From assembly GCF_016916835.1 (NCBI RefSeq), contig NZ_JAFFIX010000001.1, forward strand, positions 372,001-436,000: a stretch of 64,000 bases of DNA. Direction: 5' to 3'. The translations under genes and the position numbers were made by a program. The notes under the pieces are model-generated. The model was not told where the DNA came from, ran no database searches, and worked only from the letters and a program-made list of their open reading frames with translations. Positions 1 through 64,000 of this stretch are shown here, one piece after another (within the stretch, counting starts at the first letter, position 1; every line of letters starts with the position of its first letter). This DNA is from Actinacidiphila bryophytorum (lineage in GTDB: Bacteria > Actinomycetota > Actinomycetes > Streptomycetales > Streptomycetaceae).

Positions 1-294
1 GCCGGTGTGGTGGACTCGCTCGACGCGGCGGTCGCGCACATCCGGCTGTGGTCCTCCGGCCACACCGAGGCGATCGTGACGTCCTCGCAGCCCGCGGCCC
101 GCCGCTTCACCCAGCTGGTCGACGCGGCCGCGGTGATGGTGAACACCTCGACCCGCTTCACCGACGGCGGCCAGTTCGGCTTCGGCGCGGAGATCGGCAT
201 CTCCACCCAGAAGCTGCACGCCCGCGGCCCCATGGGGCTGCCCGAGCTGACCTCCACCAAGTACATCGTCACCGGCGACGGCCACACCCGCTGA
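1..294 (+). CDS. proA: gamma-glutamyl phosphate reductase, C-terminal part (partial)
   Basis: This is the last 97 codons of glutamate-5-semialdehyde dehydrogenase, which reduces gamma-glutamyl phosphate with NADPH in proline synthesis in the cytoplasm. The frame is open from base 1, so the N-terminus and catalytic Cys lie outside the window. The tail is typical of the family: a [13 protein letters not shown] stretch, then [19 protein letters not shown] and a short end. No sign of truncation at the 3' end. The identification rests on family-typical sequence and on the downstream order leading to nadD, which matches streptomycete chromosomes. Confidence 0.93.
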
Positions 295-405
295 CCTGCG
301 GCGGGCCGCCGCCCGCCGGGGTTGGGCCGTCCGGGTGCACAGGAAGCCCACAGCCAACCGGGATTCCCCTGCCCAAAGGGCCAACTTCCGCATTACTCTG
401 GACAG

Positions 406-840
406 ATGCCGGACGATGACGAATTCGCCTCCGTAGTCCTCGACGAAGAATTCGTACGGTCTGCTCTGTTCCACGAGCCCACGGCCCGGGAACGGATGCT
501 GGCCGTCGCCGAAGGTCCCGCGCTACCGCCCGGCTGGCCCGGGCGGCGCAGAAACCCGCGCTCGGCGGTTCCCGAGGCGGGCGACGACGCCGACTTCCCG
601 GAAAGCGACCCGCTGTATGCCGCGGGGCACCCCTACCGGGGCAGCAGCACCCGCTGGCACCGCCCGGTGGCCTGGGCTCTTGCGGTGGTCATGGGCATCG
701 GAGTGGTCGCCCTGACCTTCGCCGCGGTCTACCGCGGCGCGGGCGGCGCCACCCGGCAGCCGGCCGACCCGCCGCCGTCCAGCGGCAGTCCGGTCGGCAG
801 CCAGCTGATACCGCCGGTCGCCAGCACCCCGATTCCCTGA
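406..840 (+). CDS. single-pass membrane protein with SVVLDEEFVR motif
   Basis: 144-aa protein of unknown function. The acidic cytoplasmic N-terminus (residues 1-30) carries the motif SVVLDEEFVRSA followed by ARERM, then a linker, one hydrophobic segment at about residues 88-107, and a Pro/Ser-rich outer tail. The same N-terminal motif is in the next gene, so the two are paralogues sharing a short conserved module. I chose ATG 406 because the motif begins right after it; the open frame extends upstream to 322 but that part is low-complexity. A TACTCT hexamer at 395-400 could be a -10 box giving a nearly leaderless mRNA. Confidence 0.7.
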   Translation: MPDDDEFASVVLDEEFVRSALFHEPTARERMLAVAEGPALPPGWPGRRRNPRSAVPEAGDDADFPESDPLYAAGHPYRGSSTRWHRPVAWALAVVMGIGVVALTFAAVYRGAGGATRQPADPPPSSGSPVGSQLIPPVASTPIP

Positions 841-904
841 TCTCGTGTCAACTCGGCCGGTACCGGGGAGTTTATTCCCGCGCCCGCGGACTTAACCTTG
901 TGAT

Positions 905-2131
905 ATGAGCGGGCCTGGAGACCCTCCTGAGGGCACGCCCGAGGGCGCCTCAGGAGGCGGTGAGGACGAGTACCGATCCGTCGTCTTCGACGAATCGTTC
1001 GTGAGAGCTGCCCGGATCCAGGAGTACTCGGCGCGTGAACGCGAGGACGACGCGTCCCATCCGGTCAGGATCCGCCATGTGCTGCCGCGCGGCCTGGCCC
1101 GCCAGGCGGTGGCGCTGATCCTGCTCATCGTGCTGGCCTTCGGCTTCGCCATCTACATGGGCGTACGCCACCCCTACAAGGCCCGCGACGCGGGGACCGG
1201 CGAGCAGCTGCGCGTCACGGTCGTCCCGCTGGTGCCGGGCGGCACCGTGCCCGCGGTCTCCCCGAAGGCGCCCTTCACCGGCACCGAGGCGGCCGGCTAC
1301 TCCACCGGGGTCGCCGGGCTGAACGTGCCCAAGGACATGCACCGGATCGGCGGATACTCCGAGAGTGAGGTCACCGAGGGCTACGACACGGCCGTCGACT
1401 TCATCACCGAGTCCGCCCTTGAGGCGCAGACCGTCACCGGCGGCGACGTGGGCGAGGTGCGCGCGCTGCTCGACCCGAGCCAGATCGCCCAGTTCGACCG
1501 CAGCCTCAGCGACCCGGCGGCCGACGGCTCGCGGGAGGTCACCGGCTGGATGGTGCGCTTCGACCCGGACCCCGCGGTGCGGGTGGAGCTGGCAGGCGGC
1601 GACGCGGGCATCCGGGTGAACGGCAGCTGGGCGGCGTCGCAGACCGGTGACGACCATCTGGAGATCGTCGCCGACCACACCTACGTCTACGCGATCAGCG
1701 GCTCGTCCGACCCGGACCGGACGGTGTCGCTGTTCACCGTCCGGCGCAAGCTGCGCTTCCACTTCGACCACCAGGAGCTGACCCGGCACCGGATCGAGGT
1801 GGTGCAGGCGGACGTCGCGGCCGGGCCGCTGGCCTGCTCGGCGGAGGTGCAGAGCTACTTCCAGCCGATACTGGCCGGCCAGTCCGCGCCGGACGCGGTC
1901 GCCGGTGCGGACCCGTACAACCGCGACCACCCGCCGGGTGCGGTGTGCGCGCCGCTGACGGATGCGACGGGCGCTCCCGCCCCGCCCGCGACGGCCACGA
2001 CCCCCGCCACGGCGACGGCGACGGCTACGGCAGCGGGCTCTCCGGCTGCTCACCTTCCGGGTCCTGGTCGGAGTCCGCTGCTGACCCCGCAGGCCGTTCC
2101 GCAGTCGCCTGCGACGTACCGCCTCCTGTGA
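905..2131 (+). CDS. membrane-anchored protein, paralogue of the preceding gene
   Basis: 408-aa protein of unknown function. The N-terminus repeats the neighbour's motif (SVVFDESFVRAARIQEYSARER, about residues 25-46). A single transmembrane helix follows at about residues 67-87. A roughly 250-residue extracytoplasmic domain has no signature I recognise, and the tail is Ala/Thr/Pro-rich (many TA repeats). Its stop lies 107 bases inside the 3' end of the convergent M48 peptidase gene, so the last 35 residues overlap another coding region. A TAACCT hexamer six bases before ATG 905 suggests a leaderless transcript. Probably exported or membrane-bound; role unknown. Confidence 0.72.
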   Translation: MSGPGDPPEGTPEGASGGGEDEYRSVVFDESFVRAARIQEYSAREREDDASHPVRIRHVLPRGLARQAVALILLIVLAFGFAIYMGVRHPYKARDAGTGEQLRVTVVPLVPGGTVPAVSPKAPFTGTEAAGYSTGVAGLNVPKDMHRIGGYSESEVTEGYDTAVDFITESALEAQTVTGGDVGEVRALLDPSQIAQFDRSLSDPAADGSREVTGWMVRFDPDPAVRVELAGGDAGIRVNGSWAASQTGDDHLEIVADHTYVYAISGSSDPDRTVSLFTVRRKLRFHFDHQELTRHRIEVVQADVAAGPLACSAEVQSYFQPILAGQSAPDAVAGADPYNRDHPPGAVCAPLTDATGAPAPPATATTPATATATATAAGSPAAHLPGPGRSPLLTPQAVPQSPATYRLL

Positions 2132-3164
2132 AGCGGTCCCTGAGCTTGCCGCCGACGTCGCCTGCGCCGTTGGTGATGTCGCGGATCAGGCCCATCAGCG
2201 GGTCCTTGGACTTCTTCACCGTGTCGGCGTAGTGGGTGGCCGACTCCCGGAAGGCGTCGGAGACCGAGGCGTCCTTGTCGGCGGTCCGCCGCGGGTAGTG
2301 GCCGTCCATCAGCCGCTGGTACTCCCGGGTGGCCGCCCAGCGGCGCAGCTCGGCGGCCCTGACGGTGGTGAAGGGGTGGCTGCGCGGCAGCACGTTGAGG
2401 ATCTTGAGCACCGAGTCGCGCAGGTCGCCGGCCGCCTCGTACTCGTCGGCCTGCTTGAGGAAGGCGTCCACGTTCATCTCGTGCAGGTGGTTGCCGCCGG
2501 CGATCTTCATCAGGCCGCGCATCGAGGCCTGCAGGTCCTGGCCGACCAGCAGCCCGGCCCGGTCCGCCGACAGCTCCGACTTGCGGAACCACTCGCGCAG
2601 CGCGGTGATGATCGCCAGCACCGCGAGATTGCCCAGCGGTATCCAGGCCACGCGCAGCGCCAGGTTGGTCAGGAAGAGCAGTATCGTCCGGTAGACCGAG
2701 TGGCCGGACAGGGCGTGGCCGACCTCGTGTCCGATGACCGCGCGCATCTCCTCTTCGTCGAGCAGCTCGACCAGGCCGGTGGTGACCACGATGATCGGCG
2801 CGTCCATGCCGATGCACATGGCATTGGGCTGCGGGTCCATCGTCACGTACATCGACGGGACCTTCTCCAGGTCCAGGATGTAGCAGGCGTCCCGCAGCAT
2901 CGCGTTGAGGTGCGCGAACTGCTCGTCGCTGACCCGGACGGAGTCCGACAGGAACAGCAGCCGCAGGCTGCGCTCGGGGAGCAGTCCGCTGAGCGACTTG
3001 AAGACGGTGTCGAAGCCGGTGAGCTTGCGCAGCGCCACCAGGGCGGACCTGTCCGCGGGGTGCTCGTAGGCGCGTGAGGAGATGTCAGGGAACCGCTTGC
3101 GGCTGCGTCCGGGCAGCTTCTCGGTGCTCACACGACCGTCGTTCGGTCCGTTCGACTCGGACAT
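2025..3164 (-). CDS. M48-family membrane zinc metallopeptidase
   Basis: 379-aa protein related to the HtpX/Ste24 family, which degrades or processes membrane and secreted proteins. The zinc motif HEVGHALSGH is visible near residue 145, followed by two hydrophobic segments and the downstream ELSADRAG motif that supplies the third zinc ligand (Glu). The C-terminus is Gly/Pro-rich and acidic. ATG 3164 is preceded on the minus strand by AGGGGGTT at good spacing; an upstream in-frame ATG at 3287 would add 41 non-conserved residues. The gene converges on and overlaps the 408-aa membrane protein gene by 107 bp. Confidence 0.88.
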   Translation of the reverse strand: MSESNGPNDGRVSTEKLPGRSRKRFPDISSRAYEHPADRSALVALRKLTGFDTVFKSLSGLLPERSLRLLFLSDSVRVSDEQFAHLNAMLRDACYILDLEKVPSMYVTMDPQPNAMCIGMDAPIIVVTTGLVELLDEEEMRAVIGHEVGHALSGHSVYRTILLFLTNLALRVAWIPLGNLAVLAIITALREWFRKSELSADRAGLLVGQDLQASMRGLMKIAGGNHLHEMNVDAFLKQADEYEAAGDLRDSVLKILNVLPRSHPFTTVRAAELRRWAATREYQRLMDGHYPRRTADKDASVSDAFRESATHYADTVKKSKDPLMGLIRDITNGAGDVGGKLRDRFTGGGTSQATAERPAGSAADSDQDPEGEQPESPLP

Positions 3165-3301
3165 ACTGGCCCAACCCCCTGGTAGCCCACCGGTACATAC
3201 TCTGGACGCGCAGAGCCTGCGCGAAGTTCCCGCAGGGCCGCCCGTACGATGTCCGCAGAGTCTTCCCGCCCGTCCCCGACTTCGCAAAGGGTTCCGCTGA
3301 C

Positions 3302-3451
3302 ATGTCGCCCCTCGCAGTCTCCGCTCTGACCACCCTCGCCGAGGACAACGGCGGCAACCACCCGAGCCTGAGCCCGTACCTGACCGGGTTCGGCGCGCTG
3401 GGTGCCCTGCTGATCCTGCTGTGGCTGGTCACCCGCTTCAACCGGGACTGA
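3302..3451 (+). CDS. small single-pass membrane protein upstream of nadD
   Basis: 49-aa protein: a short polar N-terminus with a [15 protein letters not shown] stretch, then one transmembrane helix (about residues 29-46) ending in RFNRD. It stops 8 bases before nadD, so the two are probably co-transcribed. ATG 3302 has an AAAGGG ribosome site about nine bases upstream. Similar tiny proteins sit before nadD in streptomycetes, as far as I recall. Function is unknown. Confidence 0.65.
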
Positions 3452-3459
3452 CCGGCGCC

Positions 3460-4062
3460 ATGTCCGACAGCAAGCGCCGCATCGGTGTGATGGGCGGCAC
3501 GTTCGACCCCATCCACCACGGGCACCTGGTGGCCGCGAGCGAGGTGGCGAGCCTCTTCCACCTCGACGAGGTGGTCTTCGTGCCGACCGGGCAGCCCTGG
3601 CAGAAGAGCGACCGGCAGGTGTCCGCTGCCGAGGACCGGTATCTGATGACGGTGATCGCCACCGCGTCGAACCCGACGTTCTCGGTCAGCCGCAGCGACA
3701 TCGACCGTGCGGGCACGACGTACACCATCGACACCCTGCGCGACCTGCGCGCCGAGCACCCGGCGGCGGAGCTCTTCTTCATCACCGGCGCGGACGCGCT
3801 GTCGCAGATCTTCTCCTGGCGCAATGCCGAGGAGCTGTTCTCGCTCGCACATTTCATCGGGGTGACCCGTCCTGGGCATACGCTGTCGGACCCGGGCTTC
3901 CCCGAGGGCGGAGTGTCCCTCGTGGAGGTCCCGGCGCTGGCGATCTCCTCGACGGACTGCCGCCAGCGGGTGGCCAAGGGGGATCCGGTCTGGTACTTGG
4001 TTCCGGACGGGGTGGTGCGCTACATCGACAAGCGCGCGCTCTACCGGGACGCTTCCGGGTAG
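3460..4062 (+). CDS. nadD: nicotinate-nucleotide adenylyltransferase
   Basis: 200-aa enzyme that joins ATP and nicotinate mononucleotide to make deamido-NAD, the penultimate step of NAD synthesis. The nucleotidyltransferase motif [12 protein letters not shown] is at residues 11-22. The [10 protein letters not shown] stretch near residue 165 matches the family's second nucleotide-binding motif (ISST.iR). Length is typical. I chose ATG 3460, which puts [13 protein letters not shown] at the N-terminus; the frame stays open to 3421 but overlaps the preceding small gene. It sits in the conserved nadD - LytR_C - rsfS order. Confidence 0.95.
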
Positions 4063-4099
4063 CAGGCGCCGCGAAACGAAGCACGTGAAGGGGTTCCTC

Positions 4100-5941
4100 G
4101 TGAACGACGCAAACCCCCGTTGGCAATATGCCGAGGGTGGACCCGACGACGAGAGGGACCCTTACCCGCAGGACCCCTATTACCAGCAGCAGTCCTACGG
4201 TTACGACCAGTACGGGAACCCCCGGCAGCCGCCGCCGCCGCAGGCCCCCCAGGTGCCGCAGCAGCCCGGCTACCAGGACCCGTACCAGACCTACGGCGGC
4301 CGCCCCGTCCCGCCGCAGCCGCCGCCTCCCGGCCGGGAGGCGGGCTGGATCCCGCAGCAGCCCCAGCAGCCGTACTACGACCAGCAGCAGCCGCAGTCGT
4401 ACGACACGGGCGGGCACGCGGTGTACGACACCGGACAGCAGCCCGCGTACGAGACGGGCCAGCAGCCGGTCTACGACACCGGCCAGCACGCGGTCTACGG
4501 GACCGGCCAGATGCCGGTGTACGAGACGGGCCAGATGCCCGCGTACGAGACCGGGCAGATGCCCGCCTACGACACCGGGCAGCACGCGGTCTACGAGACC
4601 GGCCAGATGCCCGCGCAGAGCGGCGCCGCCGAGGAGCCGGCCGCGGCCGGCGGTGCGGCGGGGGCCGGCGGGCGCTCCGGCTACCAGACGGAGATGTTCT
4701 CCTTCGTCGACGAGGAGTCCGAGCAGTCGGAAGAGGTCATCGACTGGCTCAAGTTCTCCGAGTCGCGCACCGAGCGCCGCGAGGAGGCCAAGCGGCGCGG
4801 GCGCAACCGCAAGACCGGCCTGGTCGTGCTGCTGGTGCTGGCGCTGCTCGGCGGCACCGGCTACCTGTGGCAGGCGGGCAAGCTGCCCGGGCTCGGCAAG
4901 ACCAAGGCGGCGCAGGCCGCGGCGACCGGGCCGCAGAAGCGCGACGTCATCGTCGTGCACCTGATCCCGGTCGACGGCGGCCCCAGCGACACCGCCCTGC
5001 TGGTGGACAACAGCACCAAGGGCCGCGGCACCACCCTGCTGCTGCCGAACACCCTGTCCACCACCTCGGACGACGGCATGGCGGCTCCGCTGGACAAGGC
5101 GGTCGGCGACGGCATCGGCCCGGTCAGGGACTCGCTGAACACCCTGCTCGGCGCCGACATCAAGGGCAGCTGGCGGCTGGACAGCCCGTACCTGGAGCTG
5201 CTCGTCGACGCGCTCGGCGACATCTACGTCGACACCGACACCACGGTGAAGGGCACCGGCAAGGACAGCGCGAAGACGCTGGTGCAGCAGGGGCAGCAGC
5301 AGGAGCTGACCGGGCAGGCGGCCGTCGCGTACGCCACCTACCGGGCCGCGGGCGAACCGCAGACCAAGCAGCTCAGCCGCTTCGGGCAGGTCCTGCAGGC
5401 GGTGCTGAAGAAGATGCCCAGCGACGCCACCGGCGCGACCAGGACCGTGCAGTCGCTCGGCCAGATCCTCGACCCGTCGCTGACCGACAAGCAGCTCGGC
5501 GCCTCGCTCGCGCAGCTGGCCAACCTGGCCAAGACCGGCGCGTACAGCACCACCCTGCTGCCGGTGCAGAAGGACGGCACCCTCAGCCAGGACACCGACA
5601 CCCTGGTCAAGGACGTGCTCGGCGGCACCGTCAAGCAGTCCGCGGGCACCACCCAGCCGCGGGTCCTGATCGCCGACGCGACCGGCAATTCCAAGGCGGC
5701 CCCGCTGGCCCAGGCCGCGATCGTCAACGGCGGCACCTACACCTACGTCGCCGGGGGCAAAGCGGCGAGCACCAAGAGCACCTCCGAGGTGCTGTACGCC
5801 GACCCGGCACGGCTGGCCGCGGCCAAGGACGTCGCCGCGACACTCGGGCTGCCGCCGACGGCGGTCAAGAAGGGCAAGGTGCCGGCCAACGCCGACATCG
5901 CGGTCACGCTCGGCAAGGACTACAAGCCGCCGACGCAGTGA
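4100..5941 (+). CDS. LytR C-terminal (LytR_C) domain membrane protein with octapeptide repeats
   Basis: 613-aa protein. Residues 1-100 are Pro/Gln/Tyr-rich. Residues 101-172 are nine tandem YxTGQxxx octapeptides. A membrane helix lies at about residues 240-258. Residues 280-480 resemble the LCP (LytR-CpsA-Psr) fold, and about 518-610 resemble the LytR_C domain. In active LCP proteins a conserved Arg/Asp pair lies in a SxPRDT-type motif; here the matching stretch reads LLPNTL, so polymer-transfer activity looks lost. I chose GTG 4100 because GAAGGGG lies six bases upstream; GTG 4085 is an alternative. It lies between nadD and rsfS, its usual place in streptomycetes. A cell-envelope role is inferred. 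Confidence 0.82.
   Translation: MNDANPRWQYAEGGPDDERDPYPQDPYYQQQSYGYDQYGNPRQPPPPQAPQVPQQPGYQDPYQTYGGRPVPPQPPPPGREAGWIPQQPQQPYYDQQQPQSYDTGGHAVYDTGQQPAYETGQQPVYDTGQHAVYGTGQMPVYETGQMPAYETGQMPAYDTGQHAVYETGQMPAQSGAAEEPAAAGGAAGAGGRSGYQTEMFSFVDEESEQSEEVIDWLKFSESRTERREEAKRRGRNRKTGLVVLLVLALLGGTGYLWQAGKLPGLGKTKAAQAAATGPQKRDVIVVHLIPVDGGPSDTALLVDNSTKGRGTTLLLPNTLSTTSDDGMAAPLDKAVGDGIGPVRDSLNTLLGADIKGSWRLDSPYLELLVDALGDIYVDTDTTVKGTGKDSAKTLVQQGQQQELTGQAAVAYATYRAAGEPQTKQLSRFGQVLQAVLKKMPSDATGATRTVQSLGQILDPSLTDKQLGASLAQLANLAKTGAYSTTLLPVQKDGTLSQDTDTLVKDVLGGTVKQSAGTTQPRVLIADATGNSKAAPLAQAAIVNGGTYTYVAGGKAASTKSTSEVLYADPARLAAAKDVAATLGLPPTAVKKGKVPANADIAVTLGKDYKPPTQ
4400..4615 (+). repeat. nine 24-bp coding repeats (YxTGQxxx octapeptide)
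   Basis: Nine in-frame 24-base units encode octapeptides of the form Y-(D/E/G)-TGQ-(Q/H/M)-(P/A)-(A/V), with only the first unit reading TGG. They form a regular, flexible cytoplasmic-side array ahead of the membrane helix of the LytR_C protein. Copy number is likely to vary between strains by slippage or recombination. Confidence 0.9.
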
Positions 5942-5962
5942 CGGCCGCGGCGTGATCGAAAA

Positions 5963-6020
5963 CCGGTCGGGGGCTGTCGGAGGGTCGTGAGACCCTTGAA
6001 GAAGTCCAGCCCCCGACCGG
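5963..6020 (+). promoter_or_regulatory. nested hairpin in front of rsfS
   Basis: A perfect 14-bp inverted repeat pairs ccggtcgggggctg (5963-5976) with cagcccccgaccgg (6007-6020). Inside its loop a second hairpin pairs agggtc (5981-5986) with gaccct (5991-5996) around a gtga tetraloop. The structure ends 12 bases before the rsfS GTG and no separate strong ribosome site is visible. It has no U-tract, so it may be a terminator-like RNA for the upstream gene or a structured leader controlling rsfS translation. Confidence 0.7.
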
Positions 6021-6032
6021 AAAGCCGTTTCT

Positions 6033-6470
6033 GTGACCGCCACTGACCGTTCCATCGAGCTGACCCGCACCGCCGCCCAGGCAGCCGCCGACAAGCTCGC
6101 GCACGACATCATCGCCTACGACGTCAGCGACGTGCTGTCCATCACCGACGCCTTCCTGGTCGCGTCCGCGCCGAACGACCGGCAGGTCAAGGCGATCGTC
6201 GACGCCATCGAGGAGACGCTGCTCAAGGAGCTGGACGTCAAGCCGGTCCGCCGCGAGGGCGAGCGGGACGGCCGCTGGGTGCTGCTCGACTACATCGACA
6301 TCGTCGTGCACGTGCAGCACTCGGAGGAGCGGGTCTTCTACGCCCTGGAGCGGCTGTGGAAGGACTGCCCGGAGATCGCGCTGCCGGACGACGCGGTCGC
6401 CACCCGGGGCAAGGGCAAGGAGCATGCCGCGGCCACCGCCGCTGCGGACGAGGACGGGGAGCCGAGCTGA
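6033..6470 (+). CDS. rsfS: ribosomal silencing factor RsfS
   Basis: 145-aa protein of the RsfS/Iojap family. It binds ribosomal protein uL14 on the 50S subunit, blocks joining to 30S and lowers translation in starvation. Family stretches seen are DVSDVLSITDAFLVASAPNDRQVKAI (residues 30-55) and GRWVLLDYIDIVVHVQHSEERVFYALERLW (about 79-110), then a variable acidic tail. GTG 6033 is the start and lies just after a nested hairpin. Its stop overlaps the start of the next gene (CTGA), indicating translational coupling. Confidence 0.94.
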   Translation: MTATDRSIELTRTAAQAAADKLAHDIIAYDVSDVLSITDAFLVASAPNDRQVKAIVDAIEETLLKELDVKPVRREGERDGRWVLLDYIDIVVHVQHSEERVFYALERLWKDCPEIALPDDAVATRGKGKEHAAATAAADEDGEPS

Positions 6471-7132
6471 ACGGGCAGCGCAGCGGTCGGCACAGCGGCA
6501 GGGGCCGCAGGATCGTGCTGTGGCGGCACGGCCAGACGGCGTGGAATCTGGAGCAGCGCTTCCAGGGCAACACCGACATCGAGCTGACCGAGACCGGCCT
6601 GGCCCAGGCCCGCCGCTCCGCCCGCCTGCTGGCCGCGCTGTCGCCCGACGCCATCGTCTCCTCCGACCTGCGCAGGGCCGCGGCCACCGCCGCCGAGCTG
6701 GCGGCGCTCACCGGGCTGCCCGTCACGCACGACAAGGGGCTGCAGGAGACCTATGCCGGGCACTGGCAGGGACTGACCCACGAGGAGATCCTGGCCTCGT
6801 ACGGCGAGCAGTACGCCGCCTGGAAGCGCGGCGAGCCGGTCCGCAGGGGCGGCGGCGAGCTGGAGACCGAGGTCGCCGACCGCGCCGCACCCGTGGTGCT
6901 CGCCGCCGCGGACGAGCTGGCCGACGGGGGAGTGCTGGTCGTGGTCAGCCACGGCGGCACGATCCGTACGACCATCGGCCGCCTCCTCGGCCTCGACCCG
7001 CTCACCTGGGAGTCGCTGGGCGGCCTGTCCAACTGCTGCTGGTCGGTGCTCGGCGAGGGCGCGCGCGGCTGGCGGCTGACCGAGCACAATGCGGGCACCC
7101 TGCCCGAGCCGGTCCTCGGGGACGACGCGTAG
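6467..7132 (+). CDS. histidine phosphatase (phosphoglycerate mutase superfamily), CTG start
   Basis: 221-aa protein of the histidine-phosphatase superfamily, which works through a phospho-His intermediate. The catalytic RHG motif (VLWRHGQTAWN) is at residues 17-27, and a second catalytic His is in VVSHGGTIR near residue 165. No ATG or GTG exists between 6356 and 6514, and GTG 6514 would cut into the first strand. CTG 6467 overlaps the rsfS stop as CTGA and has GGGGAG five bases upstream, so I infer a CTG start. Substrate is unknown; in actinobacteria this family includes glucosyl-3-phosphoglycerate phosphatase. Confidence 0.85.
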   Translation: MNGQRSGRHSGRGRRIVLWRHGQTAWNLEQRFQGNTDIELTETGLAQARRSARLLAALSPDAIVSSDLRRAAATAAELAALTGLPVTHDKGLQETYAGHWQGLTHEEILASYGEQYAAWKRGEPVRRGGGELETEVADRAAPVVLAAADELADGGVLVVVSHGGTIRTTIGRLLGLDPLTWESLGGLSNCCWSVLGEGARGWRLTEHNAGTLPEPVLGDDA

Positions 7133-7201
7133 CCGATTTCGTTTCCGGTCCACCCACCGGCTATGCTTCTTCACGTCGTCAGGGGAAACCCGGGCGCACG
7201 C

Positions 7202-7274
<73 letters not shown>

Positions 7275-7285
7275 CAGGTGAGAGG

Positions 7286-7332
7286 GCGGGACCTGTCCGC
7301 GGAAAGTGCGGACAGGTCCCGCTGTCTTCTTT
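7286..7332 (+). terminator. terminator after tRNA-Ala copy 1
   Basis: Perfect 15-bp stem between 7286-7300 (gcgggacctgtccgc) and 7308-7322 with a 7-base loop, followed by a T-rich tract (tgtcttctttct). Typical intrinsic terminator for the tRNA gene. Confidence 0.9.
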
Positions 7333-7425
7333 CTGCTCGGCTTCGCCTCGCGGGGCGGGGGTTTCGCCACCCGCACCCCCCTCGGGCTCGCCTTCCGGCG
7401 TTTCCGGGCCTGGGTCTGGTTCTGG

Positions 7426-8448
7426 TCAGGCCGACTTGTCGCAGTCCTGGGTGGCCGCCGCGGCCTCGCGTTCCGCCATGATCACCGACAGCGGGCGGCC
7501 GTGCAGGGAGCAGCCGACGATGGGGTCGTCGAGCTGCCGCAGCTGCTCGATGCGCAGCCTGTCGTCCTCCGTGACCGGGGTGTAGACCACGAAGCGGTGC
7601 TCGGCCATGCCGTCCACGCTCAAAGACATCGAGGTCATGTTGATCACCCCGATGCCCTCGTGCCGGAAGGCCTTGACCCGCTTGCCGGGCGCCGCGACAT
7701 TGCCGCTGGCCCACAGCTGGGCGAAGGTCGGGCTCTCCTTGACCATCAGCGCGATGAAGGACTCCCACGCGGGCTCGCCGACGTGCCGCCCGTAGCTCCT
7801 GCGCACCTGGGCCACCATCCACGGCAGCTCCTCCGCGCTGTTGACGAAGGTCAGGCAGCACTCCGGCACCGTGAAGAGCTTGTAGAGGACGTTGCGCTCC
7901 CAGCGCGCCACGATCGAGGTCATCGGCCACAGCGCCCGGTAGGTCGCGTTGGTGGCGCGCACGTCGTAGCGGGCGTTGTAGATCGCGGCAGGCAGCGGGT
8001 TGAGGGCGTCCAGGATGCCCTGGCACTCCACGCCCACGGCCTCCACGTCCGAGACCGGCTCGGTCACGAAGGGGATGCCGGCCAGCCGGTAGAGGTGCTC
8101 GCGCTCGGTGGTGTCCAGCTGTAGCACCCGGGCCACCGCGTCGAGCACCTGCACGCTGGCGTTGATCGGCCGGCCCTGTTCGAGCCAGGTGTACCAGGTC
8201 ACGCCGACCCCGGCGAGCTGCGCGACCTCCTCGCGGCGCAGGCCGGGCGTCCGCCGCCGCAGCCCGGGCGGCATCCCGACGTCCTCGGGGGTGATCCTGG
8301 CCCGGCGGCTGCGCAGGAAGGCGGCCAGTTCGGTGCGGCGGGCGGCGCCCTGCTGCCTCCCGGTGCCGGCGGGCACGTCGTGTCGTCCGGGCCCGTCGGG
8401 CTCGGCGGGTGTGGACCGGGTGGTGCGCGCTGCCGGAGTGCTGGGCAT
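7426..8448 (-). CDS. helix-turn-helix regulator with MmyB-like ligand domain
   Basis: 340-aa transcription regulator. An XRE-type helix-turn-helix covers about residues 40-105 (LRREEVAQLAGVGVTWYTWLEQGR). It is followed by a PAS-like MmyB ligand-binding region (PAAIYNARYDVRATNATYRALWP ... WESFIALMVKESPTFAQLW), about residues 135-320. I chose ATG 8448, with GGGGAG upstream on the minus strand; an ATG at 8475 is possible. It is divergent from the DHA2 efflux gene, which it probably controls from the 102-bp gap. Such pairs are common for inducible drug pumps; the inducer is unknown. Confidence 0.85.
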   Translation of the reverse strand: MPSTPAARTTRSTPAEPDGPGRHDVPAGTGRQQGAARRTELAAFLRSRRARITPEDVGMPPGLRRRTPGLRREEVAQLAGVGVTWYTWLEQGRPINASVQVLDAVARVLQLDTTEREHLYRLAGIPFVTEPVSDVEAVGVECQGILDALNPLPAAIYNARYDVRATNATYRALWPMTSIVARWERNVLYKLFTVPECCLTFVNSAEELPWMVAQVRRSYGRHVGEPAWESFIALMVKESPTFAQLWASGNVAAPGKRVKAFRHEGIGVINMTSMSLSVDGMAEHRFVVYTPVTEDDRLRIEQLRQLDDPIVGCSLHGRPLSVIMAEREAAAATQDCDKSA

Positions 8449-8477
8449 ACGGTCATACTCCCCAACGGGCGGCACGC

Positions 8478-8494
8478 CTGCCAGGTGCTGGCAG
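8478..8494. promoter_or_regulatory. possible operator in the regulator/efflux divergent gap
   Basis: The palindrome ctgcca-ggtgc-tggcag lies between the divergent regulator and MFS genes, about 55 bases before the MFS start and 30 bases before the regulator start. Its position suits a regulator-binding site. There is no other direct support. Confidence 0.4.
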
Positions 8495-8550
8495 TACCAG
8501 GATCACCGGGCTCTCGTTACCGGTATCGCGCCGCCCGCAGGATCATGCGT

Positions 8551-10029
8551 ATGACACAGCCCGTGCTGAACGGCGCCACCGCGCCCGCCCACCGCCCCGC
8601 CGTCGATCCCGGCACCACGAAACCCGGCAGGGCGGGGCCGCGGCCCGGCCTGCTGCTCGCCACCATCCTCATCGGCCAGTTCATGGCCCTGCTCGACGTC
8701 TTCATCGTCAACGTCGCCGCCCCGACCATCCGCACCGACCTGGACGCCTCGGGCGCCGCACTCCAGCTGATCATCGCCGGCTACACCATCGCCTACGCGG
8801 TGCTGCTGATCACCGGGGCGCGGCTGGGCGACCTCTTCGGTCACCGCCGGCTGTTCGTCACCGGCCTCGCGCTCTTCACCGCCGCGTCGCTGGCCTGCGG
8901 ACTCGCCCAGAACACCGGTGAGCTGATCGGCTTCCGCTTCGTCCAGGGCACCGGGTCCGCGCTGATGATCCCGCAGGTGCTCAGCCTGCTCCAGCTCACC
9001 TTCAGCGGTGAGGCCAGGACCCGCGCGATGAGCGTCTACTCCGCCGTCCTGTCCTCCGGTGCCGCGCTCGGCCAGTCGCTGGGCGGCATCCTGGTCAGCG
9101 CCGACCTCTTCGGCACCGGATGGCGGCCGGTCTTCCTGGTCAACGTGCCCATCGGCGCGGTGATGCTGGTGATCGCCCCCCGGGTGCTGCCCCAGGACGG
9201 GCGGCGCGACCCCGCACGGCGCCGCGGCCTGGACCTGCCGGGCCTGACCGCGCTGGCCGCGGCTGTGACACTGCTCACGGTCCCGCTGGTGCTGGGGCAG
9301 GAGGAGGGCTGGCCGGTGTGGGGCTGGGTCTGCCTCGGGCTCAGCGTGCTGCTCTTTTGCCTGTTCATGCTGCTGGAGTCGCGGCTCGCCCGGCGCGGCG
9401 GCGCCCCGCTGGTGTCGGGGCGGGTCCTGCGGGCGCCCGGCATGCTGCGGGCCGTCATCGTGATCATGACGACCATGGCCGTCAACGCCGGCTTCCTCTT
9501 CGCGGTCGCCCTGCACCTGCAGACCGGCCTCGGCTTCAGCGCCCTGCGCACCGGGCTGACCTTCGCTGTCGCCGCGGTCTCCTTCGGCGGCGTCGGCCTC
9601 AACTGGCGGCGGCTGCCGGTGTCCTGGCGGCCCTGGCTGCCCGCGGCGGGCCTGCTGGTCGCCGCCGCGTCCTTCGCCGGCCTCGGCCTCGCGCTGCGCG
9701 GCGGCGGGGACGGCGGTGCCGCGCTCTACGTGTCCCTGCTCGCCCTCGGCGCGGGCCTCGGCCTCGGGTTCAGCCCGACCTTCACCCTGGCGCTGTCCAC
9801 GGTGGCCCCGCAGGACGCGGCCGACGCCAGCGGGCTGCTGGCCACGGTGACACAGCTGGGCCAGCTGATCGGGGTGGCCGCGCTCGGCACGCTCTTCCTC
9901 AACCGGCTCGACCTGCCCGGCGTCCACCCCTCGGCCCACGCCTTCGCGGTGACCGCCGCGGCCCTGACCGCGGTGTCCGTGGCGGGCGCGGCGGTGGCGC
10001 TGACACGGGGCCGGGGCCGTACGGCCTGA
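8551..10029 (+). CDS. MFS drug:H+ antiporter (DHA2 type)
   Basis: 492-aa inner-membrane transporter, predicted 14 helices, likely exporting small toxic molecules in exchange for protons. The N-terminal FMALLDVFIVNVAAPTIRTDL motif, the GARLGDLFGHRR loop (motif A) and the RFVQGTGSALMIPQVLSLL motif C region are classic for the DHA2 family. ATG 8551 has AGGA eight bases upstream; ATG 8545 is too close to it. It faces an XRE/MmyB regulator and converges with an Old Yellow Enzyme gene, so the three form a small detoxification cassette between two tRNA-Ala copies. Confidence 0.9.
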   Translation: MTQPVLNGATAPAHRPAVDPGTTKPGRAGPRPGLLLATILIGQFMALLDVFIVNVAAPTIRTDLDASGAALQLIIAGYTIAYAVLLITGARLGDLFGHRRLFVTGLALFTAASLACGLAQNTGELIGFRFVQGTGSALMIPQVLSLLQLTFSGEARTRAMSVYSAVLSSGAALGQSLGGILVSADLFGTGWRPVFLVNVPIGAVMLVIAPRVLPQDGRRDPARRRGLDLPGLTALAAAVTLLTVPLVLGQEEGWPVWGWVCLGLSVLLFCLFMLLESRLARRGGAPLVSGRVLRAPGMLRAVIVIMTTMAVNAGFLFAVALHLQTGLGFSALRTGLTFAVAAVSFGGVGLNWRRLPVSWRPWLPAAGLLVAAASFAGLGLALRGGGDGGAALYVSLLALGAGLGLGFSPTFTLALSTVAPQDAADASGLLATVTQLGQLIGVAALGTLFLNRLDLPGVHPSAHAFAVTAAALTAVSVAGAAVALTRGRGRTA

Positions 10030-10075
10030 CGCTCCGGGGACGCTTCCGCCGGGTGCCCGGCGGCGGTCTGCGGCT

Positions 10076-11164
10076 CTACGGCTGCGGCTGCCGCCGCGTC
10101 TCCAGCGCCGGGTAGTCGGTGTAGCCGCGGTCGTCTCCGCCGTAGTACGTCGCCCGGTCCGGGGTGTTGAACGGGCCGCCCGCGCGCAGCCTTTCCGGCA
10201 GGTCGGGGTTGGCGAGGAAGAGGGCGCCGTAGGAGACGAGGTCGGCGGTGCCGTCCTCGACCAGAGCCAGCTCTTCCGGGCCCGACAGGCGGCCCTGCGT
10301 CCTGGCGTTGAGTATCAGCGCCCCCGCGAAGCGCTTGCGCAGTTCCAGGGTCAGCGAGCGCTCGCCCGTCTCCACGATGTGCAGGTAGCCGGGGCCGACC
10401 GGCTCCAGGGCGCGCAGCAGCGCCGTGTACGCCGGCTCCGGGTCCGGTTCGTCGATGTCGCCCAGCGGGTTGCCCGGCGAGATCCGCAGGCCCGTGCGCT
10501 CCGCGCCGATCGCTTCCGCGACCGCCGTCACCAGCTCCACCGCGAAGCGCGCCCGCCGCTCGGGCGAGCCGCCCCAGCCGTCGGTGCGCAGGTTGGCGTT
10601 CGGCGCGAGGAACTGGTGGGCCAGGTAGCCGTTGGCGGCGTGCACCTCGACGCCGTCGAAGCCGGCCGCGACCGCGTTGCGTGCCGCGGCCGCGTGCTCC
10701 TCGACGGCGCGCGCGATGCCCTCCTCCGTCAGCTCCTGCGGCTCCTCGAACTCCCGCGGCCCCTGCGCGGTGTAGACGCTGCCCTTGGGCCGTACCGCGG
10801 ACGGGCTCACCGGCCGCAGCCCGTCGGGCAGCAGCGAGCGGTGCCCGATCCGCCCGGTGTGCATGAGCTGCGCGAAGATCCGCCCGCCCGCCTCGTGCAC
10901 GGCGTCGGTCACCCGCCGCCACCCGGCCGCCTGCTCGGCACTGTGCAGCCCCGGCGTGTCCGGGTAGCCCTGCCCCCCGGCCGACGGCTGCGTCCCCTCG
11001 GTGACGATCAGCCCGGCGGACGCGCGCTGCGCGTAGTACGTGGCGGTGCTCGCCGTAGGACTGAGCCCCGGCCCGTACGCCCGGCTGCGCGTCATCGGCG
11101 CCATCACGATCCGGTTCCGCAACCGGCTCCCGCCCAGGTCAATCGGATCGAACGCGGTGGTCAC
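10076..11164 (-). CDS. NADH:flavin oxidoreductase (Old Yellow Enzyme family)
   Basis: 362-aa FMN enzyme that reduces activated C=C or nitro groups with NAD(P)H. Seen are the N-terminal FMN loop NRIVMAPMTRSRA, the substrate-binding pair in EVHAANGYLAHQFLAPNANLRTDGWGG (about residues 175-201), and the C-terminal YGALFLANPDLPERL typical of bacterial OYE. GTG 11164 has GGGGGGAGG upstream; the longer open frame runs into the tRNA-Ala gene and is not real. It probably detoxifies electrophiles alongside the convergent efflux pump. Confidence 0.92.
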   Translation of the reverse strand: MTTAFDPIDLGGSRLRNRIVMAPMTRSRAYGPGLSPTASTATYYAQRASAGLIVTEGTQPSAGGQGYPDTPGLHSAEQAAGWRRVTDAVHEAGGRIFAQLMHTGRIGHRSLLPDGLRPVSPSAVRPKGSVYTAQGPREFEEPQELTEEGIARAVEEHAAAARNAVAAGFDGVEVHAANGYLAHQFLAPNANLRTDGWGGSPERRARFAVELVTAVAEAIGAERTGLRISPGNPLGDIDEPDPEPAYTALLRALEPVGPGYLHIVETGERSLTLELRKRFAGALILNARTQGRLSGPEELALVEDGTADLVSYGALFLANPDLPERLRAGGPFNTPDRATYYGGDDRGYTDYPALETRRQPQP

Positions 11165-11344
11165 AGCGGCCTCCCCCCGTCTCGTCCAGTCGGCCCCCGC
11201 CACCGTAACCCGCCAAGTCCTCCCGTTTTGTTGCCGGCGCATGAACACCCCCGCCGCCCGCGGACCGCCCGCCAAACGATTTGCAGCCCCTCCCCGTCCA
11301 GCGTGTAAAGTAACCCCAGGTCGCCGCCCATACCGGCACCGCGC

Positions 11345-11417
<73 letters not shown>

Positions 11418-11426
11418 CAGATCAGA

Positions 11427-11470
11427 AGGCGGGGCCTGACCGCATTTTTGCGGCCAGGCCCTGCCTCCTC
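11427..11470 (+). terminator. terminator after tRNA-Ala copy 2
   Basis: An 18-bp stem (11427-11444 with 11449-11466) contains one G-U pair and one A-C mismatch, with loop tttt. It occupies the same place as the terminator behind tRNA-Ala copy 1 and shares its core ggg.cctg.ccgc, supporting duplication of the tRNA unit. Confidence 0.85.
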
Positions 11471-11557
11471 TCTGCCGCGGCGAGGGGCTCCCTCAGCTTG
11501 GTCAGCTCGCCGCCCCGCCCCCCCGGGCTGGAAGAGACGGGGCAGGCGCTTAATCGG

Positions 11558-11586
11558 ATGTGAGTGCGGTGCGGGGCTGTTAGGTT
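11558..11586 (+). promoter_or_regulatory. likely promoter of the 243-aa protein gene (leaderless)
   Basis: A TAGGTT -10 box (11581-11586) lies six bases before the GTG start, with a weak -35-like hexamer 17 bases further upstream. The spacing predicts that transcription starts at the start codon, giving a leaderless mRNA. Confidence 0.45.
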
Positions 11587-11592
11587 CGCCGT

Positions 11593-12324
11593 GTGCCGAA
11601 GCTGAATCAGATCATCGCAGTCGAAAAGGGCGTCAAGTCCAAGGCTCTCCAAGAGCTCACCCAGGCTCACCAGGACGTGCAGAAGCCCGCCCTGCTTGCC
11701 GGTATCTCCCGGACCTATCAGCCCAAGGACGAGGAGGGCGAGCAGTTGCCGCCCGAGTCCACGCGGGTGCAGATCAAGGCCGAGGACGCTCTGCGGACGA
11801 CCGCCGGGACGCTGACGCGGCTCTTCGACGTGACCGCGACGAAGGACTGGGCGAACCGGTCCGCGGCCGCGGACGTGGTGGTCGACGGTACGGTGCTGCT
11901 GCCCCAGGTGCCGGTCCCGTACCTGCTGTTCCTGGAGAAGCAGCTCACCGATCTGCACACCTTCGTGCGCAAGCTGCCGGTGCTCGACGCCTCCGAGTCG
12001 TGGAATCTGGACCCGTCGACGGACTCGTGGAAGACGGACCCGGTGCGGACCATCCGCACGAAGAAGGTCCCGCGCAACCACGTGAAGGCCGAGGCCACGG
12101 AGAAGCACCCGGCGCAGGTCGAGGTGTACTACGAGGACGTCCCGGTCGGTTACTGGACCACGGTGAAGTTCTCCGGCGCGCTGCCCGCCCGGCGGGTCAA
12201 CGAGCTCCTCGACCGCGTGGAGAAGCTCCAGCAGGCCGTCAAGTTCGCCCGCGAGGAGGCGAACAACACCGAGGTCACCGACCAGCGGGTCGGCGACGCG
12301 GTTTTCGGCTACCTCTTCCGGTAG
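11593..12324 (+). CDS. conserved protein of unknown function next to permuted tRNA units
   Basis: 243-aa soluble protein beginning PKLNQIIAVEKGVKSKALQEL; no signal or membrane segment. I recall close homologues in many bacteria but know no assigned function. Visible features are a charged helical N-terminus, LLFLEKQLTDLHTFVRKLPVL (about residues 113-133), a Trp-containing block, a basic RTKKVPRNHVKAEATEKHP stretch (about 155-173) and a helical tail LPARRVNELLDRVEKLQQAV. GTG 11593 appears leaderless. Two permuted tRNA-like units follow 52 bases downstream on the same strand, so a role in handling them is possible but unproven. Confidence 0.7.
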   Translation: MPKLNQIIAVEKGVKSKALQELTQAHQDVQKPALLAGISRTYQPKDEEGEQLPPESTRVQIKAEDALRTTAGTLTRLFDVTATKDWANRSAAADVVVDGTVLLPQVPVPYLLFLEKQLTDLHTFVRKLPVLDASESWNLDPSTDSWKTDPVRTIRTKKVPRNHVKAEATEKHPAQVEVYYEDVPVGYWTTVKFSGALPARRVNELLDRVEKLQQAVKFAREEANNTEVTDQRVGDAVFGYLFR

Positions 12325-12335
12325 CCGCCACATAC

Positions 12336-12359
12336 GCCCTCCGTCGCGAGGCGGAGGGT
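12336..12359 (+). promoter_or_regulatory. hairpin between the 243-aa gene and the permuted tRNAs
   Basis: ccctccg (12337-12343) pairs with cggaggg (12352-12358), plus a G-U at the base; loop of 8. No T-tract follows, so it may be an RNA stabiliser or processing signal rather than a full terminator. Confidence 0.55.
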
Positions 12360-12375
12360 GCGCGATGAGCGCAAG

Positions 12376-12508
12376 CTGAAACTGATGTTGAAGCTGATGA
12401 AGGGGTGTCAGTTGGGGGTTCGAATCCCTCTCCCCGCACCACGTGCGGGGGTGGCCCAAGCCTGGCAGAGGCGGCCCCGTGAAACTCAGATTCTCGCTCC
12501 AGTCTCAG
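12376..12508 (+). tRNA. circularly permuted tRNA-like gene 1 (3' half before 5' half; GAA anticodon in the 5' half)
   Basis: The 3' half comes first: anticodon-stem strand ggggt (12402-12406), variable gtcagtt, T stem ggggg/ccctc around ttcgaat (12419-12425), acceptor strand tccccgc (12431-12437), discriminator A and an encoded CCA (12439-12441). After a 3-base linker the 5' half follows: acceptor gcggggg (12445-12451), TG, a D arm with GCC/GGC and a GG in the loop, then anticodon-stem strand gcccc (12474-12478) and loop gTGAAAc (GAA at 12481-12483, Phe). Acceptor strands pair over 7 bp (one G-U); the anticodon strands gcccc and ggggt pair over 5 bp (one G-U). Leader 12376-12384 also pairs with trailer 12500-12508 (8 of 9). 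U8, A14, A21, U33 are all present. Expression and splicing are unproven. Confidence 0.8.
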
Positions 12509-12535
12509 TATTCGCCGCCGAACACCGGATCGACC

Positions 12536-12643
12536 GAGCGTGGGCGAACATCGACGGACGGGGGTTCAAGTCCCCCCGGCGCCTCTCTCGTGGCGCTGTA
12601 GTTCAAAGGCAGAACACGTCGATCTCAACATGACCCGCGGCTC
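12536..12643 (+). tRNA. circularly permuted tRNA-like gene 2 (CTC anticodon in the 5' half)
   Basis: The 3' half comes first: anticodon-stem strand cgacg (12552-12556), short variable gac, T stem ggggg/ccccc around ttcaagt (12565-12571), acceptor strand cggcgcc (12577-12583). After 8 bases (12584-12591) the 5' half follows: acceptor ggcgctg (12592-12598), TA, D arm gttc/gaac with loop aaaggca (12605-12611), A26, anticodon-stem strand cgtcg (12617-12621) and loop aTCTCaa (CTC at 12624-12626, Glu). Acceptor pairs over 7 bp (one G-U), anticodon stem over 5 perfect bp. Leader 12536-12544 pairs with trailer 12634-12643 (9 bp, one bulge). CCA is not encoded. The same permuted layout as unit 1 makes chance unlikely. 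Confidence 0.8.
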
Positions 12644-12680
12644 TTAAACGCCGTCGGTGTGCGCAATTGGGTGGCAAGCT

Positions 12681-12713
12681 GGAGCCCGGGAGCTGGACAT
12701 GCTCCCGGGCTCC
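12681..12713. terminator. hairpin terminator between permuted tRNA locus and MFS gene
   Basis: Perfect 13-bp stem, ggagcccgggagc (12681-12693) with 12701-12713, loop tggacat. It ends one base before the end of the convergent MFS gene and can stop transcription from both sides. Confidence 0.85.
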
Positions 12714-12714
12714 G

Positions 12715-13914
12715 TCACACTGCCGCGCGGGCGGTCGGGGGGCGGGGGGTCAGGAGGGTGGCGAGGGCTGTGGTCGTCAGGAGGACTGCGGTGGCCGCTG
12801 GGAAGGCGGGGGCCGGGCCGTAGCGGGCGATCAGGATGCCGGCGGCCGCTGAGCCTGCCGCGCTGCCGAGGTTGTAGGCCGTGTTGATCCACGCGCTCGC
12901 CTCCGTGCGGGAGCCGGCCGTCACCAGGGTGTCGACCTGGAGGTAGGCGGTGATCAGCAGCGTGTCGGAGCAGGCGCCCGCCAGGAGGAGGCCGAGGGCG
13001 ACGGCGGCAAGGGCCGGGGCCGCGGCGGGCAGGGCGTAGCAGGCGGCGGCGAGTGCGCCCAGGGCCAGCAGGCGGGTGCGGGCTGAGGCACGCCACCGGG
13101 TGCGGCCGTAGAGGAGGCCGCCGGCGGCGCCGCCGACCGCGCACACGGCCATCAGCGGACCGGCGACGGCCGCACCCCTGGCGGCCACGACGCCCACCTC
13201 GGCGAGCGCCAGCGCGCTGCCGCTGCCCAGGACCATCAGCAGGAGCGTGCCGAAGCCCGGTGCGGAAGGCGGCCCGAGCCTGCGGCGTACGTCCGCGGCG
13301 GCCGGCGCGTGCACGGCGGCCGGGCCGAGGACGGACGCGAAGGCGGTGAAGCCGACCACGGCGACGACCGCGGTGGCCGCGAGCGCCAGCGGTGCCGAGG
13401 TCGCGGCGGTCAGCAGGCCGCCGAGGACCGGGCCTGCGGCGAAGACGGTGGACTCGGTCACGGCGTCGAGGCTCAGCGCGGTCTGCCGCTGCTCCTGACT
13501 GCCGGTCAGTTCGCCCCAGCGGGTCCGCATCAGCGGCCCGACGGGCGGCGGGAAGACCCCGGCGGCCACCGCGAGCGCCACCGCGAGCCACGCCTCCATG
13601 CCGAGCGCGGCCCCGGCGGCCAGGCAGCCGAGGAGGGCGCCGTAGAGCAGGGTCAGGGCGGGGAGTGCGGCGCGGCGGTGTTCGACCAGCCGGGAGCGGT
13701 ACGGGCCGAGGACGGCCGAGGCCAGGCCGAACAGCCCGGCGGCGGTGCCGGCGACGGCGTAGGACCCGGTGCCGTCGCGTACGGCGAGCAGCAGCGGGAG
13801 CGAGAGCAGGCCGTACGACATGCGGGCCAGCGTGGCGGTGGCGAAGAGCGCGCGGGCGCGCGGCAGTGCGAGGACAGCGCGATAGGACGCGCTGCCCGGG
13901 GCAGGGCGGGACAT
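12715..13914 (-). CDS. MFS permease
   Basis: 399-aa membrane transporter, about 12 helices, likely an efflux permease of unknown substrate. It starts SRPAPGSASYRAVLALPRARALFATATLARMSYGLLSLPLLLAV, and the AVLGPYRSRLVEHRR loop matches the cytoplasmic motif A position. The second half has GGLLYGRTRWR as the equivalent loop. ATG 13914 has GGAG upstream on the minus strand; the open frame extends far further upstream but is a compositional artefact. Confidence 0.82.
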   Translation of the reverse strand: MSRPAPGSASYRAVLALPRARALFATATLARMSYGLLSLPLLLAVRDGTGSYAVAGTAAGLFGLASAVLGPYRSRLVEHRRAALPALTLLYGALLGCLAAGAALGMEAWLAVALAVAAGVFPPPVGPLMRTRWGELTGSQEQRQTALSLDAVTESTVFAAGPVLGGLLTAATSAPLALAATAVVAVVGFTAFASVLGPAAVHAPAAADVRRRLGPPSAPGFGTLLLMVLGSGSALALAEVGVVAARGAAVAGPLMAVCAVGGAAGGLLYGRTRWRASARTRLLALGALAAACYALPAAAPALAAVALGLLLAGACSDTLLITAYLQVDTLVTAGSRTEASAWINTAYNLGSAAGSAAAGILIARYGPAPAFPAATAVLLTTTALATLLTPRPPTARAAV

Positions 13915-14153
13915 GAGGGGTCTCCGGAGTCGGGCGGAAGGTGAACGACCGGGCGTCCGGGCGCATTGCGCGGCGGACGGCGGGTCGTTCAGTGGGGTCC
14001 GGAGATCATGGGGGCAGTGTAGTGCCGGGATTGTCCCCGGTACAGGTCCCGGGTCACGGTCGGCGGTCCCGTGCGCCGGCAAGGAGATCGCCGGTGGAGC
14101 CGGTACGGCCGGTGGCGCCGGCAGAGGTCGTGGTCTACGGATCGGAGGTCGCC

Positions 14154-14501
14154 GTGAGCGTTCGCCGTGTGGTGCCCAACGTGCGGTCGGAGGACGTGGC
14201 GGCAAGCCGCGGCTTCTACGGGCTGCTGGGGTTCGAGGAGGCCATGGACCTGGGGTGGATCGTGACGCTCGCCTCTCCCGTGGCGCCGGGCGCGCAGGTC
14301 AGCTTCATGGCGGCCGACCTGACGGCGCCGGTGGTCGCCGACATGAGCGTCGAGGTGGACGACGTGGACGCGGTCTACGAGGCGGTGCGGGGGAGCGGGG
14401 CCGAGATCGTGCACCCCCTGCAGGACGAGGAGTGGGGTGTGCGGCGCTTCTTCGTACGCGACCCGCACGGCCGTGTCGTCAACGTGCTGTCCCACCTGTG
14501 A
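14154..14501 (+). CDS. VOC (glyoxalase/bleomycin-resistance fold) protein
   Basis: 115-aa single-domain protein of the vicinal-oxygen-chelate superfamily. It has the two beta-alpha-beta repeats: SVRRVVPNVRSEDVAASRGFYGLLGFEEAMDLGWIVTLAS, then ADMSVEVDDVDAVYEAVRGSGAEIVHPLQDEEWGVRRFFVRDPHGRVVNVLSHL. The DPHGRVVNV end is family-typical. GTG 14154 has GGAGGT four bases upstream; longer in-frame starts lie in a low-complexity stretch. Substrate unknown; could be a resistance or lyase enzyme. Confidence 0.85.
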   Translation: MSVRRVVPNVRSEDVAASRGFYGLLGFEEAMDLGWIVTLASPVAPGAQVSFMAADLTAPVVADMSVEVDDVDAVYEAVRGSGAEIVHPLQDEEWGVRRFFVRDPHGRVVNVLSHL

Positions 14502-14554
14502 CAGGCGCACGGGTGAGCGCACGATTCGGGCCGCGCCCCGCACATGACGCCCGC

Positions 14555-15325
14555 TCACCCCGCCTGGCTGTGCCGCACCAGCCGCTGCTGCATCGTCGCG
14601 TACGGCGTCGCCTTGGGCGGCGTGCGGCCGGCGCGGGCCTCGGTGGCGACGGAAACGGCGGCGTCCAGGGCGGCGCGGTAGGGGAGCGACCCGGTGCTCA
14701 CCCTGCGGACGCCGAGTTCGCCCAGCTCGGCCAGGGTCAGGCCCGGCACGAGCAGGACGTTGACCGGGACCGGTGTGCCGGCGGTCAGGGCGCGCAGGTC
14801 GGCGGGCGCGGTGGCGCCGGGGAAGAAGACGCCGTCGGCGCCGGCCTCGACGTAGGCCAGCGCGCGGGCGAGGGAGGCCTCGACGCTCGCGTCCTGGCCG
14901 AGCCAGTAGGTGTCGACGCGGGCGTTGACGAAGAGCCCCGGCGCCCGGCTCTTGACGGCGGCGACCTTCGCCGCGTGCAGCGCCGGGTCGACCAGGGCGC
15001 CGTCCGAGCTGTCCTCCAGGTTGACCCCGGCCACGCCGAGGGAGGCCGCGTACTCGGCGACCTGGCCGGGCTCCGCCGCGTAGCCGTCCTCGATGTCGGC
15101 GGTCACGTACACGGGCAGGGCGGACAGCCGGCGGACGAGCGTACGGGTCGCGTCCTTGCTGGCCCGACCGCCGTCCGGTGCGCCCGCCGCGGCCACGGCG
15201 CCGAAGCTGGTGGTGCCGACGGCGGGGAAGCCCGCGTCGGCGAAGGCGAGCGCGGAGGCGACGTCCCAGGCGTTGGGCAGCAGCAGCGGAAGGTCGCCTT
15301 CGTGATGGAGCGCGTGGAATGTCAT
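14555..15325 (-). CDS. isocitrate lyase / PEP mutase family protein
   Basis: 256-aa TIM-barrel enzyme of the isocitrate lyase/phosphoenolpyruvate mutase superfamily, which makes or breaks C-C or C-P bonds next to carboxylates. Metal and substrate motifs are visible: LPNAWDVASAL near the N-terminus, VYVTADIEDGYA with acidic ligands at about residue 75, GVNLEDS, and FVNARVDTYW. ATG 15325. It faces away from the sedolisin gene. The precise reaction cannot be told. Confidence 0.87.
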   Translation of the reverse strand: MTFHALHHEGDLPLLLPNAWDVASALAFADAGFPAVGTTSFGAVAAAGAPDGGRASKDATRTLVRRLSALPVYVTADIEDGYAAEPGQVAEYAASLGVAGVNLEDSSDGALVDPALHAAKVAAVKSRAPGLFVNARVDTYWLGQDASVEASLARALAYVEAGADGVFFPGATAPADLRALTAGTPVPVNVLLVPGLTLAELGELGVRRVSTGSLPYRAALDAAVSVATEARAGRTPPKATPYATMQQRLVRHSQAG

Positions 15326-15664
15326 GGTCCCTGCCCTTCGCCGGCCGGCTGTGCCCGCCAGCGACGTTACGTCGTGCCGGGCCGCGGTCCGCCCCGCCTC
15401 ACCGGGGCGGGGCGAATTGCCCCGTCAGGCCGGGATTTCGCCCTCTGTCGGGGCAACTTCCGCGCTGCTAGCGTCGGTTCGCCCGGCGGCCGGTGGCATG
15501 CGGAGGTGGTCGTTCCTTGACCTGCTCTTGGTGATTCCATGTCCCTGGCATGAACTGTTCAGCGAAAGAGTGTCGCTCTGCGGTGCGGCGTGTACGCATA
15601 GCGGCGACACCGCAGTGCGCGACCAACGCGAATAACGCGACAACTCGCTTCGCATGGGGGTTAC
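15326..15664 (+). promoter_or_regulatory. intergenic leader upstream of the sedolisin gene
   Basis: 339-bp gap without a convincing gene. It holds a possible -35 (ttgacc, near 15517) and the GGGGGTTAC ribosome site directly before ATG 15665. It is locally less GC-rich than the flanking genes, as expected for a promoter region. Confidence 0.4.
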
Positions 15665-17626
15665 ATGAGATTTGAGCGCAGAAGGACGCGCGTGGGACTG
15701 GTGGCTGCCGCCGCGCTGCCGCTGGTCGCCAGCGCGCTCGCGCTTGGCACCCAGTCCGCGTCGGCCGACCCGTCCGCAGGACGCCAACTCCTTTCCGGTA
15801 CCAAGCCGCAGTGGGCCACCGCCCAGGCGGACAAGGGTGCCACGGCCGACTCCGCCAAGGTGACCGTCCGGGTCTACCTGGCGGGCAAGGACGCCAAGGG
15901 CCTGGCGGCCTACGCCAAGGCGGTGTCCGACCCGAACTCGGCCTCGTACGGGCACTACCTGACGGCGGCGCAGACCCAGGCCGCCTACGGCGCGACCAAG
16001 GCGCAGGTCGCCGCGGTCACCGCCTGGCTGAAGTCCTCGGGCCTGAAGGTCACCGGCGCCAACAAGCACTACCTCACCGCCACCGGTGACGTGGCGGCGG
16101 CGGAGAAGGCGTTCGGGACCCAGCTGCACAACTACAGCAAGTCGGGCCACACCTACCGTGCCCCGACCGGCAATGCCACGGCACCTGCCTCGCTGAACGG
16201 CGCGGTGCTCACCGTCACCGGCCTGGACACGGCACCGAAGAAGTCCAGCCACGACGACGCCCTGCCGCCGCCCGACGCGGTCTTCAAGAACGCCGGGCCT
16301 TTCTCCACGTACTACGGTTCGAACACCGACCCGAAGTACCCCGACGCGTACGGAAGCAAGGCCCCGTACGCGATCAAGGGCTACACCGGTGACCAGCTGC
16401 GTGCCGCGTACGGCGCCGGCAAGTACACCGGCAAGGGCGTGACGGTGGCCATCACCGACGCGTACGCCTCGCCCTACATCGCGCAGGACGCGGCACGCTA
16501 CGCCAAGGACACCGGCGGCCAGAAGTACCGCAAGGGCCAGCTCTCGCAGGTCCTCCCGGCCGACTACAACAGCACCGAGGACTGCGACGCCGGCGGCTGG
16601 TACGGCGAGGAGACCCTGGACGTGGAGGCGGTGCACGCGGTCGCCCCCGACGCGGACATCGTCTACGTCGGCGGTGCCTCCTGCTTCGACAACGACCTGC
16701 TCGACGCCCTGAACAAGGTCGTCGACAACCACCTGGCCGACATCGTCTCCAACTCCTGGGGCGACGTCGAGGCCAACGAGACGCCGGACATCGCGGCGGC
16801 CTACGACCAGGTCTTCCAGCAGGGCGCGGTCGAGGGCATCGGCTTCTACTTCTCCTCCGGCGACGCGGGCGACAACGTCGCGTCCACCGGTGTGAAGCAG
16901 GCCGACACCCCCGGCAACTCCCCGTGGGCGACCTCCGTCGGCGGCACCTCGCTGGCGGTCGGCAAGAACGACAAGTACCAGTGGGAGACCGGCTGGGGCA
17001 CCGAGCGCGCCCCGCTGTCCGACGACGGAAAGAGCTGGACCGGCTTCCCCGGCCCGTACACCTCCGGCGCCGGCGGCGGCACCAGCAAGCTCTACGACCA
17101 GCCGTTCTACCAGCGCGGTGTGGTCCCCGACTCGCTGGCGCTGGCCAACGGCGGCACCGTCAAGCAGCGTGTCGAGCCCGACATCGCCGCGGTCGCCGAC
17201 CCGAACACCGGCTTCCTGGTCGGCCAGACCCAGTCGTACCCCGACGGGTCGCTGCAGTACAGCACGTACCGCATCGGCGGCACGTCGCTGGCCGCACCGG
17301 TCATCGCCGGCGTCCAGGCCCTCGCACAGCAGGCCAGGCACGGCATCGCGATCGGCTTCGCCAACCCGCTGATCTACGCCAAGTACGGGACGCCGGTCTA
17401 CCACGACGTCACCGACCACCCGCTGGGTCAGGGCCAGGGCCTCGCCGTGGTCCGCGTGGACTACGCGAACGCCTTCGACGCCTCCGAGGGGACCATCGTG
17501 TCCCTGCGGACGCTCGGCGCCGACGCCTCGCTGCACGCCACGGTCGGCTACGACGACGTCACCGGGGTGGGCACGCCCGCCAAGGGCTACGTCACCTCCT
17601 CGCTGCCGCCCAAGCACGCGCACTAG
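15665..17626 (+). CDS. secreted sedolisin (S53 family serine-carboxyl peptidase)
   Basis: 653-aa extracellular acid-active peptidase. A signal peptide (RRRTRVGLVAAAALPLVASALALG ... ASA) ends near residue 36, followed by a pro-kumamolisin propeptide to about residue 190, then the catalytic domain. The triad appears as Glu315 and Asp319 (GEETLDVEAVHAVAP) and Ser541 (GGTSLAAP), with oxyanion Asp400 (SSGDAGD). The DDVTGVGTP end fits the calcium site. ATG 15665 has GGGGG just upstream. It probably digests environmental protein. Confidence 0.94.
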   Translation: MRFERRRTRVGLVAAAALPLVASALALGTQSASADPSAGRQLLSGTKPQWATAQADKGATADSAKVTVRVYLAGKDAKGLAAYAKAVSDPNSASYGHYLTAAQTQAAYGATKAQVAAVTAWLKSSGLKVTGANKHYLTATGDVAAAEKAFGTQLHNYSKSGHTYRAPTGNATAPASLNGAVLTVTGLDTAPKKSSHDDALPPPDAVFKNAGPFSTYYGSNTDPKYPDAYGSKAPYAIKGYTGDQLRAAYGAGKYTGKGVTVAITDAYASPYIAQDAARYAKDTGGQKYRKGQLSQVLPADYNSTEDCDAGGWYGEETLDVEAVHAVAPDADIVYVGGASCFDNDLLDALNKVVDNHLADIVSNSWGDVEANETPDIAAAYDQVFQQGAVEGIGFYFSSGDAGDNVASTGVKQADTPGNSPWATSVGGTSLAVGKNDKYQWETGWGTERAPLSDDGKSWTGFPGPYTSGAGGGTSKLYDQPFYQRGVVPDSLALANGGTVKQRVEPDIAAVADPNTGFLVGQTQSYPDGSLQYSTYRIGGTSLAAPVIAGVQALAQQARHGIAIGFANPLIYAKYGTPVYHDVTDHPLGQGQGLAVVRVDYANAFDASEGTIVSLRTLGADASLHATVGYDDVTGVGTPAKGYVTSSLPPKHAH

Positions 17627-17655
17627 CGGTTCCCGAGCGGAGTGAGCAGGACCCC

Positions 17656-17690
17656 GCGGCCCCCGCACCGGTCAACGGTGCGGGGGCCGC
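17656..17690 (+). terminator. terminator after the sedolisin gene
   Basis: Perfect 15-bp stem between 17656-17670 and 17676-17690 with loop gtcaa, just ahead of the leuS leader. Confidence 0.85.
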
Positions 17691-17713
17691 ACCCGCTGCG
17701 GTAACCTGGCGGC

Positions 17714-17752
17714 ATGCGAGCCATGAGCCTCCTGCTTAGCGAGCCGCGCTGA
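17714..17752 (+). CDS. leucine-rich leader peptide of leuS
   Basis: 12-codon ORF encoding MRAMSLLLSEPR with three consecutive Leu codons (CTC CTG CTT). A TAACCT -10 box (17702-17707) six bases before ATG 17714 predicts a leaderless start; ATG 17723 is an alternative. Ribosome stalling at the Leu codons when charged tRNA-Leu is scarce would alter folding of the RNA downstream, which includes a terminator. This is classical amino-acid attenuation applied to the leucyl-tRNA synthetase gene. Confidence 0.75.
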   Translation: MRAMSLLLSEPR

Positions 17753-17800
17753 CAAGGAACCACGTCGGTGCGGCACCCCTCCTGCGCGAGGGGCTTTTTT
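17743..17800 (+). promoter_or_regulatory. leuS attenuator (alternative hairpins ending in U-tract)
   Basis: The terminator stem pairs cccctc (17776-17781) with gagggg (17788-17793), followed by six T's (17795-17800). An upstream alternative pairs gccgcgc (17743-17749, inside the leader peptide) with gtgcggc (17768-17774). Position of the stalled ribosome could select between them. No T-box core (AGGGTGG) is present. Confidence 0.65.
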
Positions 17801-17884
17801 GTTTGTGCAGGTTTGCGCGTGCAGGCAGCACTCAGGCAGACGGGCCGCAGCAGCCGTCATGACATCGATGGAGTACCGAGGACG

Positions 17885-20770
<2,886 letters not shown>

Positions 20771-20804
20771 GGGCTGCGGCCTCCGCGATGGCCGTCGCCC
20801 CTTA

Positions 20805-20846
20805 GGGGCAGGCCGGGGGATCCACCGGATTCCACCGGCCTGCCCC
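20805..20846 (+). terminator. terminator after leuS
   Basis: Perfect 12-bp stem ggggcaggccgg (20805-20816) with 20835-20846 and an 18-base loop. Confidence 0.75.
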
Positions 20847-20904
20847 GTGCGGTTACCGTGGACAGTGCAGCCCGTCGCGCCGACGACATCAGGAGGAGCC
20901 GCTC

Positions 20905-21483
20905 GTGGAAACCGCCGGCATCGTCGTCCTCCTGTTCCTGCTGGTCTTCGCGGCGCTGGCCACGGTCGCGACGGTCAAGACCGTGCGCGCGGTCAAACGC
21001 GGGGTGGCCCGCGGGACCGCCCAGGCCCGCAGGGTCGTCGAGGACACCCAGCTCAAGGCCCGCCGCTACACCACACCCGGCGTCGCGGGCGAGGTCGCCC
21101 AGCTGCGGATCGACCTGCGCACCGCCATCGACGCCACCTTCGCGGCGCTGGACGAGCGCCGCGAGGACGACGCCGCCCTCGCCGAGGCCGCGTCCCTGCT
21201 GGCCCGCCTCAACGACCACGCCCGCGCCCTCGACGGCGAGCTGAAACTCCTCGAACGCGAGCCGGACAAGTCCCGCATCGCGGCCCGCCTCCCCGAACTC
21301 ACCACCCGCGTCCACCACGTCACCCACTCCGCGGACTCCCTCCGCTGGGCGGCCCAGGACCGCGCCCACCACGCCACGACCGACGACCTGGCCTCCCTGA
21401 CCGACCAGATCGCCATCGAATCCGCCGCCCTCCGCCACTGGACCCCGACCCAGCCCCCCAAACTCCCTTCCCCCGGCGAATAG
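20905..21483 (+). CDS. hypothetical protein with N-terminal membrane helix
   Basis: 192-aa protein: one N-terminal transmembrane helix (about residues 5-25), a basic patch (RAVKRGVARGTAQARR), then a long helical, probably coiled-coil region to about residue 175 and a Pro-rich end. Starts at GTG 20905 with AGGAGGAGC upstream, a strong ribosome site. Its position after leuS suggests a streptomycete-conserved protein, but I assign no function. Confidence 0.75.
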   Translation: METAGIVVLLFLLVFAALATVATVKTVRAVKRGVARGTAQARRVVEDTQLKARRYTTPGVAGEVAQLRIDLRTAIDATFAALDERREDDAALAEAASLLARLNDHARALDGELKLLEREPDKSRIAARLPELTTRVHHVTHSADSLRWAAQDRAHHATTDDLASLTDQIAIESAALRHWTPTQPPKLPSPGE

Positions 21484-21606
21484 CCCCTCCGGGGCGGGTT
21501 CGCGTACGCCGCCGATTCCACCCGTCCGTGGGTGGGGGTGCCGGATCCTGCCCACCCTGGGCGCTCCTGGGCGCGGGGCCGGCGAATGGCGCGGACCAGC
21601 CGATCC

Positions 21607-21771
21607 AGCCCGTCCGGCGCTTGGGGACGCGCGGGGTGGTGGGCGCGGGCGTTGACGAAGGTCCCCTGTCCGCGGGTGGGGGTGGCGGTTCGAGCCCGTC
21701 CGGCGTTTGAGGACGCGCGGGGTGGTGGGCGCGGGCGTTCACCAAAGGCAGCCCGTCCGGCGCTTGAGGAC
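21607..21771. repeat. three copies of a streptomycete intergenic repeat
   Basis: The gap 21484-21851 has no gene. It holds agcccgtccggcg(c/t)ttg(a/g)ggac three times (starts near 21607, 21693, 21750); the first two copies continue identically for about 25 more bases (gcgcggggtggtgggcgcgg and beyond). Such units occur between many Streptomyces genes, as I recall. Function is unknown. Confidence 0.75.
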
Positions 21772-21851
21772 CAGCCCAGCCGGCAATGAGGCGCCCCGCC
21801 GCCCAGGCCCAAGCTGTCGCCCCGACCTGCACCCCGGGTAATCTCCCGGAC

Positions 21852-22697
21852 ATGCCCCCGCACGTCGCCATCGTCACGGACTCCACGGCCTACCTAGGCC
21901 GCGACGCCCTGATCCGCCACCAGATCACCATCGTGCCCCTCACCGTGGTGATCGGCGACGAGGCCCTGGAAGAGGGCACCGAAATCTCCGCCCCCGCAGT
22001 AGCCCGCGCGCTCCAGCGCCGCCGCCCGGTCACGACCTCCCGCCCGGCCCCCCTCGAATTCACCGCCGCCTACGAAGCCGCCGCCGCGTCCGGCGCGTCG
22101 GCGATCGTCTCGCTCCACCTGTCCGCCGACTTCTCCGGCACCCACGACGCCGCGCTGATCGCGGCGAAAGACGCCCCGGTCCCGGTGCGCGTCGTCGACA
22201 CCGGCATGGTCGCGATGGCCCTGGGCTTCACCGTCCTCGCCGCCGCGGAGACCGCGGAAGCGGGCGGCACCGCCGACGAGGTGGTCGCGGCGGCGGAGAA
22301 GCGGGCCGCGGACACCTCCGCGTACTTCTACGTCGACACCCTCGACTACCTGCGCAGGGGCGGCAGGATCGGCGCGGCCCAGGCGCTGTTCGGTTCCGCC
22401 CTCGCGGTGAAACCGCTGCTGCGGCTCGCCGACGGGCGGATCGAACTGCTGGAGAAGGTCCGCACCGCCTCGAAGGCGATCACCCGCCTCGAGGAGATCG
22501 TCGTGGAGCAGGCGGGCACCCGCCGAGTGGCCTTGGCGGTGCACCACCTCGCCGCGGGGGAGCGCGCCGCGACCCTCGCGGACCGGCTGCGTGAGCGCGT
22601 ACCGGGCCTGGACGACCTGGTGGTGAGCGAGGTCGGCGCGGTGATCGGCGCGCACGCGGGACCGGGACTGCTGGGTGCGGTGATCTCACCGCACTGA
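21852..22697 (+). CDS. DegV family fatty-acid-binding protein
   Basis: 281-aa cytoplasmic protein of the DegV/FakB family, which binds a fatty acid. In Firmicutes it presents the fatty acid to the FakA kinase. The family N-terminus VAIVTDSTAYL is at residues 5-15, SRPAPLEFTAAYE and SLHLSADFSGTHDAA line the lipid cavity, and VDTLDYLRRGGRIG follows at about residues 161-174. ATG 21852; the frame extends upstream into repeats. No FakA-like kinase is seen nearby. Confidence 0.92.
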   Translation: MPPHVAIVTDSTAYLGRDALIRHQITIVPLTVVIGDEALEEGTEISAPAVARALQRRRPVTTSRPAPLEFTAAYEAAAASGASAIVSLHLSADFSGTHDAALIAAKDAPVPVRVVDTGMVAMALGFTVLAAAETAEAGGTADEVVAAAEKRAADTSAYFYVDTLDYLRRGGRIGAAQALFGSALAVKPLLRLADGRIELLEKVRTASKAITRLEEIVVEQAGTRRVALAVHHLAAGERAATLADRLRERVPGLDDLVVSEVGAVIGAHAGPGLLGAVISPH

Positions 22698-22703
22698 CCG
22701 CGG

Positions 22704-22730
22704 TTGTCCACAGGCTGTGAGTTATCCACA
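22704..22730 (+). promoter_or_regulatory. two DnaA boxes upstream of comEA
   Basis: ttgtccaca (22704-22712) and ttatccaca (22722-22730) are two same-orientation 9-mers with starts 18 bases apart. Both match the DnaA box; TTGTCCACA is the form favoured in Streptomyces. They lie between degV and comEA, away from any origin genes. Confidence 0.7.
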
Positions 22731-22774
22731 GGTTGCGGACCAAGATCATCGCGGTGGGTTCCGAGCGGTCCACG

Positions 22775-23581
22775 ATGATCGGTATGAACGCGAACCCACT
22801 GGGCCAGGTCGGCCCGATCACCGTCATCCGCCCGCGCCGCAAGGCCGCCGCGCAGGCCATGGCCGCGCACACGCGTGAGCGTGCCTCCGCGATCTTCGGT
22901 GCGCGGGACGACCTGTCCCCGCCGCCGGAGCCACTGCCGCCGCCCCCACCCCCGCCCCCACCCCCGCCGCCGGGCGGCCGGCTCGACGGCCTGCGTACGT
23001 GGCTGCTGCTGCGCTGCGGGCTGGAATTCCGCACGGTGCTGGCACTGGCGGTCGTGCTGCTGGTGGCCGTAGGGCTCGCGGTACGGCATTACGTGGCGGG
23101 CCGCCCGCACGCGGTCCGCGTCCCGGCGGCGGTCCCGGCAGCCGCGGCCCCGCGCGCACCGGCCACCACCCGGCCCGCCCTGACGATCGACATCGCGGGC
23201 AAGGTGGCCCACCCCGGCCTGCGCCGCCTCCCGTCGGGCTCCCGCGTGGCCGACGCCCTGACCGCGGCCGGCGGCCCCCTCCCGGGCACGGACACCACGG
23301 CCCTCAACCTGGCCCGCCCCCTGACCGACGGCGAACAACTCCTGGTGGGCCTGACCCCACCCCCCGACTCGGCCACGACCTCGACCACCACCCCCCTGAG
23401 CCTGAACTCGGCCACGGCCCCCCAACTCGACGCCCTCCCCGGCGTAGGCCCCGTCCTGGCCCAACACATCCTCGACTTCCGCACCCAGCACGGCGGCTTC
23501 ACAACCCTCGACCAACTCCGCCAGGTTCCCGGCATCGGCACCCACAAATTCACCACCCTCAAGCCCTTGGTCCACCCATGA
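22775..23581 (+). CDS. comEA: ComEA-like helix-hairpin-helix DNA-binding protein
   Basis: 268-aa membrane-anchored protein. After a cytoplasmic N-terminus with a run of 12 prolines comes one membrane helix (about residues 87-107), an SLBB-type domain ([25 protein letters not shown]), then two helix-hairpin-helix motifs at the C-terminus (LPGVGPVLAQHILDFR and VPGIGTHKF). In competent bacteria ComEA binds incoming DNA at the surface; natural competence is not established for streptomycetes. The start is uncertain (ATG 22775 or 22784). The stop overlaps comEC as ATGA, so the pair is coupled. Confidence 0.88.
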   Translation: MIGMNANPLGQVGPITVIRPRRKAAAQAMAAHTRERASAIFGARDDLSPPPEPLPPPPPPPPPPPPGGRLDGLRTWLLLRCGLEFRTVLALAVVLLVAVGLAVRHYVAGRPHAVRVPAAVPAAAAPRAPATTRPALTIDIAGKVAHPGLRRLPSGSRVADALTAAGGPLPGTDTTALNLARPLTDGEQLLVGLTPPPDSATTSTTTPLSLNSATAPQLDALPGVGPVLAQHILDFRTQHGGFTTLDQLRQVPGIGTHKFTTLKPLVHP

Positions 23582-26500
23582 CCGACAAAGAAAGCCCCCC
23601 GAGGGCCGCGGCGAACGGCACGCCCAGCCCACCCCCGGATGTGCCGAGCCACCCCGACGTAGGGGAAGGATCCGTACGGCGGCCAGGCCCCACCAGGGGC
23701 GCGGGGAACTGCGCGCCCAGCCCGATCGGGCCGTCGGTCTCGGTGGGTGGTCGGCCACCCCAGGACGTGCCGAGCGACCCACACGTACGGGAGGAGTCCG
23801 TGCGGCGGCCAGGTCCCACCAGGGGCGCGGGGAAGGGCGCGCCCAGCCCGAGCGGGCCGTCGGTCTCGGTGGGTGGTCGGCCACCCCTGGACGTGCCGAG
23901 CGACCCACACGTACGGGAGGAGTCCGTGCGGCGGCCAGGTCCCACCAGGGGCGCGGGGAACGGCGCGCCCAGCCCGAGCGCGGCGGCAGGTGGGAGCGGG
24001 GCTCAGGAACCGCAAGGCCTGAACCCGCAGGGGCGTGCCGCGGTGCATGCGGCGGCGAAGTCGCGGCTGGGGGCGTCGGAGCCACGCCAGGAGGGGCCGC
24101 CGGACCTGAGGTTGGTGGTGCCCGCGCTGGCGGCGTGGGCAGCTGCAGCCCTGGAGCCGACCGTCGGCGCGACGGCCCTGCTCGTGGCAACGGCCCTGGC
24201 GGCAGCCGCCACGGCAGCCGCAACAGCAGCCCGCAGGCCCAGGCCCAGGCCCAGGGCCAGGGCCAGGGACAGGGCCAGGGCACGGGCACGGCCCGACGCC
24301 CCGGGCGCGAGCCCGAAGTCCGGCCACCCGGCGCGGGCAGGGCGTCGGACGCCGACCCTCCCCGCCGCGGCAGCGGCTGCGCTCCTGGCCGTCGCGACGG
24401 CCACCACCGTCGCGGCGCTGGCGGACGCCGACCGCCACCGCGGCCCGCTCCCGGCGCTGGCGGCGCGCAGGGCACCGGAACCGGTCCGGTTGGAACTGCG
24501 CATCACCGGCGACCCGTTCAGGACGAAGCCCCCGCCGGGTCCCGGCACCTCCGTCGTCGTGGTGACGGCGCAAGCCGTCCGCGTGGGCACGGACGCAGGC
24601 AAAGGCACCCGCATCCGCACCCCCGTCGTCGTGCTGGCGGCCCGCGACCAGCCGGCGTGGCTCCGCCTGCTCCCCTCGACGACCGTCGCGGTCCAGGCAC
24701 GCCTGAGCCCGCCCACCGGCGGCTCAGCCGACCCCGCGTCAGCGGTGGTGCATCCCACGGGCGGCCCGCCCCGCATCCTCGCCACGCCGAGCACGCCGCA
24801 GCGCGCGGCGGCCCGGCTCCGCGCGGGCCTGCGCAAAGCGAGCGCGGACCTGCCGCCGGATGCCCGCGCCCTGCTCCCGGGGCTGGTGATCGGGGACACC
24901 AGCACCTTGCCGCCGGACCTGAAGGACGCCTTCCGGGCGACGGACCTGGCGCATCTGACCGCCGTGTCGGGCGCGAACCTGACGATCGTGCTGCTCCTGC
25001 TGATCGGGCCGCCGGGCCGGGCGATCCGGGCCGAGCGGCGCGGGCTGGCGGCGGCACTGGGCATCCCGCTGCGGCTGACGGCGGTGCTGGGCGTGGTCTT
25101 GACCGCGGCCTTCGTGCTGGTGAGCCGCCCGAGCCCGAGCGTGCTGCGGGCGGCGGCGTGCGGACTGATCACGTTGCTGGCGATCGGCACGGGCCGCCGC
25201 CGGTCGCTGCTGCCCGCGCTGTGCGGGGCGGTGCTGCTGCTGGTGCTGTACGACCCGGCGGTGGCGCGGTCGTACGGCTTCGCGTTGTCGGTGCTGGCCA
25301 CGGGTTCGCTGCTGACGCTGGCGCCGCGCTGGAGTGCGGCACTGCACCGCCGCGGGGTGCCGCCCCGGTTGGCGGAGGCGCTGGCGGCGGCGGGCGCGGC
25401 ACAGGCGGCCTGCGGGCCGCTGATCGTGGTGCTCTCCGCACGGCTCAGCCTGGTGGCGGTGCCGTGCAATCTGCTCGCGGAGCCCGCGGTGGCCCCGGCG
25501 ACGGTGCTCGGCTTCTGCGCGCTGGCGGTGGCGCCGCTCGCCCCGGCCGCGGCGGCGGGCCTGGCGTGGCTGGCGGGCTGGCCGACGCGGTGGATCGTGA
25601 CGGTCGCCCGGCATGGCGCGGCATTGCCGGGTGCGGAGATCGGCTGGCCTGCGGGATGGGCGGGCGCGGCGCTGCTGGCGGTGCTGACGGTGGCACTTGC
25701 GGTGGGCGGCAGGGTGCTGGTCGGCAGGCCGTGGCCTGCGGCGGCGGGCGCGCTGCTCCTGCTGCTGGCGCTGGTACGGCCGCTGCCGGTGCCGGGGTTC
25801 GTGGCGGCGTGGCCGCCGGGGGACTGGCGGTTTGCGATGTGCGACGTGGGGCAGGGCGATGCGCTGGCGCTCGCTGCGGGGCCGGGCAGCGCGGTGGTGG
25901 TCGACACGGGGCCGGATCCGGCGCTTGCCGACCGGTGTCTGCGGGATCTGCGGGTGACCCGCATCCCGCTGCTGGTGCTGACGCATTTCCACGCCGACCA
26001 TGCGGACGGGCTTCCCGGTGTGCTGCGCGGCCGCAGTGTCGGCGCGATCGAGACGACGGTGCTGGACGAGCCGGCGGCGGAGGCGGCCGGGGTGCGGCGG
26101 CTGGCCGCAGCCGCGGGAGTGCCGGTGCTGCGGGCGGCGGCGGGGGAGGAGCGCAGCGCCGGGGGGCTGTCCTGGCGGGTGCTGTGGCCCCCGGCGGACC
26201 GCGACGCGCTCCCGGACGACGACCCGAACGACGCGAGCGTGGCGATGCTGGTCCGCACGGGCGGGCTGACGCTGCTGCTGGCGGGCGATCTGGGACCGCA
26301 GGCCCAGCAGGAGGTGCTGGACATAACGCCGGGCCTGCCGAGGGTCGACGTTCTCAAGGTCGCCCACCACGGCAGCGCCTACCAGGACCTGGCGCTGTTC
26401 GCCCGGACGAGACCGCGGCTGGCGCTGATCTCGGTGGGCGCGCACAACCGCTACGGCCACCCGGCCGCCCGTACGGTGGCCGCGCTGCGGGCGCTGGGCG

Positions 26501-26592
26501 CGACGGTGCTGCGGACCGACAGGGACGGGCCGATCGCGGTGGCGGGCACCGGGCCGGCCGGGCTGCGGACGGTGCTGGCGGGAGCGGGGTGA
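23578..26592 (+). CDS. comEC: ComEC/Rec2-type DNA channel protein with N-terminal repeat insertion
   Basis: 1004-aa membrane protein. Residues 1-140 are hydrophilic and contain two full and one partial 42-aa repeats (RRPGPTRGAG ... SVSVGGRPP ... HVREESV). After several helices comes the Competence domain (LPPDLKDAFRATDLAHLTAVSGANLTIVLLLLIGPP), then more helices. The C-terminal metallo-beta-lactamase-like domain (DVGQGDALALAAG, then LTHFHADHADGLPGVL and VAHHGSAYQD) fits the nuclease domain of family members. ATG 23578 overlaps the comEA stop. The repeats contain the genomic GGGGCGCGGGGAACTGCGCG element in frame. Confidence 0.9.
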   Translation: MTDKESPPRAAANGTPSPPPDVPSHPDVGEGSVRRPGPTRGAGNCAPSPIGPSVSVGGRPPQDVPSDPHVREESVRRPGPTRGAGKGAPSPSGPSVSVGGRPPLDVPSDPHVREESVRRPGPTRGAGNGAPSPSAAAGGSGAQEPQGLNPQGRAAVHAAAKSRLGASEPRQEGPPDLRLVVPALAAWAAAALEPTVGATALLVATALAAAATAAATAARRPRPRPRARARDRARARARPDAPGASPKSGHPARAGRRTPTLPAAAAAALLAVATATTVAALADADRHRGPLPALAARRAPEPVRLELRITGDPFRTKPPPGPGTSVVVVTAQAVRVGTDAGKGTRIRTPVVVLAARDQPAWLRLLPSTTVAVQARLSPPTGGSADPASAVVHPTGGPPRILATPSTPQRAAARLRAGLRKASADLPPDARALLPGLVIGDTSTLPPDLKDAFRATDLAHLTAVSGANLTIVLLLLIGPPGRAIRAERRGLAAALGIPLRLTAVLGVVLTAAFVLVSRPSPSVLRAAACGLITLLAIGTGRRRSLLPALCGAVLLLVLYDPAVARSYGFALSVLATGSLLTLAPRWSAALHRRGVPPRLAEALAAAGAAQAACGPLIVVLSARLSLVAVPCNLLAEPAVAPATVLGFCALAVAPLAPAAAAGLAWLAGWPTRWIVTVARHGAALPGAEIGWPAGWAGAALLAVLTVALAVGGRVLVGRPWPAAAGALLLLLALVRPLPVPGFVAAWPPGDWRFAMCDVGQGDALALAAGPGSAVVVDTGPDPALADRCLRDLRVTRIPLLVLTHFHADHADGLPGVLRGRSVGAIETTVLDEPAAEAAGVRRLAAAAGVPVLRAAAGEERSAGGLSWRVLWPPADRDALPDDDPNDASVAMLVRTGGLTLLLAGDLGPQAQQEVLDITPGLPRVDVLKVAHHGSAYQDLALFARTRPRLALISVGAHNRYGHPAARTVAALRALGATVLRTDRDGPIAVAGTGPAGLRTVLAGAG
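23677..23990 (+). repeat. in-frame 126-bp tandem repeats within comEC
   Basis: cggcggccagg recurs at 23677, 23803 and 23929, an exact 126-bp (42-codon) period. Each unit contains the 29-base arm (23694-23722, 23820-23848, 23946-23974) of the palindromic intergenic element seen at 35.5, 43.2 and 45.5 kb. The period being a multiple of three keeps comEC open. Confidence 0.9.
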
Positions 26593-26644
26593 TCCGGGGG
26601 AGCAGCAGACGCGCCACCCTCAAGACCTCTTTCTAAAGAAAGCC

Positions 26645-26680
26645 TTGTAAAGGTCCCTTTAGAAAGCTAGCTTTAGATAT
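26645..26680 (+). promoter_or_regulatory. promoter and palindromic operator of the ArsR-like regulator
   Basis: -35 ttgtaa (26645-26650), 17-base spacer and -10 tagctt (26668-26673), with the perfect palindrome aaagctagcttt (26663-26674) covering the -10 box. Transcription would start at or just before ATG 26681. A site overlapping the promoter suits negative autoregulation. The stretch is strikingly AT-rich for this genome. Confidence 0.65.
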
Positions 26681-27295
26681 ATGAAGGAGCAGCCATGGCA
26701 ACACCAGGTCCACCTCACCGACCCGCGCGCCCTGCGCGCCTACGCACATCCGACGCGGATGAGGCTGGTCGGCCTGCTCCGCCAGGAGGGGCCGTTCACC
26801 GCGACCCGGGCGGCGGAGCTGACCGGCGAGTCCGTCGCGAGCTGCTCGTACCACCTGCGGATACTGGCCAAGTACGGCCTGGTCGAGGAGGCCGACCCGG
26901 GCGGCGCGGGGCGGGAGAAGCCGTGGCGGGCGACGGCCGCGTACACGGACTGGCCGAACTACTCGCCGGACCCCGCGGTCGCCTCGGCCGCGGAGGCGCT
27001 GAACGCGGCGGTGGCGGAGAACCAGCTCCACCGCATGATGCGGGCGCTGGAGACCCGGCACACCCTGCCGGAGGAGTGGCAGCGGGCCGAGCGCCACTCG
27101 GACGCGATGCTCTACCTCACCCCGGAGGAGCTGGTGGCGCTGGGGGAGCGGCTCGACGCGATGGTCGCGGAGTACGCCGACCGCGGCTACCACCCGGAGC
27201 TGCGGCCCGAGGGTGCCCGCCGCGTGGCGTACATGCACGTCGCCTATGTCGCCCCGGACGGCCGGGACGGCGACCCCCGGGGGGAGCACGCGTGA
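26681..27295 (+). CDS. ArsR-like winged-helix regulator
   Basis: 204-aa transcription regulator. The winged helix lies at about residues 10-90 (TDPRALRAYAHPTRMRLVGLLRQEGPFTATRAAELTGESVASCSYHLRILAKYGLVEEA), followed by a helical C-terminal effector region. No clustered Cys metal site is seen, so it is probably not a metal sensor. ATG 26681 follows the promoter directly. The stop overlaps the MFS start as GTGA, so the two form an operon and the regulator likely controls the pump. Confidence 0.88.
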   Translation: MKEQPWQHQVHLTDPRALRAYAHPTRMRLVGLLRQEGPFTATRAAELTGESVASCSYHLRILAKYGLVEEADPGGAGREKPWRATAAYTDWPNYSPDPAVASAAEALNAAVAENQLHRMMRALETRHTLPEEWQRAERHSDAMLYLTPEELVALGERLDAMVAEYADRGYHPELRPEGARRVAYMHVAYVAPDGRDGDPRGEHA

Positions 27296-28548
27296 GCACC
27301 CCCACCCTGGTGCGCACCCTGGCCGGCCGGGCGCCCGCGCTGCTGCGCGAGCAGCAGTTCCGCCGCTACTGGACCGGCCAGACGGTCTCGCTCTTCGGCG
27401 ACGAGGTCAGCTACCTCGCGGTGCCGCTGGCCGCCGTCTTCGTGCTGCACGTCGGGGCCACCGGGATGGGTTGGCTGCGCTTCGCCGGGCTGCTGCCCGC
27501 GCTGCTGTTCTCGCTGCCCGCCGGTGCCTGGGCGGACCGGCGCGGGCGCCGGCGGCAGACCATGATCGCCGCGGACCTGGCGCGGGCGGCGCTGATGGCC
27601 TCGCTGCCGCTCGGCTACGCCTTCGGGGTGCTCACCTTCGTCCAGTTGTGCGCCGTCGTCTTCGCGGTCGGCACCCTCGCGGTGGTCTTCGACGTCTGCA
27701 ACGCCACGCTGCTGGTGTCGCTGATGAAGCCCGACCAGTACATCGCGGGGAATGCGCTGACCAGCGGCAGCCGCGCCTTCTCCTTCGTCGCCGGGCCGAG
27801 CGCCGGCGGGCTGCTGGTGCAGGTGCTCGCCGCACCCCTGGCGCTGCTCGCCGACGCCGCCTCCTACCTGGCCTCGGCCTGGCAGCTGGCCCGGATAGCC
27901 CCCGAGGAGCCGCCGGCGGCCGAGCCCGGCAAGGGCCGGCTCACCGAGGGCCTGCGCTTCATCGCCCGCTCACCGCTGCTGCGGGCGATCCTGGCCTGCG
28001 CGGCGACCATCAACCTGTTCAACTTCGCCTTCAACACCCTGGTGGTCCTCTACGCCGTCGACGAACTCGGCCTCAGCGCCGGGACGCTGGGCCTGGTCAT
28101 CGGCGCAGGCGCGGTCGGCAGCCTGGTCGGCGCGGTGGTCAGCGGGCGGGTCGTGCGGGCGATCGGCGTCGGACCCGCACTGACGGCGGGCGCCTTCCTC
28201 TTCCCGGCGCCGCTGGTCCTGGTGCCGCTGGCCGGCGGGCCGACCCCGCTGCTCCTGGCCACCTTCTTCGCCGCGGAGTTCGCCGCAGGCCTGGGCGTGA
28301 TGCTGCTGGACATAGCGTCGGGCTCGCTGCAGGCTGCCGTCATACCCAACGCCCTGCGCTCCCGGGTCTCCGGCGCCTTCAGGACCGTCAACTACGGTGT
28401 GCGCCCGCTCGGCGCCCTGGCCGGCGGCTTCCTCGGCTCGGCCATCGGCCTGCGGCCCGCCCTGTGGCTGGTCACCCTGGCCGCCACGCTGGGCGCCCTG
28501 TGGCTGCTGCCCTCACCCGTACCGCGCACCCGCGAACTGCCCACCTGA
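27292..28548 (+). CDS. MFS efflux transporter
   Basis: 418-aa membrane transporter, about 12 helices, of the enterobactin-exporter-like/MFS_3 group. It starts STPTLVRTLAGRAPALLREQQFRRYWTGQTVSLFGDEVSYLAVPLAAVFVL; RRYW..Q..S..GD is typical of this group. The AGAWADRRGRRRQTMIAADL loop is motif A. GTG 27292 has GGGGGAGC upstream and overlaps the regulator stop. Likely exports a drug or metabolite under control of the upstream regulator. Confidence 0.88.
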   Translation: MSTPTLVRTLAGRAPALLREQQFRRYWTGQTVSLFGDEVSYLAVPLAAVFVLHVGATGMGWLRFAGLLPALLFSLPAGAWADRRGRRRQTMIAADLARAALMASLPLGYAFGVLTFVQLCAVVFAVGTLAVVFDVCNATLLVSLMKPDQYIAGNALTSGSRAFSFVAGPSAGGLLVQVLAAPLALLADAASYLASAWQLARIAPEEPPAAEPGKGRLTEGLRFIARSPLLRAILACAATINLFNFAFNTLVVLYAVDELGLSAGTLGLVIGAGAVGSLVGAVVSGRVVRAIGVGPALTAGAFLFPAPLVLVPLAGGPTPLLLATFFAAEFAAGLGVMLLDIASGSLQAAVIPNALRSRVSGAFRTVNYGVRPLGALAGGFLGSAIGLRPALWLVTLAATLGALWLLPSPVPRTRELPT

Positions 28549-28577
28549 CAAGGCCGCGGACGCGCCCCGGAGGGCGG

Positions 28578-28817
28578 CTACTCCAGCCAGCCGTCGTGCG
28601 CGGCGGCGAGCGCGTCCAGCGCATAGGCGTCCAGGTGCCCGTCCGGGTCCTCGACGACCACCAGCCACTGGGCGTCCTCGGCGTCGTCCTCCCCGGCCAG
28701 CGCGTCACGCACCACCCGCGGCTCCTCCGCCGGCGCGAAGCGGTCGCCCACTTCGGCGGCGACCTCCTCTGCGGCGTCACGGTCGGGAAGCACCAGCACA
28801 TGGCGTACGTCGGTCAC
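28578..28817 (-). CDS. small conserved hypothetical protein
   Basis: 79-aa acidic soluble protein (TDVRHVLVLPDRDAAEEVAAEVGDRF ... AQWLVVVEDPDGHLDAYALDALAAAHDGWLE) starting at GTG 28817. The pattern resembles a small ribonuclease-inhibitor/RraB-like alpha-beta fold, but I would not assign it. It is divergent from holA with a 76-bp gap. Codon usage and length suggest a real gene. Confidence 0.65.
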   Translation of the reverse strand: MTDVRHVLVLPDRDAAEEVAAEVGDRFAPAEEPRVVRDALAGEDDAEDAQWLVVVEDPDGHLDAYALDALAAAHDGWLE

Positions 28818-28893
28818 CGGGACATTGTGCCGCGGGCCGCCGGGGACCCCTTCGCGGACCCGCTGTCGCAGGGGCGTGGGATGCTGGGGCGCG

Positions 28894-29880
28894 ATGGCAA
28901 GGAAGACCGCTCAAGACGACCCGCTCGCTGCGCTCACGCTCGCCGTGGGGCAGGAGGACCTGCTGCTGGACCGCGCCGTCCGGGAGGTGGTGGTGGCGGC
29001 GAGGGCCGCCGACCCCGACACCGACGTCAGGGACCTGGCACCGGACGCGCTGCAGCCGGGGACGCTGGCCGAGCTGACCAGCCCGTCGCTGTTCGCCGAG
29101 CGCAAGGTCGTCGTCGTGCGCAATGCGCAGGACCTGTCCGCCGACACCGTCAAGGACGTCAAGGCGTATCTGGGCGCACCGGTGGAGGAGATCACCCTGG
29201 TGCTGCTGCACGCCGGCGGCGCCAAGGGCAAGGCGCTGCTGGACGCGGCCCGAAAGGCGGGGGCGCGCGAGGTGGCGTGCCCGAAGATGACCAAGCCGGC
29301 CGACAGGCTCGCCTTCGTACGCGGCGAGTTCCGTACGCTCGGCAGGTCGGTGACGCCCGAGGCGGCGCAGGCGCTGGTCGACGCGATCGGCAGCGACCTG
29401 CGGGAGCTGGCCAGTGCGTGCGCCCAACTGGTCGCGGACACCGAGGGCACTGTCGATGTCGCGGTGGTCGCCCGCTACTACACCGGGCGGGCCGAGGCGA
29501 CCGGCTTCGAGGTGGCGGATCTCGCGGTGACCGGGCGGACGGCGGAGGCGCTGGAGCGGCTGCGCTGGGCGCTGTCGGTCGGGCAGCCCCTGCCGGGCAT
29601 CACCTTCGCGCTGGCCTCGGGGGTGCGGGCGATCGGCAAGCTCGCGTCGGCCCCGCGCGGGGCGAACCCCGGCCAGCTCGCCCGGGATCTGGGCATGCCG
29701 CCGTGGAAGATCGACCGGGTCCGGCAGCAGATCCGCGGCTGGAGCGCGGACGGCGTCTCGGTCGCGCTGCAGGCGGTCGCGGAGGCCGACGCGGCCGTCA
29801 AGGGCGGCGCGGCGGACCCGGCGTACGCCCTGGAGAAGGCGGTCGTCACCATCGCCCGCGCCGCCCGCACCCGCAGCTGA
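28894..29880 (+). CDS. holA: DNA polymerase III delta subunit
   Basis: 328-aa clamp-loader subunit that opens the beta sliding clamp. Family stretches: VGQEDLLLDRAVREVV near the N-terminus, SLFAERKVVVVRNAQDLS (about residues 66-83), and the C-terminal FALASGVRAIGKLASAPRGANPGQLARDLGMPPWKIDRVRQQIRGW. ATG 28894 chosen as the family-typical start; longer frames are not conserved. Located near rpsT and lepA as in other actinobacteria. Confidence 0.92.
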   Translation: MARKTAQDDPLAALTLAVGQEDLLLDRAVREVVVAARAADPDTDVRDLAPDALQPGTLAELTSPSLFAERKVVVVRNAQDLSADTVKDVKAYLGAPVEEITLVLLHAGGAKGKALLDAARKAGAREVACPKMTKPADRLAFVRGEFRTLGRSVTPEAAQALVDAIGSDLRELASACAQLVADTEGTVDVAVVARYYTGRAEATGFEVADLAVTGRTAEALERLRWALSVGQPLPGITFALASGVRAIGKLASAPRGANPGQLARDLGMPPWKIDRVRQQIRGWSADGVSVALQAVAEADAAVKGGAADPAYALEKAVVTIARAARTRS

Positions 29881-29913
29881 GCAAGCGCGGGCCGGCTGCT
29901 GCCGGGGAAGCCG

Positions 29914-30849
29914 CTACTTGAGCTTCGCCAGCGTCGCCTTCGTCGCCGACTTCACCCACTCGGTGCCCTGGCTGAGCGTCGGGCTGGCCTTGGCGTCGTC
30001 GTTGAGCGAGTCGGGGTAGTGGTACCAGGAGAGGGAGAAGGTCAGCGCCCCGTCGCGCACCGCGAGGATGACCTCCCGGCTGCCGGTCTCGCTGCCGTCC
30101 GAGTCCGTGGTGACCGAGTCCATGGTCGCCAGGTACGCCTCGTCCCCGTAGCCGTCCACCGCCGTGACGGTGTACTTGTCCTTGGCGTCGGAGCCGCCCA
30201 CGACGTCGTAGCCCTTCCAGTGGTCGGCGAACTCCGGTCCCGGGTCGGACTTGCGGTGCAGGTCGGCGTCGATCGTCAGATAGGCGTCGGAGTAGGTCGA
30301 GGACTCCTGCTTGAGGCTCTCGCTGCAGTGCATCTCGGCGACGGCGGGCCGGTCGTTGGTGTACGAGGTCGGGTCGTCGTCCGGCTTGGGGTAGGCGGTC
30401 GCGAAGGCGCTCAGGTCGGCGGTGCCGCACAGGTCCTTGGTCACCTTGTAGCCGTGCAGGGCGGGCTTGCCCGAGTCCTTGCCGAGCAGCAGCACCCCGC
30501 CGCCCCACAGCGCGGACGCCACGGCGGCGCCGACCACCGCCCACAGCACCGCCTTGCCCGCCCCGCCGCGTCCCCCGGCGCCCGGCGGGGCCTGGCCCGG
30601 CTGCGGCTGGCCGTAGTAGGCGGCGGGCTGCGCGGGGCCGTAGGGGCCGGCCGCGGTCTGGGCGTAGGGGTTGAGCTGCGGCGGCACGGGCGTCCCGTAC
30701 CCGCCGGCCGGCGGCTGCCCGGGCACCTGCCCAGGGGTCTGGCCGGGTATCTGCCCGGGGGGCGGTCCCGGCGGGGGCACGGCTCCGGAGCCCTGCGGGG
30801 GGTTCATGTACGGATTTGAGCCCGGCTGGTCAGGCGGCGGCATCGACAT
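29914..30849 (-). CDS. membrane protein with Pro-rich N-terminus
   Basis: 311-aa protein. Residues 1-95 are Pro/Gly/Gln-rich with PGQ(I/T/V)PGQ repeats, one membrane helix covers about residues 100-122, and a roughly 185-residue extracytoplasmic domain contains three Cys, two of which could form a disulfide. The architecture is common among streptomycete envelope proteins of unknown function. ATG 30849. It converges with holA. Confidence 0.75.
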   Translation of the reverse strand: MSMPPPDQPGSNPYMNPPQGSGAVPPPGPPPGQIPGQTPGQVPGQPPAGGYGTPVPPQLNPYAQTAAGPYGPAQPAAYYGQPQPGQAPPGAGGRGGAGKAVLWAVVGAAVASALWGGGVLLLGKDSGKPALHGYKVTKDLCGTADLSAFATAYPKPDDDPTSYTNDRPAVAEMHCSESLKQESSTYSDAYLTIDADLHRKSDPGPEFADHWKGYDVVGGSDAKDKYTVTAVDGYGDEAYLATMDSVTTDSDGSETGSREVILAVRDGALTFSLSWYHYPDSLNDDAKASPTLSQGTEWVKSATKATLAKLK

Positions 30850-30884
30850 GCGGTGAGGATATCGACGCCGTCAGTGAGCCGTCA

Positions 30885-30927
30885 GCGGAAAAACACCGCC
30901 CGTCCGGGAATCCCGGACGGGCGGTGT
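30885..30927 (-). terminator. rpsT terminator
   Basis: A perfect inverted repeat (30893-30909 with 30911-30927, effective stem about 15 bp) is followed on the minus strand by a run of T's (GTTTTTCC). It lies downstream of rpsT in its reading direction. Confidence 0.85.
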
Positions 30928-31056
30928 GAGGCGTATCCGTGCGCCGCAGGCACGTGGCGAACGTCCGCGTGCGGCGCGGGTCTTGGGCGGTGCGGGTCCG
31001 GGCGGTAGAGGGGCCGCTGAGTCCGGTTGCCCGCCGTGCCGGCGGACCCTGGGTGA

Positions 31057-31323
31057 TCAGCCCTGGAGCGCGGCGACCGACTGCGCGATGGCCGACTTCT
31101 TGTTGGCGGCCTGGTTCTTGTGGATGACGCCCTTGCTCACGGCCTTGTCGAGCTTCTTGGACGCGGCACGCGCGGCGGCCTCGGCCTTGGCGGCGTCACC
31201 GGCGGCGACGGCCTCACGGGTGCGGCGGACCGCGGTCTTGAGCTCGGACTTGACCGCCTTGTTGCGCAGCCGCGCCTTCTCGTTGGTCTTGTTGCGCTTG
31301 ATCTGGGACTTGATGTTCGCCAC
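31057..31323 (-). CDS. rpsT: 30S ribosomal protein S20
   Basis: 88-aa basic protein that binds 16S rRNA early in 30S assembly. The sequence [32 protein letters not shown] and the C-terminal [17 protein letters not shown] are unmistakable S20 features. ATG 31323 with GAAGGAG upstream on the minus strand (tctcaGGAAGG region). Divergent from lepA, with its own terminator at 30885-30927. Confidence 0.98.
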
Positions 31324-31570
31324 GAAGGAGCCTTCTCAGGTTCGTTTACCGAAAGGATCAGCGCCCCGGGTCCTGGTTCCGGCGGTTTGCGGCCGACGGG
31401 GGCCACGAGGCACAGCGCCCCAGGTTACCAGCAGCGCCGGGCCGCTCCCAAACCGCACGGCGGCCGCCGGCCGTGGGACCATGGAGGCTACGTATCGATC
31501 CGACCAGCCAGCAGAGACCGAGTCCCGCGCGGAGCGCGGCGGTGAGCGTCTCCGAGAAAATGGACCCTGC

Positions 31571-33436
<1,866 letters not shown>

Positions 33437-33445
33437 GGCGCGGCC

Positions 33446-33479
33446 CGGGAAGCCCCAGGCGGCGGCAGGGGGCTTCCCG
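33446..33479 (+). terminator. hairpin after lepA
   Basis: An 11-bp stem cgggaagcccc (33446-33456) with 33469-33479 and a 12-base loop; no T-tract. Confidence 0.55.
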
Positions 33480-33601
33480 CGGTACGGGCGGCACGACGCG
33501 CTGGCCGCACCCTCTTACGCACCGGGCCTGCGCCCTCTACTCTGATCCGACGGATAGGTTACTGGTGAGTTAAGAACGCCCGCGCGTGCCCGGAGGTTGC
33601 G

Positions 33602-35485
<1,884 letters not shown>

Positions 35486-35543
35486 GCCCCCGGGCGGCCC
35501 GCCCTGCCCCCTGCGGTGCGTTGCTTGCCTGCGGCCGCATCGT

Positions 35544-35656
35544 GGCTGGTCGCGCAGTTCCCCGCGCCCCTGAAAACGCTCACCCTCGCAGGCAGACGGC
35601 GCCGCCTCTGCGAGAAAGGGCAACCACCAGGGGCGCGGGGAACTGCGCGACCAGCC
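35544..35656. repeat. palindromic intergenic element with 29-bp perfect arms
   Basis: The gap 35486-35901 has no gene. Its main feature is a 113-bp element whose left arm (35544-35572, starting ggctggtcgcgcagttcc) is the exact reverse complement of the right arm (35628-35656). The interior contains ctcgcaggcagacggcgccg. A degenerate half copy lies at about 35702-35730. A reverse-oriented relative is at 45444-45569. Confidence 0.9.
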
Positions 35657-35901
35657 CGGACGGGCGGAAAGAAGGCAACGCCACAGCAAGTGGCAATTGC
35701 CTGGGGCGCGGGGAAGTGCGCGCTCAGCCCACGGCGGGGGAGAGACGCAGCGCCACGGCAAGTGGCAGGCATGTGGTGCGCGCCCCGGGCGCCCGGGATG
35801 TTAGTGGTTCGGCCCGGTGGAAGCGGGCGGTTCGCCGGAAAGGGACCCGCTCGGGGGTCACGCAGTGCCCCCGAGCGATGGCACCCTGTAACCATGGAGT
35901 C

Positions 35902-37740
35902 GTGAGGCTCCCCCGTGCACACCGTGAGGGCGAGGCCCGCGACACGGCCTCGGACAAGTCCGAGGCCGTGTCGCAGACGAGTCTGCCCGGGAACCAGCAG
36001 GCCGCCGGCGCGGCCCGCAGGTTCCTGCGCGCGGCGCTGGCCGAGTGGGCCGCGGCGGGGATGCCCGCGGCCGCGGCCCTGGAGGATCGTGTCGTCGACG
36101 ACGGCATGCTCCTGGTGAGCGAGCTGGTGACGAACGCCGTCGTGCACGCGGGCACCGCCGTGGATCTGGTGTGCCGGCTGGAGGCGGGGCAGTCGGGGCA
36201 GTCGCCGCCCGGAGTGGTGGTCGAGGTGTCGGACCGCCACCCGGCGCGGATGCTGCGCGGCGAGGCCGAGCCCGACCTGCCGGACGACCGCCGGGAGAGC
36301 GGCCGCGGCCTGCAGCTGGTGGCGGCGCTGTCGGACGCCTGGGGCATCAGCTACCGGCGCGACCGCAAGACGGTGTGGTGCCGATTCGACCTGCCGCAGG
36401 ACGGCGCAGAGGCGCAGGTGCCGGCGCCGCGCGGCGAACCGCCCGCGGAGCTGCTGGCGCCCTTACCGCCGCCTGCGGCGGCGCGGCGCGGCGCCGAGGA
36501 CTGGGTGGACCGCGGGGCGCTGTCCTTCCTCGCGGAGGCGTCGGACCTGCTGGCGGGCCAGCTGGACGAGGACAATGTGGCGTCGCTGGCGACGCAGCTG
36601 CTGGTGCCGCGGATCGCGGACTGGTGCGCGGTGTGGGTGTACCCGGCGGGGGCGCAGGCCCGGCTGTCGAGCGTATGGCACGGCGAGGAGCACCGGATCG
36701 ACGGCCTGCGGGCCGTACTGGAGAAGTCGCCGCCCGCGGCCGACCTGCCGCCGGGGGCGCGGCGGACCGCGTGGCCCGCGACTGCGGACGGCGGGGTGTG
36801 CGACCTGGGCGGCGCCCTCGCGGTGCCGCTGATCGTGGCGGGGCGCTGCCACGGCACGCTGCTGCTGGGCCGGGCGGGGCTGCTGGGGATGCCGGACGAG
36901 ATGACGGGCCTGGTGGAGGACTTCGCCCGCCGCGTGGCGCTGGCGATGGGCGCGGCCCGGCAGTACGCGCGGCAGGCGATGATCAGCACGGTGCTGCAGC
37001 GCGGCCTGCTGCCGCCTGCGGTGGGCCGTATCCCCGGCATCGACCACGCGGTGGTCTACGAGCCGCTGGCCGGCGACTGGGTCGGCGGCGACTTCTACGA
37101 CCTCTTCCCCGCGGGCGACGGCCGCTGGTGCTTCGCGCTGGGCGACGTGTGCGGCAACGGCCCCGAGGCGGCCTCGCTCGCCGGTGTCGCCCGCCCGGTG
37201 CTGCGGCTGCTGGCCCGCGAGGGATTCGGCGTCAGCGACGTCCTGGACCGGCTCAACAAGGCGCTCGCCGACGAGGCCGCCGCGGCGCTGGCCGGCGGCA
37301 CCGCGGCCTGGGAGGGCGGCCAGGCCCGCTTCCTGTCGCTGCTGTACGGCGAGATCACGCCGTACGCCCCGGAGTGCGGCGCCCATGTCACGCTGGCCTC
37401 CGCGGGGCACCCGCTGCCGCTGGTGCTGGCCGGGAACGGCAGGGTGCGGGAGGCGGCGGGGCCGCAGATCCTGCTGGGGATCTCCGAGACGCCGCAGTAC
37501 ACGAGCGAGTCCTTCGACCTGTCGCCCGGCGACTCCCTGCTGTGCGTGACCGACGGGGTGACCGAGCGCCGCCGCGGGCGCCGGCAGTTCGACGACGACG
37601 ACGGCCTGGCCACGGTCCTGGGCGCCTGTGCGGGCCTGGACGCGGCCGGTATCGCCGAGCGGGTGCGGCACGCGGTGCACGTCTACGACACCGCCCCGCC
37701 CGGCGACGACCTGGCGGTGCTGGTCCTGCAGGCCCGCTGA
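35902..37740 (+). CDS. ATP-binding SpoIIE-family protein phosphatase
   Basis: 612-aa regulator. An N-terminal anti-sigma-factor-type HATPase (about residues 30-160; VSELVTNAVVHAGTAVDLVCRL and ESGRGLQLVAALSDAWG) is followed by a GAF-like region (about 190-370) and a C-terminal PP2C phosphatase (AGDWVGGDFYDLFP, ALGDVCGNGPEAA, SAGHPLPLVL, GDSLLCVTDGVTERR, GDDLAVLVL). Such proteins switch anti-sigma antagonists, so this one may govern an alternative sigma factor. GTG 35902; no membrane segment. The next gene, hemW, starts 39 bases later. Confidence 0.93.
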   Translation: MRLPRAHREGEARDTASDKSEAVSQTSLPGNQQAAGAARRFLRAALAEWAAAGMPAAAALEDRVVDDGMLLVSELVTNAVVHAGTAVDLVCRLEAGQSGQSPPGVVVEVSDRHPARMLRGEAEPDLPDDRRESGRGLQLVAALSDAWGISYRRDRKTVWCRFDLPQDGAEAQVPAPRGEPPAELLAPLPPPAAARRGAEDWVDRGALSFLAEASDLLAGQLDEDNVASLATQLLVPRIADWCAVWVYPAGAQARLSSVWHGEEHRIDGLRAVLEKSPPAADLPPGARRTAWPATADGGVCDLGGALAVPLIVAGRCHGTLLLGRAGLLGMPDEMTGLVEDFARRVALAMGAARQYARQAMISTVLQRGLLPPAVGRIPGIDHAVVYEPLAGDWVGGDFYDLFPAGDGRWCFALGDVCGNGPEAASLAGVARPVLRLLAREGFGVSDVLDRLNKALADEAAAALAGGTAAWEGGQARFLSLLYGEITPYAPECGAHVTLASAGHPLPLVLAGNGRVREAAGPQILLGISETPQYTSESFDLSPGDSLLCVTDGVTERRRGRRQFDDDDGLATVLGACAGLDAAGIAERVRHAVHVYDTAPPGDDLAVLVLQAR

Positions 37741-37779
37741 CGTCGCCGGGCACCGCCGGGCGTACCGGATACTGGGGTC

Positions 37780-39012
37780 ATGCCCTCCGTACTGCCCGAC
37801 GGCGAACCCGTGCCCGAGGACGGCGCCCTGCCGCCGCAGGCGCTGGCCGGTGCCGCCGCGCGCCCGCTCGGCTTCTACCTGCACGTGCCCTACTGCGCCA
37901 CCCGCTGCGGCTACTGCGACTTCAACACCTACACCGCGAGCGAGCTGCGCGGCTCCGGCGGTGCGCTGGCGTCCCGCGACAACTACGCCGACGTCCTGGT
38001 GGACGAGATCCGGCTGGCCAGGAAGGTGCTCGGGGACGACCCGCGGCACGCGGCCACCGTCTTCGTCGGCGGCGGCACCCCGACGCTGCTGCCCGCCGCC
38101 GACCTGGTGCGGATGCTGGGCGCGATCAGGGACGAGTTCGGGCTCGCGGCCGACGCGGAGATCACCACGGAGGCCAACCCGGAGTCGGTGGACCCGGCGT
38201 ATCTGGCGGAGCTGCGGGCCGGCGGCTTCACCAGGATGTCCTTCGGCATGCAGAGCGCCCGGCAGCATGTGCTGCGCGTCCTGGACCGCACCCATACCCC
38301 CGGCCGCCCGGAGGCATGCGTCGCCGAAGCACGCGCCGCCGGGTTCGAGCACGTCAACCTCGACCTGATCTACGGCACACCCGGCGAGTCCGACGACGAC
38401 TGGCGCGCCTCCCTCGACGCGGCAATAGGCGCAGGCCCCGACCATGTGTCGGCCTATGCGCTGATCGTCGAGGAGGGTACGCAGCTGGCCCGGCGGATCC
38501 GCCGCGGCGAGGTGCCGATGACCGACGACGACGAGCACGCCGACCGCTACCTGATCGCCGACGAGCGGCTGTCCGCGGCGGGCTTTCGCTGGTACGAGGT
38601 CTCCAACTGGGCCACGGCGGAGGCCGGCAGGTGCCGCCACAACGAGCTGTACTGGACCGGCGCGGACTGGTGGGGCGCGGGACCCGGCGCACACAGCCAC
38701 GTCGGCGGTGTGCGCTGGTGGAACGTGAAGCACCCCGGCGCATATGCGCAGGCACTCGCCGAGTCCCGCAGCCCGGGCGCGGGGCGCGAGGTGCTGGTCG
38801 CCGAGGACCGCAGGGTCGAGCGGATCCTGCTGGAGCTGCGGCTGTCCGCGGGCTGCCCGCTGGACCTGCTCACCGAGGCGGGCGCGAAGGCGGCGGTACG
38901 GGCGGTGGGCGAAGGACTGCTGGAGCCCGCCGCGCACGAGGCCGGGCGGGCCGTGCTGACCCTGCGCGGCCGGCTGCTGGCCGACGCCGTGGTGCGCGAC
39001 CTCACCGACTGA
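37780..39012 (+). CDS. hemW: HemW radical-SAM heme chaperone (coproporphyrinogen dehydrogenase-like)
   Basis: 410-aa radical SAM protein. The [4Fe-4S] motif PYCATRCGYCDFNTY is at about residues 35-49, followed by VGGGTPTLLPA and TTEANPESV, hallmarks of the HemN/HemW group. HemW binds and delivers heme; it lacks the oxygen-independent coproporphyrinogen oxidase activity of HemN. ATG 37780. In actinobacteria it commonly precedes hrcA-dnaJ, as here. Confidence 0.93.
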   Translation: MPSVLPDGEPVPEDGALPPQALAGAAARPLGFYLHVPYCATRCGYCDFNTYTASELRGSGGALASRDNYADVLVDEIRLARKVLGDDPRHAATVFVGGGTPTLLPAADLVRMLGAIRDEFGLAADAEITTEANPESVDPAYLAELRAGGFTRMSFGMQSARQHVLRVLDRTHTPGRPEACVAEARAAGFEHVNLDLIYGTPGESDDDWRASLDAAIGAGPDHVSAYALIVEEGTQLARRIRRGEVPMTDDDEHADRYLIADERLSAAGFRWYEVSNWATAEAGRCRHNELYWTGADWWGAGPGAHSHVGGVRWWNVKHPGAYAQALAESRSPGAGREVLVAEDRRVERILLELRLSAGCPLDLLTEAGAKAAVRAVGEGLLEPAAHEAGRAVLTLRGRLLADAVVRDLTD

Positions 39013-39071
39013 GGCAGCGATGCGCACGGGCGCGGGCGACGCGGGCCGCCCCCAGGGTCACTCGGGCGCGG

Positions 39072-39896
39072 TCACGAAGCGGTCACGAAGTCGATCAGGT
39101 GCTCCACCGAGCCCAGCAGCTCCGGCTGCAGGTCCTTGTACGTCCGCACCGACGCCAGGATGCGCTGCCAGGCCTCGCCGGTGGACATGTCCCAGCCCAG
39201 CGCCCTGCACACCCCGGTCTTCCAGTCCTCGCCGCGCGGCACCCGCGGCCACCCGGCAATGCCGACGGACGCGGGCTTCACCGCCTCCCACACGTCGATG
39301 TAGGGGTGCCCGACGACCAGGACGTCCGCGCCGCTCACCGACGCGGCGATACGCGACTCCTTCGACCCCGGCACCAGGTGGTCGACCAGCACACCGAGCC
39401 GGGCGTCAGGGGCGGGAGCGAAGTCCGCGACGATCGCGGGCAGGTCGTCCACGCCCTCCAGGTACTCCACGACGACGCCTTCGACCCGCAGGTCGTGGCC
39501 CCAGACCCGCTCGACCAGTTCGGCGTCGTGCCGCCCCTCGACGTAGATCCGCCCGGCCCGCGCCACCCGCGCCTTCGCACCCGTCACCGCGACGGAACCC
39601 GACGCGGACAGCAGCGGCCCGCGCGGCGCCGGCGCGGCCTGCGGGCGTACCAGCGTGACCGTACGGCCGTCGATCAGGAAGCCGCGGGGCGTCATCGGGA
39701 AGACCCGGTGCTTGCCGAAGCGGTCCTCCAGGGTCACCGTCAGCCCCTCCGCGGTCTTCTCGCAGCGCACCACCGCACCGCAGAAGCCCGTGGTGGCCTC
39801 CTCGACCACCAGGTCGGTCTCGGCCGCCACCTCGGGAGCCGGGGCGCTCTTCTTCCAGGGCGGGGTCAATTCGGGGTCGTAACTCCTGCTGCGCAT
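39072..39896 (-). CDS. DUF3097-like conserved actinobacterial protein
   Basis: 274-aa soluble protein of unknown function. It starts RSRSYDPELTPPWKKS and contains RGFLIDGRTVTLVRP, a nucleotide- or phosphate-site-like VEGRHDAELVERVWGHDLR (about residues 118-136), DHLVPGSKESRIA and VVGHPYIDVWEAVKP. The VEGRHDAELV stretch resembles Toprim-type cores, so a nucleic-acid role is possible. I recall this as DUF3097. ATG 39896 chosen; the longer frame is compositional. Faces hemW tail to tail. Confidence 0.82.
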   Translation of the reverse strand: MRSRSYDPELTPPWKKSAPAPEVAAETDLVVEEATTGFCGAVVRCEKTAEGLTVTLEDRFGKHRVFPMTPRGFLIDGRTVTLVRPQAAPAPRGPLLSASGSVAVTGAKARVARAGRIYVEGRHDAELVERVWGHDLRVEGVVVEYLEGVDDLPAIVADFAPAPDARLGVLVDHLVPGSKESRIAASVSGADVLVVGHPYIDVWEAVKPASVGIAGWPRVPRGEDWKTGVCRALGWDMSTGEAWQRILASVRTYKDLQPELLGSVEHLIDFVTAS

Positions 39897-39967
39897 GGGG
39901 GCGATCGTAACCAGCGGCACCTTGCCGAGCCCAGGACGCGCGGCAAAGGGCGCCGCCAGTGCGCCGT

Positions 39968-40774
39968 CTAGTCCGCCGTCCCGAAACGCTCGGCAAGGGC
40001 GTCGCGCTGCGCCCGCACGTAACGCGCGTCGACCACGGCGCCGTGCCCCGGCACATAGCGTCCCGTCTCGCCGCCGAGTGCGAGCAGCGCGTCCAGGGTG
40101 CCCGGCCAGTGCGCCGGGTCCGCGTCCTCCCCGGCCTGCGGCTCGCCCGACTCCTCGACCAGGTCGCCGCAGAAGACCACCGTCGGGTCGCTCGGAGTGG
40201 CGCCGGGCACGACCACCACCAGGTCGTGACCGGTGTGCCCGGTGCCCGGGTGCACCAGCCGCACCCGGCGCTCCCCGAGGTCGATCTCGGTCGCACCGGC
40301 GACCGGCCGGGTCGGCAGCACCAGCTCCCGCGCCGCCTGCCCGGCCTGGCCGGGGTCGGTGCCGTGCCCCACCGCGCTCTCCCGCAGCGCTTCGCGCTCC
40401 CGGGTCAGATAGCCGGCCAGCGAGTGCTCGCCGTAGACCTCGGCACCGGGGAAGGCAGCGGTGCCGAAGACGTGGTCGAAGTGACCGTGGGTGAGGACGA
40501 TGTGCGTGACGGTGCGCCCGGTCAGCGCCTCGACCTGCCCGCGCAGCTCTTCGCCCTCGGCCGGCGTCGAGGCGGTGTCCACCAGGAGGACGCCGTCGGA
40601 TCCGACGACCAGTCCGATCGTCACATCGAGATGGGGCATCCGGCGCCTGGCGACCCCGGGAGCCAGCTGCTCCCAGACAGAACCGCCCGTACCCGGATTC
40701 TCCGTGCTCTCCACAGATTCCACGGGGGTGACCGTATCGCCGCCGCGGTGCCGCCCGCCGCCACCTCCCCGCAC
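39968..40774 (-). CDS. metallo-beta-lactamase-fold hydrolase
   Basis: 268-aa two-zinc hydrolase. The metal motif [10 protein letters not shown] is at about residues 95-104, a later His in [10 protein letters not shown], Asp in [11 protein letters not shown], and His in [10 protein letters not shown]. This resembles glyoxalase II/quinoprotein-relay-type MBL enzymes. The exact start is uncertain: ATG 40774 gives an odd Gly-rich N-terminus, and GTG 40723 (before ESVESTENP) is plausible. Head-to-head with hrcA across the CIRCE operator. Confidence 0.85.
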
Positions 40775-40834
40775 CCGGTGTGCCGCACCCTTGCCGAGCC
40801 CTTGCCGCCTCGCCGTACACTGGCTGCGGGAAAG

Positions 40835-40861
40835 CTGGCACTCGAAACGGCGGAGTGCCAG
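40835..40861. promoter_or_regulatory. CIRCE operator (HrcA-binding site)
   Basis: A perfect inverted repeat CTGGCACTC (40835-40843), nine-base spacer, GAGTGCCAG (40853-40861), matching the CIRCE consensus TTAGCACTC-N9-GAGTGCTAA. It lies 30 bases before the hrcA start, so HrcA represses its own hrcA-dnaJ operon until heat stress. Confidence 0.95.
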
Positions 40862-40890
40862 GCCAGGGATGTCACGGCTGGAGGTGCGCG

Positions 40891-41907
40891 ATGCTGAGCG
40901 AACGCAGACTCGAAGTCCTGCGTGCCATCGTTCAGGACTACGTCGGCACCGAGGAGCCCGTCGGGTCCAAGGCGCTCACCGAACGTCACCGGCTCGGCGT
41001 CTCACCGGCCACCGTGCGCAACGACATGGCCGTGCTGGAGGACGAGGGCTACATCGCCCAGCCGCACACCAGCGCCGGCCGCATCCCCACCGACAAGGGC
41101 TACCGGCTCTTCGTCGACAAGATGGCCGGCGTCAAGCCGCTGTCGTCCGCCGAGCGCCGGGCGATCCAGAACTTCCTGGACGGCGCCGTCGACCTCGACG
41201 ACGTCGTCGCCAGGACCGTACGGCTGCTCGCCCAGCTCACCCGGCAGGTCGCCGTCGTGCAGTACCCCTCGCTCACCCGGTCCGCGGTACGCCACGTGGA
41301 ACTGCTCGCGCTCGCACCCGCCCGCATCATGCTGGTGCTGATCACCGACACCGGGCGCGTCGAACAGCGGCTCATCGACTGCCAGGCGCCCGTCGGCGAC
41401 ACCGTGCTCGCCGACCTGCGCGCCCGGCTCAACAGCCGGGTCGTCGGCCGCCGGTTCGCCGACGTGCCGCCGCTGGTCCAGGACCTGCCGGAGAGCTTCG
41501 ACCCCGACGACCGCCCCGCGGTCGCCGGAGTGCTCGCCACCCTGCTGGAGACACTGGTGGAGCAGACCGAGGAGCGCATCATGCTCGGCGGCGCCGCCAA
41601 CCTCACCAGGTTCAACCACGACTTCCCGCTGACGATCAGGCCGGTGCTCGAAGCGCTGGAGGAGCAGATGGTGCTCCTCAAACTGCTCGGCGAGGCAACC
41701 GACTCGGCCATGACCGTGCGGATCGGGCATGAGAATTTTCACGAGGGCCTCAACTCCACCTCGGTGGTGGCCGTCGGCTACGGTTCGGGCGACGAGGCAG
41801 TCGCCAAACTCGGCGTGGTCGGACCGACCCGCATGGACTACCCCGGAACGATGGGAGCGGTACGCGCAGTGGCACGTTACGTCGGACAGATCCTGGCGGA
41901 GTCGTAA
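40891..41907 (+). CDS. hrcA: heat-shock repressor HrcA
   Basis: 338-aa repressor that binds CIRCE sites and is kept active by GroEL. The winged helix is at the N-terminus ([28 protein letters not shown] ... [18 protein letters not shown]), followed by the dimerization and IDD domains, and a typical tail ([44 protein letters not shown]). ATG 40891 with GGAGGTG upstream. A CIRCE site lies directly in front and dnaJ follows at the next base. Confidence 0.97.
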
Positions 41908-43041
41908 GTGGCCACGGACTACTACGCCGTACTCGGCGTACGCCGCGACGCAGGGCCGGACGAGATCAAGAAGGCATTCCGCCGTCTCGCCCGGGAACTG
42001 CACCCTGACGTCAACCCCGACCCCAAGACGCAGGAGCGCTTCAAGGAGATCAACGCCGCCTACGAGGTGCTCTCCGACCCGCAGAAGAAGCAGGTCTACG
42101 ACCTCGGCGGCGACCCGCTGTCCGCCGCGGGCGGCGGCGCCGGTGCCGGCTTCGGCCAGGGCTTCGGGAACTTCAGCGACATCATGGACGCCTTCTTCGG
42201 GCAGTCGCAGCAGCGCGGCCCGCGCTCGCGCACCCGGCGCGGGCAGGACGCCATGATCCGGCTGGAGATCGACCTCGAAGAGGCCGCCTTCGGCACCACC
42301 AAGGACATCCAGGTGGACACCGCGGTCACCTGCGGGACCTGCAACGGCGAAGGGGCCGCGCCCGGCACCGCCGCGCAGACCTGCGACATGTGCCGCGGCC
42401 GCGGCGAGGTGTCCCAGGTCACCCGCTCCTTCCTCGGCCAGGTCATGACCTCCCGGCCCTGCCCCCAGTGCCAGGGCTTCGGCACGGTCGTGCCCACGCC
42501 CTGCCCGGAGTGCGCGGGCGACGGACGGGTACGGTCCCGCCGCACCCTGACCGTCAAGATCCCGGCCGGCGTCGACAACGGCACCCGCATCCAGCTCGCG
42601 GGCGAGGGCGAGGTCGGCCCCGGCGGCGGCCCCGCAGGCGACCTCTACGTCGAGATCCGCGAGGTCCCGCACCAGGTCTTCCAGCGCCGCGGCGACGACC
42701 TGCACTGCACCGTCACCATCCCCATGACGGCCGCCGCGCTCGGCACGAAGTGCCCGCTGGAGACGCTCGACGGCCTGGAGGAGATCGACATCCGCCCGGG
42801 CACGCAGTCCGGCCAGTCGATCCCGCTGCACCAGCGCGGCATCACCCACCTGCGCGGCGGCGGCCGCGGCGACCTCGTCGTCCACGTCGAGGTCGTGACC
42901 CCGCACAAGCTCGACGCGGACCAGGAGGACCTGCTGCGGCGCCTCGCCAAACTCCGCGGCGAAGAACGCCCCACCGGCCAGTTCGCCCCCGGCCAGCAGG
43001 GCCTCTTCTCCCGCCTCAAGGACGCCTTCAACGGCCGCTGA
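41908..43041 (+). CDS. dnaJ: chaperone DnaJ
   Basis: 377-aa type I Hsp40 co-chaperone of DnaK. The J domain has HPD at residues 32-34. A Gly-rich/Phe-rich linker follows. Four CxxCxGxG zinc motifs appear (CGTCNGEG, CDMCRGRG, CPQCQGFG, CPECAGDG), then the substrate-binding domains. GTG 41908 immediately follows the hrcA stop, so the two are co-translated and share CIRCE control. A second DnaJ, with dnaK-grpE, is usual elsewhere in streptomycetes. Confidence 0.97.
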   Translation: MATDYYAVLGVRRDAGPDEIKKAFRRLARELHPDVNPDPKTQERFKEINAAYEVLSDPQKKQVYDLGGDPLSAAGGGAGAGFGQGFGNFSDIMDAFFGQSQQRGPRSRTRRGQDAMIRLEIDLEEAAFGTTKDIQVDTAVTCGTCNGEGAAPGTAAQTCDMCRGRGEVSQVTRSFLGQVMTSRPCPQCQGFGTVVPTPCPECAGDGRVRSRRTLTVKIPAGVDNGTRIQLAGEGEVGPGGGPAGDLYVEIREVPHQVFQRRGDDLHCTVTIPMTAAALGTKCPLETLDGLEEIDIRPGTQSGQSIPLHQRGITHLRGGGRGDLVVHVEVVTPHKLDADQEDLLRRLAKLRGEERPTGQFAPGQQGLFSRLKDAFNGR

Positions 43042-43181
43042 CGCCCCCGCACTCCCCGGCCGAGCACCCCGGGGGGGGTGCCCCTCCGCCCTGCGGCGCC
43101 CTTCCACCGCCCGCGGTGGCTGGGGGCGCCCTTCCGCGGGCCGCGGGGGCTGGGGGTGCCTCTGCGGCGGGCGGTGCTTTT

Positions 43182-43351
43182 CAGGGGCGCGGGGAACGGC
43201 GCGACCAGCCCTCCCCCAGGGCTTTGCCTGGGGGTGCCCCCATCTCGCTTCGCTCGCGGCCGGTGGTCCGGCACGGACCGAACAGCCCCTTCGGGCCGGT
43301 GACGACCCGCGCCCCCGGTGGGGGCTGGGCGCGCAGTTCCCCGCGCCCCTG
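43182..43351. repeat. inverted copies of the palindromic-element arm
   Basis: The 448-bp gap 43042-43489 has no gene. An arm copy (43182-43210, caggggcgcggggaacggcg...) and a reverse-complement arm (43323-43351) flank 112 bases that include ccgaacagccccttcgggcc. The order is inside-out relative to the 35.5-kb element. Confidence 0.8.
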
Positions 43352-43440
43352 AGGTGGTGGCGGTCCGTCGCCATGTGACGGATGTGGTGGCGGTCCGTCG
43401 GCACGCGACGGATGTGGTGGCCGTCCGTCGCCATGTGACG
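43351..43440. repeat. three tandem 30-bp repeats
   Basis: Units 43351-43380, 43381-43410 and 43411-43440 differ at only a few bases and each can fold through ccgtc/gacgg. They lie just before the flavoprotein gene, between the palindromic element and its promoter. Confidence 0.9.
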
Positions 43441-43489
43441 GTGGGCGGGGGGCGCGCCGCCCGAGGAGAGCGCATGGCAGGCTAGGCGC

Positions 43490-44551
43490 ATGTCCGCGCC
43501 TAGTCTGACTTCGTTCTCGGAGTACCCGATCGTGCAGGCCCCGATGGCCGGCGGCGCGTCCAACCCGCGGCTGGCCACGGCGGTCGCGGCGGCGGGTGGT
43601 CTGGGGTTCCTGGCTGCCGGGTACAAGACGCCCGAGGCGATGTACCAGGAGATCCGCCAGCTCCGCGACCAGAGCACGCACCCTTTCGGGGTGAATCTGT
43701 TCATGCCGCAACCGCGGGCCACCGACCCGTCCGCGGTGGCGGTGTACGCCGAGCAGCTCGCCGGCGAGGAGGCCTGGTACGGGACGCCGCTGGGCGACCC
43801 GGACGCCAGCGCCGACGACGCCTACGACGCCAAGGTCGCGATACTGCTGGAAGACCCCGTGCCGATGGTGAGCTTCACCTTCGGCTGCCCGACCCAGGCG
43901 GTGCTGGAGTCCTTCCGCAAGGCGGGCACGTTCACGGTGGTCACGGCCACCTCCGTGCCGGAGGCGCTGGCCGCGCAGTGGGCCGGCGCCGACGCGGTGT
44001 GCGTGCAGGGCGTGGAGGCCGGCGGCCACCAGGGCACCCACCGCGACGACCCGCAGCTCGACCACGCCGGCACCGGCCTGCTCGCGCTGCTGCCGCAGGT
44101 GCGCGAGGCGGTGGACGTGCCGCTGATCGCGACCGGCGGGCTGATGCGCGGCGCGCAGATCGCCGCGGTGCTCGCCGCCGGCGCGGACGCGGCGCAGCTC
44201 GGCACGGCCTTCCTGGTCTGCCCCGAGTCCGGGGCGGACCCGCTGCACAAGAGGGCGCTCACCGACCCGGTCTTCAGCCGCACCGAGCTGACCAGGGCCT
44301 TCACCGGGCGCCCCGCCCGTTCGCTGGTCAACCGCTTCGTGCGCGAGCACGGCCCGTACGCGCCGCCCGGATACCCGCAGATCCACCATCTGACGGCGCC
44401 GCTGCGCAAGGCCGCCGCCGCGGGCGGTGACCCGCAGGCGATGGCCCTGTGGGCCGGGCAGGGCCACCGGCTGGCCCGCGAGGAGTCCGCGGGGCGCCTG
44501 ATGGAGTTGCTGGTCGAGGAACTGCAGGCGGCGCAGGAGGTCGTGGCGTGA
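43490..44551 (+). CDS. nitronate monooxygenase family FMN protein
   Basis: 353-aa TIM-barrel flavoprotein (2-nitropropane dioxygenase family), which oxidises nitronates such as propionate-3-nitronate. The N-terminus YPIVQAPMAGGASNPRLATAVAAAGGLGFLAAGYK is diagnostic. A catalytic-His region (VCVQGVEAGGHQGTH) lies near residue 180 and phosphate binding at ATGGLMRG. ATG 43490. The stop overlaps rsmE as GTGA, so the two are coupled. Confidence 0.9.
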   Translation: MSAPSLTSFSEYPIVQAPMAGGASNPRLATAVAAAGGLGFLAAGYKTPEAMYQEIRQLRDQSTHPFGVNLFMPQPRATDPSAVAVYAEQLAGEEAWYGTPLGDPDASADDAYDAKVAILLEDPVPMVSFTFGCPTQAVLESFRKAGTFTVVTATSVPEALAAQWAGADAVCVQGVEAGGHQGTHRDDPQLDHAGTGLLALLPQVREAVDVPLIATGGLMRGAQIAAVLAAGADAAQLGTAFLVCPESGADPLHKRALTDPVFSRTELTRAFTGRPARSLVNRFVREHGPYAPPGYPQIHHLTAPLRKAAAAGGDPQAMALWAGQGHRLAREESAGRLMELLVEELQAAQEVVA

Positions 44552-45291
44552 CGGCACCGGTCTTCCTCGTCGAGCCCGCCGCGCTGGACGGCTCGCCCTC
44601 CCGGATCACCCTGGACGGCCCCGAGGGGCGCCACGCGGTGTCCGTACGGCGGCTGCAGCCCGGCGAGGAGGTCGTCCTGACGGACGGGGCAGGGCGGGGG
44701 GCGTACGGCAGGGTGGCCGCCGCCCGCGGCAAGGACGAGCTGGACGTCGACGTCGACGGTGTCCGGGAGGAGGACGCGCCCTCCCCGCGGATCACCGTCG
44801 TCCAGGCGCTGCCCAAGGGCGACCGCGGCGAACTCGCCGTCGAGACGATGACGGAGGCGGGCGTCGACGCGATCGTGCCGTGGGCGGCGGGGCGGTGCGT
44901 GACGCAGTGGCGCGGGGAGCGCGGCGCCAAGTCGCTGGCCAAGTGGCGGGCCACCGCCCGGGAGGCCGCCAAGCAGGCGCGGCGCCTGCGGTTCCCGACG
45001 GTCGGCGAGCTGATGACGACGCGTCAGGTCGCGGGGCTGCTCGGCGGGGCGGGCTTCGCCGGGGTCCTCCACGAGGAGGGTTCCGCGGCGCTGGCGGTTG
45101 CGCCCCTGCCGTCCGACGGCGAGCTGGTGCTCGTCGTCGGACCCGAGGGCGGGGTCGCGCCCGAGGAACTTGCCGCCTTCGCGGAGGCCGGGGCCGGCGC
45201 GTACCGTCTGGGGCCGACGGTCCTGCGCACATCGACTGCCGGCGTCGCCGCCACCGCCCTCCTCCTCACCCGCACCCACCGCTGGTCCTAG
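44548..45291 (+). CDS. rsmE: 16S rRNA (uracil-1498-N3)-methyltransferase
   Basis: 247-aa SPOUT-class methyltransferase that adds a methyl group at U1498 of 16S rRNA. An N-terminal PUA-like domain (HAVSVRRLQPGEEVVLTDG) is followed by the knotted SPOUT domain with QALPKGDRGELAVETMTEAGVDAIVPW, KWRATAREAAKQARRLRFP and the SAM-binding VVGPEGGVAPEEL ... RLGPTVLRTSTAGVAA. GTG 44548. rsmE often follows dnaJ in bacteria. Confidence 0.96.
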   Translation: MTAPVFLVEPAALDGSPSRITLDGPEGRHAVSVRRLQPGEEVVLTDGAGRGAYGRVAAARGKDELDVDVDGVREEDAPSPRITVVQALPKGDRGELAVETMTEAGVDAIVPWAAGRCVTQWRGERGAKSLAKWRATAREAAKQARRLRFPTVGELMTTRQVAGLLGGAGFAGVLHEEGSAALAVAPLPSDGELVLVVGPEGGVAPEELAAFAEAGAGAYRLGPTVLRTSTAGVAATALLLTRTHRWS

Positions 45292-45443
45292 CCCCCCCGC
45301 CCCTGCGGCTCCCGGCCGCCCCGGGACCTCCCGCTGTGGTGGGCTTGTCGCGCAGTTCCGCCCCCAGAGCTTCGCCTGGGGGTACCCCCAGCGCCTCCTG
45401 GTGATTGCCGCTTGCGGCGCGCTCGTACCTTTCGGCGCGTTGT

Positions 45444-45569
45444 GATTGGGCGCGCAGTTCCCCGCGCCCCTGGGGGTGCCCTCTTCCCGCAGAGCCGGCG
45501 CCAGCAGGCGGCGCCGCTGCCTGCGAGGGCGAGCGTTTTTCAGGGGCGCGGGGAACTGCGCGACAAGCC
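45444..45569. repeat. palindromic intergenic element, second full copy
   Basis: The gap 45292-45687 has no gene. Left arm 45444-45472 and right arm 45541-45569 are inverted repeats, perfect over the inner 22 bases. The interior, read on the minus strand, matches that of the 35544-35656 copy (ctcgcaggcag.cggcgccgcc), so the two are the same family in opposite orientation. A partial arm lies at about 45348-45375. Confidence 0.88.
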
Positions 45570-45687
45570 CCCACCGGGGGAAGGCGAACGCCCACCGCAA
45601 GGGGCAGTCACATGGCGTGCCCCCGTAAGGGGTGAATCGGCCGTGTGGGGGATGGACCTGGGGGACGGGCCGCAGGACCGTGGAGGG

Positions 45688-46068
45688 ATGGGAAAGGCCA
45701 GGAGAAATTTGGTGGTTGCAGCGCTGCTCGCAAGCGCGAGCGTCATCGCGGCGTGCGACCCGGCAGACGGCTTAGGAAGCAGCGCCGTGTCGGTGACGAC
45801 GGACCAGTTGGCCACGCACGCCCTGAAAGCGGACAACGTCAAAGTGCAGTGGCTCTCGTGCAGCGCCCGGACGGGCACAAAGCGCGCGTCGGTGGACTGC
45901 GTCGGCCGCACGGACGACCAGCAGAAGATCTCGGTGAAGGGCACGGTGACCGAGCAGTTGGACAACACATGTGTGCGCGGCCGCCTGACCGCGACGGTCG
46001 GCACGCGCCGGGTCTTCGACGTACAGGGGCTCGGGAACTGCGGAAAGCGCACTCCTGCGGGGAGTTGA
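45688..46068 (+). CDS. small lipoprotein of unknown function
   Basis: 126-aa exported lipoprotein: basic start (GKARRNLVVAALLASASV) and lipobox IAAC with lipidated Cys near residue 23. The mature part has paired cysteines (SC ... DC ... TC ... NC), probably disulfide-bonded, in a small beta-rich domain similar in layout to mycobacterial lipoprotein antigens. ATG 45688 with GGAGGG upstream. Precedes the tricorn-like gene by 19 bases. Confidence 0.8.
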   Translation: MGKARRNLVVAALLASASVIAACDPADGLGSSAVSVTTDQLATHALKADNVKVQWLSCSARTGTKRASVDCVGRTDDQQKISVKGTVTEQLDNTCVRGRLTATVGTRRVFDVQGLGNCGKRTPAGS

Positions 46069-46087
46069 TCGAAGTTAGGGTGGCCTG

Positions 46088-49000
46088 GTGACGCACCCGA
46101 CACCGATGCAGCTGCGCGCTGACCGCCAGGCCCCGCAGCCCGCGCCCTCGTATCTCAGGCATCCGCATCCGCACGGCGGCGTGATCGCCTTCACGGCGGA
46201 GGACGACGTGTGGGCCGCACCGCTGGACGGCGGGCGGGCGTGGCGGGTGAGCGCGGACAACATGCCCGTGGGGCGGCCCAGGGTGGCGTCCGGCGGCGAC
46301 CTGGTCGCGTGGACGTCGACCAGGGACGGGGCGCCGGAGGTGCATGTGGCGCCGCTGGACGGCGGTCCTTCGCGCCGGCTGACGTACTGGGGCGACGCGC
46401 GGACCGCGGTGCGCACCTGGGCGCCGGACGGTGCGCTGGTGGTGACGAGCGCGTACGGGCTGCCGTCCGCGCGCCGGGCCTGGGCGCGCACGGTCCCGCT
46501 GGACGGCGGGCAGGACACCCGGCTGCCGTACGGGCCGGTCGGCGACGTGGCGTACGGCCCGGGCGGCGCGGTGCTGGTGCAGTCGGTGCCGATGGGGCGC
46601 GAGGCGGCGTACTGGAAGCGCTACCGCGGCGGCACCGCGGGCAAGCTGTGGCTGGACCCGGACGGCAGCGGGGAGTTCGGCCGGGTGCACACCGGCCTCG
46701 ACGGCAACATCGAGTGCCCGATGTGGGTGGGGGAGCGGATCGCCTTCCTGTCCGACCACGAGGGTGTCGGCGCGCTCTACTCCAGCCTCCCCGACGGCGG
46801 CGACCTGCGCCGGCACAGCGCGCTGGACGGTTTCTACGCCCGGCAGGCGGGTACGGACGGCGTCCGGGTGGCGTGGACCTCGGGCGGGCGGCTGTACCTG
46901 CTGGACGACCTGGCGGGCGCCGAGCCGCGCCCGCTGGAGATCGCGCTCGGCGGCCAGCGCACCGACCTCCAGCCGCACCCGGTGCGCGCCGCCCACCACT
47001 TGGGCGACGCCCGCCCCGACCACACCGGGCGGGGCAGCGCGGTGGAGATCCGCGGCACCACCCACTGGGTCACCCACCGCGGCGGCCCGGCCCGGGCGCT
47101 GGCCGCGCAGCCGGGGGTGCGCACACGGCACCCGCGGGTGTTCGCGCCGGGCGGCGCGGACGGCGAGCAGCACGTGGTGTGGGTGACGGACGCGGACGGC
47201 GGCGAGGACGCGCTCGAACTGGCCCCGGCGGTGGGCCTGCCTGCGGGCACGGCGCCGCGGCGGCTGGCGGCCGGGCGGCTCGGCAGGGTGCTGGAGATGG
47301 AGGTCTCGCCGGACGGGCACCGCATCGCCGTCGCCTCGCACGACGGCCGGGTGCTGCTGGTGGAGACGCAGACCGGCGAGGTGCGCGAGGTCGCCGCAAG
47401 TGACGCGGGCGACGCGACCGGGCTGGCCTTCTCGCCGGACTCGGCATGGCTGGTGTGGTCGGCGCCGGGGCCGGGTTCGCTGCGGCAGTTGAAGCTCGCG
47501 GCCACCTCCGACCTCGCGGTGACCGACGCGACTCCGCTGCGTTTCAACGACTACGCCCCGGCCTTCACCGCCGACGGCCGCCACCTGGCGTTCCTGTCGG
47601 AGCGGGCCTTCGACCCGGTCTACGACGCGCATGTCTTCGACCTGTCCTTCGCCAACGCGTGCCGCCCGTACCTGATCACCCTGGCGGCGACGACCCCGTC
47701 GCCCTTCGGGCCGCAGCGGCACGGCAGGCCGTACGAGCCGGACGAGGACGAGCAGGACGGCGGCGGCAAGGGCGAGGACGACAAGGGCCGCGACAAGGGC
47801 GAGGGCGACGCGAAGAGCGAGGGGCCGCGCACCCCGCCCACCCGGGTCGACGCCGAGGGCCTGGCCGACCGCATCGTGCCCTTCCCGGTCGAGGCGGGCC
47901 GCTACTCGGGGCTGCGCGCGGCCAAGGGCGGTGTGCTGTGGCTGCGCCACCCGCTGGTCGGCACGCTCGGCTCGGCCCTTGCCACGCCGGAGGCGCAGCC
48001 GCCCGGCACCGTGCTGGAGCGCTACGACCTGGTGCAGCTGCGCCTGGAGGAACTGGCGGAGGACGCCGACGACTTCGCGGTCACCGGCGACGGCACAAGG
48101 GTGCTGCTGACCGACGGCAGCAGGCTGCGGGTGGTGCCCGCGGACAGCAAGGCCGATCCTGACGACGAGTCCGGCGGCTCGGTCACCGTGGACCTGTCGC
48201 GCGTCCGGGTGACGGTGGACCCGCAGGCCGAGTGGCGGCAGATGTTCGCCGAGACCCACCGGCTGGCCCGGGAGAACTTCTGGCGGGCCGACATGGGCGG
48301 CCTGGACTGGGACGGCGTCGCCGACCGCTACCGCCCGCTGCTCGACCGGATCGCCACCCACGACGACCTGGTGGACCTGCTGTGGGAGCTGCACGGCGAG
48401 CTGGGCACCTCGCACGCCTACGTCATCCCGCCGGGCGGCTACCGCGACCCGCTGCACCGGCAGGGGCTGCTCGGTGCGGACCTGTCCCGTACCGAGGACG
48501 GGCGCTGGCGGGTCGACCGGGTGCTGCCGGGGGAGTCCTCCGACCCGCAGGCCCGCTCGCCGCTGTCGGCGCCCGGTGTGGCGGTCCGCGCGGGGGACGT
48601 GCTGCTCGCGGTCGACGGGCGTCCCGTGGACCCGGTGGCCGGTCCAGGGCCGCTGCTGGTCGGCACCGCCGGCAAGCCCGTCGAGCTGTCGGTGGCGGCC
48701 GCTTCCGGCGGCCCGGTGCGGCATGTGGTGGCGGTGCCGCTGGAGGACGAGGACGCGCTGCGTTACCACGACTGGGTGGCAGGGCGCAGGGCGCACGTGC
48801 ACCGCGTGTCGGGCGGCCGGCTCGGCTATCTGCACGTCCCCGACATGGTCGGCAGCGGCTGGGCGCAGCTGCACCGCGACCTGCGGGTCGAGGTGGCCCG
48901 CGAGGGCCTGGTGGTGGACCTGCGGGAGAACCGCGGCGGCCACACCTCGCAGCTGGTGATCGAGAAGCTGGCCCGCCGCATCGTCGGCTGGGACCTGCCG

Positions 49001-49411
49001 CGCGGCAGCCACCCCATCAGCTACCCGCAGGACGCCCCGCGCGGCCCGGTCGTGGCGGTTGCCGACGAGCTGTCGGGCTCCGACGGCGACGTGGTGAACG
49101 CGGCGATCCGCGCCCTGGACATCGGCCCGGTCGTCGGGACCCGCACCTGGGGCGGGGTGATCGGCGTCGACAGCCGCTACCAGCTGGTCGACGGCACGGC
49201 GGTCACCCAGCCCAAGTACGCCTTCTGGCTGGAGGGCTACGGCTGGGACGTGGAGAACCACGGCGTCGACCCGGACGTGGAGGTGGTGTGCGCCCCGCAG
49301 CACTGGGCCGCGGGTGAGGACCCGCAGCTGGACACCGCGGTGGCGCTCGCGCTGTCCGCGCTGGAGACCACCCCGGCCAAGGTCCCGCCGCCGCTGCCGC
49401 CGCTGGGCTAG
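46088..49411 (+). CDS. tricorn protease-like S41 serine protease
   Basis: 1107-aa protein with tricorn architecture: N-terminal beta-propeller region with WD-like repeats (about residues 35-300 and 340-550), a highly acidic/Lys-rich linker near 540-590 (DEDEQDGGGKGEDDKGRDKG), a C1 helical part, a PDZ domain around 810-890 and the S41 core (ENRGGHTSQLVIEKLARR, then ELSGSDGDVVNAAIRALDIGPVVGTRTWGG with the nucleophile Ser in SGSDGD). It would digest peptides released by other proteases. GTG 46088. A truncated or inactive form is not indicated. Confidence 0.92.
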   Translation: MTHPTPMQLRADRQAPQPAPSYLRHPHPHGGVIAFTAEDDVWAAPLDGGRAWRVSADNMPVGRPRVASGGDLVAWTSTRDGAPEVHVAPLDGGPSRRLTYWGDARTAVRTWAPDGALVVTSAYGLPSARRAWARTVPLDGGQDTRLPYGPVGDVAYGPGGAVLVQSVPMGREAAYWKRYRGGTAGKLWLDPDGSGEFGRVHTGLDGNIECPMWVGERIAFLSDHEGVGALYSSLPDGGDLRRHSALDGFYARQAGTDGVRVAWTSGGRLYLLDDLAGAEPRPLEIALGGQRTDLQPHPVRAAHHLGDARPDHTGRGSAVEIRGTTHWVTHRGGPARALAAQPGVRTRHPRVFAPGGADGEQHVVWVTDADGGEDALELAPAVGLPAGTAPRRLAAGRLGRVLEMEVSPDGHRIAVASHDGRVLLVETQTGEVREVAASDAGDATGLAFSPDSAWLVWSAPGPGSLRQLKLAATSDLAVTDATPLRFNDYAPAFTADGRHLAFLSERAFDPVYDAHVFDLSFANACRPYLITLAATTPSPFGPQRHGRPYEPDEDEQDGGGKGEDDKGRDKGEGDAKSEGPRTPPTRVDAEGLADRIVPFPVEAGRYSGLRAAKGGVLWLRHPLVGTLGSALATPEAQPPGTVLERYDLVQLRLEELAEDADDFAVTGDGTRVLLTDGSRLRVVPADSKADPDDESGGSVTVDLSRVRVTVDPQAEWRQMFAETHRLARENFWRADMGGLDWDGVADRYRPLLDRIATHDDLVDLLWELHGELGTSHAYVIPPGGYRDPLHRQGLLGADLSRTEDGRWRVDRVLPGESSDPQARSPLSAPGVAVRAGDVLLAVDGRPVDPVAGPGPLLVGTAGKPVELSVAAASGGPVRHVVAVPLEDEDALRYHDWVAGRRAHVHRVSGGRLGYLHVPDMVGSGWAQLHRDLRVEVAREGLVVDLRENRGGHTSQLVIEKLARRIVGWDLPRGSHPISYPQDAPRGPVVAVADELSGSDGDVVNAAIRALDIGPVVGTRTWGGVIGVDSRYQLVDGTAVTQPKYAFWLEGYGWDVENHGVDPDVEVVCAPQHWAAGEDPQLDTAVALALSALETTPAKVPPPLPPLG

Positions 49412-49462
49412 GGCCTGCGTGCCGGGCGCCGCGACGCCGCGGAGATCCAACGACAGGTCCTC

Positions 49463-49637
49463 GGCCGTGTTTTGGAAGTCCCGCCTGCCCCGCGACGCCT
49501 GGCACCCACGCTCGCTGCGTTGTCGGAGTCGTCCGAGTAGGCCCACTACGAGGACGACCCTCCGCCTTGCGATCGCACGCACCAGACGCCGCGGGGCCCG
49601 CCCTGTGGGCGGACGGCGCTACTTCCAAAACACGGCC
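49463..49637. mobile_element. MITE-like palindromic element (175 bp)
   Basis: Perfect 17-bp terminal inverted repeats, ggccgtgttttggaagt (49463-49479) and its reverse complement at 49621-49637. The interior is itself largely palindromic (ccccgcg.cgcctgg against ccagacgccgcgggg; tcgtcc.gagtag against ctacgaggacga), so the whole unit can fold as one long hairpin. No coding capacity. The right end touches the stop codon of the flavin reductase gene and marks the edge of the peptide cluster. Confidence 0.8.
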
Positions 49638-50170
49638 TAGCCGGGACCCGCGTGGTAGCCGCCGTCGGCGAAGAGCAGGGCGGGTCCCGGCGACATGGCG
49701 TGGTCCGTCACGGCGCCGAGCAGCAGCAGGTGGTCGCCGGCCGGCAGCACCGAGGTCCTGCGGCACAGCAGGACGGCGACCGCCCCGGGCAGCAGCGGCA
49801 GGCCGTGCGGGCCGGTGTCCACCGGCAGCCCGGCGAAGCGGTCGCCGGGGCGGGTGAAGCGGGTGCACAGGTCGCGCTGGCCGGCGCCGAGCACGTTCAC
49901 GGCGAAGTGCTCGGCGCGGGTGAAGGCGGTCCGGCTGCCCGACGTGGCGCTCAGGCACCACAGGACCAGCGGCGGGTCGAGGGACACCGAGGTGAAGGAG
50001 TTCACGGTGACGCCGGCCGGGCGCCCGAGGTGCCGGGTGGTGACCACGGCGACGCCGGTGGCGTAGCGGCCGAGCACGTCGCGCAGCGCCCGCTGCCCGG
50101 CGGCCGGCCCGCGCAGGGGGTGCCCCGCCGGGCCGGCCGCCCCGTGCACGGCCGGCTCGGCGGTGGTCAC
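49637..50170 (-). CDS. flavin reductase domain protein (FMN-binding)
   Basis: 177-aa FMN-binding split-barrel protein of the flavin reductase/ActVB type, which reduces FMN with NAD(P)H for partner monooxygenases. Seen: RALRDVLGRYATGVAVVTT (residues 25-43), PAGVTVNSFTSVSLDPPLVLWCLS, FAVNVLGAGQRDLCTRF and DHLLLLGAV. GTG 50170 overlaps the TPR gene stop as GTGA. It is the last gene of the minus-strand peptide cluster. A modifying oxygenase partner is not seen in the cluster, so the reduced flavin's user is unknown. Confidence 0.88.
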   Translation of the reverse strand: MTTAEPAVHGAAGPAGHPLRGPAAGQRALRDVLGRYATGVAVVTTRHLGRPAGVTVNSFTSVSLDPPLVLWCLSATSGSRTAFTRAEHFAVNVLGAGQRDLCTRFTRPGDRFAGLPVDTGPHGLPLLPGAVAVLLCRRTSVLPAGDHLLLLGAVTDHAMSPGPALLFADGGYHAGPG

Positions 50171-52257
50171 GCCCGGCCTGTCTTCACGCGGCAGGTCTTC
50201 AGGGCGGCGGCGACGTCCTCGTCGTCGGGCGCGAGATCTGTCGCGATCTCCAGGTCGGCCAGTGCGCTGGTCCACTCCTCGCGGGCCTGGTGCAGGAAGG
50301 CCCGGTTGTAGCGCAGTGCCGGGTCGTTCGGTGCCAGGTCCACCGCACGGCACATGTCGTCGAGGGCGGCGTCCGTCCTGCCGTTCTCGAAGCGGACCGC
50401 GGCCCGCCCGGACAGGGCGGTCACCAGGGCGGGATCGGCCGCGACGGCACGGTCGTACGCCTCCTCGGCCGCGGTGTGGTCCTCGCGCTCCGCGTGCACC
50501 TGGCCCAGGACCACGTACAGGTAGGCGTTGTCCGGGTCGAGTGCGAGACCGGCCTCGGCGTCCCGCACGGCGGCGTCGAGCCGGCCTTCGTCCAGGTGCA
50601 GCCCGGCCCGGTTGACGTAGGCGTCGACGAAGTCCGGCTCCAGGTCGATGACGTAGTCGAAGTCGGCCAGCGCGCCGGCCGTGTCGCCCTCCGACAGCAG
50701 CAGGTCGCCGCGGTTGTAGCAGATCTCGGGGAAGGGCGGGGAAAGCCGCATGGCGCGGGCGTAGTCGGCGAGTGCCTCGTCGGTGCGGCCGAGGCGGCGC
50801 AGGATGTTGCCGCGTTCGAGGTAGTGCTCGGCGTGGTTGGGGTCCTGCTCGATGACCACGGCGTAGTCGGCCAGCGCTTCGTCGAGCCGGCCCAGCCCCG
50901 CGTACACGCGCGCCCTGTTGTTCTTGAGCACCGAGCGGTGCAGGCGGTGCTCGTCGGGCTCCAGTTGCCTGTCGAGGTCGTCCACGCACTCGGTCACGAG
51001 CCTGAGCGCTTCCATGGGGTCGCCGAGATTGACCTCGACCAGGGCGCGGCCGTTTTTGTAAAACGCGCTCTGGAAGGCCCGTTCGACCCGGTCGGGCAGC
51101 AGCGACGCGGTGGCGACCGCACCGTTCAGCAGGGCTTTCGCCTTCTTCTCGTCGCGGTCGGCGGGATCGTTATGCCGGGTGTAGAGCATTGCCGTCGAAT
51201 AAGAGCACGCCATATGTACGGCGGGGTCGGTGGACAGAAGTCTTGCCCGGTCGTAGATTTCCTCGGCTTCGCGGGTCCGCGACAATATCGACAGGGCCAG
51301 TCCTTGTTTAACCGCGAACTTCCACCAGAGGGTGTCGTCGCCGGTGCCGTCGAGCAGCGCGAAAGCCCGGGTGCCGTAGTCCACGACCGCGTCGTAGAAG
51401 CCGTTCACCAGGCAGTGGTCGGCGGCGGCGAGAAGTACCGGCAAGGCCGCGCCGACCGGGTCGCCGCCGCGCTCCAGGTGGTAGGGGACGGCGCCGAGGC
51501 CGTACGAGAAGTCGCCCACGGTCTGGACCTCGGCGGCCCTGCGGTCGTGCAGCGCGGCCCTTTCCGCCGGGCCGAGCGCGTCGTAGGCGGCCCGCGCGTC
51601 CGCGTCCTCGGCCAGGCACTCGCCGGCCACGTACGACCAGGCGTCGCCGCCGTAGTGTGCGGGCTGCGCCGCGGGCAGGGCGGTCTCCTCGGCGCGGGCC
51701 GCGAGCACCGAGCGCAGCCGCTCGTCCAGCGGGCCGCCGTCGCCCGAGCACACCACGACGGTGAGCCGCGCCGGGTCCACCCGCCGTACCAGGGCCGCGA
51801 CGAATTCCACGTCGGTGGCCTCGGCGTGCTCGGCATTGTCCACGACCAGGGTGCGCGGCCCGTCCGGGGGCAGTGCGTCTCGGACGAACTCGGCCAGCCC
51901 GTTGGCTATCCGCTTGGTGCGCAGCCGCGCGTAATAGCGGGTGCGTTCTGCGGGGAGCGCCATCGACGTCAGCGTCTCGCGGGAGTTGGGCACCTGGTCG
52001 CCCAGTTCGGGTGCCACCGACAGCACTTCGATGTCGTAGCGCCGCACCGGGGCCGCGTCGCGCCGCAGCACCTCGGGCACCAGCGCCCGCACCACCGTGT
52101 TGGCCGCGGTGTACGGGCCGCGCAGCCGGCGGTGCGCGTCGACGGGCAGGCCGGACGGCAGGAGCGCGGGCGGAGCGGCGAGTGAGCGTACGGCGTCGGC
52201 GCGGCTGCGCCGTGAGCCTCCGTGCACCCAGTGGTGGCGGAACTCTGCCTGGTCCAT
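50167..52257 (-). CDS. TPR-repeat protein with degenerate ATPase-like N-terminal region
   Basis: 696-aa soluble protein. The N-terminal part includes a Walker-B-like strand (TLVVDNAEHAEATDVEFVAAL, about residues 140-160) and VVVCSGDGG, but I see no P-loop, so NTP hydrolysis is doubtful. From about residue 390 to the end there are eight or so TPR units (for example DEALADYAVVIEQDPNHAEHYLERGN, EICYNRGDLLLSEGDTAGALADFDYVIDLEPDF). ATG 52257 has GGAGA at good spacing; GTG 52275 is weaker. It sits between the M50 protease and flavin reductase genes. Likely a scaffold or regulatory partner in the peptide pathway. Confidence 0.82.
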   Translation of the reverse strand: MDQAEFRHHWVHGGSRRSRADAVRSLAAPPALLPSGLPVDAHRRLRGPYTAANTVVRALVPEVLRRDAAPVRRYDIEVLSVAPELGDQVPNSRETLTSMALPAERTRYYARLRTKRIANGLAEFVRDALPPDGPRTLVVDNAEHAEATDVEFVAALVRRVDPARLTVVVCSGDGGPLDERLRSVLAARAEETALPAAQPAHYGGDAWSYVAGECLAEDADARAAYDALGPAERAALHDRRAAEVQTVGDFSYGLGAVPYHLERGGDPVGAALPVLLAAADHCLVNGFYDAVVDYGTRAFALLDGTGDDTLWWKFAVKQGLALSILSRTREAEEIYDRARLLSTDPAVHMACSYSTAMLYTRHNDPADRDEKKAKALLNGAVATASLLPDRVERAFQSAFYKNGRALVEVNLGDPMEALRLVTECVDDLDRQLEPDEHRLHRSVLKNNRARVYAGLGRLDEALADYAVVIEQDPNHAEHYLERGNILRRLGRTDEALADYARAMRLSPPFPEICYNRGDLLLSEGDTAGALADFDYVIDLEPDFVDAYVNRAGLHLDEGRLDAAVRDAEAGLALDPDNAYLYVVLGQVHAEREDHTAAEEAYDRAVAADPALVTALSGRAAVRFENGRTDAALDDMCRAVDLAPNDPALRYNRAFLHQAREEWTSALADLEIATDLAPDDEDVAAALKTCRVKTGRA

Positions 52258-52375
52258 GCGGCGGTCTCCTTCCACGGGCCGGCGCGCGCGGGCGGCGCGG
52301 CCGGTGCCGTCGGTCGTGGGTTGCGTGGTGCGGGGGCGCGCGGCCGCCGTGCGGCGCCGACCGGAGAGCAGGCGG

Positions 52376-53605
52376 TCAGGCGGCCTGTGCCGGCGGGGCG
52401 GCGGGGGCGGCCGTCCTGGTCCTGCGCCGCCAGCTGCGGGCGGCCAGGTAGCCGGCCAGGAACAGCTCGCCGAAGTTGAGGACCAGGAAGACGAGCACGT
52501 CGGCGACGTTGGCCGGCGACAGGTTCGTGTCGAGCTTGTGCACGGCCATCCGGGTCACCTTGACGCCGGTCGGGATGACGGCGGTCAGCAGTGTCGTGGT
52601 CAGGAAGACGTAGCCGGCCAGCATCAGCCACGAGTACCAGCGGGCGACGTCGCGGTCCCTGTCGGTCCAGGCGGACTCGTCGACCGCCCGCTCGGGCCTG
52701 CGCAGCAGCCGCACCGCCCGGTTGCGCAACTGCTGGCGGGCCACGGTCTGCAGGTCGTTGCAGCCCAGCACGGTGATCGCCAGGTAGTACAGGTCGGTGC
52801 GCAGGAAGAAGTAGAACTGCCAGGCCAGCCGCAGCACCACGGCGAAGGCCATGGACAGCAGCAGCCGGTAGACCACCCCTGCGGCGCCGTCGCTGCCGCG
52901 CAGCCCCGCCGCGCCCAGGGTCAGGCCGCACACCACCAGGACGTCGAGCAGCATGCCGGCCAGCATCGGCAGGTAGCGCTTGCGGCGGGGCACGGCCACC
53001 AGCCCGTCCAGCGCGGTCACGAAGACGACGTAGTAGAAGCGCCGGCCGATCGAGAGGGTGGAGCGCAGGCCGAGCCGGCGGCCCGCGAGGGCGTGGAAGG
53101 CCTCGTGCGCGAGGATCCAGGGCACCTGCCCGAGCACGATGCCCAAGGTCAGGACCACCAGCGAGGAGTGGGTGAAGAACAGGTGCGGGTAGCGCGGCAG
53201 CAGGTCGGGGGTGCGGATCACCGCGGCGACCGCGGCGGCGACCAGCAGGCCGTAGCAGGCCCAGGCCGGCGGGGAGAACAGTGCGCGCCCCAGGCGCTGC
53301 CAGCGCACCGGGCCGGTCGCCTGCGGGGCCTCCTCGCCGTCCTTGACCAGTAACTCCAGCTCTTCGAGCACTTCGAGGAATTCGGCGACGTCGACCTGCT
53401 CGCCGTACTGCTCGGTGTACCAGCGGGCGGCGGCGTTGGGTGACTCGCCGGCCTCAAGGCGGCGCAGCAGCGCGGCGCCGTCGACCGGGAAGAGCCCGTA
53501 GGAGTCGATGTCCGCGCGCCCCACGGTGACCTCGTCGCCCTCCTCCAGATAGGTCAGCGGATGGAGCCGCACCGGCTGGTCGAGGTCCGGGGAAACCGTT
53601 GCCAT
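52376..53605 (-). CDS. PqqD-like domain fused to M50 membrane zinc metalloprotease
   Basis: 409-aa membrane protein. Residues 1-88 match a PqqD-like RiPP recognition element (YLEEGDEVTVGRADIDSYGLFPVDGAALLRRLEAG ... AEFLEVLEELELLV). The rest has several helices with the M50 zinc motif HEAFH (His167, Glu168, His171) and a later Asp221 (GMLLDVLVV) as third ligand. Related proteins process or export RiPP peptides by intramembrane cleavage of the leader. ATG 53605 has GGGAGG five bases upstream. The precursor-like gene is 79 bases upstream. Confidence 0.9.
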   Translation of the reverse strand: MATVSPDLDQPVRLHPLTYLEEGDEVTVGRADIDSYGLFPVDGAALLRRLEAGESPNAAARWYTEQYGEQVDVAEFLEVLEELELLVKDGEEAPQATGPVRWQRLGRALFSPPAWACYGLLVAAAVAAVIRTPDLLPRYPHLFFTHSSLVVLTLGIVLGQVPWILAHEAFHALAGRRLGLRSTLSIGRRFYYVVFVTALDGLVAVPRRKRYLPMLAGMLLDVLVVCGLTLGAAGLRGSDGAAGVVYRLLLSMAFAVVLRLAWQFYFFLRTDLYYLAITVLGCNDLQTVARQQLRNRAVRLLRRPERAVDESAWTDRDRDVARWYSWLMLAGYVFLTTTLLTAVIPTGVKVTRMAVHKLDTNLSPANVADVLVFLVLNFGELFLAGYLAARSWRRRTRTAAPAAPPAQAA

Positions 53606-53639
53606 GTCTGCCTCCCTGCGGTGGGGTCGGGACGGTGGG

Positions 53640-53679
53640 CGGCCCGGACCGCCGGCCCTGGGGCAGGCGGTCCGGGCCG
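53640..53679 (-). terminator. hairpin between precursor peptide and M50 gene
   Basis: ggcccggaccgcc (53641-53653) pairs perfectly with 53666-53678, plus one closing pair; loop of 12. There is no T-tract. Placed between a short peptide gene and its processing gene, it could let more precursor than enzyme be made, as in many RiPP operons. Confidence 0.75.
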
Positions 53680-53684
53680 GCGGC

Positions 53685-53768
53685 TCAGCTGGCGCCGCAG
53701 CAGTAGGCCGAGGCGGCAGCCGAGGTCAGACGGACGGTGCCGGCCTTGCGGACGGTGATCTTCTTCAT
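53685..53768 (-). CDS. 27-aa RiPP precursor-like peptide ending YCCGAS
   Basis: Short ORF too small for most gene finders. It begins MKKITVRKAGTVRLTS, a basic leader-like part, and ends SAYCCGAS, with two adjacent Cys, Tyr and small residues as a possible core. ATG 53768 has AAGGAG about seven bases upstream. A strong hairpin and then the PqqD-M50 gene follow on the same strand. The layout fits a ribosomally made, modified peptide. No lanthionine, thiopeptide or lasso enzymes are seen, so the modification is unknown. Confidence 0.8.
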   Translation of the reverse strand: MKKITVRKAGTVRLTSAAASAYCCGAS

Positions 53769-53933
53769 GGCGGACTCCTTCTCTCAGGGCGGTGCACTTC
53801 GCCGTCCGATAATTCGGAGGCGACCCGATTTCTCGGGCGACTCGGAAAGAAAAGGGAATGCGTCGGCCACTCGATGGTGCACTCACCAGTCCTTATCGGG
53901 AAACAGCGCCTTCGAACCGTCCCCGGCTCCGCC

Positions 53934-53963
53934 AGATTTGCATGGAACACAGAAGCGTGTCAA
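53934..53963 (-). promoter_or_regulatory. candidate promoter of the peptide cluster
   Basis: On the minus strand, a perfect -35 TTGACA (53958-53963) is followed 18 bases later by AAATCT (53934-53939). It lies about 170 bases before the precursor start. The gap 53769-54178 is clearly less GC-rich than the neighbouring genes and holds no other gene I can support. An AATTAT hexamer near 53810 is a second, weaker -10 candidate. Confidence 0.5.
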
Positions 53964-54178
53964 CGGGGCACTTGGAAGGCGGCGGCGGACATCGGTTCAT
54001 GATCAAAAGGTATTGGGGAAAGCCGTATTGAGCGTTCCGTGATGGGCGGGGACCGATGGACGGCGGCGCGATCCCGGTGCCATAGTCGGCGTTGGGTCCC
54101 GGAATGGACGGGGAACTTCGACGGGGAAGGCGTCTCACGTGGCTGTGTTCAATGGGAACTGTGTTTTAACGGTGTCGC

Positions 54179-54541
54179 ATGGGATTTGATCTGGCTCAGA
54201 GATTGGTGACGGACGACTTATGGCTACTGGTGGAACCGCTCCTGCCCGCCCTCGGCTTCCGGCGCCAGGGCGGGGGCACCGCCCCGGTGGACGAGCGCAA
54301 GGTGTTCACCGCCGTTGTCTACGTTCTGATGTCGGAGTGTCCGTGGCGGCAGCTGCCGCCACGCTTCGATGTCTCGCCCGCCACCGCACACCGCCGCTTC
54401 ACCGCCTGGACCAGGGCGGATCTGTGGCGGTCGCTGCAGGCCCGCGCAGAGGAGCAGCTGTCCTCCTTCCGGGAGAGGCGCTGGGTCGCCGCGATAGCGG
54501 ACGCGGCCCGCGCACGGGCCATGTCCAGGGCTGCCACGTGA
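54179..54541 (+). pseudogene. IS5-type transposase N-terminal fragment
   Basis: 120-aa ORF matching only the N-terminal DUF4096-like part of IS5-family transposases (LVTDDLWLLVEPLLP, then VDERKVFTAVVYVLMSECPWRQLPP and ATAHRRFTAWTRADLWRSL). No catalytic DDE region follows in any frame, so it is a remnant of an insertion sequence. It lies 410 bases upstream of the precursor peptide and marks the other edge of the accessory island. Confidence 0.85.
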
Positions 54542-54754
54542 GACGTCCTGACACGGGCTGAATGCCCGGTATGCGGCCAGGCCGCCGCCTGGCGGCGCCG
54601 GCCCTCGCGCGAAGGTGAGGGGGCGGCCCGCACCGGAACCGCCGATCACCCGGTGTGACCAGCCGGACGCGCGGATCGGCGGATCTCGGGCGGGCCGCGG
54701 GCCGGTAGCATGCGAAGCCCGAAGCCCTTACGCCCCCGAGAAGGGAGCCCCGCG

Positions 54755-55111
54755 ATGGCGGGAGAGCCCCAGGCCGACTGCCTGTTCTGCAAGATCGTCG
54801 CGGGGGAGATCCCCGCGACGATCGTCCGCGAGACGCCGACCACGCTCGCCTTCCGCGACATCAACCCGCAGGCGCCGACGCATGTCCTGGTCATCCCGCG
54901 GGTGCACTACCCGGACGCGGCGACCCTGGCGGCGGGCGACCCCGGCGCGGTCGTGGACGTGCTGCGGGAGGCCGGGGAGGTCGCGGCGCAGGAGAAGGTC
55001 GACGGCACCGGCTACCGGATCGTCTTCAACACGGGCCCGGGCGCCGGCCAGACCGTCTTCCACGCCCATGCGCACGTGCTGGGCGGCCGCGACCTCCAGC
55101 GGCTGGTCTGA
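54755..55111 (+). CDS. HIT-family nucleotide-binding protein
   Basis: 118-aa histidine-triad protein, usually a hydrolase of purine nucleoside phosphoramidates. The zinc/lead sequence [18 protein letters not shown] opens the protein. The HIT motif reads [12 protein letters not shown] near the C-terminus. ATG 54755 with AAGGGA upstream. The next gene starts 22 bases after its stop. Confidence 0.95.
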
Positions 55112-55133
55112 GCGGGACCCGCGCCGCCCCCCG

Positions 55134-56039
55134 ATGCCCGCACGCGAACTCGTCGTCCTCGGCACCGCGAGCCAGGTCCCGACCCGGCAGCGCAACCAGA
55201 ACGGCTACGTCCTGCGCTGGGACGGCGAGGGCATCCTCTTCGACCCCGGCGAGGGCAGCCAGCGCCAGATGCTGCACGCCGGGGTCTCGGCGCACGACCT
55301 GACCCGGATCTGCGTCACGCACTTCCACGGCGACCACTCGCTGGGCCTTGCCGGGGTGATCCAGCGCATCAACCTCGACCGGGTGCCGCACCCGGTCACC
55401 GCCCACTACCCGGCAAGCGGGCAGCAGTACTTCGACCGGCTGCGGCACGCCACCTCCTACCGCGAGACGGTGGCCCTGCGCGAGCAGCCGGTCGCCGGCG
55501 ACGGGGTGCTGGCGGTGACCCCCGGCTTCACGCTCGAAGCGCGCCGGCTGTCTCACCCGGTCGAGTCCTACGGCTACCGGCTCACCGAACCCGACGGGCG
55601 CCGGATGCTGCCGGACCGGCTGGCCGAGCACGGCATCGCGGGCCCCGACATCAGCCGCCTGCAGCGCGAGGGCGTCCTGAACGGCGTCACCCTTGCCGAG
55701 GTCAGCGAGCCGCGCCCGGGACAGCGCTTCGCCTTCGTCATGGACACCCGGCTCTGCGAGGCGGTGCCGCGGCTCGCCGACGGCTGCGACATGCTGGTGA
55801 TCGAGTCGACCTTCCAGGACCAGGACGCGGCCATTGCCGAGGAGTACGGCCATCTGACGGCGGGCCAGGCCGCGGCGGTGGCCCGCGAGGCGGGGGTGCG
55901 CCACCTGGTGCTGACGCACTTCTCGCAGCGCTACCCCGAGCCCGCGGGCTTCGAGGCGCAGGCCAGGGCCGCCGGCTTCACCGGCGGCCTGACCGTCGCC
56001 GCGGACCTGACGCGGGTGCCCGTGCCCCGCCGCCGCTGA
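55134..56039 (+). CDS. ribonuclease Z-like metallo-beta-lactamase-fold enzyme
   Basis: 301-aa protein of the RNase Z family, whose members cut tRNA precursors after the discriminator base. Metal motif [11 protein letters not shown] is at about residues 62-72. Later are [19 protein letters not shown] and LTHFSQRY, the typical RNase Z set. ATG 55134. The open frame runs upstream through HIT but is unrelated there. Relevance for trimming the permuted tRNA-like RNAs is a possibility, not shown. Confidence 0.92.
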
Positions 56040-56104
56040 ACCGGGACCGCGCCAGTCGCCGGCCGCGGGCCGCGGGCCGCGGGTCACGGGTTACCGGTTA
56101 CCGG

Positions 56105-56896
56105 TTACGGCAGGAAGTACATCGGGTTGGGCAGCTTGAAGGACTTGTCCGCGTAGCCGCCGGACAGGTCGCTGTACTGGTCACCGAAGTTGCCGATGAT
56201 GTCGTAGCCGAGCGACTCGATGTGCGCCCGGGTGCCGGACTTGTACTGGATGGTCGTGCAGGTCGAGCCGCAGCTCAGGTACGCCGGCGGGTTCACCTTG
56301 TCCTTCAGGTACAGGTGGTCGGTGTCCGGTGCGGACTTGTAGCCGACCGCGGTCAGGTTGCGTACGGTGTCGGCGCGCTGCGACTCGGGGCGGCCGGTGA
56401 TCCAGAAGACCGTGACGCCCTGGTCCGCGGCCCAGTTGGCAAGGGTGTCCATGCCGAAGACCGCGGGCATGTTCTTGCTGTCCAGGTAGGCCTGGTTGCT
56501 GGCGGGGCTGTAGTTGAAGCCGACCTCCAGCTCGTAGTTGTACGTGATCACGCTGGTGTCGTCGACGTCCAGCACGATGGCCGGCTTTCCGTGGCCGCCG
56601 TGGCCGCCCTTGTGCAGCGCGTGCGCCAGGTCCGACGTGGCCTTGGCCTCTATGCCGGCCAGCTGGCGGGCGTAGCTGCTGTCGGCCGACGCGAAGTGCT
56701 CGCCCGAGGCGTCGACGGTGTCGCCGTAGTAGGCCTTGATCTCGTTGACGACGTCGGTGAGGTTGGGGATCTCCTTGTCGCTGCGCGGCACCGAGTTGTC
56801 CGCGGTGGCGGCGCCGACGCCGTAGAAGGTGGCGCCCAGGGTGACCGCGGCGGCGGTCAGTGCCAGCGAACGGCGGGACAGACGGGCACGGGACAT
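56105..56896 (-). CDS. secreted HAD-family acid phosphatase
   Basis: 263-aa exported enzyme. A signal peptide (RARLSRRSLALTAAAVTLGATFYGVGAATA) is followed by the HAD phosphatase motif DVDDT (IVLDVDDTSVITYNYE, about residues 107-122), FWITGRPESQ (motif II region) and GYDIIGNFGDQYSDL (motif IV). It is similar to class B-type acid phosphatases. ATG 56896. It likely scavenges phosphate outside the cell. Confidence 0.92.
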   Translation of the reverse strand: MSRARLSRRSLALTAAAVTLGATFYGVGAATADNSVPRSDKEIPNLTDVVNEIKAYYGDTVDASGEHFASADSSYARQLAGIEAKATSDLAHALHKGGHGGHGKPAIVLDVDDTSVITYNYELEVGFNYSPASNQAYLDSKNMPAVFGMDTLANWAADQGVTVFWITGRPESQRADTVRNLTAVGYKSAPDTDHLYLKDKVNPPAYLSCGSTCTTIQYKSGTRAHIESLGYDIIGNFGDQYSDLSGGYADKSFKLPNPMYFLP

Positions 56897-57006
56897 GCTG
56901 GTGCTCCTTCAACGCTGGATGGTGCGGCGAAAGTTAGACCCCCTGATCCGGGCAGGTCAAGGATGGTCTACGCGCGTATCGTCACATCGCAGGTCAGCGG
57001 CTGTTT

Positions 57007-57025
57007 CCCTGATGTTTCATCAGGG
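57007..57025 (-). terminator. small hairpin after the GH4 gene
   Basis: ccctgatg (57007-57014) pairs perfectly with catcaggg (57018-57025) around ttt. Position suits the end of the minus-strand GH4 transcript; a short A/T tract follows. Confidence 0.5.
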
Positions 57026-57085
57026 GTCGACGCGAAGCCGTCCGGTGGACATCTGTGGCAGGAGCGGCGGAAGGGGCGCCCGCGG

Positions 57086-58387
57086 TCACCAGCCGGCCGA
57101 GTCGAGGATGCGCGAGGCCGCCGCGGGCGAGTCCACCAGCGGGTGCAGCGCCAGCGCCCGCAGCGCGGCCGGCCGCGAACCCGTCGCCGCCGCCTCGATC
57201 GCCGCCCGCTCCACCGACTTGACCGCCAGCATCAGCCCCGCCTGGTGCTCGTCGGGCGCCGCGACCGGCAGCGGGTGCGCACCGGTGGCGTTCACCCGGC
57301 AGGGCACCTCCGCCACCGCTTCCGCGTCCAGGAAGGGCAGGGCGCCGCCGGCCCGCACGTTGAGGATCAGTACCGCCGGCTCGTCCCGTGCGATCGCCCG
57401 CATCAGGGCAAGCGCCACCCGGTCGTAGCCGCCGCCGTCCAGGTCGTGCGGGTCGCGCTGCCAGCCGCCGCTCGCCGCACGGCTGTCGGCGCCGTAGGTC
57501 TCCTCGCGCTCCCGCCGCGCCCCCTGCCACAGCTCGTACGCCCGGGCCGGGTCGCGGTCCGCCGCCGCGAAGAAGGCGCCCTGCTGGCGGTCGAGGAACT
57601 CCCCGCGGGTGGACCGCGCGCCCTGCACCGCGGCCAGCGTCTCGCGGCGGAAGTAGTAGTAGTGCAGATACTCGTTGGGCAGCGAGCCCAGCGCCGCCAG
57701 CCATTCCGCGCCGAACAGCCGGCCCTCCTCGAAGGTGCCCAGCGCCGCCGGGTCGGCGAGCAGGCCCGGCAGCAGGTCGCGCCCTGCGGAGGTGAGGCGG
57801 CGCAGCCAGCCCAGGTGGTTCAGGCCCACGTAGTCGTAGCCGAAGTCCTGCGCGTCCGGGTCGGCGCCCGCCGCCCGCGCCGCCCGCCGCACCAGGCCCA
57901 CCGGCGAGTCGCAGATGCCGATCACCCGCGCGCCCAGCACCCGGGACATCGCCTCGGTGACCATGCCCGCCGGGTTGGTGAAGTTGATGACCCAGGCGTC
58001 CGGCGCCAGCGCCCGTACCCGCTCGGCGATCCGTACCGCGACCGGCAGCGTGCGCAGCCCGTACAGCACACCGCCCGCGCCGACCGTCTCCTGCCCGAGC
58101 ACCCCCTCGGCCAGCGGCAGCCGCTCGTCGCGCACCCGGCCCGCGGTGCCGCCGACCCGGATCGCCGAGAAGACGAAGTCCGCGCCGCGCACCGCGTCGT
58201 CCAGCCCGCCGGCGACGCGCACGGCAGGCCCCGCCGCTCCCGACCCGGCCAGGACCGCGGCCACCACCCGCAGCCGCAGCGGGTCCTCGTCGTAAAGGAC
58301 CACCTCGGTGATCAGCGGGTCGCCGGCCAGCGCCCGGTGCACCAGCGGCACCCGGAAGCCGCCGCCGCCGAGAATCGTGAGCTTCAC
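57086..58387 (-). CDS. family 4 glycoside hydrolase (6-phospho-beta-glucosidase-like)
   Basis: 433-aa NAD- and metal-dependent glycosidase. Rossmann start KLTILGGGGFRVPLVHRAL is at residues 2-20, INFTNPAGMVTEA and GICDSPVGLVRRAARAAG carry the substrate/metal residues (Cys and the following stretch), and DYVGLNHLGWLRRL holds His. GTG 58387 has GGAG upstream on the minus strand. It is divergent from the PfkB kinase gene; the pair probably handles a phosphorylated disaccharide or aryl-glycoside. Confidence 0.93.
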   Translation of the reverse strand: MKLTILGGGGFRVPLVHRALAGDPLITEVVLYDEDPLRLRVVAAVLAGSGAAGPAVRVAGGLDDAVRGADFVFSAIRVGGTAGRVRDERLPLAEGVLGQETVGAGGVLYGLRTLPVAVRIAERVRALAPDAWVINFTNPAGMVTEAMSRVLGARVIGICDSPVGLVRRAARAAGADPDAQDFGYDYVGLNHLGWLRRLTSAGRDLLPGLLADPAALGTFEEGRLFGAEWLAALGSLPNEYLHYYYFRRETLAAVQGARSTRGEFLDRQQGAFFAAADRDPARAYELWQGARREREETYGADSRAASGGWQRDPHDLDGGGYDRVALALMRAIARDEPAVLILNVRAGGALPFLDAEAVAEVPCRVNATGAHPLPVAAPDEHQAGLMLAVKSVERAAIEAAATGSRPAALRALALHPLVDSPAAASRILDSAGW

Positions 58388-58502
58388 CCGTACTCCGTCC
58401 GCGCGTGCCGTACGCCCGCCGGGCGGATCCCGCGCGGCGCCGCGCTCCCGCCCGGCCCCGGCGTCCTCGTCACTGTCAGTGCCGTCGTGCACAGTGTGTC
58501 CC

Positions 58503-59621
58503 ATGGAAGAGCAGCCCGTTCTCGACCCGCTCGGCGCCGTGCGCGCCGCGGCGGACCCGGCGACCGATGTCTACCTCACCGGCACCGTCTTCCTCGACAT
58601 CATCTTCACCGGCCTGGACAGCGCGCCCGTGCGCGGCACCGAGTCGTGGGCGCGCGGCATGGGGTCGAGCCCCGGCGGGGTGGCCAACATGGCCACCGCC
58701 CTCGCGCGCCTGGGCCTGCGCACCACGCTGGCCGCGGCCTTCGGCGACGACATGTACGGCGACTACTGCTGGGACAGCCTCGCGGCGGGCGAGGGCATCG
58801 ACCTCGGGCCGTCCCGCCGCATCCCCGGCTGGCACTCCCCGGTCACCGTCTCGATGGCCTACGAGGGCGAGCGCACCATGGTCAGCCACGGCCACCGGGC
58901 GCCGCCGCCCGAGGAGGCCGTGCCGGCCTGCCCGCCGCCCGCCAGGGCCGCCGTGGCCTCGCTCGGCCAGCGCGAGCGGGCCTCGGACGAGGAGCCGGCG
59001 CCCGACCCCGACCGGGAGTGGATCGGGCAGGCGGCCGCCTCGGGCACCCAGGTCTTCGCCGACGTCGGCTGGGACGACACCGGCCGCTGGGACCCCGCCG
59101 ACCTGGAAGGGCTGCGCCATTGCGCCGCCTTCCTGCCCAACGGCGAGGAGGCCATGCGCTACACCCGCACCGACACCCCGGCCGCCGCGGCCCGCGCACT
59201 CGCCGAGCAGGTGCCGCTGGCGGTGGTCACCCTCGGCGCCGAGGGCGCCGTCGCGGTGGACGCGGGCAGCGGGCAGACCGCGGAGGTGCCCGCGCTGATC
59301 GTGGACGCCCTGGACCCGACCGGGGCGGGGGACGTCTTCGTGGCGGGCTTCGTCACCGGCACCCTGGCCGGCTGGCCGCTCGCCGACCGGCTGGCCTTCG
59401 GCTCGCTGTGCGCCGCCCTGTCGGTCCAGGAGTTCGGCGGCTCGCTGTCCGCGCCCGGCTGGACCGAGGTCGCCGCGTGGTGGACGCAGGCCAAGGCCGC
59501 CCCGGGCACCCCGCCCGAGGCTCTGCGGCGGTACGCCTTCCTCGACGCCCTGATCCCGCCCGCCCCGCGCCGCTGGCCGCTGCCGCGTGCGGTGCCCACC
59601 ATCGGCTTCCGCCGCGCGTGA
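58503..59621 (+). CDS. PfkB-family carbohydrate kinase
   Basis: 372-aa sugar or nucleoside kinase of the ribokinase family. Seen: GSSPGGVANMATALARLG (about residues 53-70), FGDDMYGDYCW, LPNGEEA, and the catalytic DPTGAGDVFVAGF at about residues 265-277 with the base Asp. ATG 58503. An internal Pro-rich insert (about 135-175) is unusual. Head-to-head with the GH4 gene, so a shared regulator and substrate pathway is likely. Confidence 0.92.
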   Translation: MEEQPVLDPLGAVRAAADPATDVYLTGTVFLDIIFTGLDSAPVRGTESWARGMGSSPGGVANMATALARLGLRTTLAAAFGDDMYGDYCWDSLAAGEGIDLGPSRRIPGWHSPVTVSMAYEGERTMVSHGHRAPPPEEAVPACPPPARAAVASLGQRERASDEEPAPDPDREWIGQAAASGTQVFADVGWDDTGRWDPADLEGLRHCAAFLPNGEEAMRYTRTDTPAAAARALAEQVPLAVVTLGAEGAVAVDAGSGQTAEVPALIVDALDPTGAGDVFVAGFVTGTLAGWPLADRLAFGSLCAALSVQEFGGSLSAPGWTEVAAWWTQAKAAPGTPPEALRRYAFLDALIPPAPRRWPLPRAVPTIGFRRA

Positions 59622-59814
59622 GGGGCGAGGTACGTGGCATGAGCCGCCAGGGACGTGGCACGACGTACCAGGGGGCACGTGACCCGCGGGCGCCCGGTGA
59701 CAACCGCAAATCCCCTCGGCCGCCGACGGCCCACGTCGTAGGCTTGGTATCCCAGGGCCCGATCGGGCTCCTCGATCAGCAGAAAGCGGGATGAGCAGGC
59801 CCTAGCGCCGGCCC

Positions 59815-60900
<1,086 letters not shown>

Positions 60901-60914
60901 CCGACCACATCATC

Positions 60915-61409
60915 ATGGCGATCGACGTCAACAACGAGTCCGGCTGGGAGATCGACGAGCAGGCGGTCCTCGACGCCGCCCGCTACGCCCTCCACCGCAT
61001 GCGCATCCACCCGCTGTCCGAGCTGTCGGTGATCGTGGTGGACGCCGACGCGATGGAGCAGCTGCACGTGCAGTGGATGGACCTGCCGGGCCCCACCGAT
61101 GTCATGTCCTTCCCGATGGACGAGCTGCGGCCCGGCAAGGAGGACGAGGAGCCCGCGCAGGGGCTGCTCGGCGACATCGTGCTGTGCCCGGAGGTCGCCA
61201 AGAAGCAGGGCGAGGAGGCGCCGACCGGGCACTCCATGGACGAGGAGCTGCAGCTGCTCACCGTGCACGGCGTCCTCCACCTGCTCGGCTACGACCACGA
61301 GGAGCCGGACGAGAAGGCCGAGATGTTCGGCCTGCAGAAGGCCATCCTGGACGGGTGGCGGGCCGAGCGCGGCATCGAGGGGCCGTCGCCGGCGCCCACC
61401 ACCCACTGA
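60915..61409 (+). CDS. ybeY: endoribonuclease YbeY
   Basis: 164-aa zinc endoribonuclease for 16S rRNA 3'-end maturation and ribosome quality control. The metal motif [11 protein letters not shown] is at about residues 118-128. Upstream, [11 protein letters not shown] and [12 protein letters not shown] are family-typical. The acidic stretch EDEEPAQ is common in actinobacteria. ATG 60915. Confidence 0.96.
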
Positions 61410-61425
61410 CGGCGGCGCGCACCCC

Positions 61426-62736
61426 GTGATCGTCTCCGCAGTCCTGCTCGTCATCGTCGCCTGGCTGGCCGCGTGCGCCGAGACGGCCATCGCCAGGGTC
61501 TCCCGCTTCCGCGCCGAGGACGCGCTGCGCTCGGGCCGCAAGGGCGCCGCCAACCTGCTGGCGGTGGCGTCCGACCCGACCCGCTACCTCAACGTCGCCC
61601 TGCTGGTCAGGGTCGGCTGCGAGACCGCAGCCGCGGTGCTGATCACCGTGGTCTGCGACCGCAACTTCGACCGCACCTGGCAGGTGCTCGCCGTCGCGAT
61701 CGGCGTGATGGTGCTGGTCTCCTACGTGGCCGTGGGCGTCTCGCCGCGCACCATCGGCCGCCAGCACCCGATGAACACCGCGACGGCCGCCTCGTACGTC
61801 CTGCTGCCGCTGGCCCGGGTGATGGGTCCGGTACCCGGGCTGCTGATCCTGCTCGGCAATGCGCTGACGCCCGGCAAGGGCTTCAAACGCGGCCCGTTCG
61901 CCAGCGAGGCGGAGCTGCGGGCGATGGTGGACCTGGCTGAGTCGGAGTCGCTGATCGAGGACGACGAGCGCCGCATGGTGCACTCGGTCTTCGAGCTGGG
62001 CGACACCATCGTGCGCGAGGTGATGGTGCCGCGGCCCGAACTGGTCATGATCGAGCGCTTCAAGACGATCCGCCAGGCCACCACGCTGGCGCTGCGCAGC
62101 GGCTTCTCGCGCATCCCGGTGACCGGTGAGAGCGAGGACGACGTCGTCGGCTTCGTCTACCTCAAGGACCTGGCACGGCGCACCCACATCAACCGCGAGG
62201 CCGAGAGCGACCCGGTCTCCACGCTGATCCGTCCGGCCGCCTTCGTGCCCGACACCAAGAACGCCGGCGACCTGCTGCGGGAGATGCAGCGCGACCGCAA
62301 CCACGTCGCGGTCGTCGTGGACGAGTACGGCGGCACGGCCGGCATCGTCACGATCGAGGACATCCTGGAGGAGATCGTCGGCGAGATCACCGACGAGTAC
62401 GACCGGGAGACCCCGCCGGTGGAGGAGCTGGGCGGCGGGCGCCACCGGGTCACCGCCCGGCTCGACATCGGCGACCTCGGGGAGCTGTACGGGGTGCTGC
62501 TGGACGACGACGACGTCGAGACGGTCGGCGGCCTGCTCGCCAAGTCGCTCGGCCGGGTGCCGATCCCGGGCGCGACGGCCGTGGTGCCGCTGCCCGAGGA
62601 CGGCTCGGGCGAGCGCGCGACGGTGGCGCTGCGGCTGACCGCGGAGACCCAGGCGGGCCGCCGCAACCGGATCGGCACGGTGCTGGTCGAGCCGCTGGAC
62701 GCGCCGGAGCCCGCACCGGACGAGGACGACGTATGA
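61426..62736 (+). CDS. CNNM/CorC-type membrane protein with CBS domains
   Basis: 436-aa hemolysin C-like/magnesium-cobalt efflux-associated protein. An N-terminal DUF21 membrane domain (four helices, about residues 1-185) is followed by two CBS domains (VREVMVPRPELVMIERFKT ... HVAVVVDEYGGTAGIVTIEDILEEIVGEI) and a CorC_HlyC transporter-associated domain at the C-terminus. GTG 61426, 16 bases after ybeY. It probably mediates divalent-cation homeostasis. The downstream Era GTPase usual in this operon is not directly next. Confidence 0.92.
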   Translation: MIVSAVLLVIVAWLAACAETAIARVSRFRAEDALRSGRKGAANLLAVASDPTRYLNVALLVRVGCETAAAVLITVVCDRNFDRTWQVLAVAIGVMVLVSYVAVGVSPRTIGRQHPMNTATAASYVLLPLARVMGPVPGLLILLGNALTPGKGFKRGPFASEAELRAMVDLAESESLIEDDERRMVHSVFELGDTIVREVMVPRPELVMIERFKTIRQATTLALRSGFSRIPVTGESEDDVVGFVYLKDLARRTHINREAESDPVSTLIRPAAFVPDTKNAGDLLREMQRDRNHVAVVVDEYGGTAGIVTIEDILEEIVGEITDEYDRETPPVEELGGGRHRVTARLDIGDLGELYGVLLDDDDVETVGGLLAKSLGRVPIPGATAVVPLPEDGSGERATVALRLTAETQAGRRNRIGTVLVEPLDAPEPAPDEDDV

Positions 62737-62839
62737 GCGGGGCTTCTGGTTCCCAGTAGAACCAGTCCTTGGACTTCTGATCGCTGCGGCGCCACGCTGG
62801 AGACGGCACGAACCGCACGCGATCCGAGGGAGCCCGACC

Positions 62840-63193
62840 ATGCCCGACACCCGTGAACGCGCCCAGCACCCCGAGGACATCGCCCGCCTCCTGGTGGCCC
62901 GGGTCAACGCCCGCGACCTCGACGGCATCCTGGAGCTCTTCGAGCCCGATGCCGTCGTCGCCTACCCCCTCGACCGCCCCTCCCAGGGCACCGCCGCCCT
63001 GCGCGAACTCTACGCGGGCCTGCTCGCCACCAACCCGGTCTTCGAGGTCGAGGACCCTCTCCCGACCCTGATCAGCGGCGACCTGGCCCTGACCTCGACG
63101 ACCCCGAAGGACGGCACGGCCGGCCGCGTCCAGGTCGCCCGCCGCCAGCCCGACGGCACCTGGCTCCGCGTGATCGACCGCCCGGAGGCGTAG
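62840..63193 (+). CDS. SnoaL-like (NTF2-fold) protein
   Basis: 117-aa small alpha-beta protein with the NTF2/SnoaL fold (HPEDIARLLVARVNARDLDGILELFEPDAVVAYPLDRP..., then a beta-strand half ending VARRQPDGTWLRVIDRPEA). The W.R..D pattern is typical. ATG 62840 with GAGGGA upstream. Function unknown; such domains bind small hydrophobic ligands. Confidence 0.85.
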   Translation: MPDTRERAQHPEDIARLLVARVNARDLDGILELFEPDAVVAYPLDRPSQGTAALRELYAGLLATNPVFEVEDPLPTLISGDLALTSTTPKDGTAGRVQVARRQPDGTWLRVIDRPEA

Positions 63194-63206
63194 GCGGCCC
63201 GCGGGC

Positions 63207-63401
63207 TCAGACGCCGAGGGTGCCGAGCATGCCCAGCAGGTTGGCGCTCGCCGCGTGGATCGAGCCGGCCAGGCTGGTGTCTGCCAGGTAGAAGCCGAAG
63301 GCGCCGCAGGCGAGGGCGTGGCTGGACTTGAGGGCGCTCTTGCGTTTCAGGAAGATCGTCACGGCCGCGAGCGCGATGACGAAGGGCATGTGCAGAAGCA
63401 T
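63207..63401 (-). CDS. small two-helix membrane protein
   Basis: 64-aa protein with one membrane segment at about residues 4-17 and a second at about 28-46 (HALACGAFGFYLADTSLAGSI). ATG 63401 has GAGGTG upstream on the minus strand. Similar tiny proteins are common in Streptomyces. Role unknown. Confidence 0.75.
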   Translation of the reverse strand: MLLHMPFVIALAAVTIFLKRKSALKSSHALACGAFGFYLADTSLAGSIHAASANLLGMLGTLGV

Positions 63402-63513
63402 GCGTGATCACCTCTAACGGACACTCTGCCTAGCCACGCTAGGCGCCCGTCGCCAAATGCGCATGTTCGGACACGGAGAGCCACGCTCACCGGTACGCCC
63501 TATGATCGCGGCT

Positions 63514-63879
63514 ATGAGCGATCAGCAGCCGGCCACCGACCTGCCGGACCCGGAAGACCGCAAACTCGTCACCCTGGCCAGGTCCGCGCGGGCGCGCAAC
63601 GCCGTGCCCGAGGGCGCCGCCGTGCGCGACGAGACCGGCAGGACATATGTGGCCGGGACGGTCGCCCTGGAGTCGCTGCGGCTCAGCGCGCTGCAGACGG
63701 CCGTCGCGATGGCGGTGGCCAGCGGCGCCAGGTCGCTGGAGGCGGCCGTCGTGGTGACCGAGGCGCAGTCCGCGGACGACGCCGACCGCGCCGCGGTGCG
63801 CGACCTCGGCGGCCCGTCCGTCCCGGTCGTCGTGGCGGGACCCGACGGGTCGGTGCGCGGCACCGTCACCGCGGGCTGA
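63514..63879 (+). CDS. cytidine deaminase-like protein lacking catalytic residues
   Basis: 121-aa protein with the cytidine deaminase fold order (KLVTLARSARARNAVPEGAAVRDETGRTYVAGTVALESLRLSALQTAVAMAVASG). In active enzymes the helix carries (C/H)AE and a later PCxxC holds zinc; here it reads SALQTA, with Ser for Cys and no Glu, and no PCxxC is found. It is therefore probably a non-enzymatic relative. ATG 63514. It lies in the phoH-ybeY-CBS-(cdd)-era region. Confidence 0.85.
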   Translation: MSDQQPATDLPDPEDRKLVTLARSARARNAVPEGAAVRDETGRTYVAGTVALESLRLSALQTAVAMAVASGARSLEAAVVVTEAQSADDADRAAVRDLGGPSVPVVVAGPDGSVRGTVTAG

Positions 63880-63900
63880 CCCCGGTTCCGCCGGGCGCCG

Positions 63901-64000
<100 letters not shown>

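What the first reader, a model, noticed from the sequence alone, without database searches (positions are those of the whole stretch)
12376..12508. Circularly permuted tRNA gene 1: T-arm/acceptor 3' half encoded upstream of the D-arm 5' half
Seen: the 3' half (anticodon strand ggggt, T arm, acceptor tccccgc-A-CCA) ends 3 bases before a 5' half (acceptor gcggggg, D arm, anticodon strand gcccc, loop with TGAAA). All acceptor and anticodon pairs form, and U8, A14, A21, U33, GG in the D loop and TTC in the T loop are in place. Flanks 12376-12384 and 12500-12508 also pair. Known: permuted tRNA genes are described in some algae and archaea, which splice them with a tRNA endonuclease; I know of no established bacterial case. 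Inference: this RNA is circularised and re-cut, or acts as a tRNA mimic.
Basis: partly seen in the sequence, partly recalled or inferred. Interest (0 to 1): 0.95.

Follow-up and report, generated by a model that had tools for sequence, protein, structure and literature searches.

The report
Double-headed tRNA-mimic RNA beside DUF7873
Directly after a gene of unknown function (DUF7873), in this bacterium and in many phages and other bacteria, the DNA encodes a predicted RNA with one or two (here two) tRNA-like heads whose halves are in swapped order; it likely works as a tRNA mimic partnered with that protein, not as a scrambled tRNA gene.

Summary
At 12402-12478 a tRNA-like unit is encoded 3'-half first; a second, different one lies at 12550-12623. 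Both follow a DUF7873 (PF25283) gene at 11593-12324. The arrangement is conserved: 209 of 221 distinct DUF7873 loci from bacteria, named phages and IMG/VR contigs have one or two such units within 900 nt downstream, against 1 of 4,420 shuffles. Acceptor stems covary: 325 of 331 units picked blind to the acceptor pair at 6 or 7 of 7 positions; swapped partners do so in 11%. In 61 genomes a covariance model has a match beside each of the 40 DUF7873 loci, including all 35 matches of 96 bits or more. No Rfam family passes its threshold there. Topology matches bacterial Y RNA (YrlA), yet no Ro60 match was found in this genome, nor a tRNA-splicing endonuclease, and some relatives lack head 1. Best reading: a tandem, Y-RNA-like tRNA mimic with DUF7873 as likely protein partner, shared by phages and bacteria. 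Expression, binding and function are untested.

The parts
11593..12324 (+). DUF7873 gene (243 aa), likely protein partner
   Evidence: PF25283, 405 bits, covers 1-242 of 244; AlphaFold2 model mean pLDDT 94.4; no PHROGs, NCBIfam or PADLOC match
12336..12713 (+). Inferred extent of the noncoding RNA, from 5' hairpin to 3' hairpin (ends not mapped)
   Evidence: Conserved downstream of DUF7873 in related genomes; hairpins at both ends
12336..12359 (+). 5' hairpin (10 bp by folding); by eye absent in some loci such as L022 and L029
   Evidence: comparison by eye
12376..12384 (+).
   Evidence: 8 of 9 pairs with 12500-12508 in the window; conserved but covariation not above shuffles
12402..12478 (+). 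tRNA-like unit 1, halves permuted (anticodon-stem strands 12402-12406 and 12474-12478)
12414..12430 (+). Unit 1 T arm (loop TTCGAAT)
   Evidence: covariation
12431..12437 (+). Unit 1 acceptor 3' strand
   Evidence: pairs 7 of 7 with 12445-12451
12438..12444 (+). Unit 1 joining loop: A73, CCA, three bases
   Evidence: loop statistics
12445..12451 (+). Unit 1 acceptor 5' strand
12452..12472 (+). Unit 1 U8, G9 and D arm (3-bp stem, 13-nt loop with A14 and GG)
12479..12549 (+). Linker between the units, with highly conserved sequence (CTCAGATTCTCGCTCCAG) and the 3' flank strand 12500-12508
   Evidence: D-arm-to-T-arm spacing 84-96 nt in 122 of 128 loci where it was measured
12550..12623 (+). tRNA-like unit 2, halves permuted; folds as permuted cloverleaf by minimum free energy
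12560..12576 (+). Unit 2 T arm (loop TTCAAGT)
12577..12583 (+). Unit 2 acceptor 3' strand
   Evidence: pairs 7 of 7 with 12592-12598 (one G-U)
12592..12598 (+). Unit 2 acceptor 5' strand
12599..12615 (+). Unit 2 U8, A9 and D arm
12681..12713 (+). 3' hairpin (13 bp, -32.5 kcal/mol), terminator-like but without a T run
   Evidence: no site in the T-run terminator scan

Best explanation
The locus encodes a predicted noncoding RNA of about 380 nt, directly after the DUF7873 gene, with two tRNA-like domains whose 3' halves precede their 5' halves, and it likely works as a tRNA-mimicking partner RNA of the DUF7873 protein, in the manner of a bacterial Y RNA. Shown: the gene-RNA linkage, the permuted cloverleaf of each head and its covariation, T-loop and D-loop signature bases, acceptor stems joined by a short loop, and presence in both phages and bacteria. 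Inferred: one transcript carries the protein and the RNA; DUF7873 binds the conserved linker and flanks; the heads fold into tRNA elbows that attract one or more tRNA-handling host factors (as YrlA attracts PNPase and tRNA-modifying enzymes), so that the complex scaffolds, gates or sequesters them.
For: Linkage: 209 of 221 distinct loci (124 of 125 from bacterial genomes, 12 of 13 named phages, 73 of 83 IMG/VR) have at least one permuted unit in the 900 nt downstream; controls 1 of 4,420 shuffles, 6 of 221 upstream, 4 of 221 at 900-1800 nt downstream. Model R1: each of the 40 DUF7873 loci of 61 genomes has a match beside it, all 35 matches of 96 bits or more among them; 16 of the 40 loci were in the model's own alignment; the 24 genomes without the gene reach at most 46.4 bits. 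In 8 whole phage genomes the best match is beside DUF7873 in 6, and strong (70.5-106 bits) in 4: Racecar, Phendrix, NiceHouse, Pam2; of these only Phendrix was in the model's alignment. Covariation: 116 double-change cells against 31 in shuffles for unit 1, 231 against 84 for unit 2; blind acceptor test. Y-RNA likeness: Rfam YrlA aligns end to end with both units, though below threshold; R1 weakly finds RNAs upstream of the TROVE match in 7 of 28 TROVE-bearing relatives. No neighbour family recurs in more than 3 of 95 bacterial neighbour proteins, so protein plus RNA looks like the whole cassette there.
Against: No expression, binding or phenotype data. Nothing in the DUF7873 model or its charge says RNA binding: pI 5.6-7.8 in 8 members. 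The long stem expected of a Y RNA is only weakly supported: flank pairing is conserved but covariation is not above shuffles, and the unit-2 anticodon stem pairs in 57.8% of cells of the alignment used. 77 of 221 loci show one unit and 12 none by the strict detector. In two of the 8 phage genomes R1 gives no match beside DUF7873: Rhizobium phage RHph_TM21B has its weak matches (up to 33.5 bits) 4-5 kb away and Vibrio phage D505 none. The cassette is patchy: 7 of 396 genomes drawn across the phylum have the gene. The PNPase analogy is borrowed from YrlA and not tested.
Confidence: 0.6

Rival explanations
1. Genuine circularly permuted tRNA genes: the transcript is ligated at the anticodon side and cut at the acceptor ends to give two working tRNAs.
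For: CCA follows the discriminator in 41 of 132 first units. RtcB ligase gene present.
Against: No PF01974 tRNA-splicing endonuclease match in the genome. Sequence beyond the anticodon stem is strongly conserved. Head 1 is missing by eye in several relatives. ARAGORN isotypes of rotated units vary among loci, though they depend on my arbitrary join. Two heads in tandem with different discriminators.
Confidence: 0.05
2. A two-piece, tmRNA-like RNA: RNase P and RNase Z cut the joining loops, giving mature acceptor ends that are CCA-tailed and charged, with the rest of the RNA in place of the anticodon arm.
For: Permuted two-piece tmRNA is a known precedent (passages of PMC3978253). A73 in 110 of 132 first units and CCA in 41. 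The tmRNA model RF00023 does match at 12505-12577 with 24 bits, E 1.6e-6, though below its threshold of 47.
Against: Joining loops of only 4 nt in 11 of 132 first units leave little to excise; second units carry T73 or G73 in 129 of 132. No tmRNA match over threshold at the RNA in the window or in 20 loci. A tag reading frame was not looked for.
Confidence: 0.13
3. An ordinary YrlA RNA whose partner is Ro60 encoded elsewhere.
For: Same permuted tRNA-like topology; end-to-end sub-threshold alignment to RF02553. 24 of the 37 DUF7873 genomes also have a TROVE match.
Against: 13 of 37 DUF7873 genomes, this one included, have no TROVE match. The strong R1 matches all sit beside DUF7873. Separate, weaker R1 matches sit upstream of the TROVE match in 7 relatives, and Rfam calls YrlA there in the two of these that were searched (L254, L256).
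Confidence: 0.07
4. A decoy or anti-defence module: in phages the tRNA heads soak up or block host tRNA-cutting or tRNA-sensing immunity; bacteria have taken it over several times.
For: 249 IMG/VR places encode DUF7873 relatives. ARAGORN puts a tRNA near 51 of 96 phage loci, a few of these calls possibly chimeric. Bacterial proteins are scattered among phage ones: 9 label changes by parsimony, at least 3 forced by well-supported branches, on a quick tree. For YrlA, PMC7790460 proposes competitive inhibition of an anticodon nuclease (passages).
Against: The heads lack an anticodon loop, which many such nucleases recognise (recalled). No PADLOC match. Also kept in bacterial genomes: 37 of 61 near relatives, own included.
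Confidence: 0.14
5. Decayed tandem tRNA genes: the 3' half of one tRNA next to the 5' half of the next, without function.
For: Tandem identical tRNA-Asn genes in this genome give just such a pattern and a 43-bit YrlA match.
Against: Covariation and conservation in bacteria and phages; no complete tRNA in the stretch.
Confidence: 0.01

Closest known systems
Bacterial Y RNA (YrlA, Rfam RF02553) with Ro60/Rsr
   Same: 3'-half-first tRNA-like head with T arm, capped acceptor stem and D arm; noncoding; gene near its protein partner's gene; a phage Ro60 relative and YrlA in phages are mentioned in PMC7765460 (passages).
   Different: Two heads in one RNA, a different protein (DUF7873, 243 aa), Rfam scores of 23-33 bits against a threshold of 69, present in genomes without a TROVE match.
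Circularly permuted tRNA genes of algae and archaea
   Same: 3' half encoded before 5' half; acceptor halves joined by a short stretch.
   Different: No PF01974 splicing endonuclease match in the genome, conserved flanks beyond the junction, two heads in tandem, head 1 absent in some relatives.
Permuted two-piece tmRNA (RF04321)
   Same: Permuted bacterial RNA with a tRNA-like acceptor/T-arm part; the rest of the RNA replaces the anticodon arm.
   Different: Has a D stem, two heads, no tmRNA match over threshold at the RNA; tag frame not looked for.
GOLLD and ROOL (large phage RNAs near tRNA genes; recalled; GOLLD in mycobacterial tRNA arrays is cited in PMC9569102, passages)
   Same: Large structured RNAs among phage tRNA genes.
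   Different: No match to either family over threshold in 20 loci; this RNA is linked to a protein gene and made of tRNA-like heads.

Membership tests
YrlA / bacterial Y RNA | Permuted tRNA-like effector domain (T arm, capped acceptor, D arm) | tested here: met
YrlA / bacterial Y RNA | Rfam RF02553 score at or above 69 bits | tested here: not met
   23.3 and 25.9 bits in the window, 32.9 in L057. Ro60-side RNAs of two relatives also score below it (47.7, 41.5, 36.4), so the threshold is harsh in this genus
YrlA / bacterial Y RNA | Ro60 (TROVE) gene in the genome | tested here: not met
   no match in this genome; 13 of 37 DUF7873 genomes have none
YrlA / bacterial Y RNA | Long stem from paired 5' and 3' ends that binds Ro60 | tested here: inconclusive
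   flank helix 8 of 9 in the window, covariation not above shuffles; binding not testable here
Circularly permuted tRNA gene | 3' half upstream of 5' half with full cloverleaf pairing | tested here: met
Circularly permuted tRNA gene | tRNA-splicing endonuclease to cut a bulge-helix-bulge junction | tested here: not met
   PF01974: no match in the genome; found in 4 archaeal controls of 14
Circularly permuted tRNA gene | Mature, charged tRNA with a defined anticodon | not testable with these tools
   needs RNA data; isotypes from the rotated joins vary but depend on the join chosen
Permuted tmRNA | Match to RF00023 or RF04321 at threshold | tested here: not met
   RF00023 24.0 bits (E 1.6e-6) and 10.5 bits against 47 at the RNA; the only RF04321 hit is weak and elsewhere, 11393-11499; none over threshold at the RNA in 20 loci
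Permuted tmRNA | Tag reading frame and SmpB dependence | not tested
   -

The most novel reading that the evidence does not exclude
A third kind of bacterial tRNA-mimic ribonucleoprotein beside tmRNA-SmpB and Ro60-Y RNA: a phage-spread, two-component cassette of DUF7873 and its own double-headed permuted-tRNA RNA, taken up by bacterial genomes several times, which captures tRNA-handling machinery of the host.
Probability: 0.55. Interest if true: 0.92.

Novelty: new variant of a known kind. Interest (0 to 1): 0.85.

Why it matters
If true, a protein family without function (7,557 relatives among the 7,999 candidates scored in one capped search) gains a partner RNA and a working hypothesis, and tRNA mimicry with permuted halves is commoner in phages and Actinobacteria than Ro60-bound Y RNAs suggest. 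It would also give a named set of phages in which the role of such mimics can be tested by deletion. It further warns that 'permuted tRNA' patterns in bacteria should be tested as mimics before any claim of permuted tRNA genes.

Tried and rejected

Literature: DUF7873 is in no paper of the held library (0 papers); Y RNA with Streptomyces and Ro60, 0 papers. Other searches (listings and abstract starts seen only): 21 papers, 20 listed; 41, 25 listed; 14, all listed; 4, 3 listed; 21, 12 listed; 17, 12 listed; no listed title or abstract start describes this RNA. Passages were read in PMC8394870, PMC7790460, PMC3978253, PMC7824862, PMC7765460 and PMC9569102. Most subscription papers are not held, and Chen et al. 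2014 on YrlA could not be opened, so earlier description is not excluded.

Rows dropped: of 242 loci, L131 (245 nt downstream) and 20 loci with an identical first 300 nt were left out before counting. The 13 named-phage loci are a choice from 73 records; IMG/VR and GTDB loci are the 80 best kept of 249 and of at least 528 plus 18 and 6. In the blind test 5 of 336 units with an ordinary-order partner were set aside, and 17 of 221 loci gave no unit. Alignments A4, A5 and A6 hold 50, 47 and 44 units with joining loops of 9 nt or less, chosen from lists thinned for similarity or picked by me; long-loop units are not in them. The 12 loci without a unit by the detector include 8 (L056, L079, L126, L145, L153, L155, L162, L164) in which I see a unit with one deviating feature by eye (listing); this is not counted. 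TROVE matches in relatives cover only about 60-77 of 442 model positions, so some may not be Ro60. The tree is the quick one, the careful search was not finished. The neighbour scan used 95 of 125 proteins picked by a simple ORF rule.

Full report
What is there. The window lies in a genome of 8.05 Mb; the named proteins nearest to its DUF7873 are from Streptomyces and Kitasatospora. The gene at 11593-12324 is DUF7873 (PF25283, 405 bits). From 12402 to 12478, 77 nt after its stop codon, the sequence forms a cloverleaf in swapped order: anticodon-stem strand, T arm, acceptor 3' strand, A73-CCA, three bases, acceptor 5' strand, U8, D arm, anticodon-stem strand. The same order recurs at 12550-12623 with other letters. 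ARAGORN finds no tRNA there as it stands and one in each unit after rotation: tRNA-Phe(gaa) and an unassigned one. A strong hairpin ends the region at 12681-12713.

It is conserved and tied to DUF7873. I collected 242 DUF7873 loci: genomes related to the window's, 13 stretches of named phages out of 73 records, IMG/VR contigs and GTDB genomes. After removal of near-identical ones, 221 remained. A detector that asks for T arm, 7-bp acceptor (6 or more pairs), U8, D stem, A14 and GG found two units in 132, one in 77 and none in 12. Controls: 1 of 4,420 Markov shuffles, 6 of 221 upstream stretches, 4 of 221 stretches 900-1800 nt downstream. By source: 124 of 125 loci from bacterial genomes, 12 of 13 named-phage, 73 of 83 IMG/VR. 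Of 175 first-type units, 158 start their T arm 60-159 nt after the stop codon, and in 122 of the 128 loci where it was measured the D arm of unit 1 and the T arm of unit 2 are 84-96 nt apart. The gene is common near home (37 of 61 genomes, own included) but rare across the phylum (7 of 396 genomes).

Covariation. Units were picked again without looking at the acceptor: of 331 (in 204 loci), 316 pair 7 of 7, 9 pair 6 of 7 and 6 pair 4 or fewer. Among 159 distinct strand pairs, 153 pair at 6 or more; when partners are swapped among loci 11% do (at most 19.5% in 200 rounds). On an unfitted alignment of 50 first units, 99.1% of cells pair, with 116 double changes against 31 in shuffles. For 47 second units the figures are 86.5% and 231 against 84; the acceptor, T and D stems pair in 99-100% of cells and the anticodon stem in 57.8%. 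The units in these alignments had been chosen with the detector, so the percentages lean upward; the blind test does not. That part of the structure is open.

Specificity. A covariance model of unit 1 (R1) was run over 61 whole genomes. DUF7873 is at 40 loci in 37 of them; 16 of the 40 were in the model's alignment. Comparing coordinates, each of the 40 has an R1 match within 1 kb, and all 35 matches of 96 bits or more are among them; the divergent paralogue has 51.6 bits and four head-1-less loci (G002, G006, G012, G026) 34-42. In the 24 genomes without DUF7873 the best match is 46.4 bits, and 10 of them have any at E 0.001; most of those cover the model positions (36-107) that the tandem tRNA-Asn genes of this genome also match, and I infer the same cause. 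In 8 whole phage genomes the best R1 match lies beside DUF7873 in Racecar (101 bits), Phendrix (106), NiceHouse (102), the cyanophage Pam2 (70.5), Klebsiella phage FBKp24 (40) and Rhizobium phage RHph_Y1_11 (22); in RHph_TM21B the weak matches lie 4-5 kb away, and Vibrio phage D505 has none. Of the four strong ones only Phendrix was in the model's alignment.

What it resembles. The Rfam YrlA model aligns end to end with both units at 23.3 and 25.9 bits, far below its threshold of 69. YrlA has this topology: a stem formed by the two ends and a tRNA-like domain; in Deinococcus Y RNA tethers Ro60 to PNPase (passages of PMC8394870 and PMC7790460). Here Ro60 was not found: no TROVE match in this genome or in 13 of 37 DUF7873 genomes. 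In 7 of 28 TROVE-bearing relatives R1 also hits, at 35-43 bits, a place about 1 kb upstream of the TROVE match and on its strand (G001, G004, G015, G019, G024, G026, G034). Rfam was run on four TROVE loci: it calls YrlA below threshold in L256 (47.7 bits) and twice in L254 (41.5, 36.4), and nothing in L253 and L255. So Ro60-side Y RNAs and DUF7873-side RNAs look like separate, similar things in the same genus. No Rfam family reached its threshold at the RNA in the window or in 20 loci searched.

The protein. DUF7873 is predicted with high confidence (pLDDT 94.4, pTM 0.71): long helices and a long beta hairpin. Invariant residues in 65 members are G37, Q60, N88, K116, W137, K158, H172, G186, W188, A215, A219 and N224. 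Its near-neutral pI gives no support for RNA binding by charge alone. In 95 scanned neighbour proteins from GTDB loci no family occurs more than three times, so in bacteria the gene and the RNA appear to travel as a pair. On a quick tree of 96 proteins, the 17 bacterial ones are scattered among the 79 phage ones (9 changes; at least 3 forced by starred branches); direction of transfer is not shown.

How it most likely works. Steps shown: linkage, permuted heads, capped acceptors, elbow signature bases. Steps inferred: RNA made from the DUF7873 transcript; DUF7873 bound to the conserved linker; heads bound by tRNA-handling factors. The heads are modular: by eye L028, L032, L053, L042 and L056 lack head 1 and have a short stem there, and the detector finds only a second-type head in the Rhizobium phage L063. 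That, the missing splicing endonuclease match and the conserved flanks speak against true permuted tRNA genes. A two-piece, charged form cut by RNase P is not excluded: CCA follows the discriminator in 41 of 132 first and 31 of 132 second units, and the tmRNA model gives a sub-threshold match (24 bits, E 1.6e-6) across the linker and unit-2 T arm.

Verdict. The find is a new variant of Y-RNA-like tRNA mimics, with two heads and a different likely partner.

Noticed in passing
window 7202-7275 and 11345-11418: Two tRNA-Ala(GGC) genes with the same Rfam score (67.2 bits) and alignment lie 4.1 kb apart, the second just upstream of DUF7873.
   Followed up: no
L010 about 8845-8995 (G000 C1:526866): Two tandem tRNA-Asn genes of the same sequence; the 3' half of the first with the 5' half of the second gives a 43-bit YrlA match, a trap for Y RNA searches.
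   Followed up: yes
L254 2605-2906, L256 2715-2848: YrlA-like RNAs (36-48 bits, below the Rfam threshold) upstream of the TROVE match in two same-genus genomes; R1 hints at the like in five more (G001, G004, G015, G019, G034).
   Followed up: partly
L058 1072-1600: Gordonia phage Phendrix carries a tmRNA match (89 bits, threshold 47) inside its tRNA cluster; the record lists no feature there.
   Followed up: no
L065 3766-3845: The annotated 'tRNA-Sup-TTA' of Klebsiella phage FBKp24 lies between and partly over two R1 matches, so it may be a miscall.
   Followed up: partly
L011, L040, L044, L181 and others, 20-36 nt after the DUF7873 stop codon: ARAGORN calls a normal-order tRNA that joins the 5' hairpin region to the unit-1 3' half; probably chimeric, but an alternative fold is not excluded.
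   Followed up: partly
L047 3188-3925 and downstream: A divergent DUF7873 paralogue (38% identity) with a single permuted unit and a 49-nt joining loop, in a genome that also has a normal copy.
   Followed up: partly
G000 C11:29568-30674 (L265): RtcB RNA ligase gene elsewhere in the genome (418 bits).
   Followed up: no
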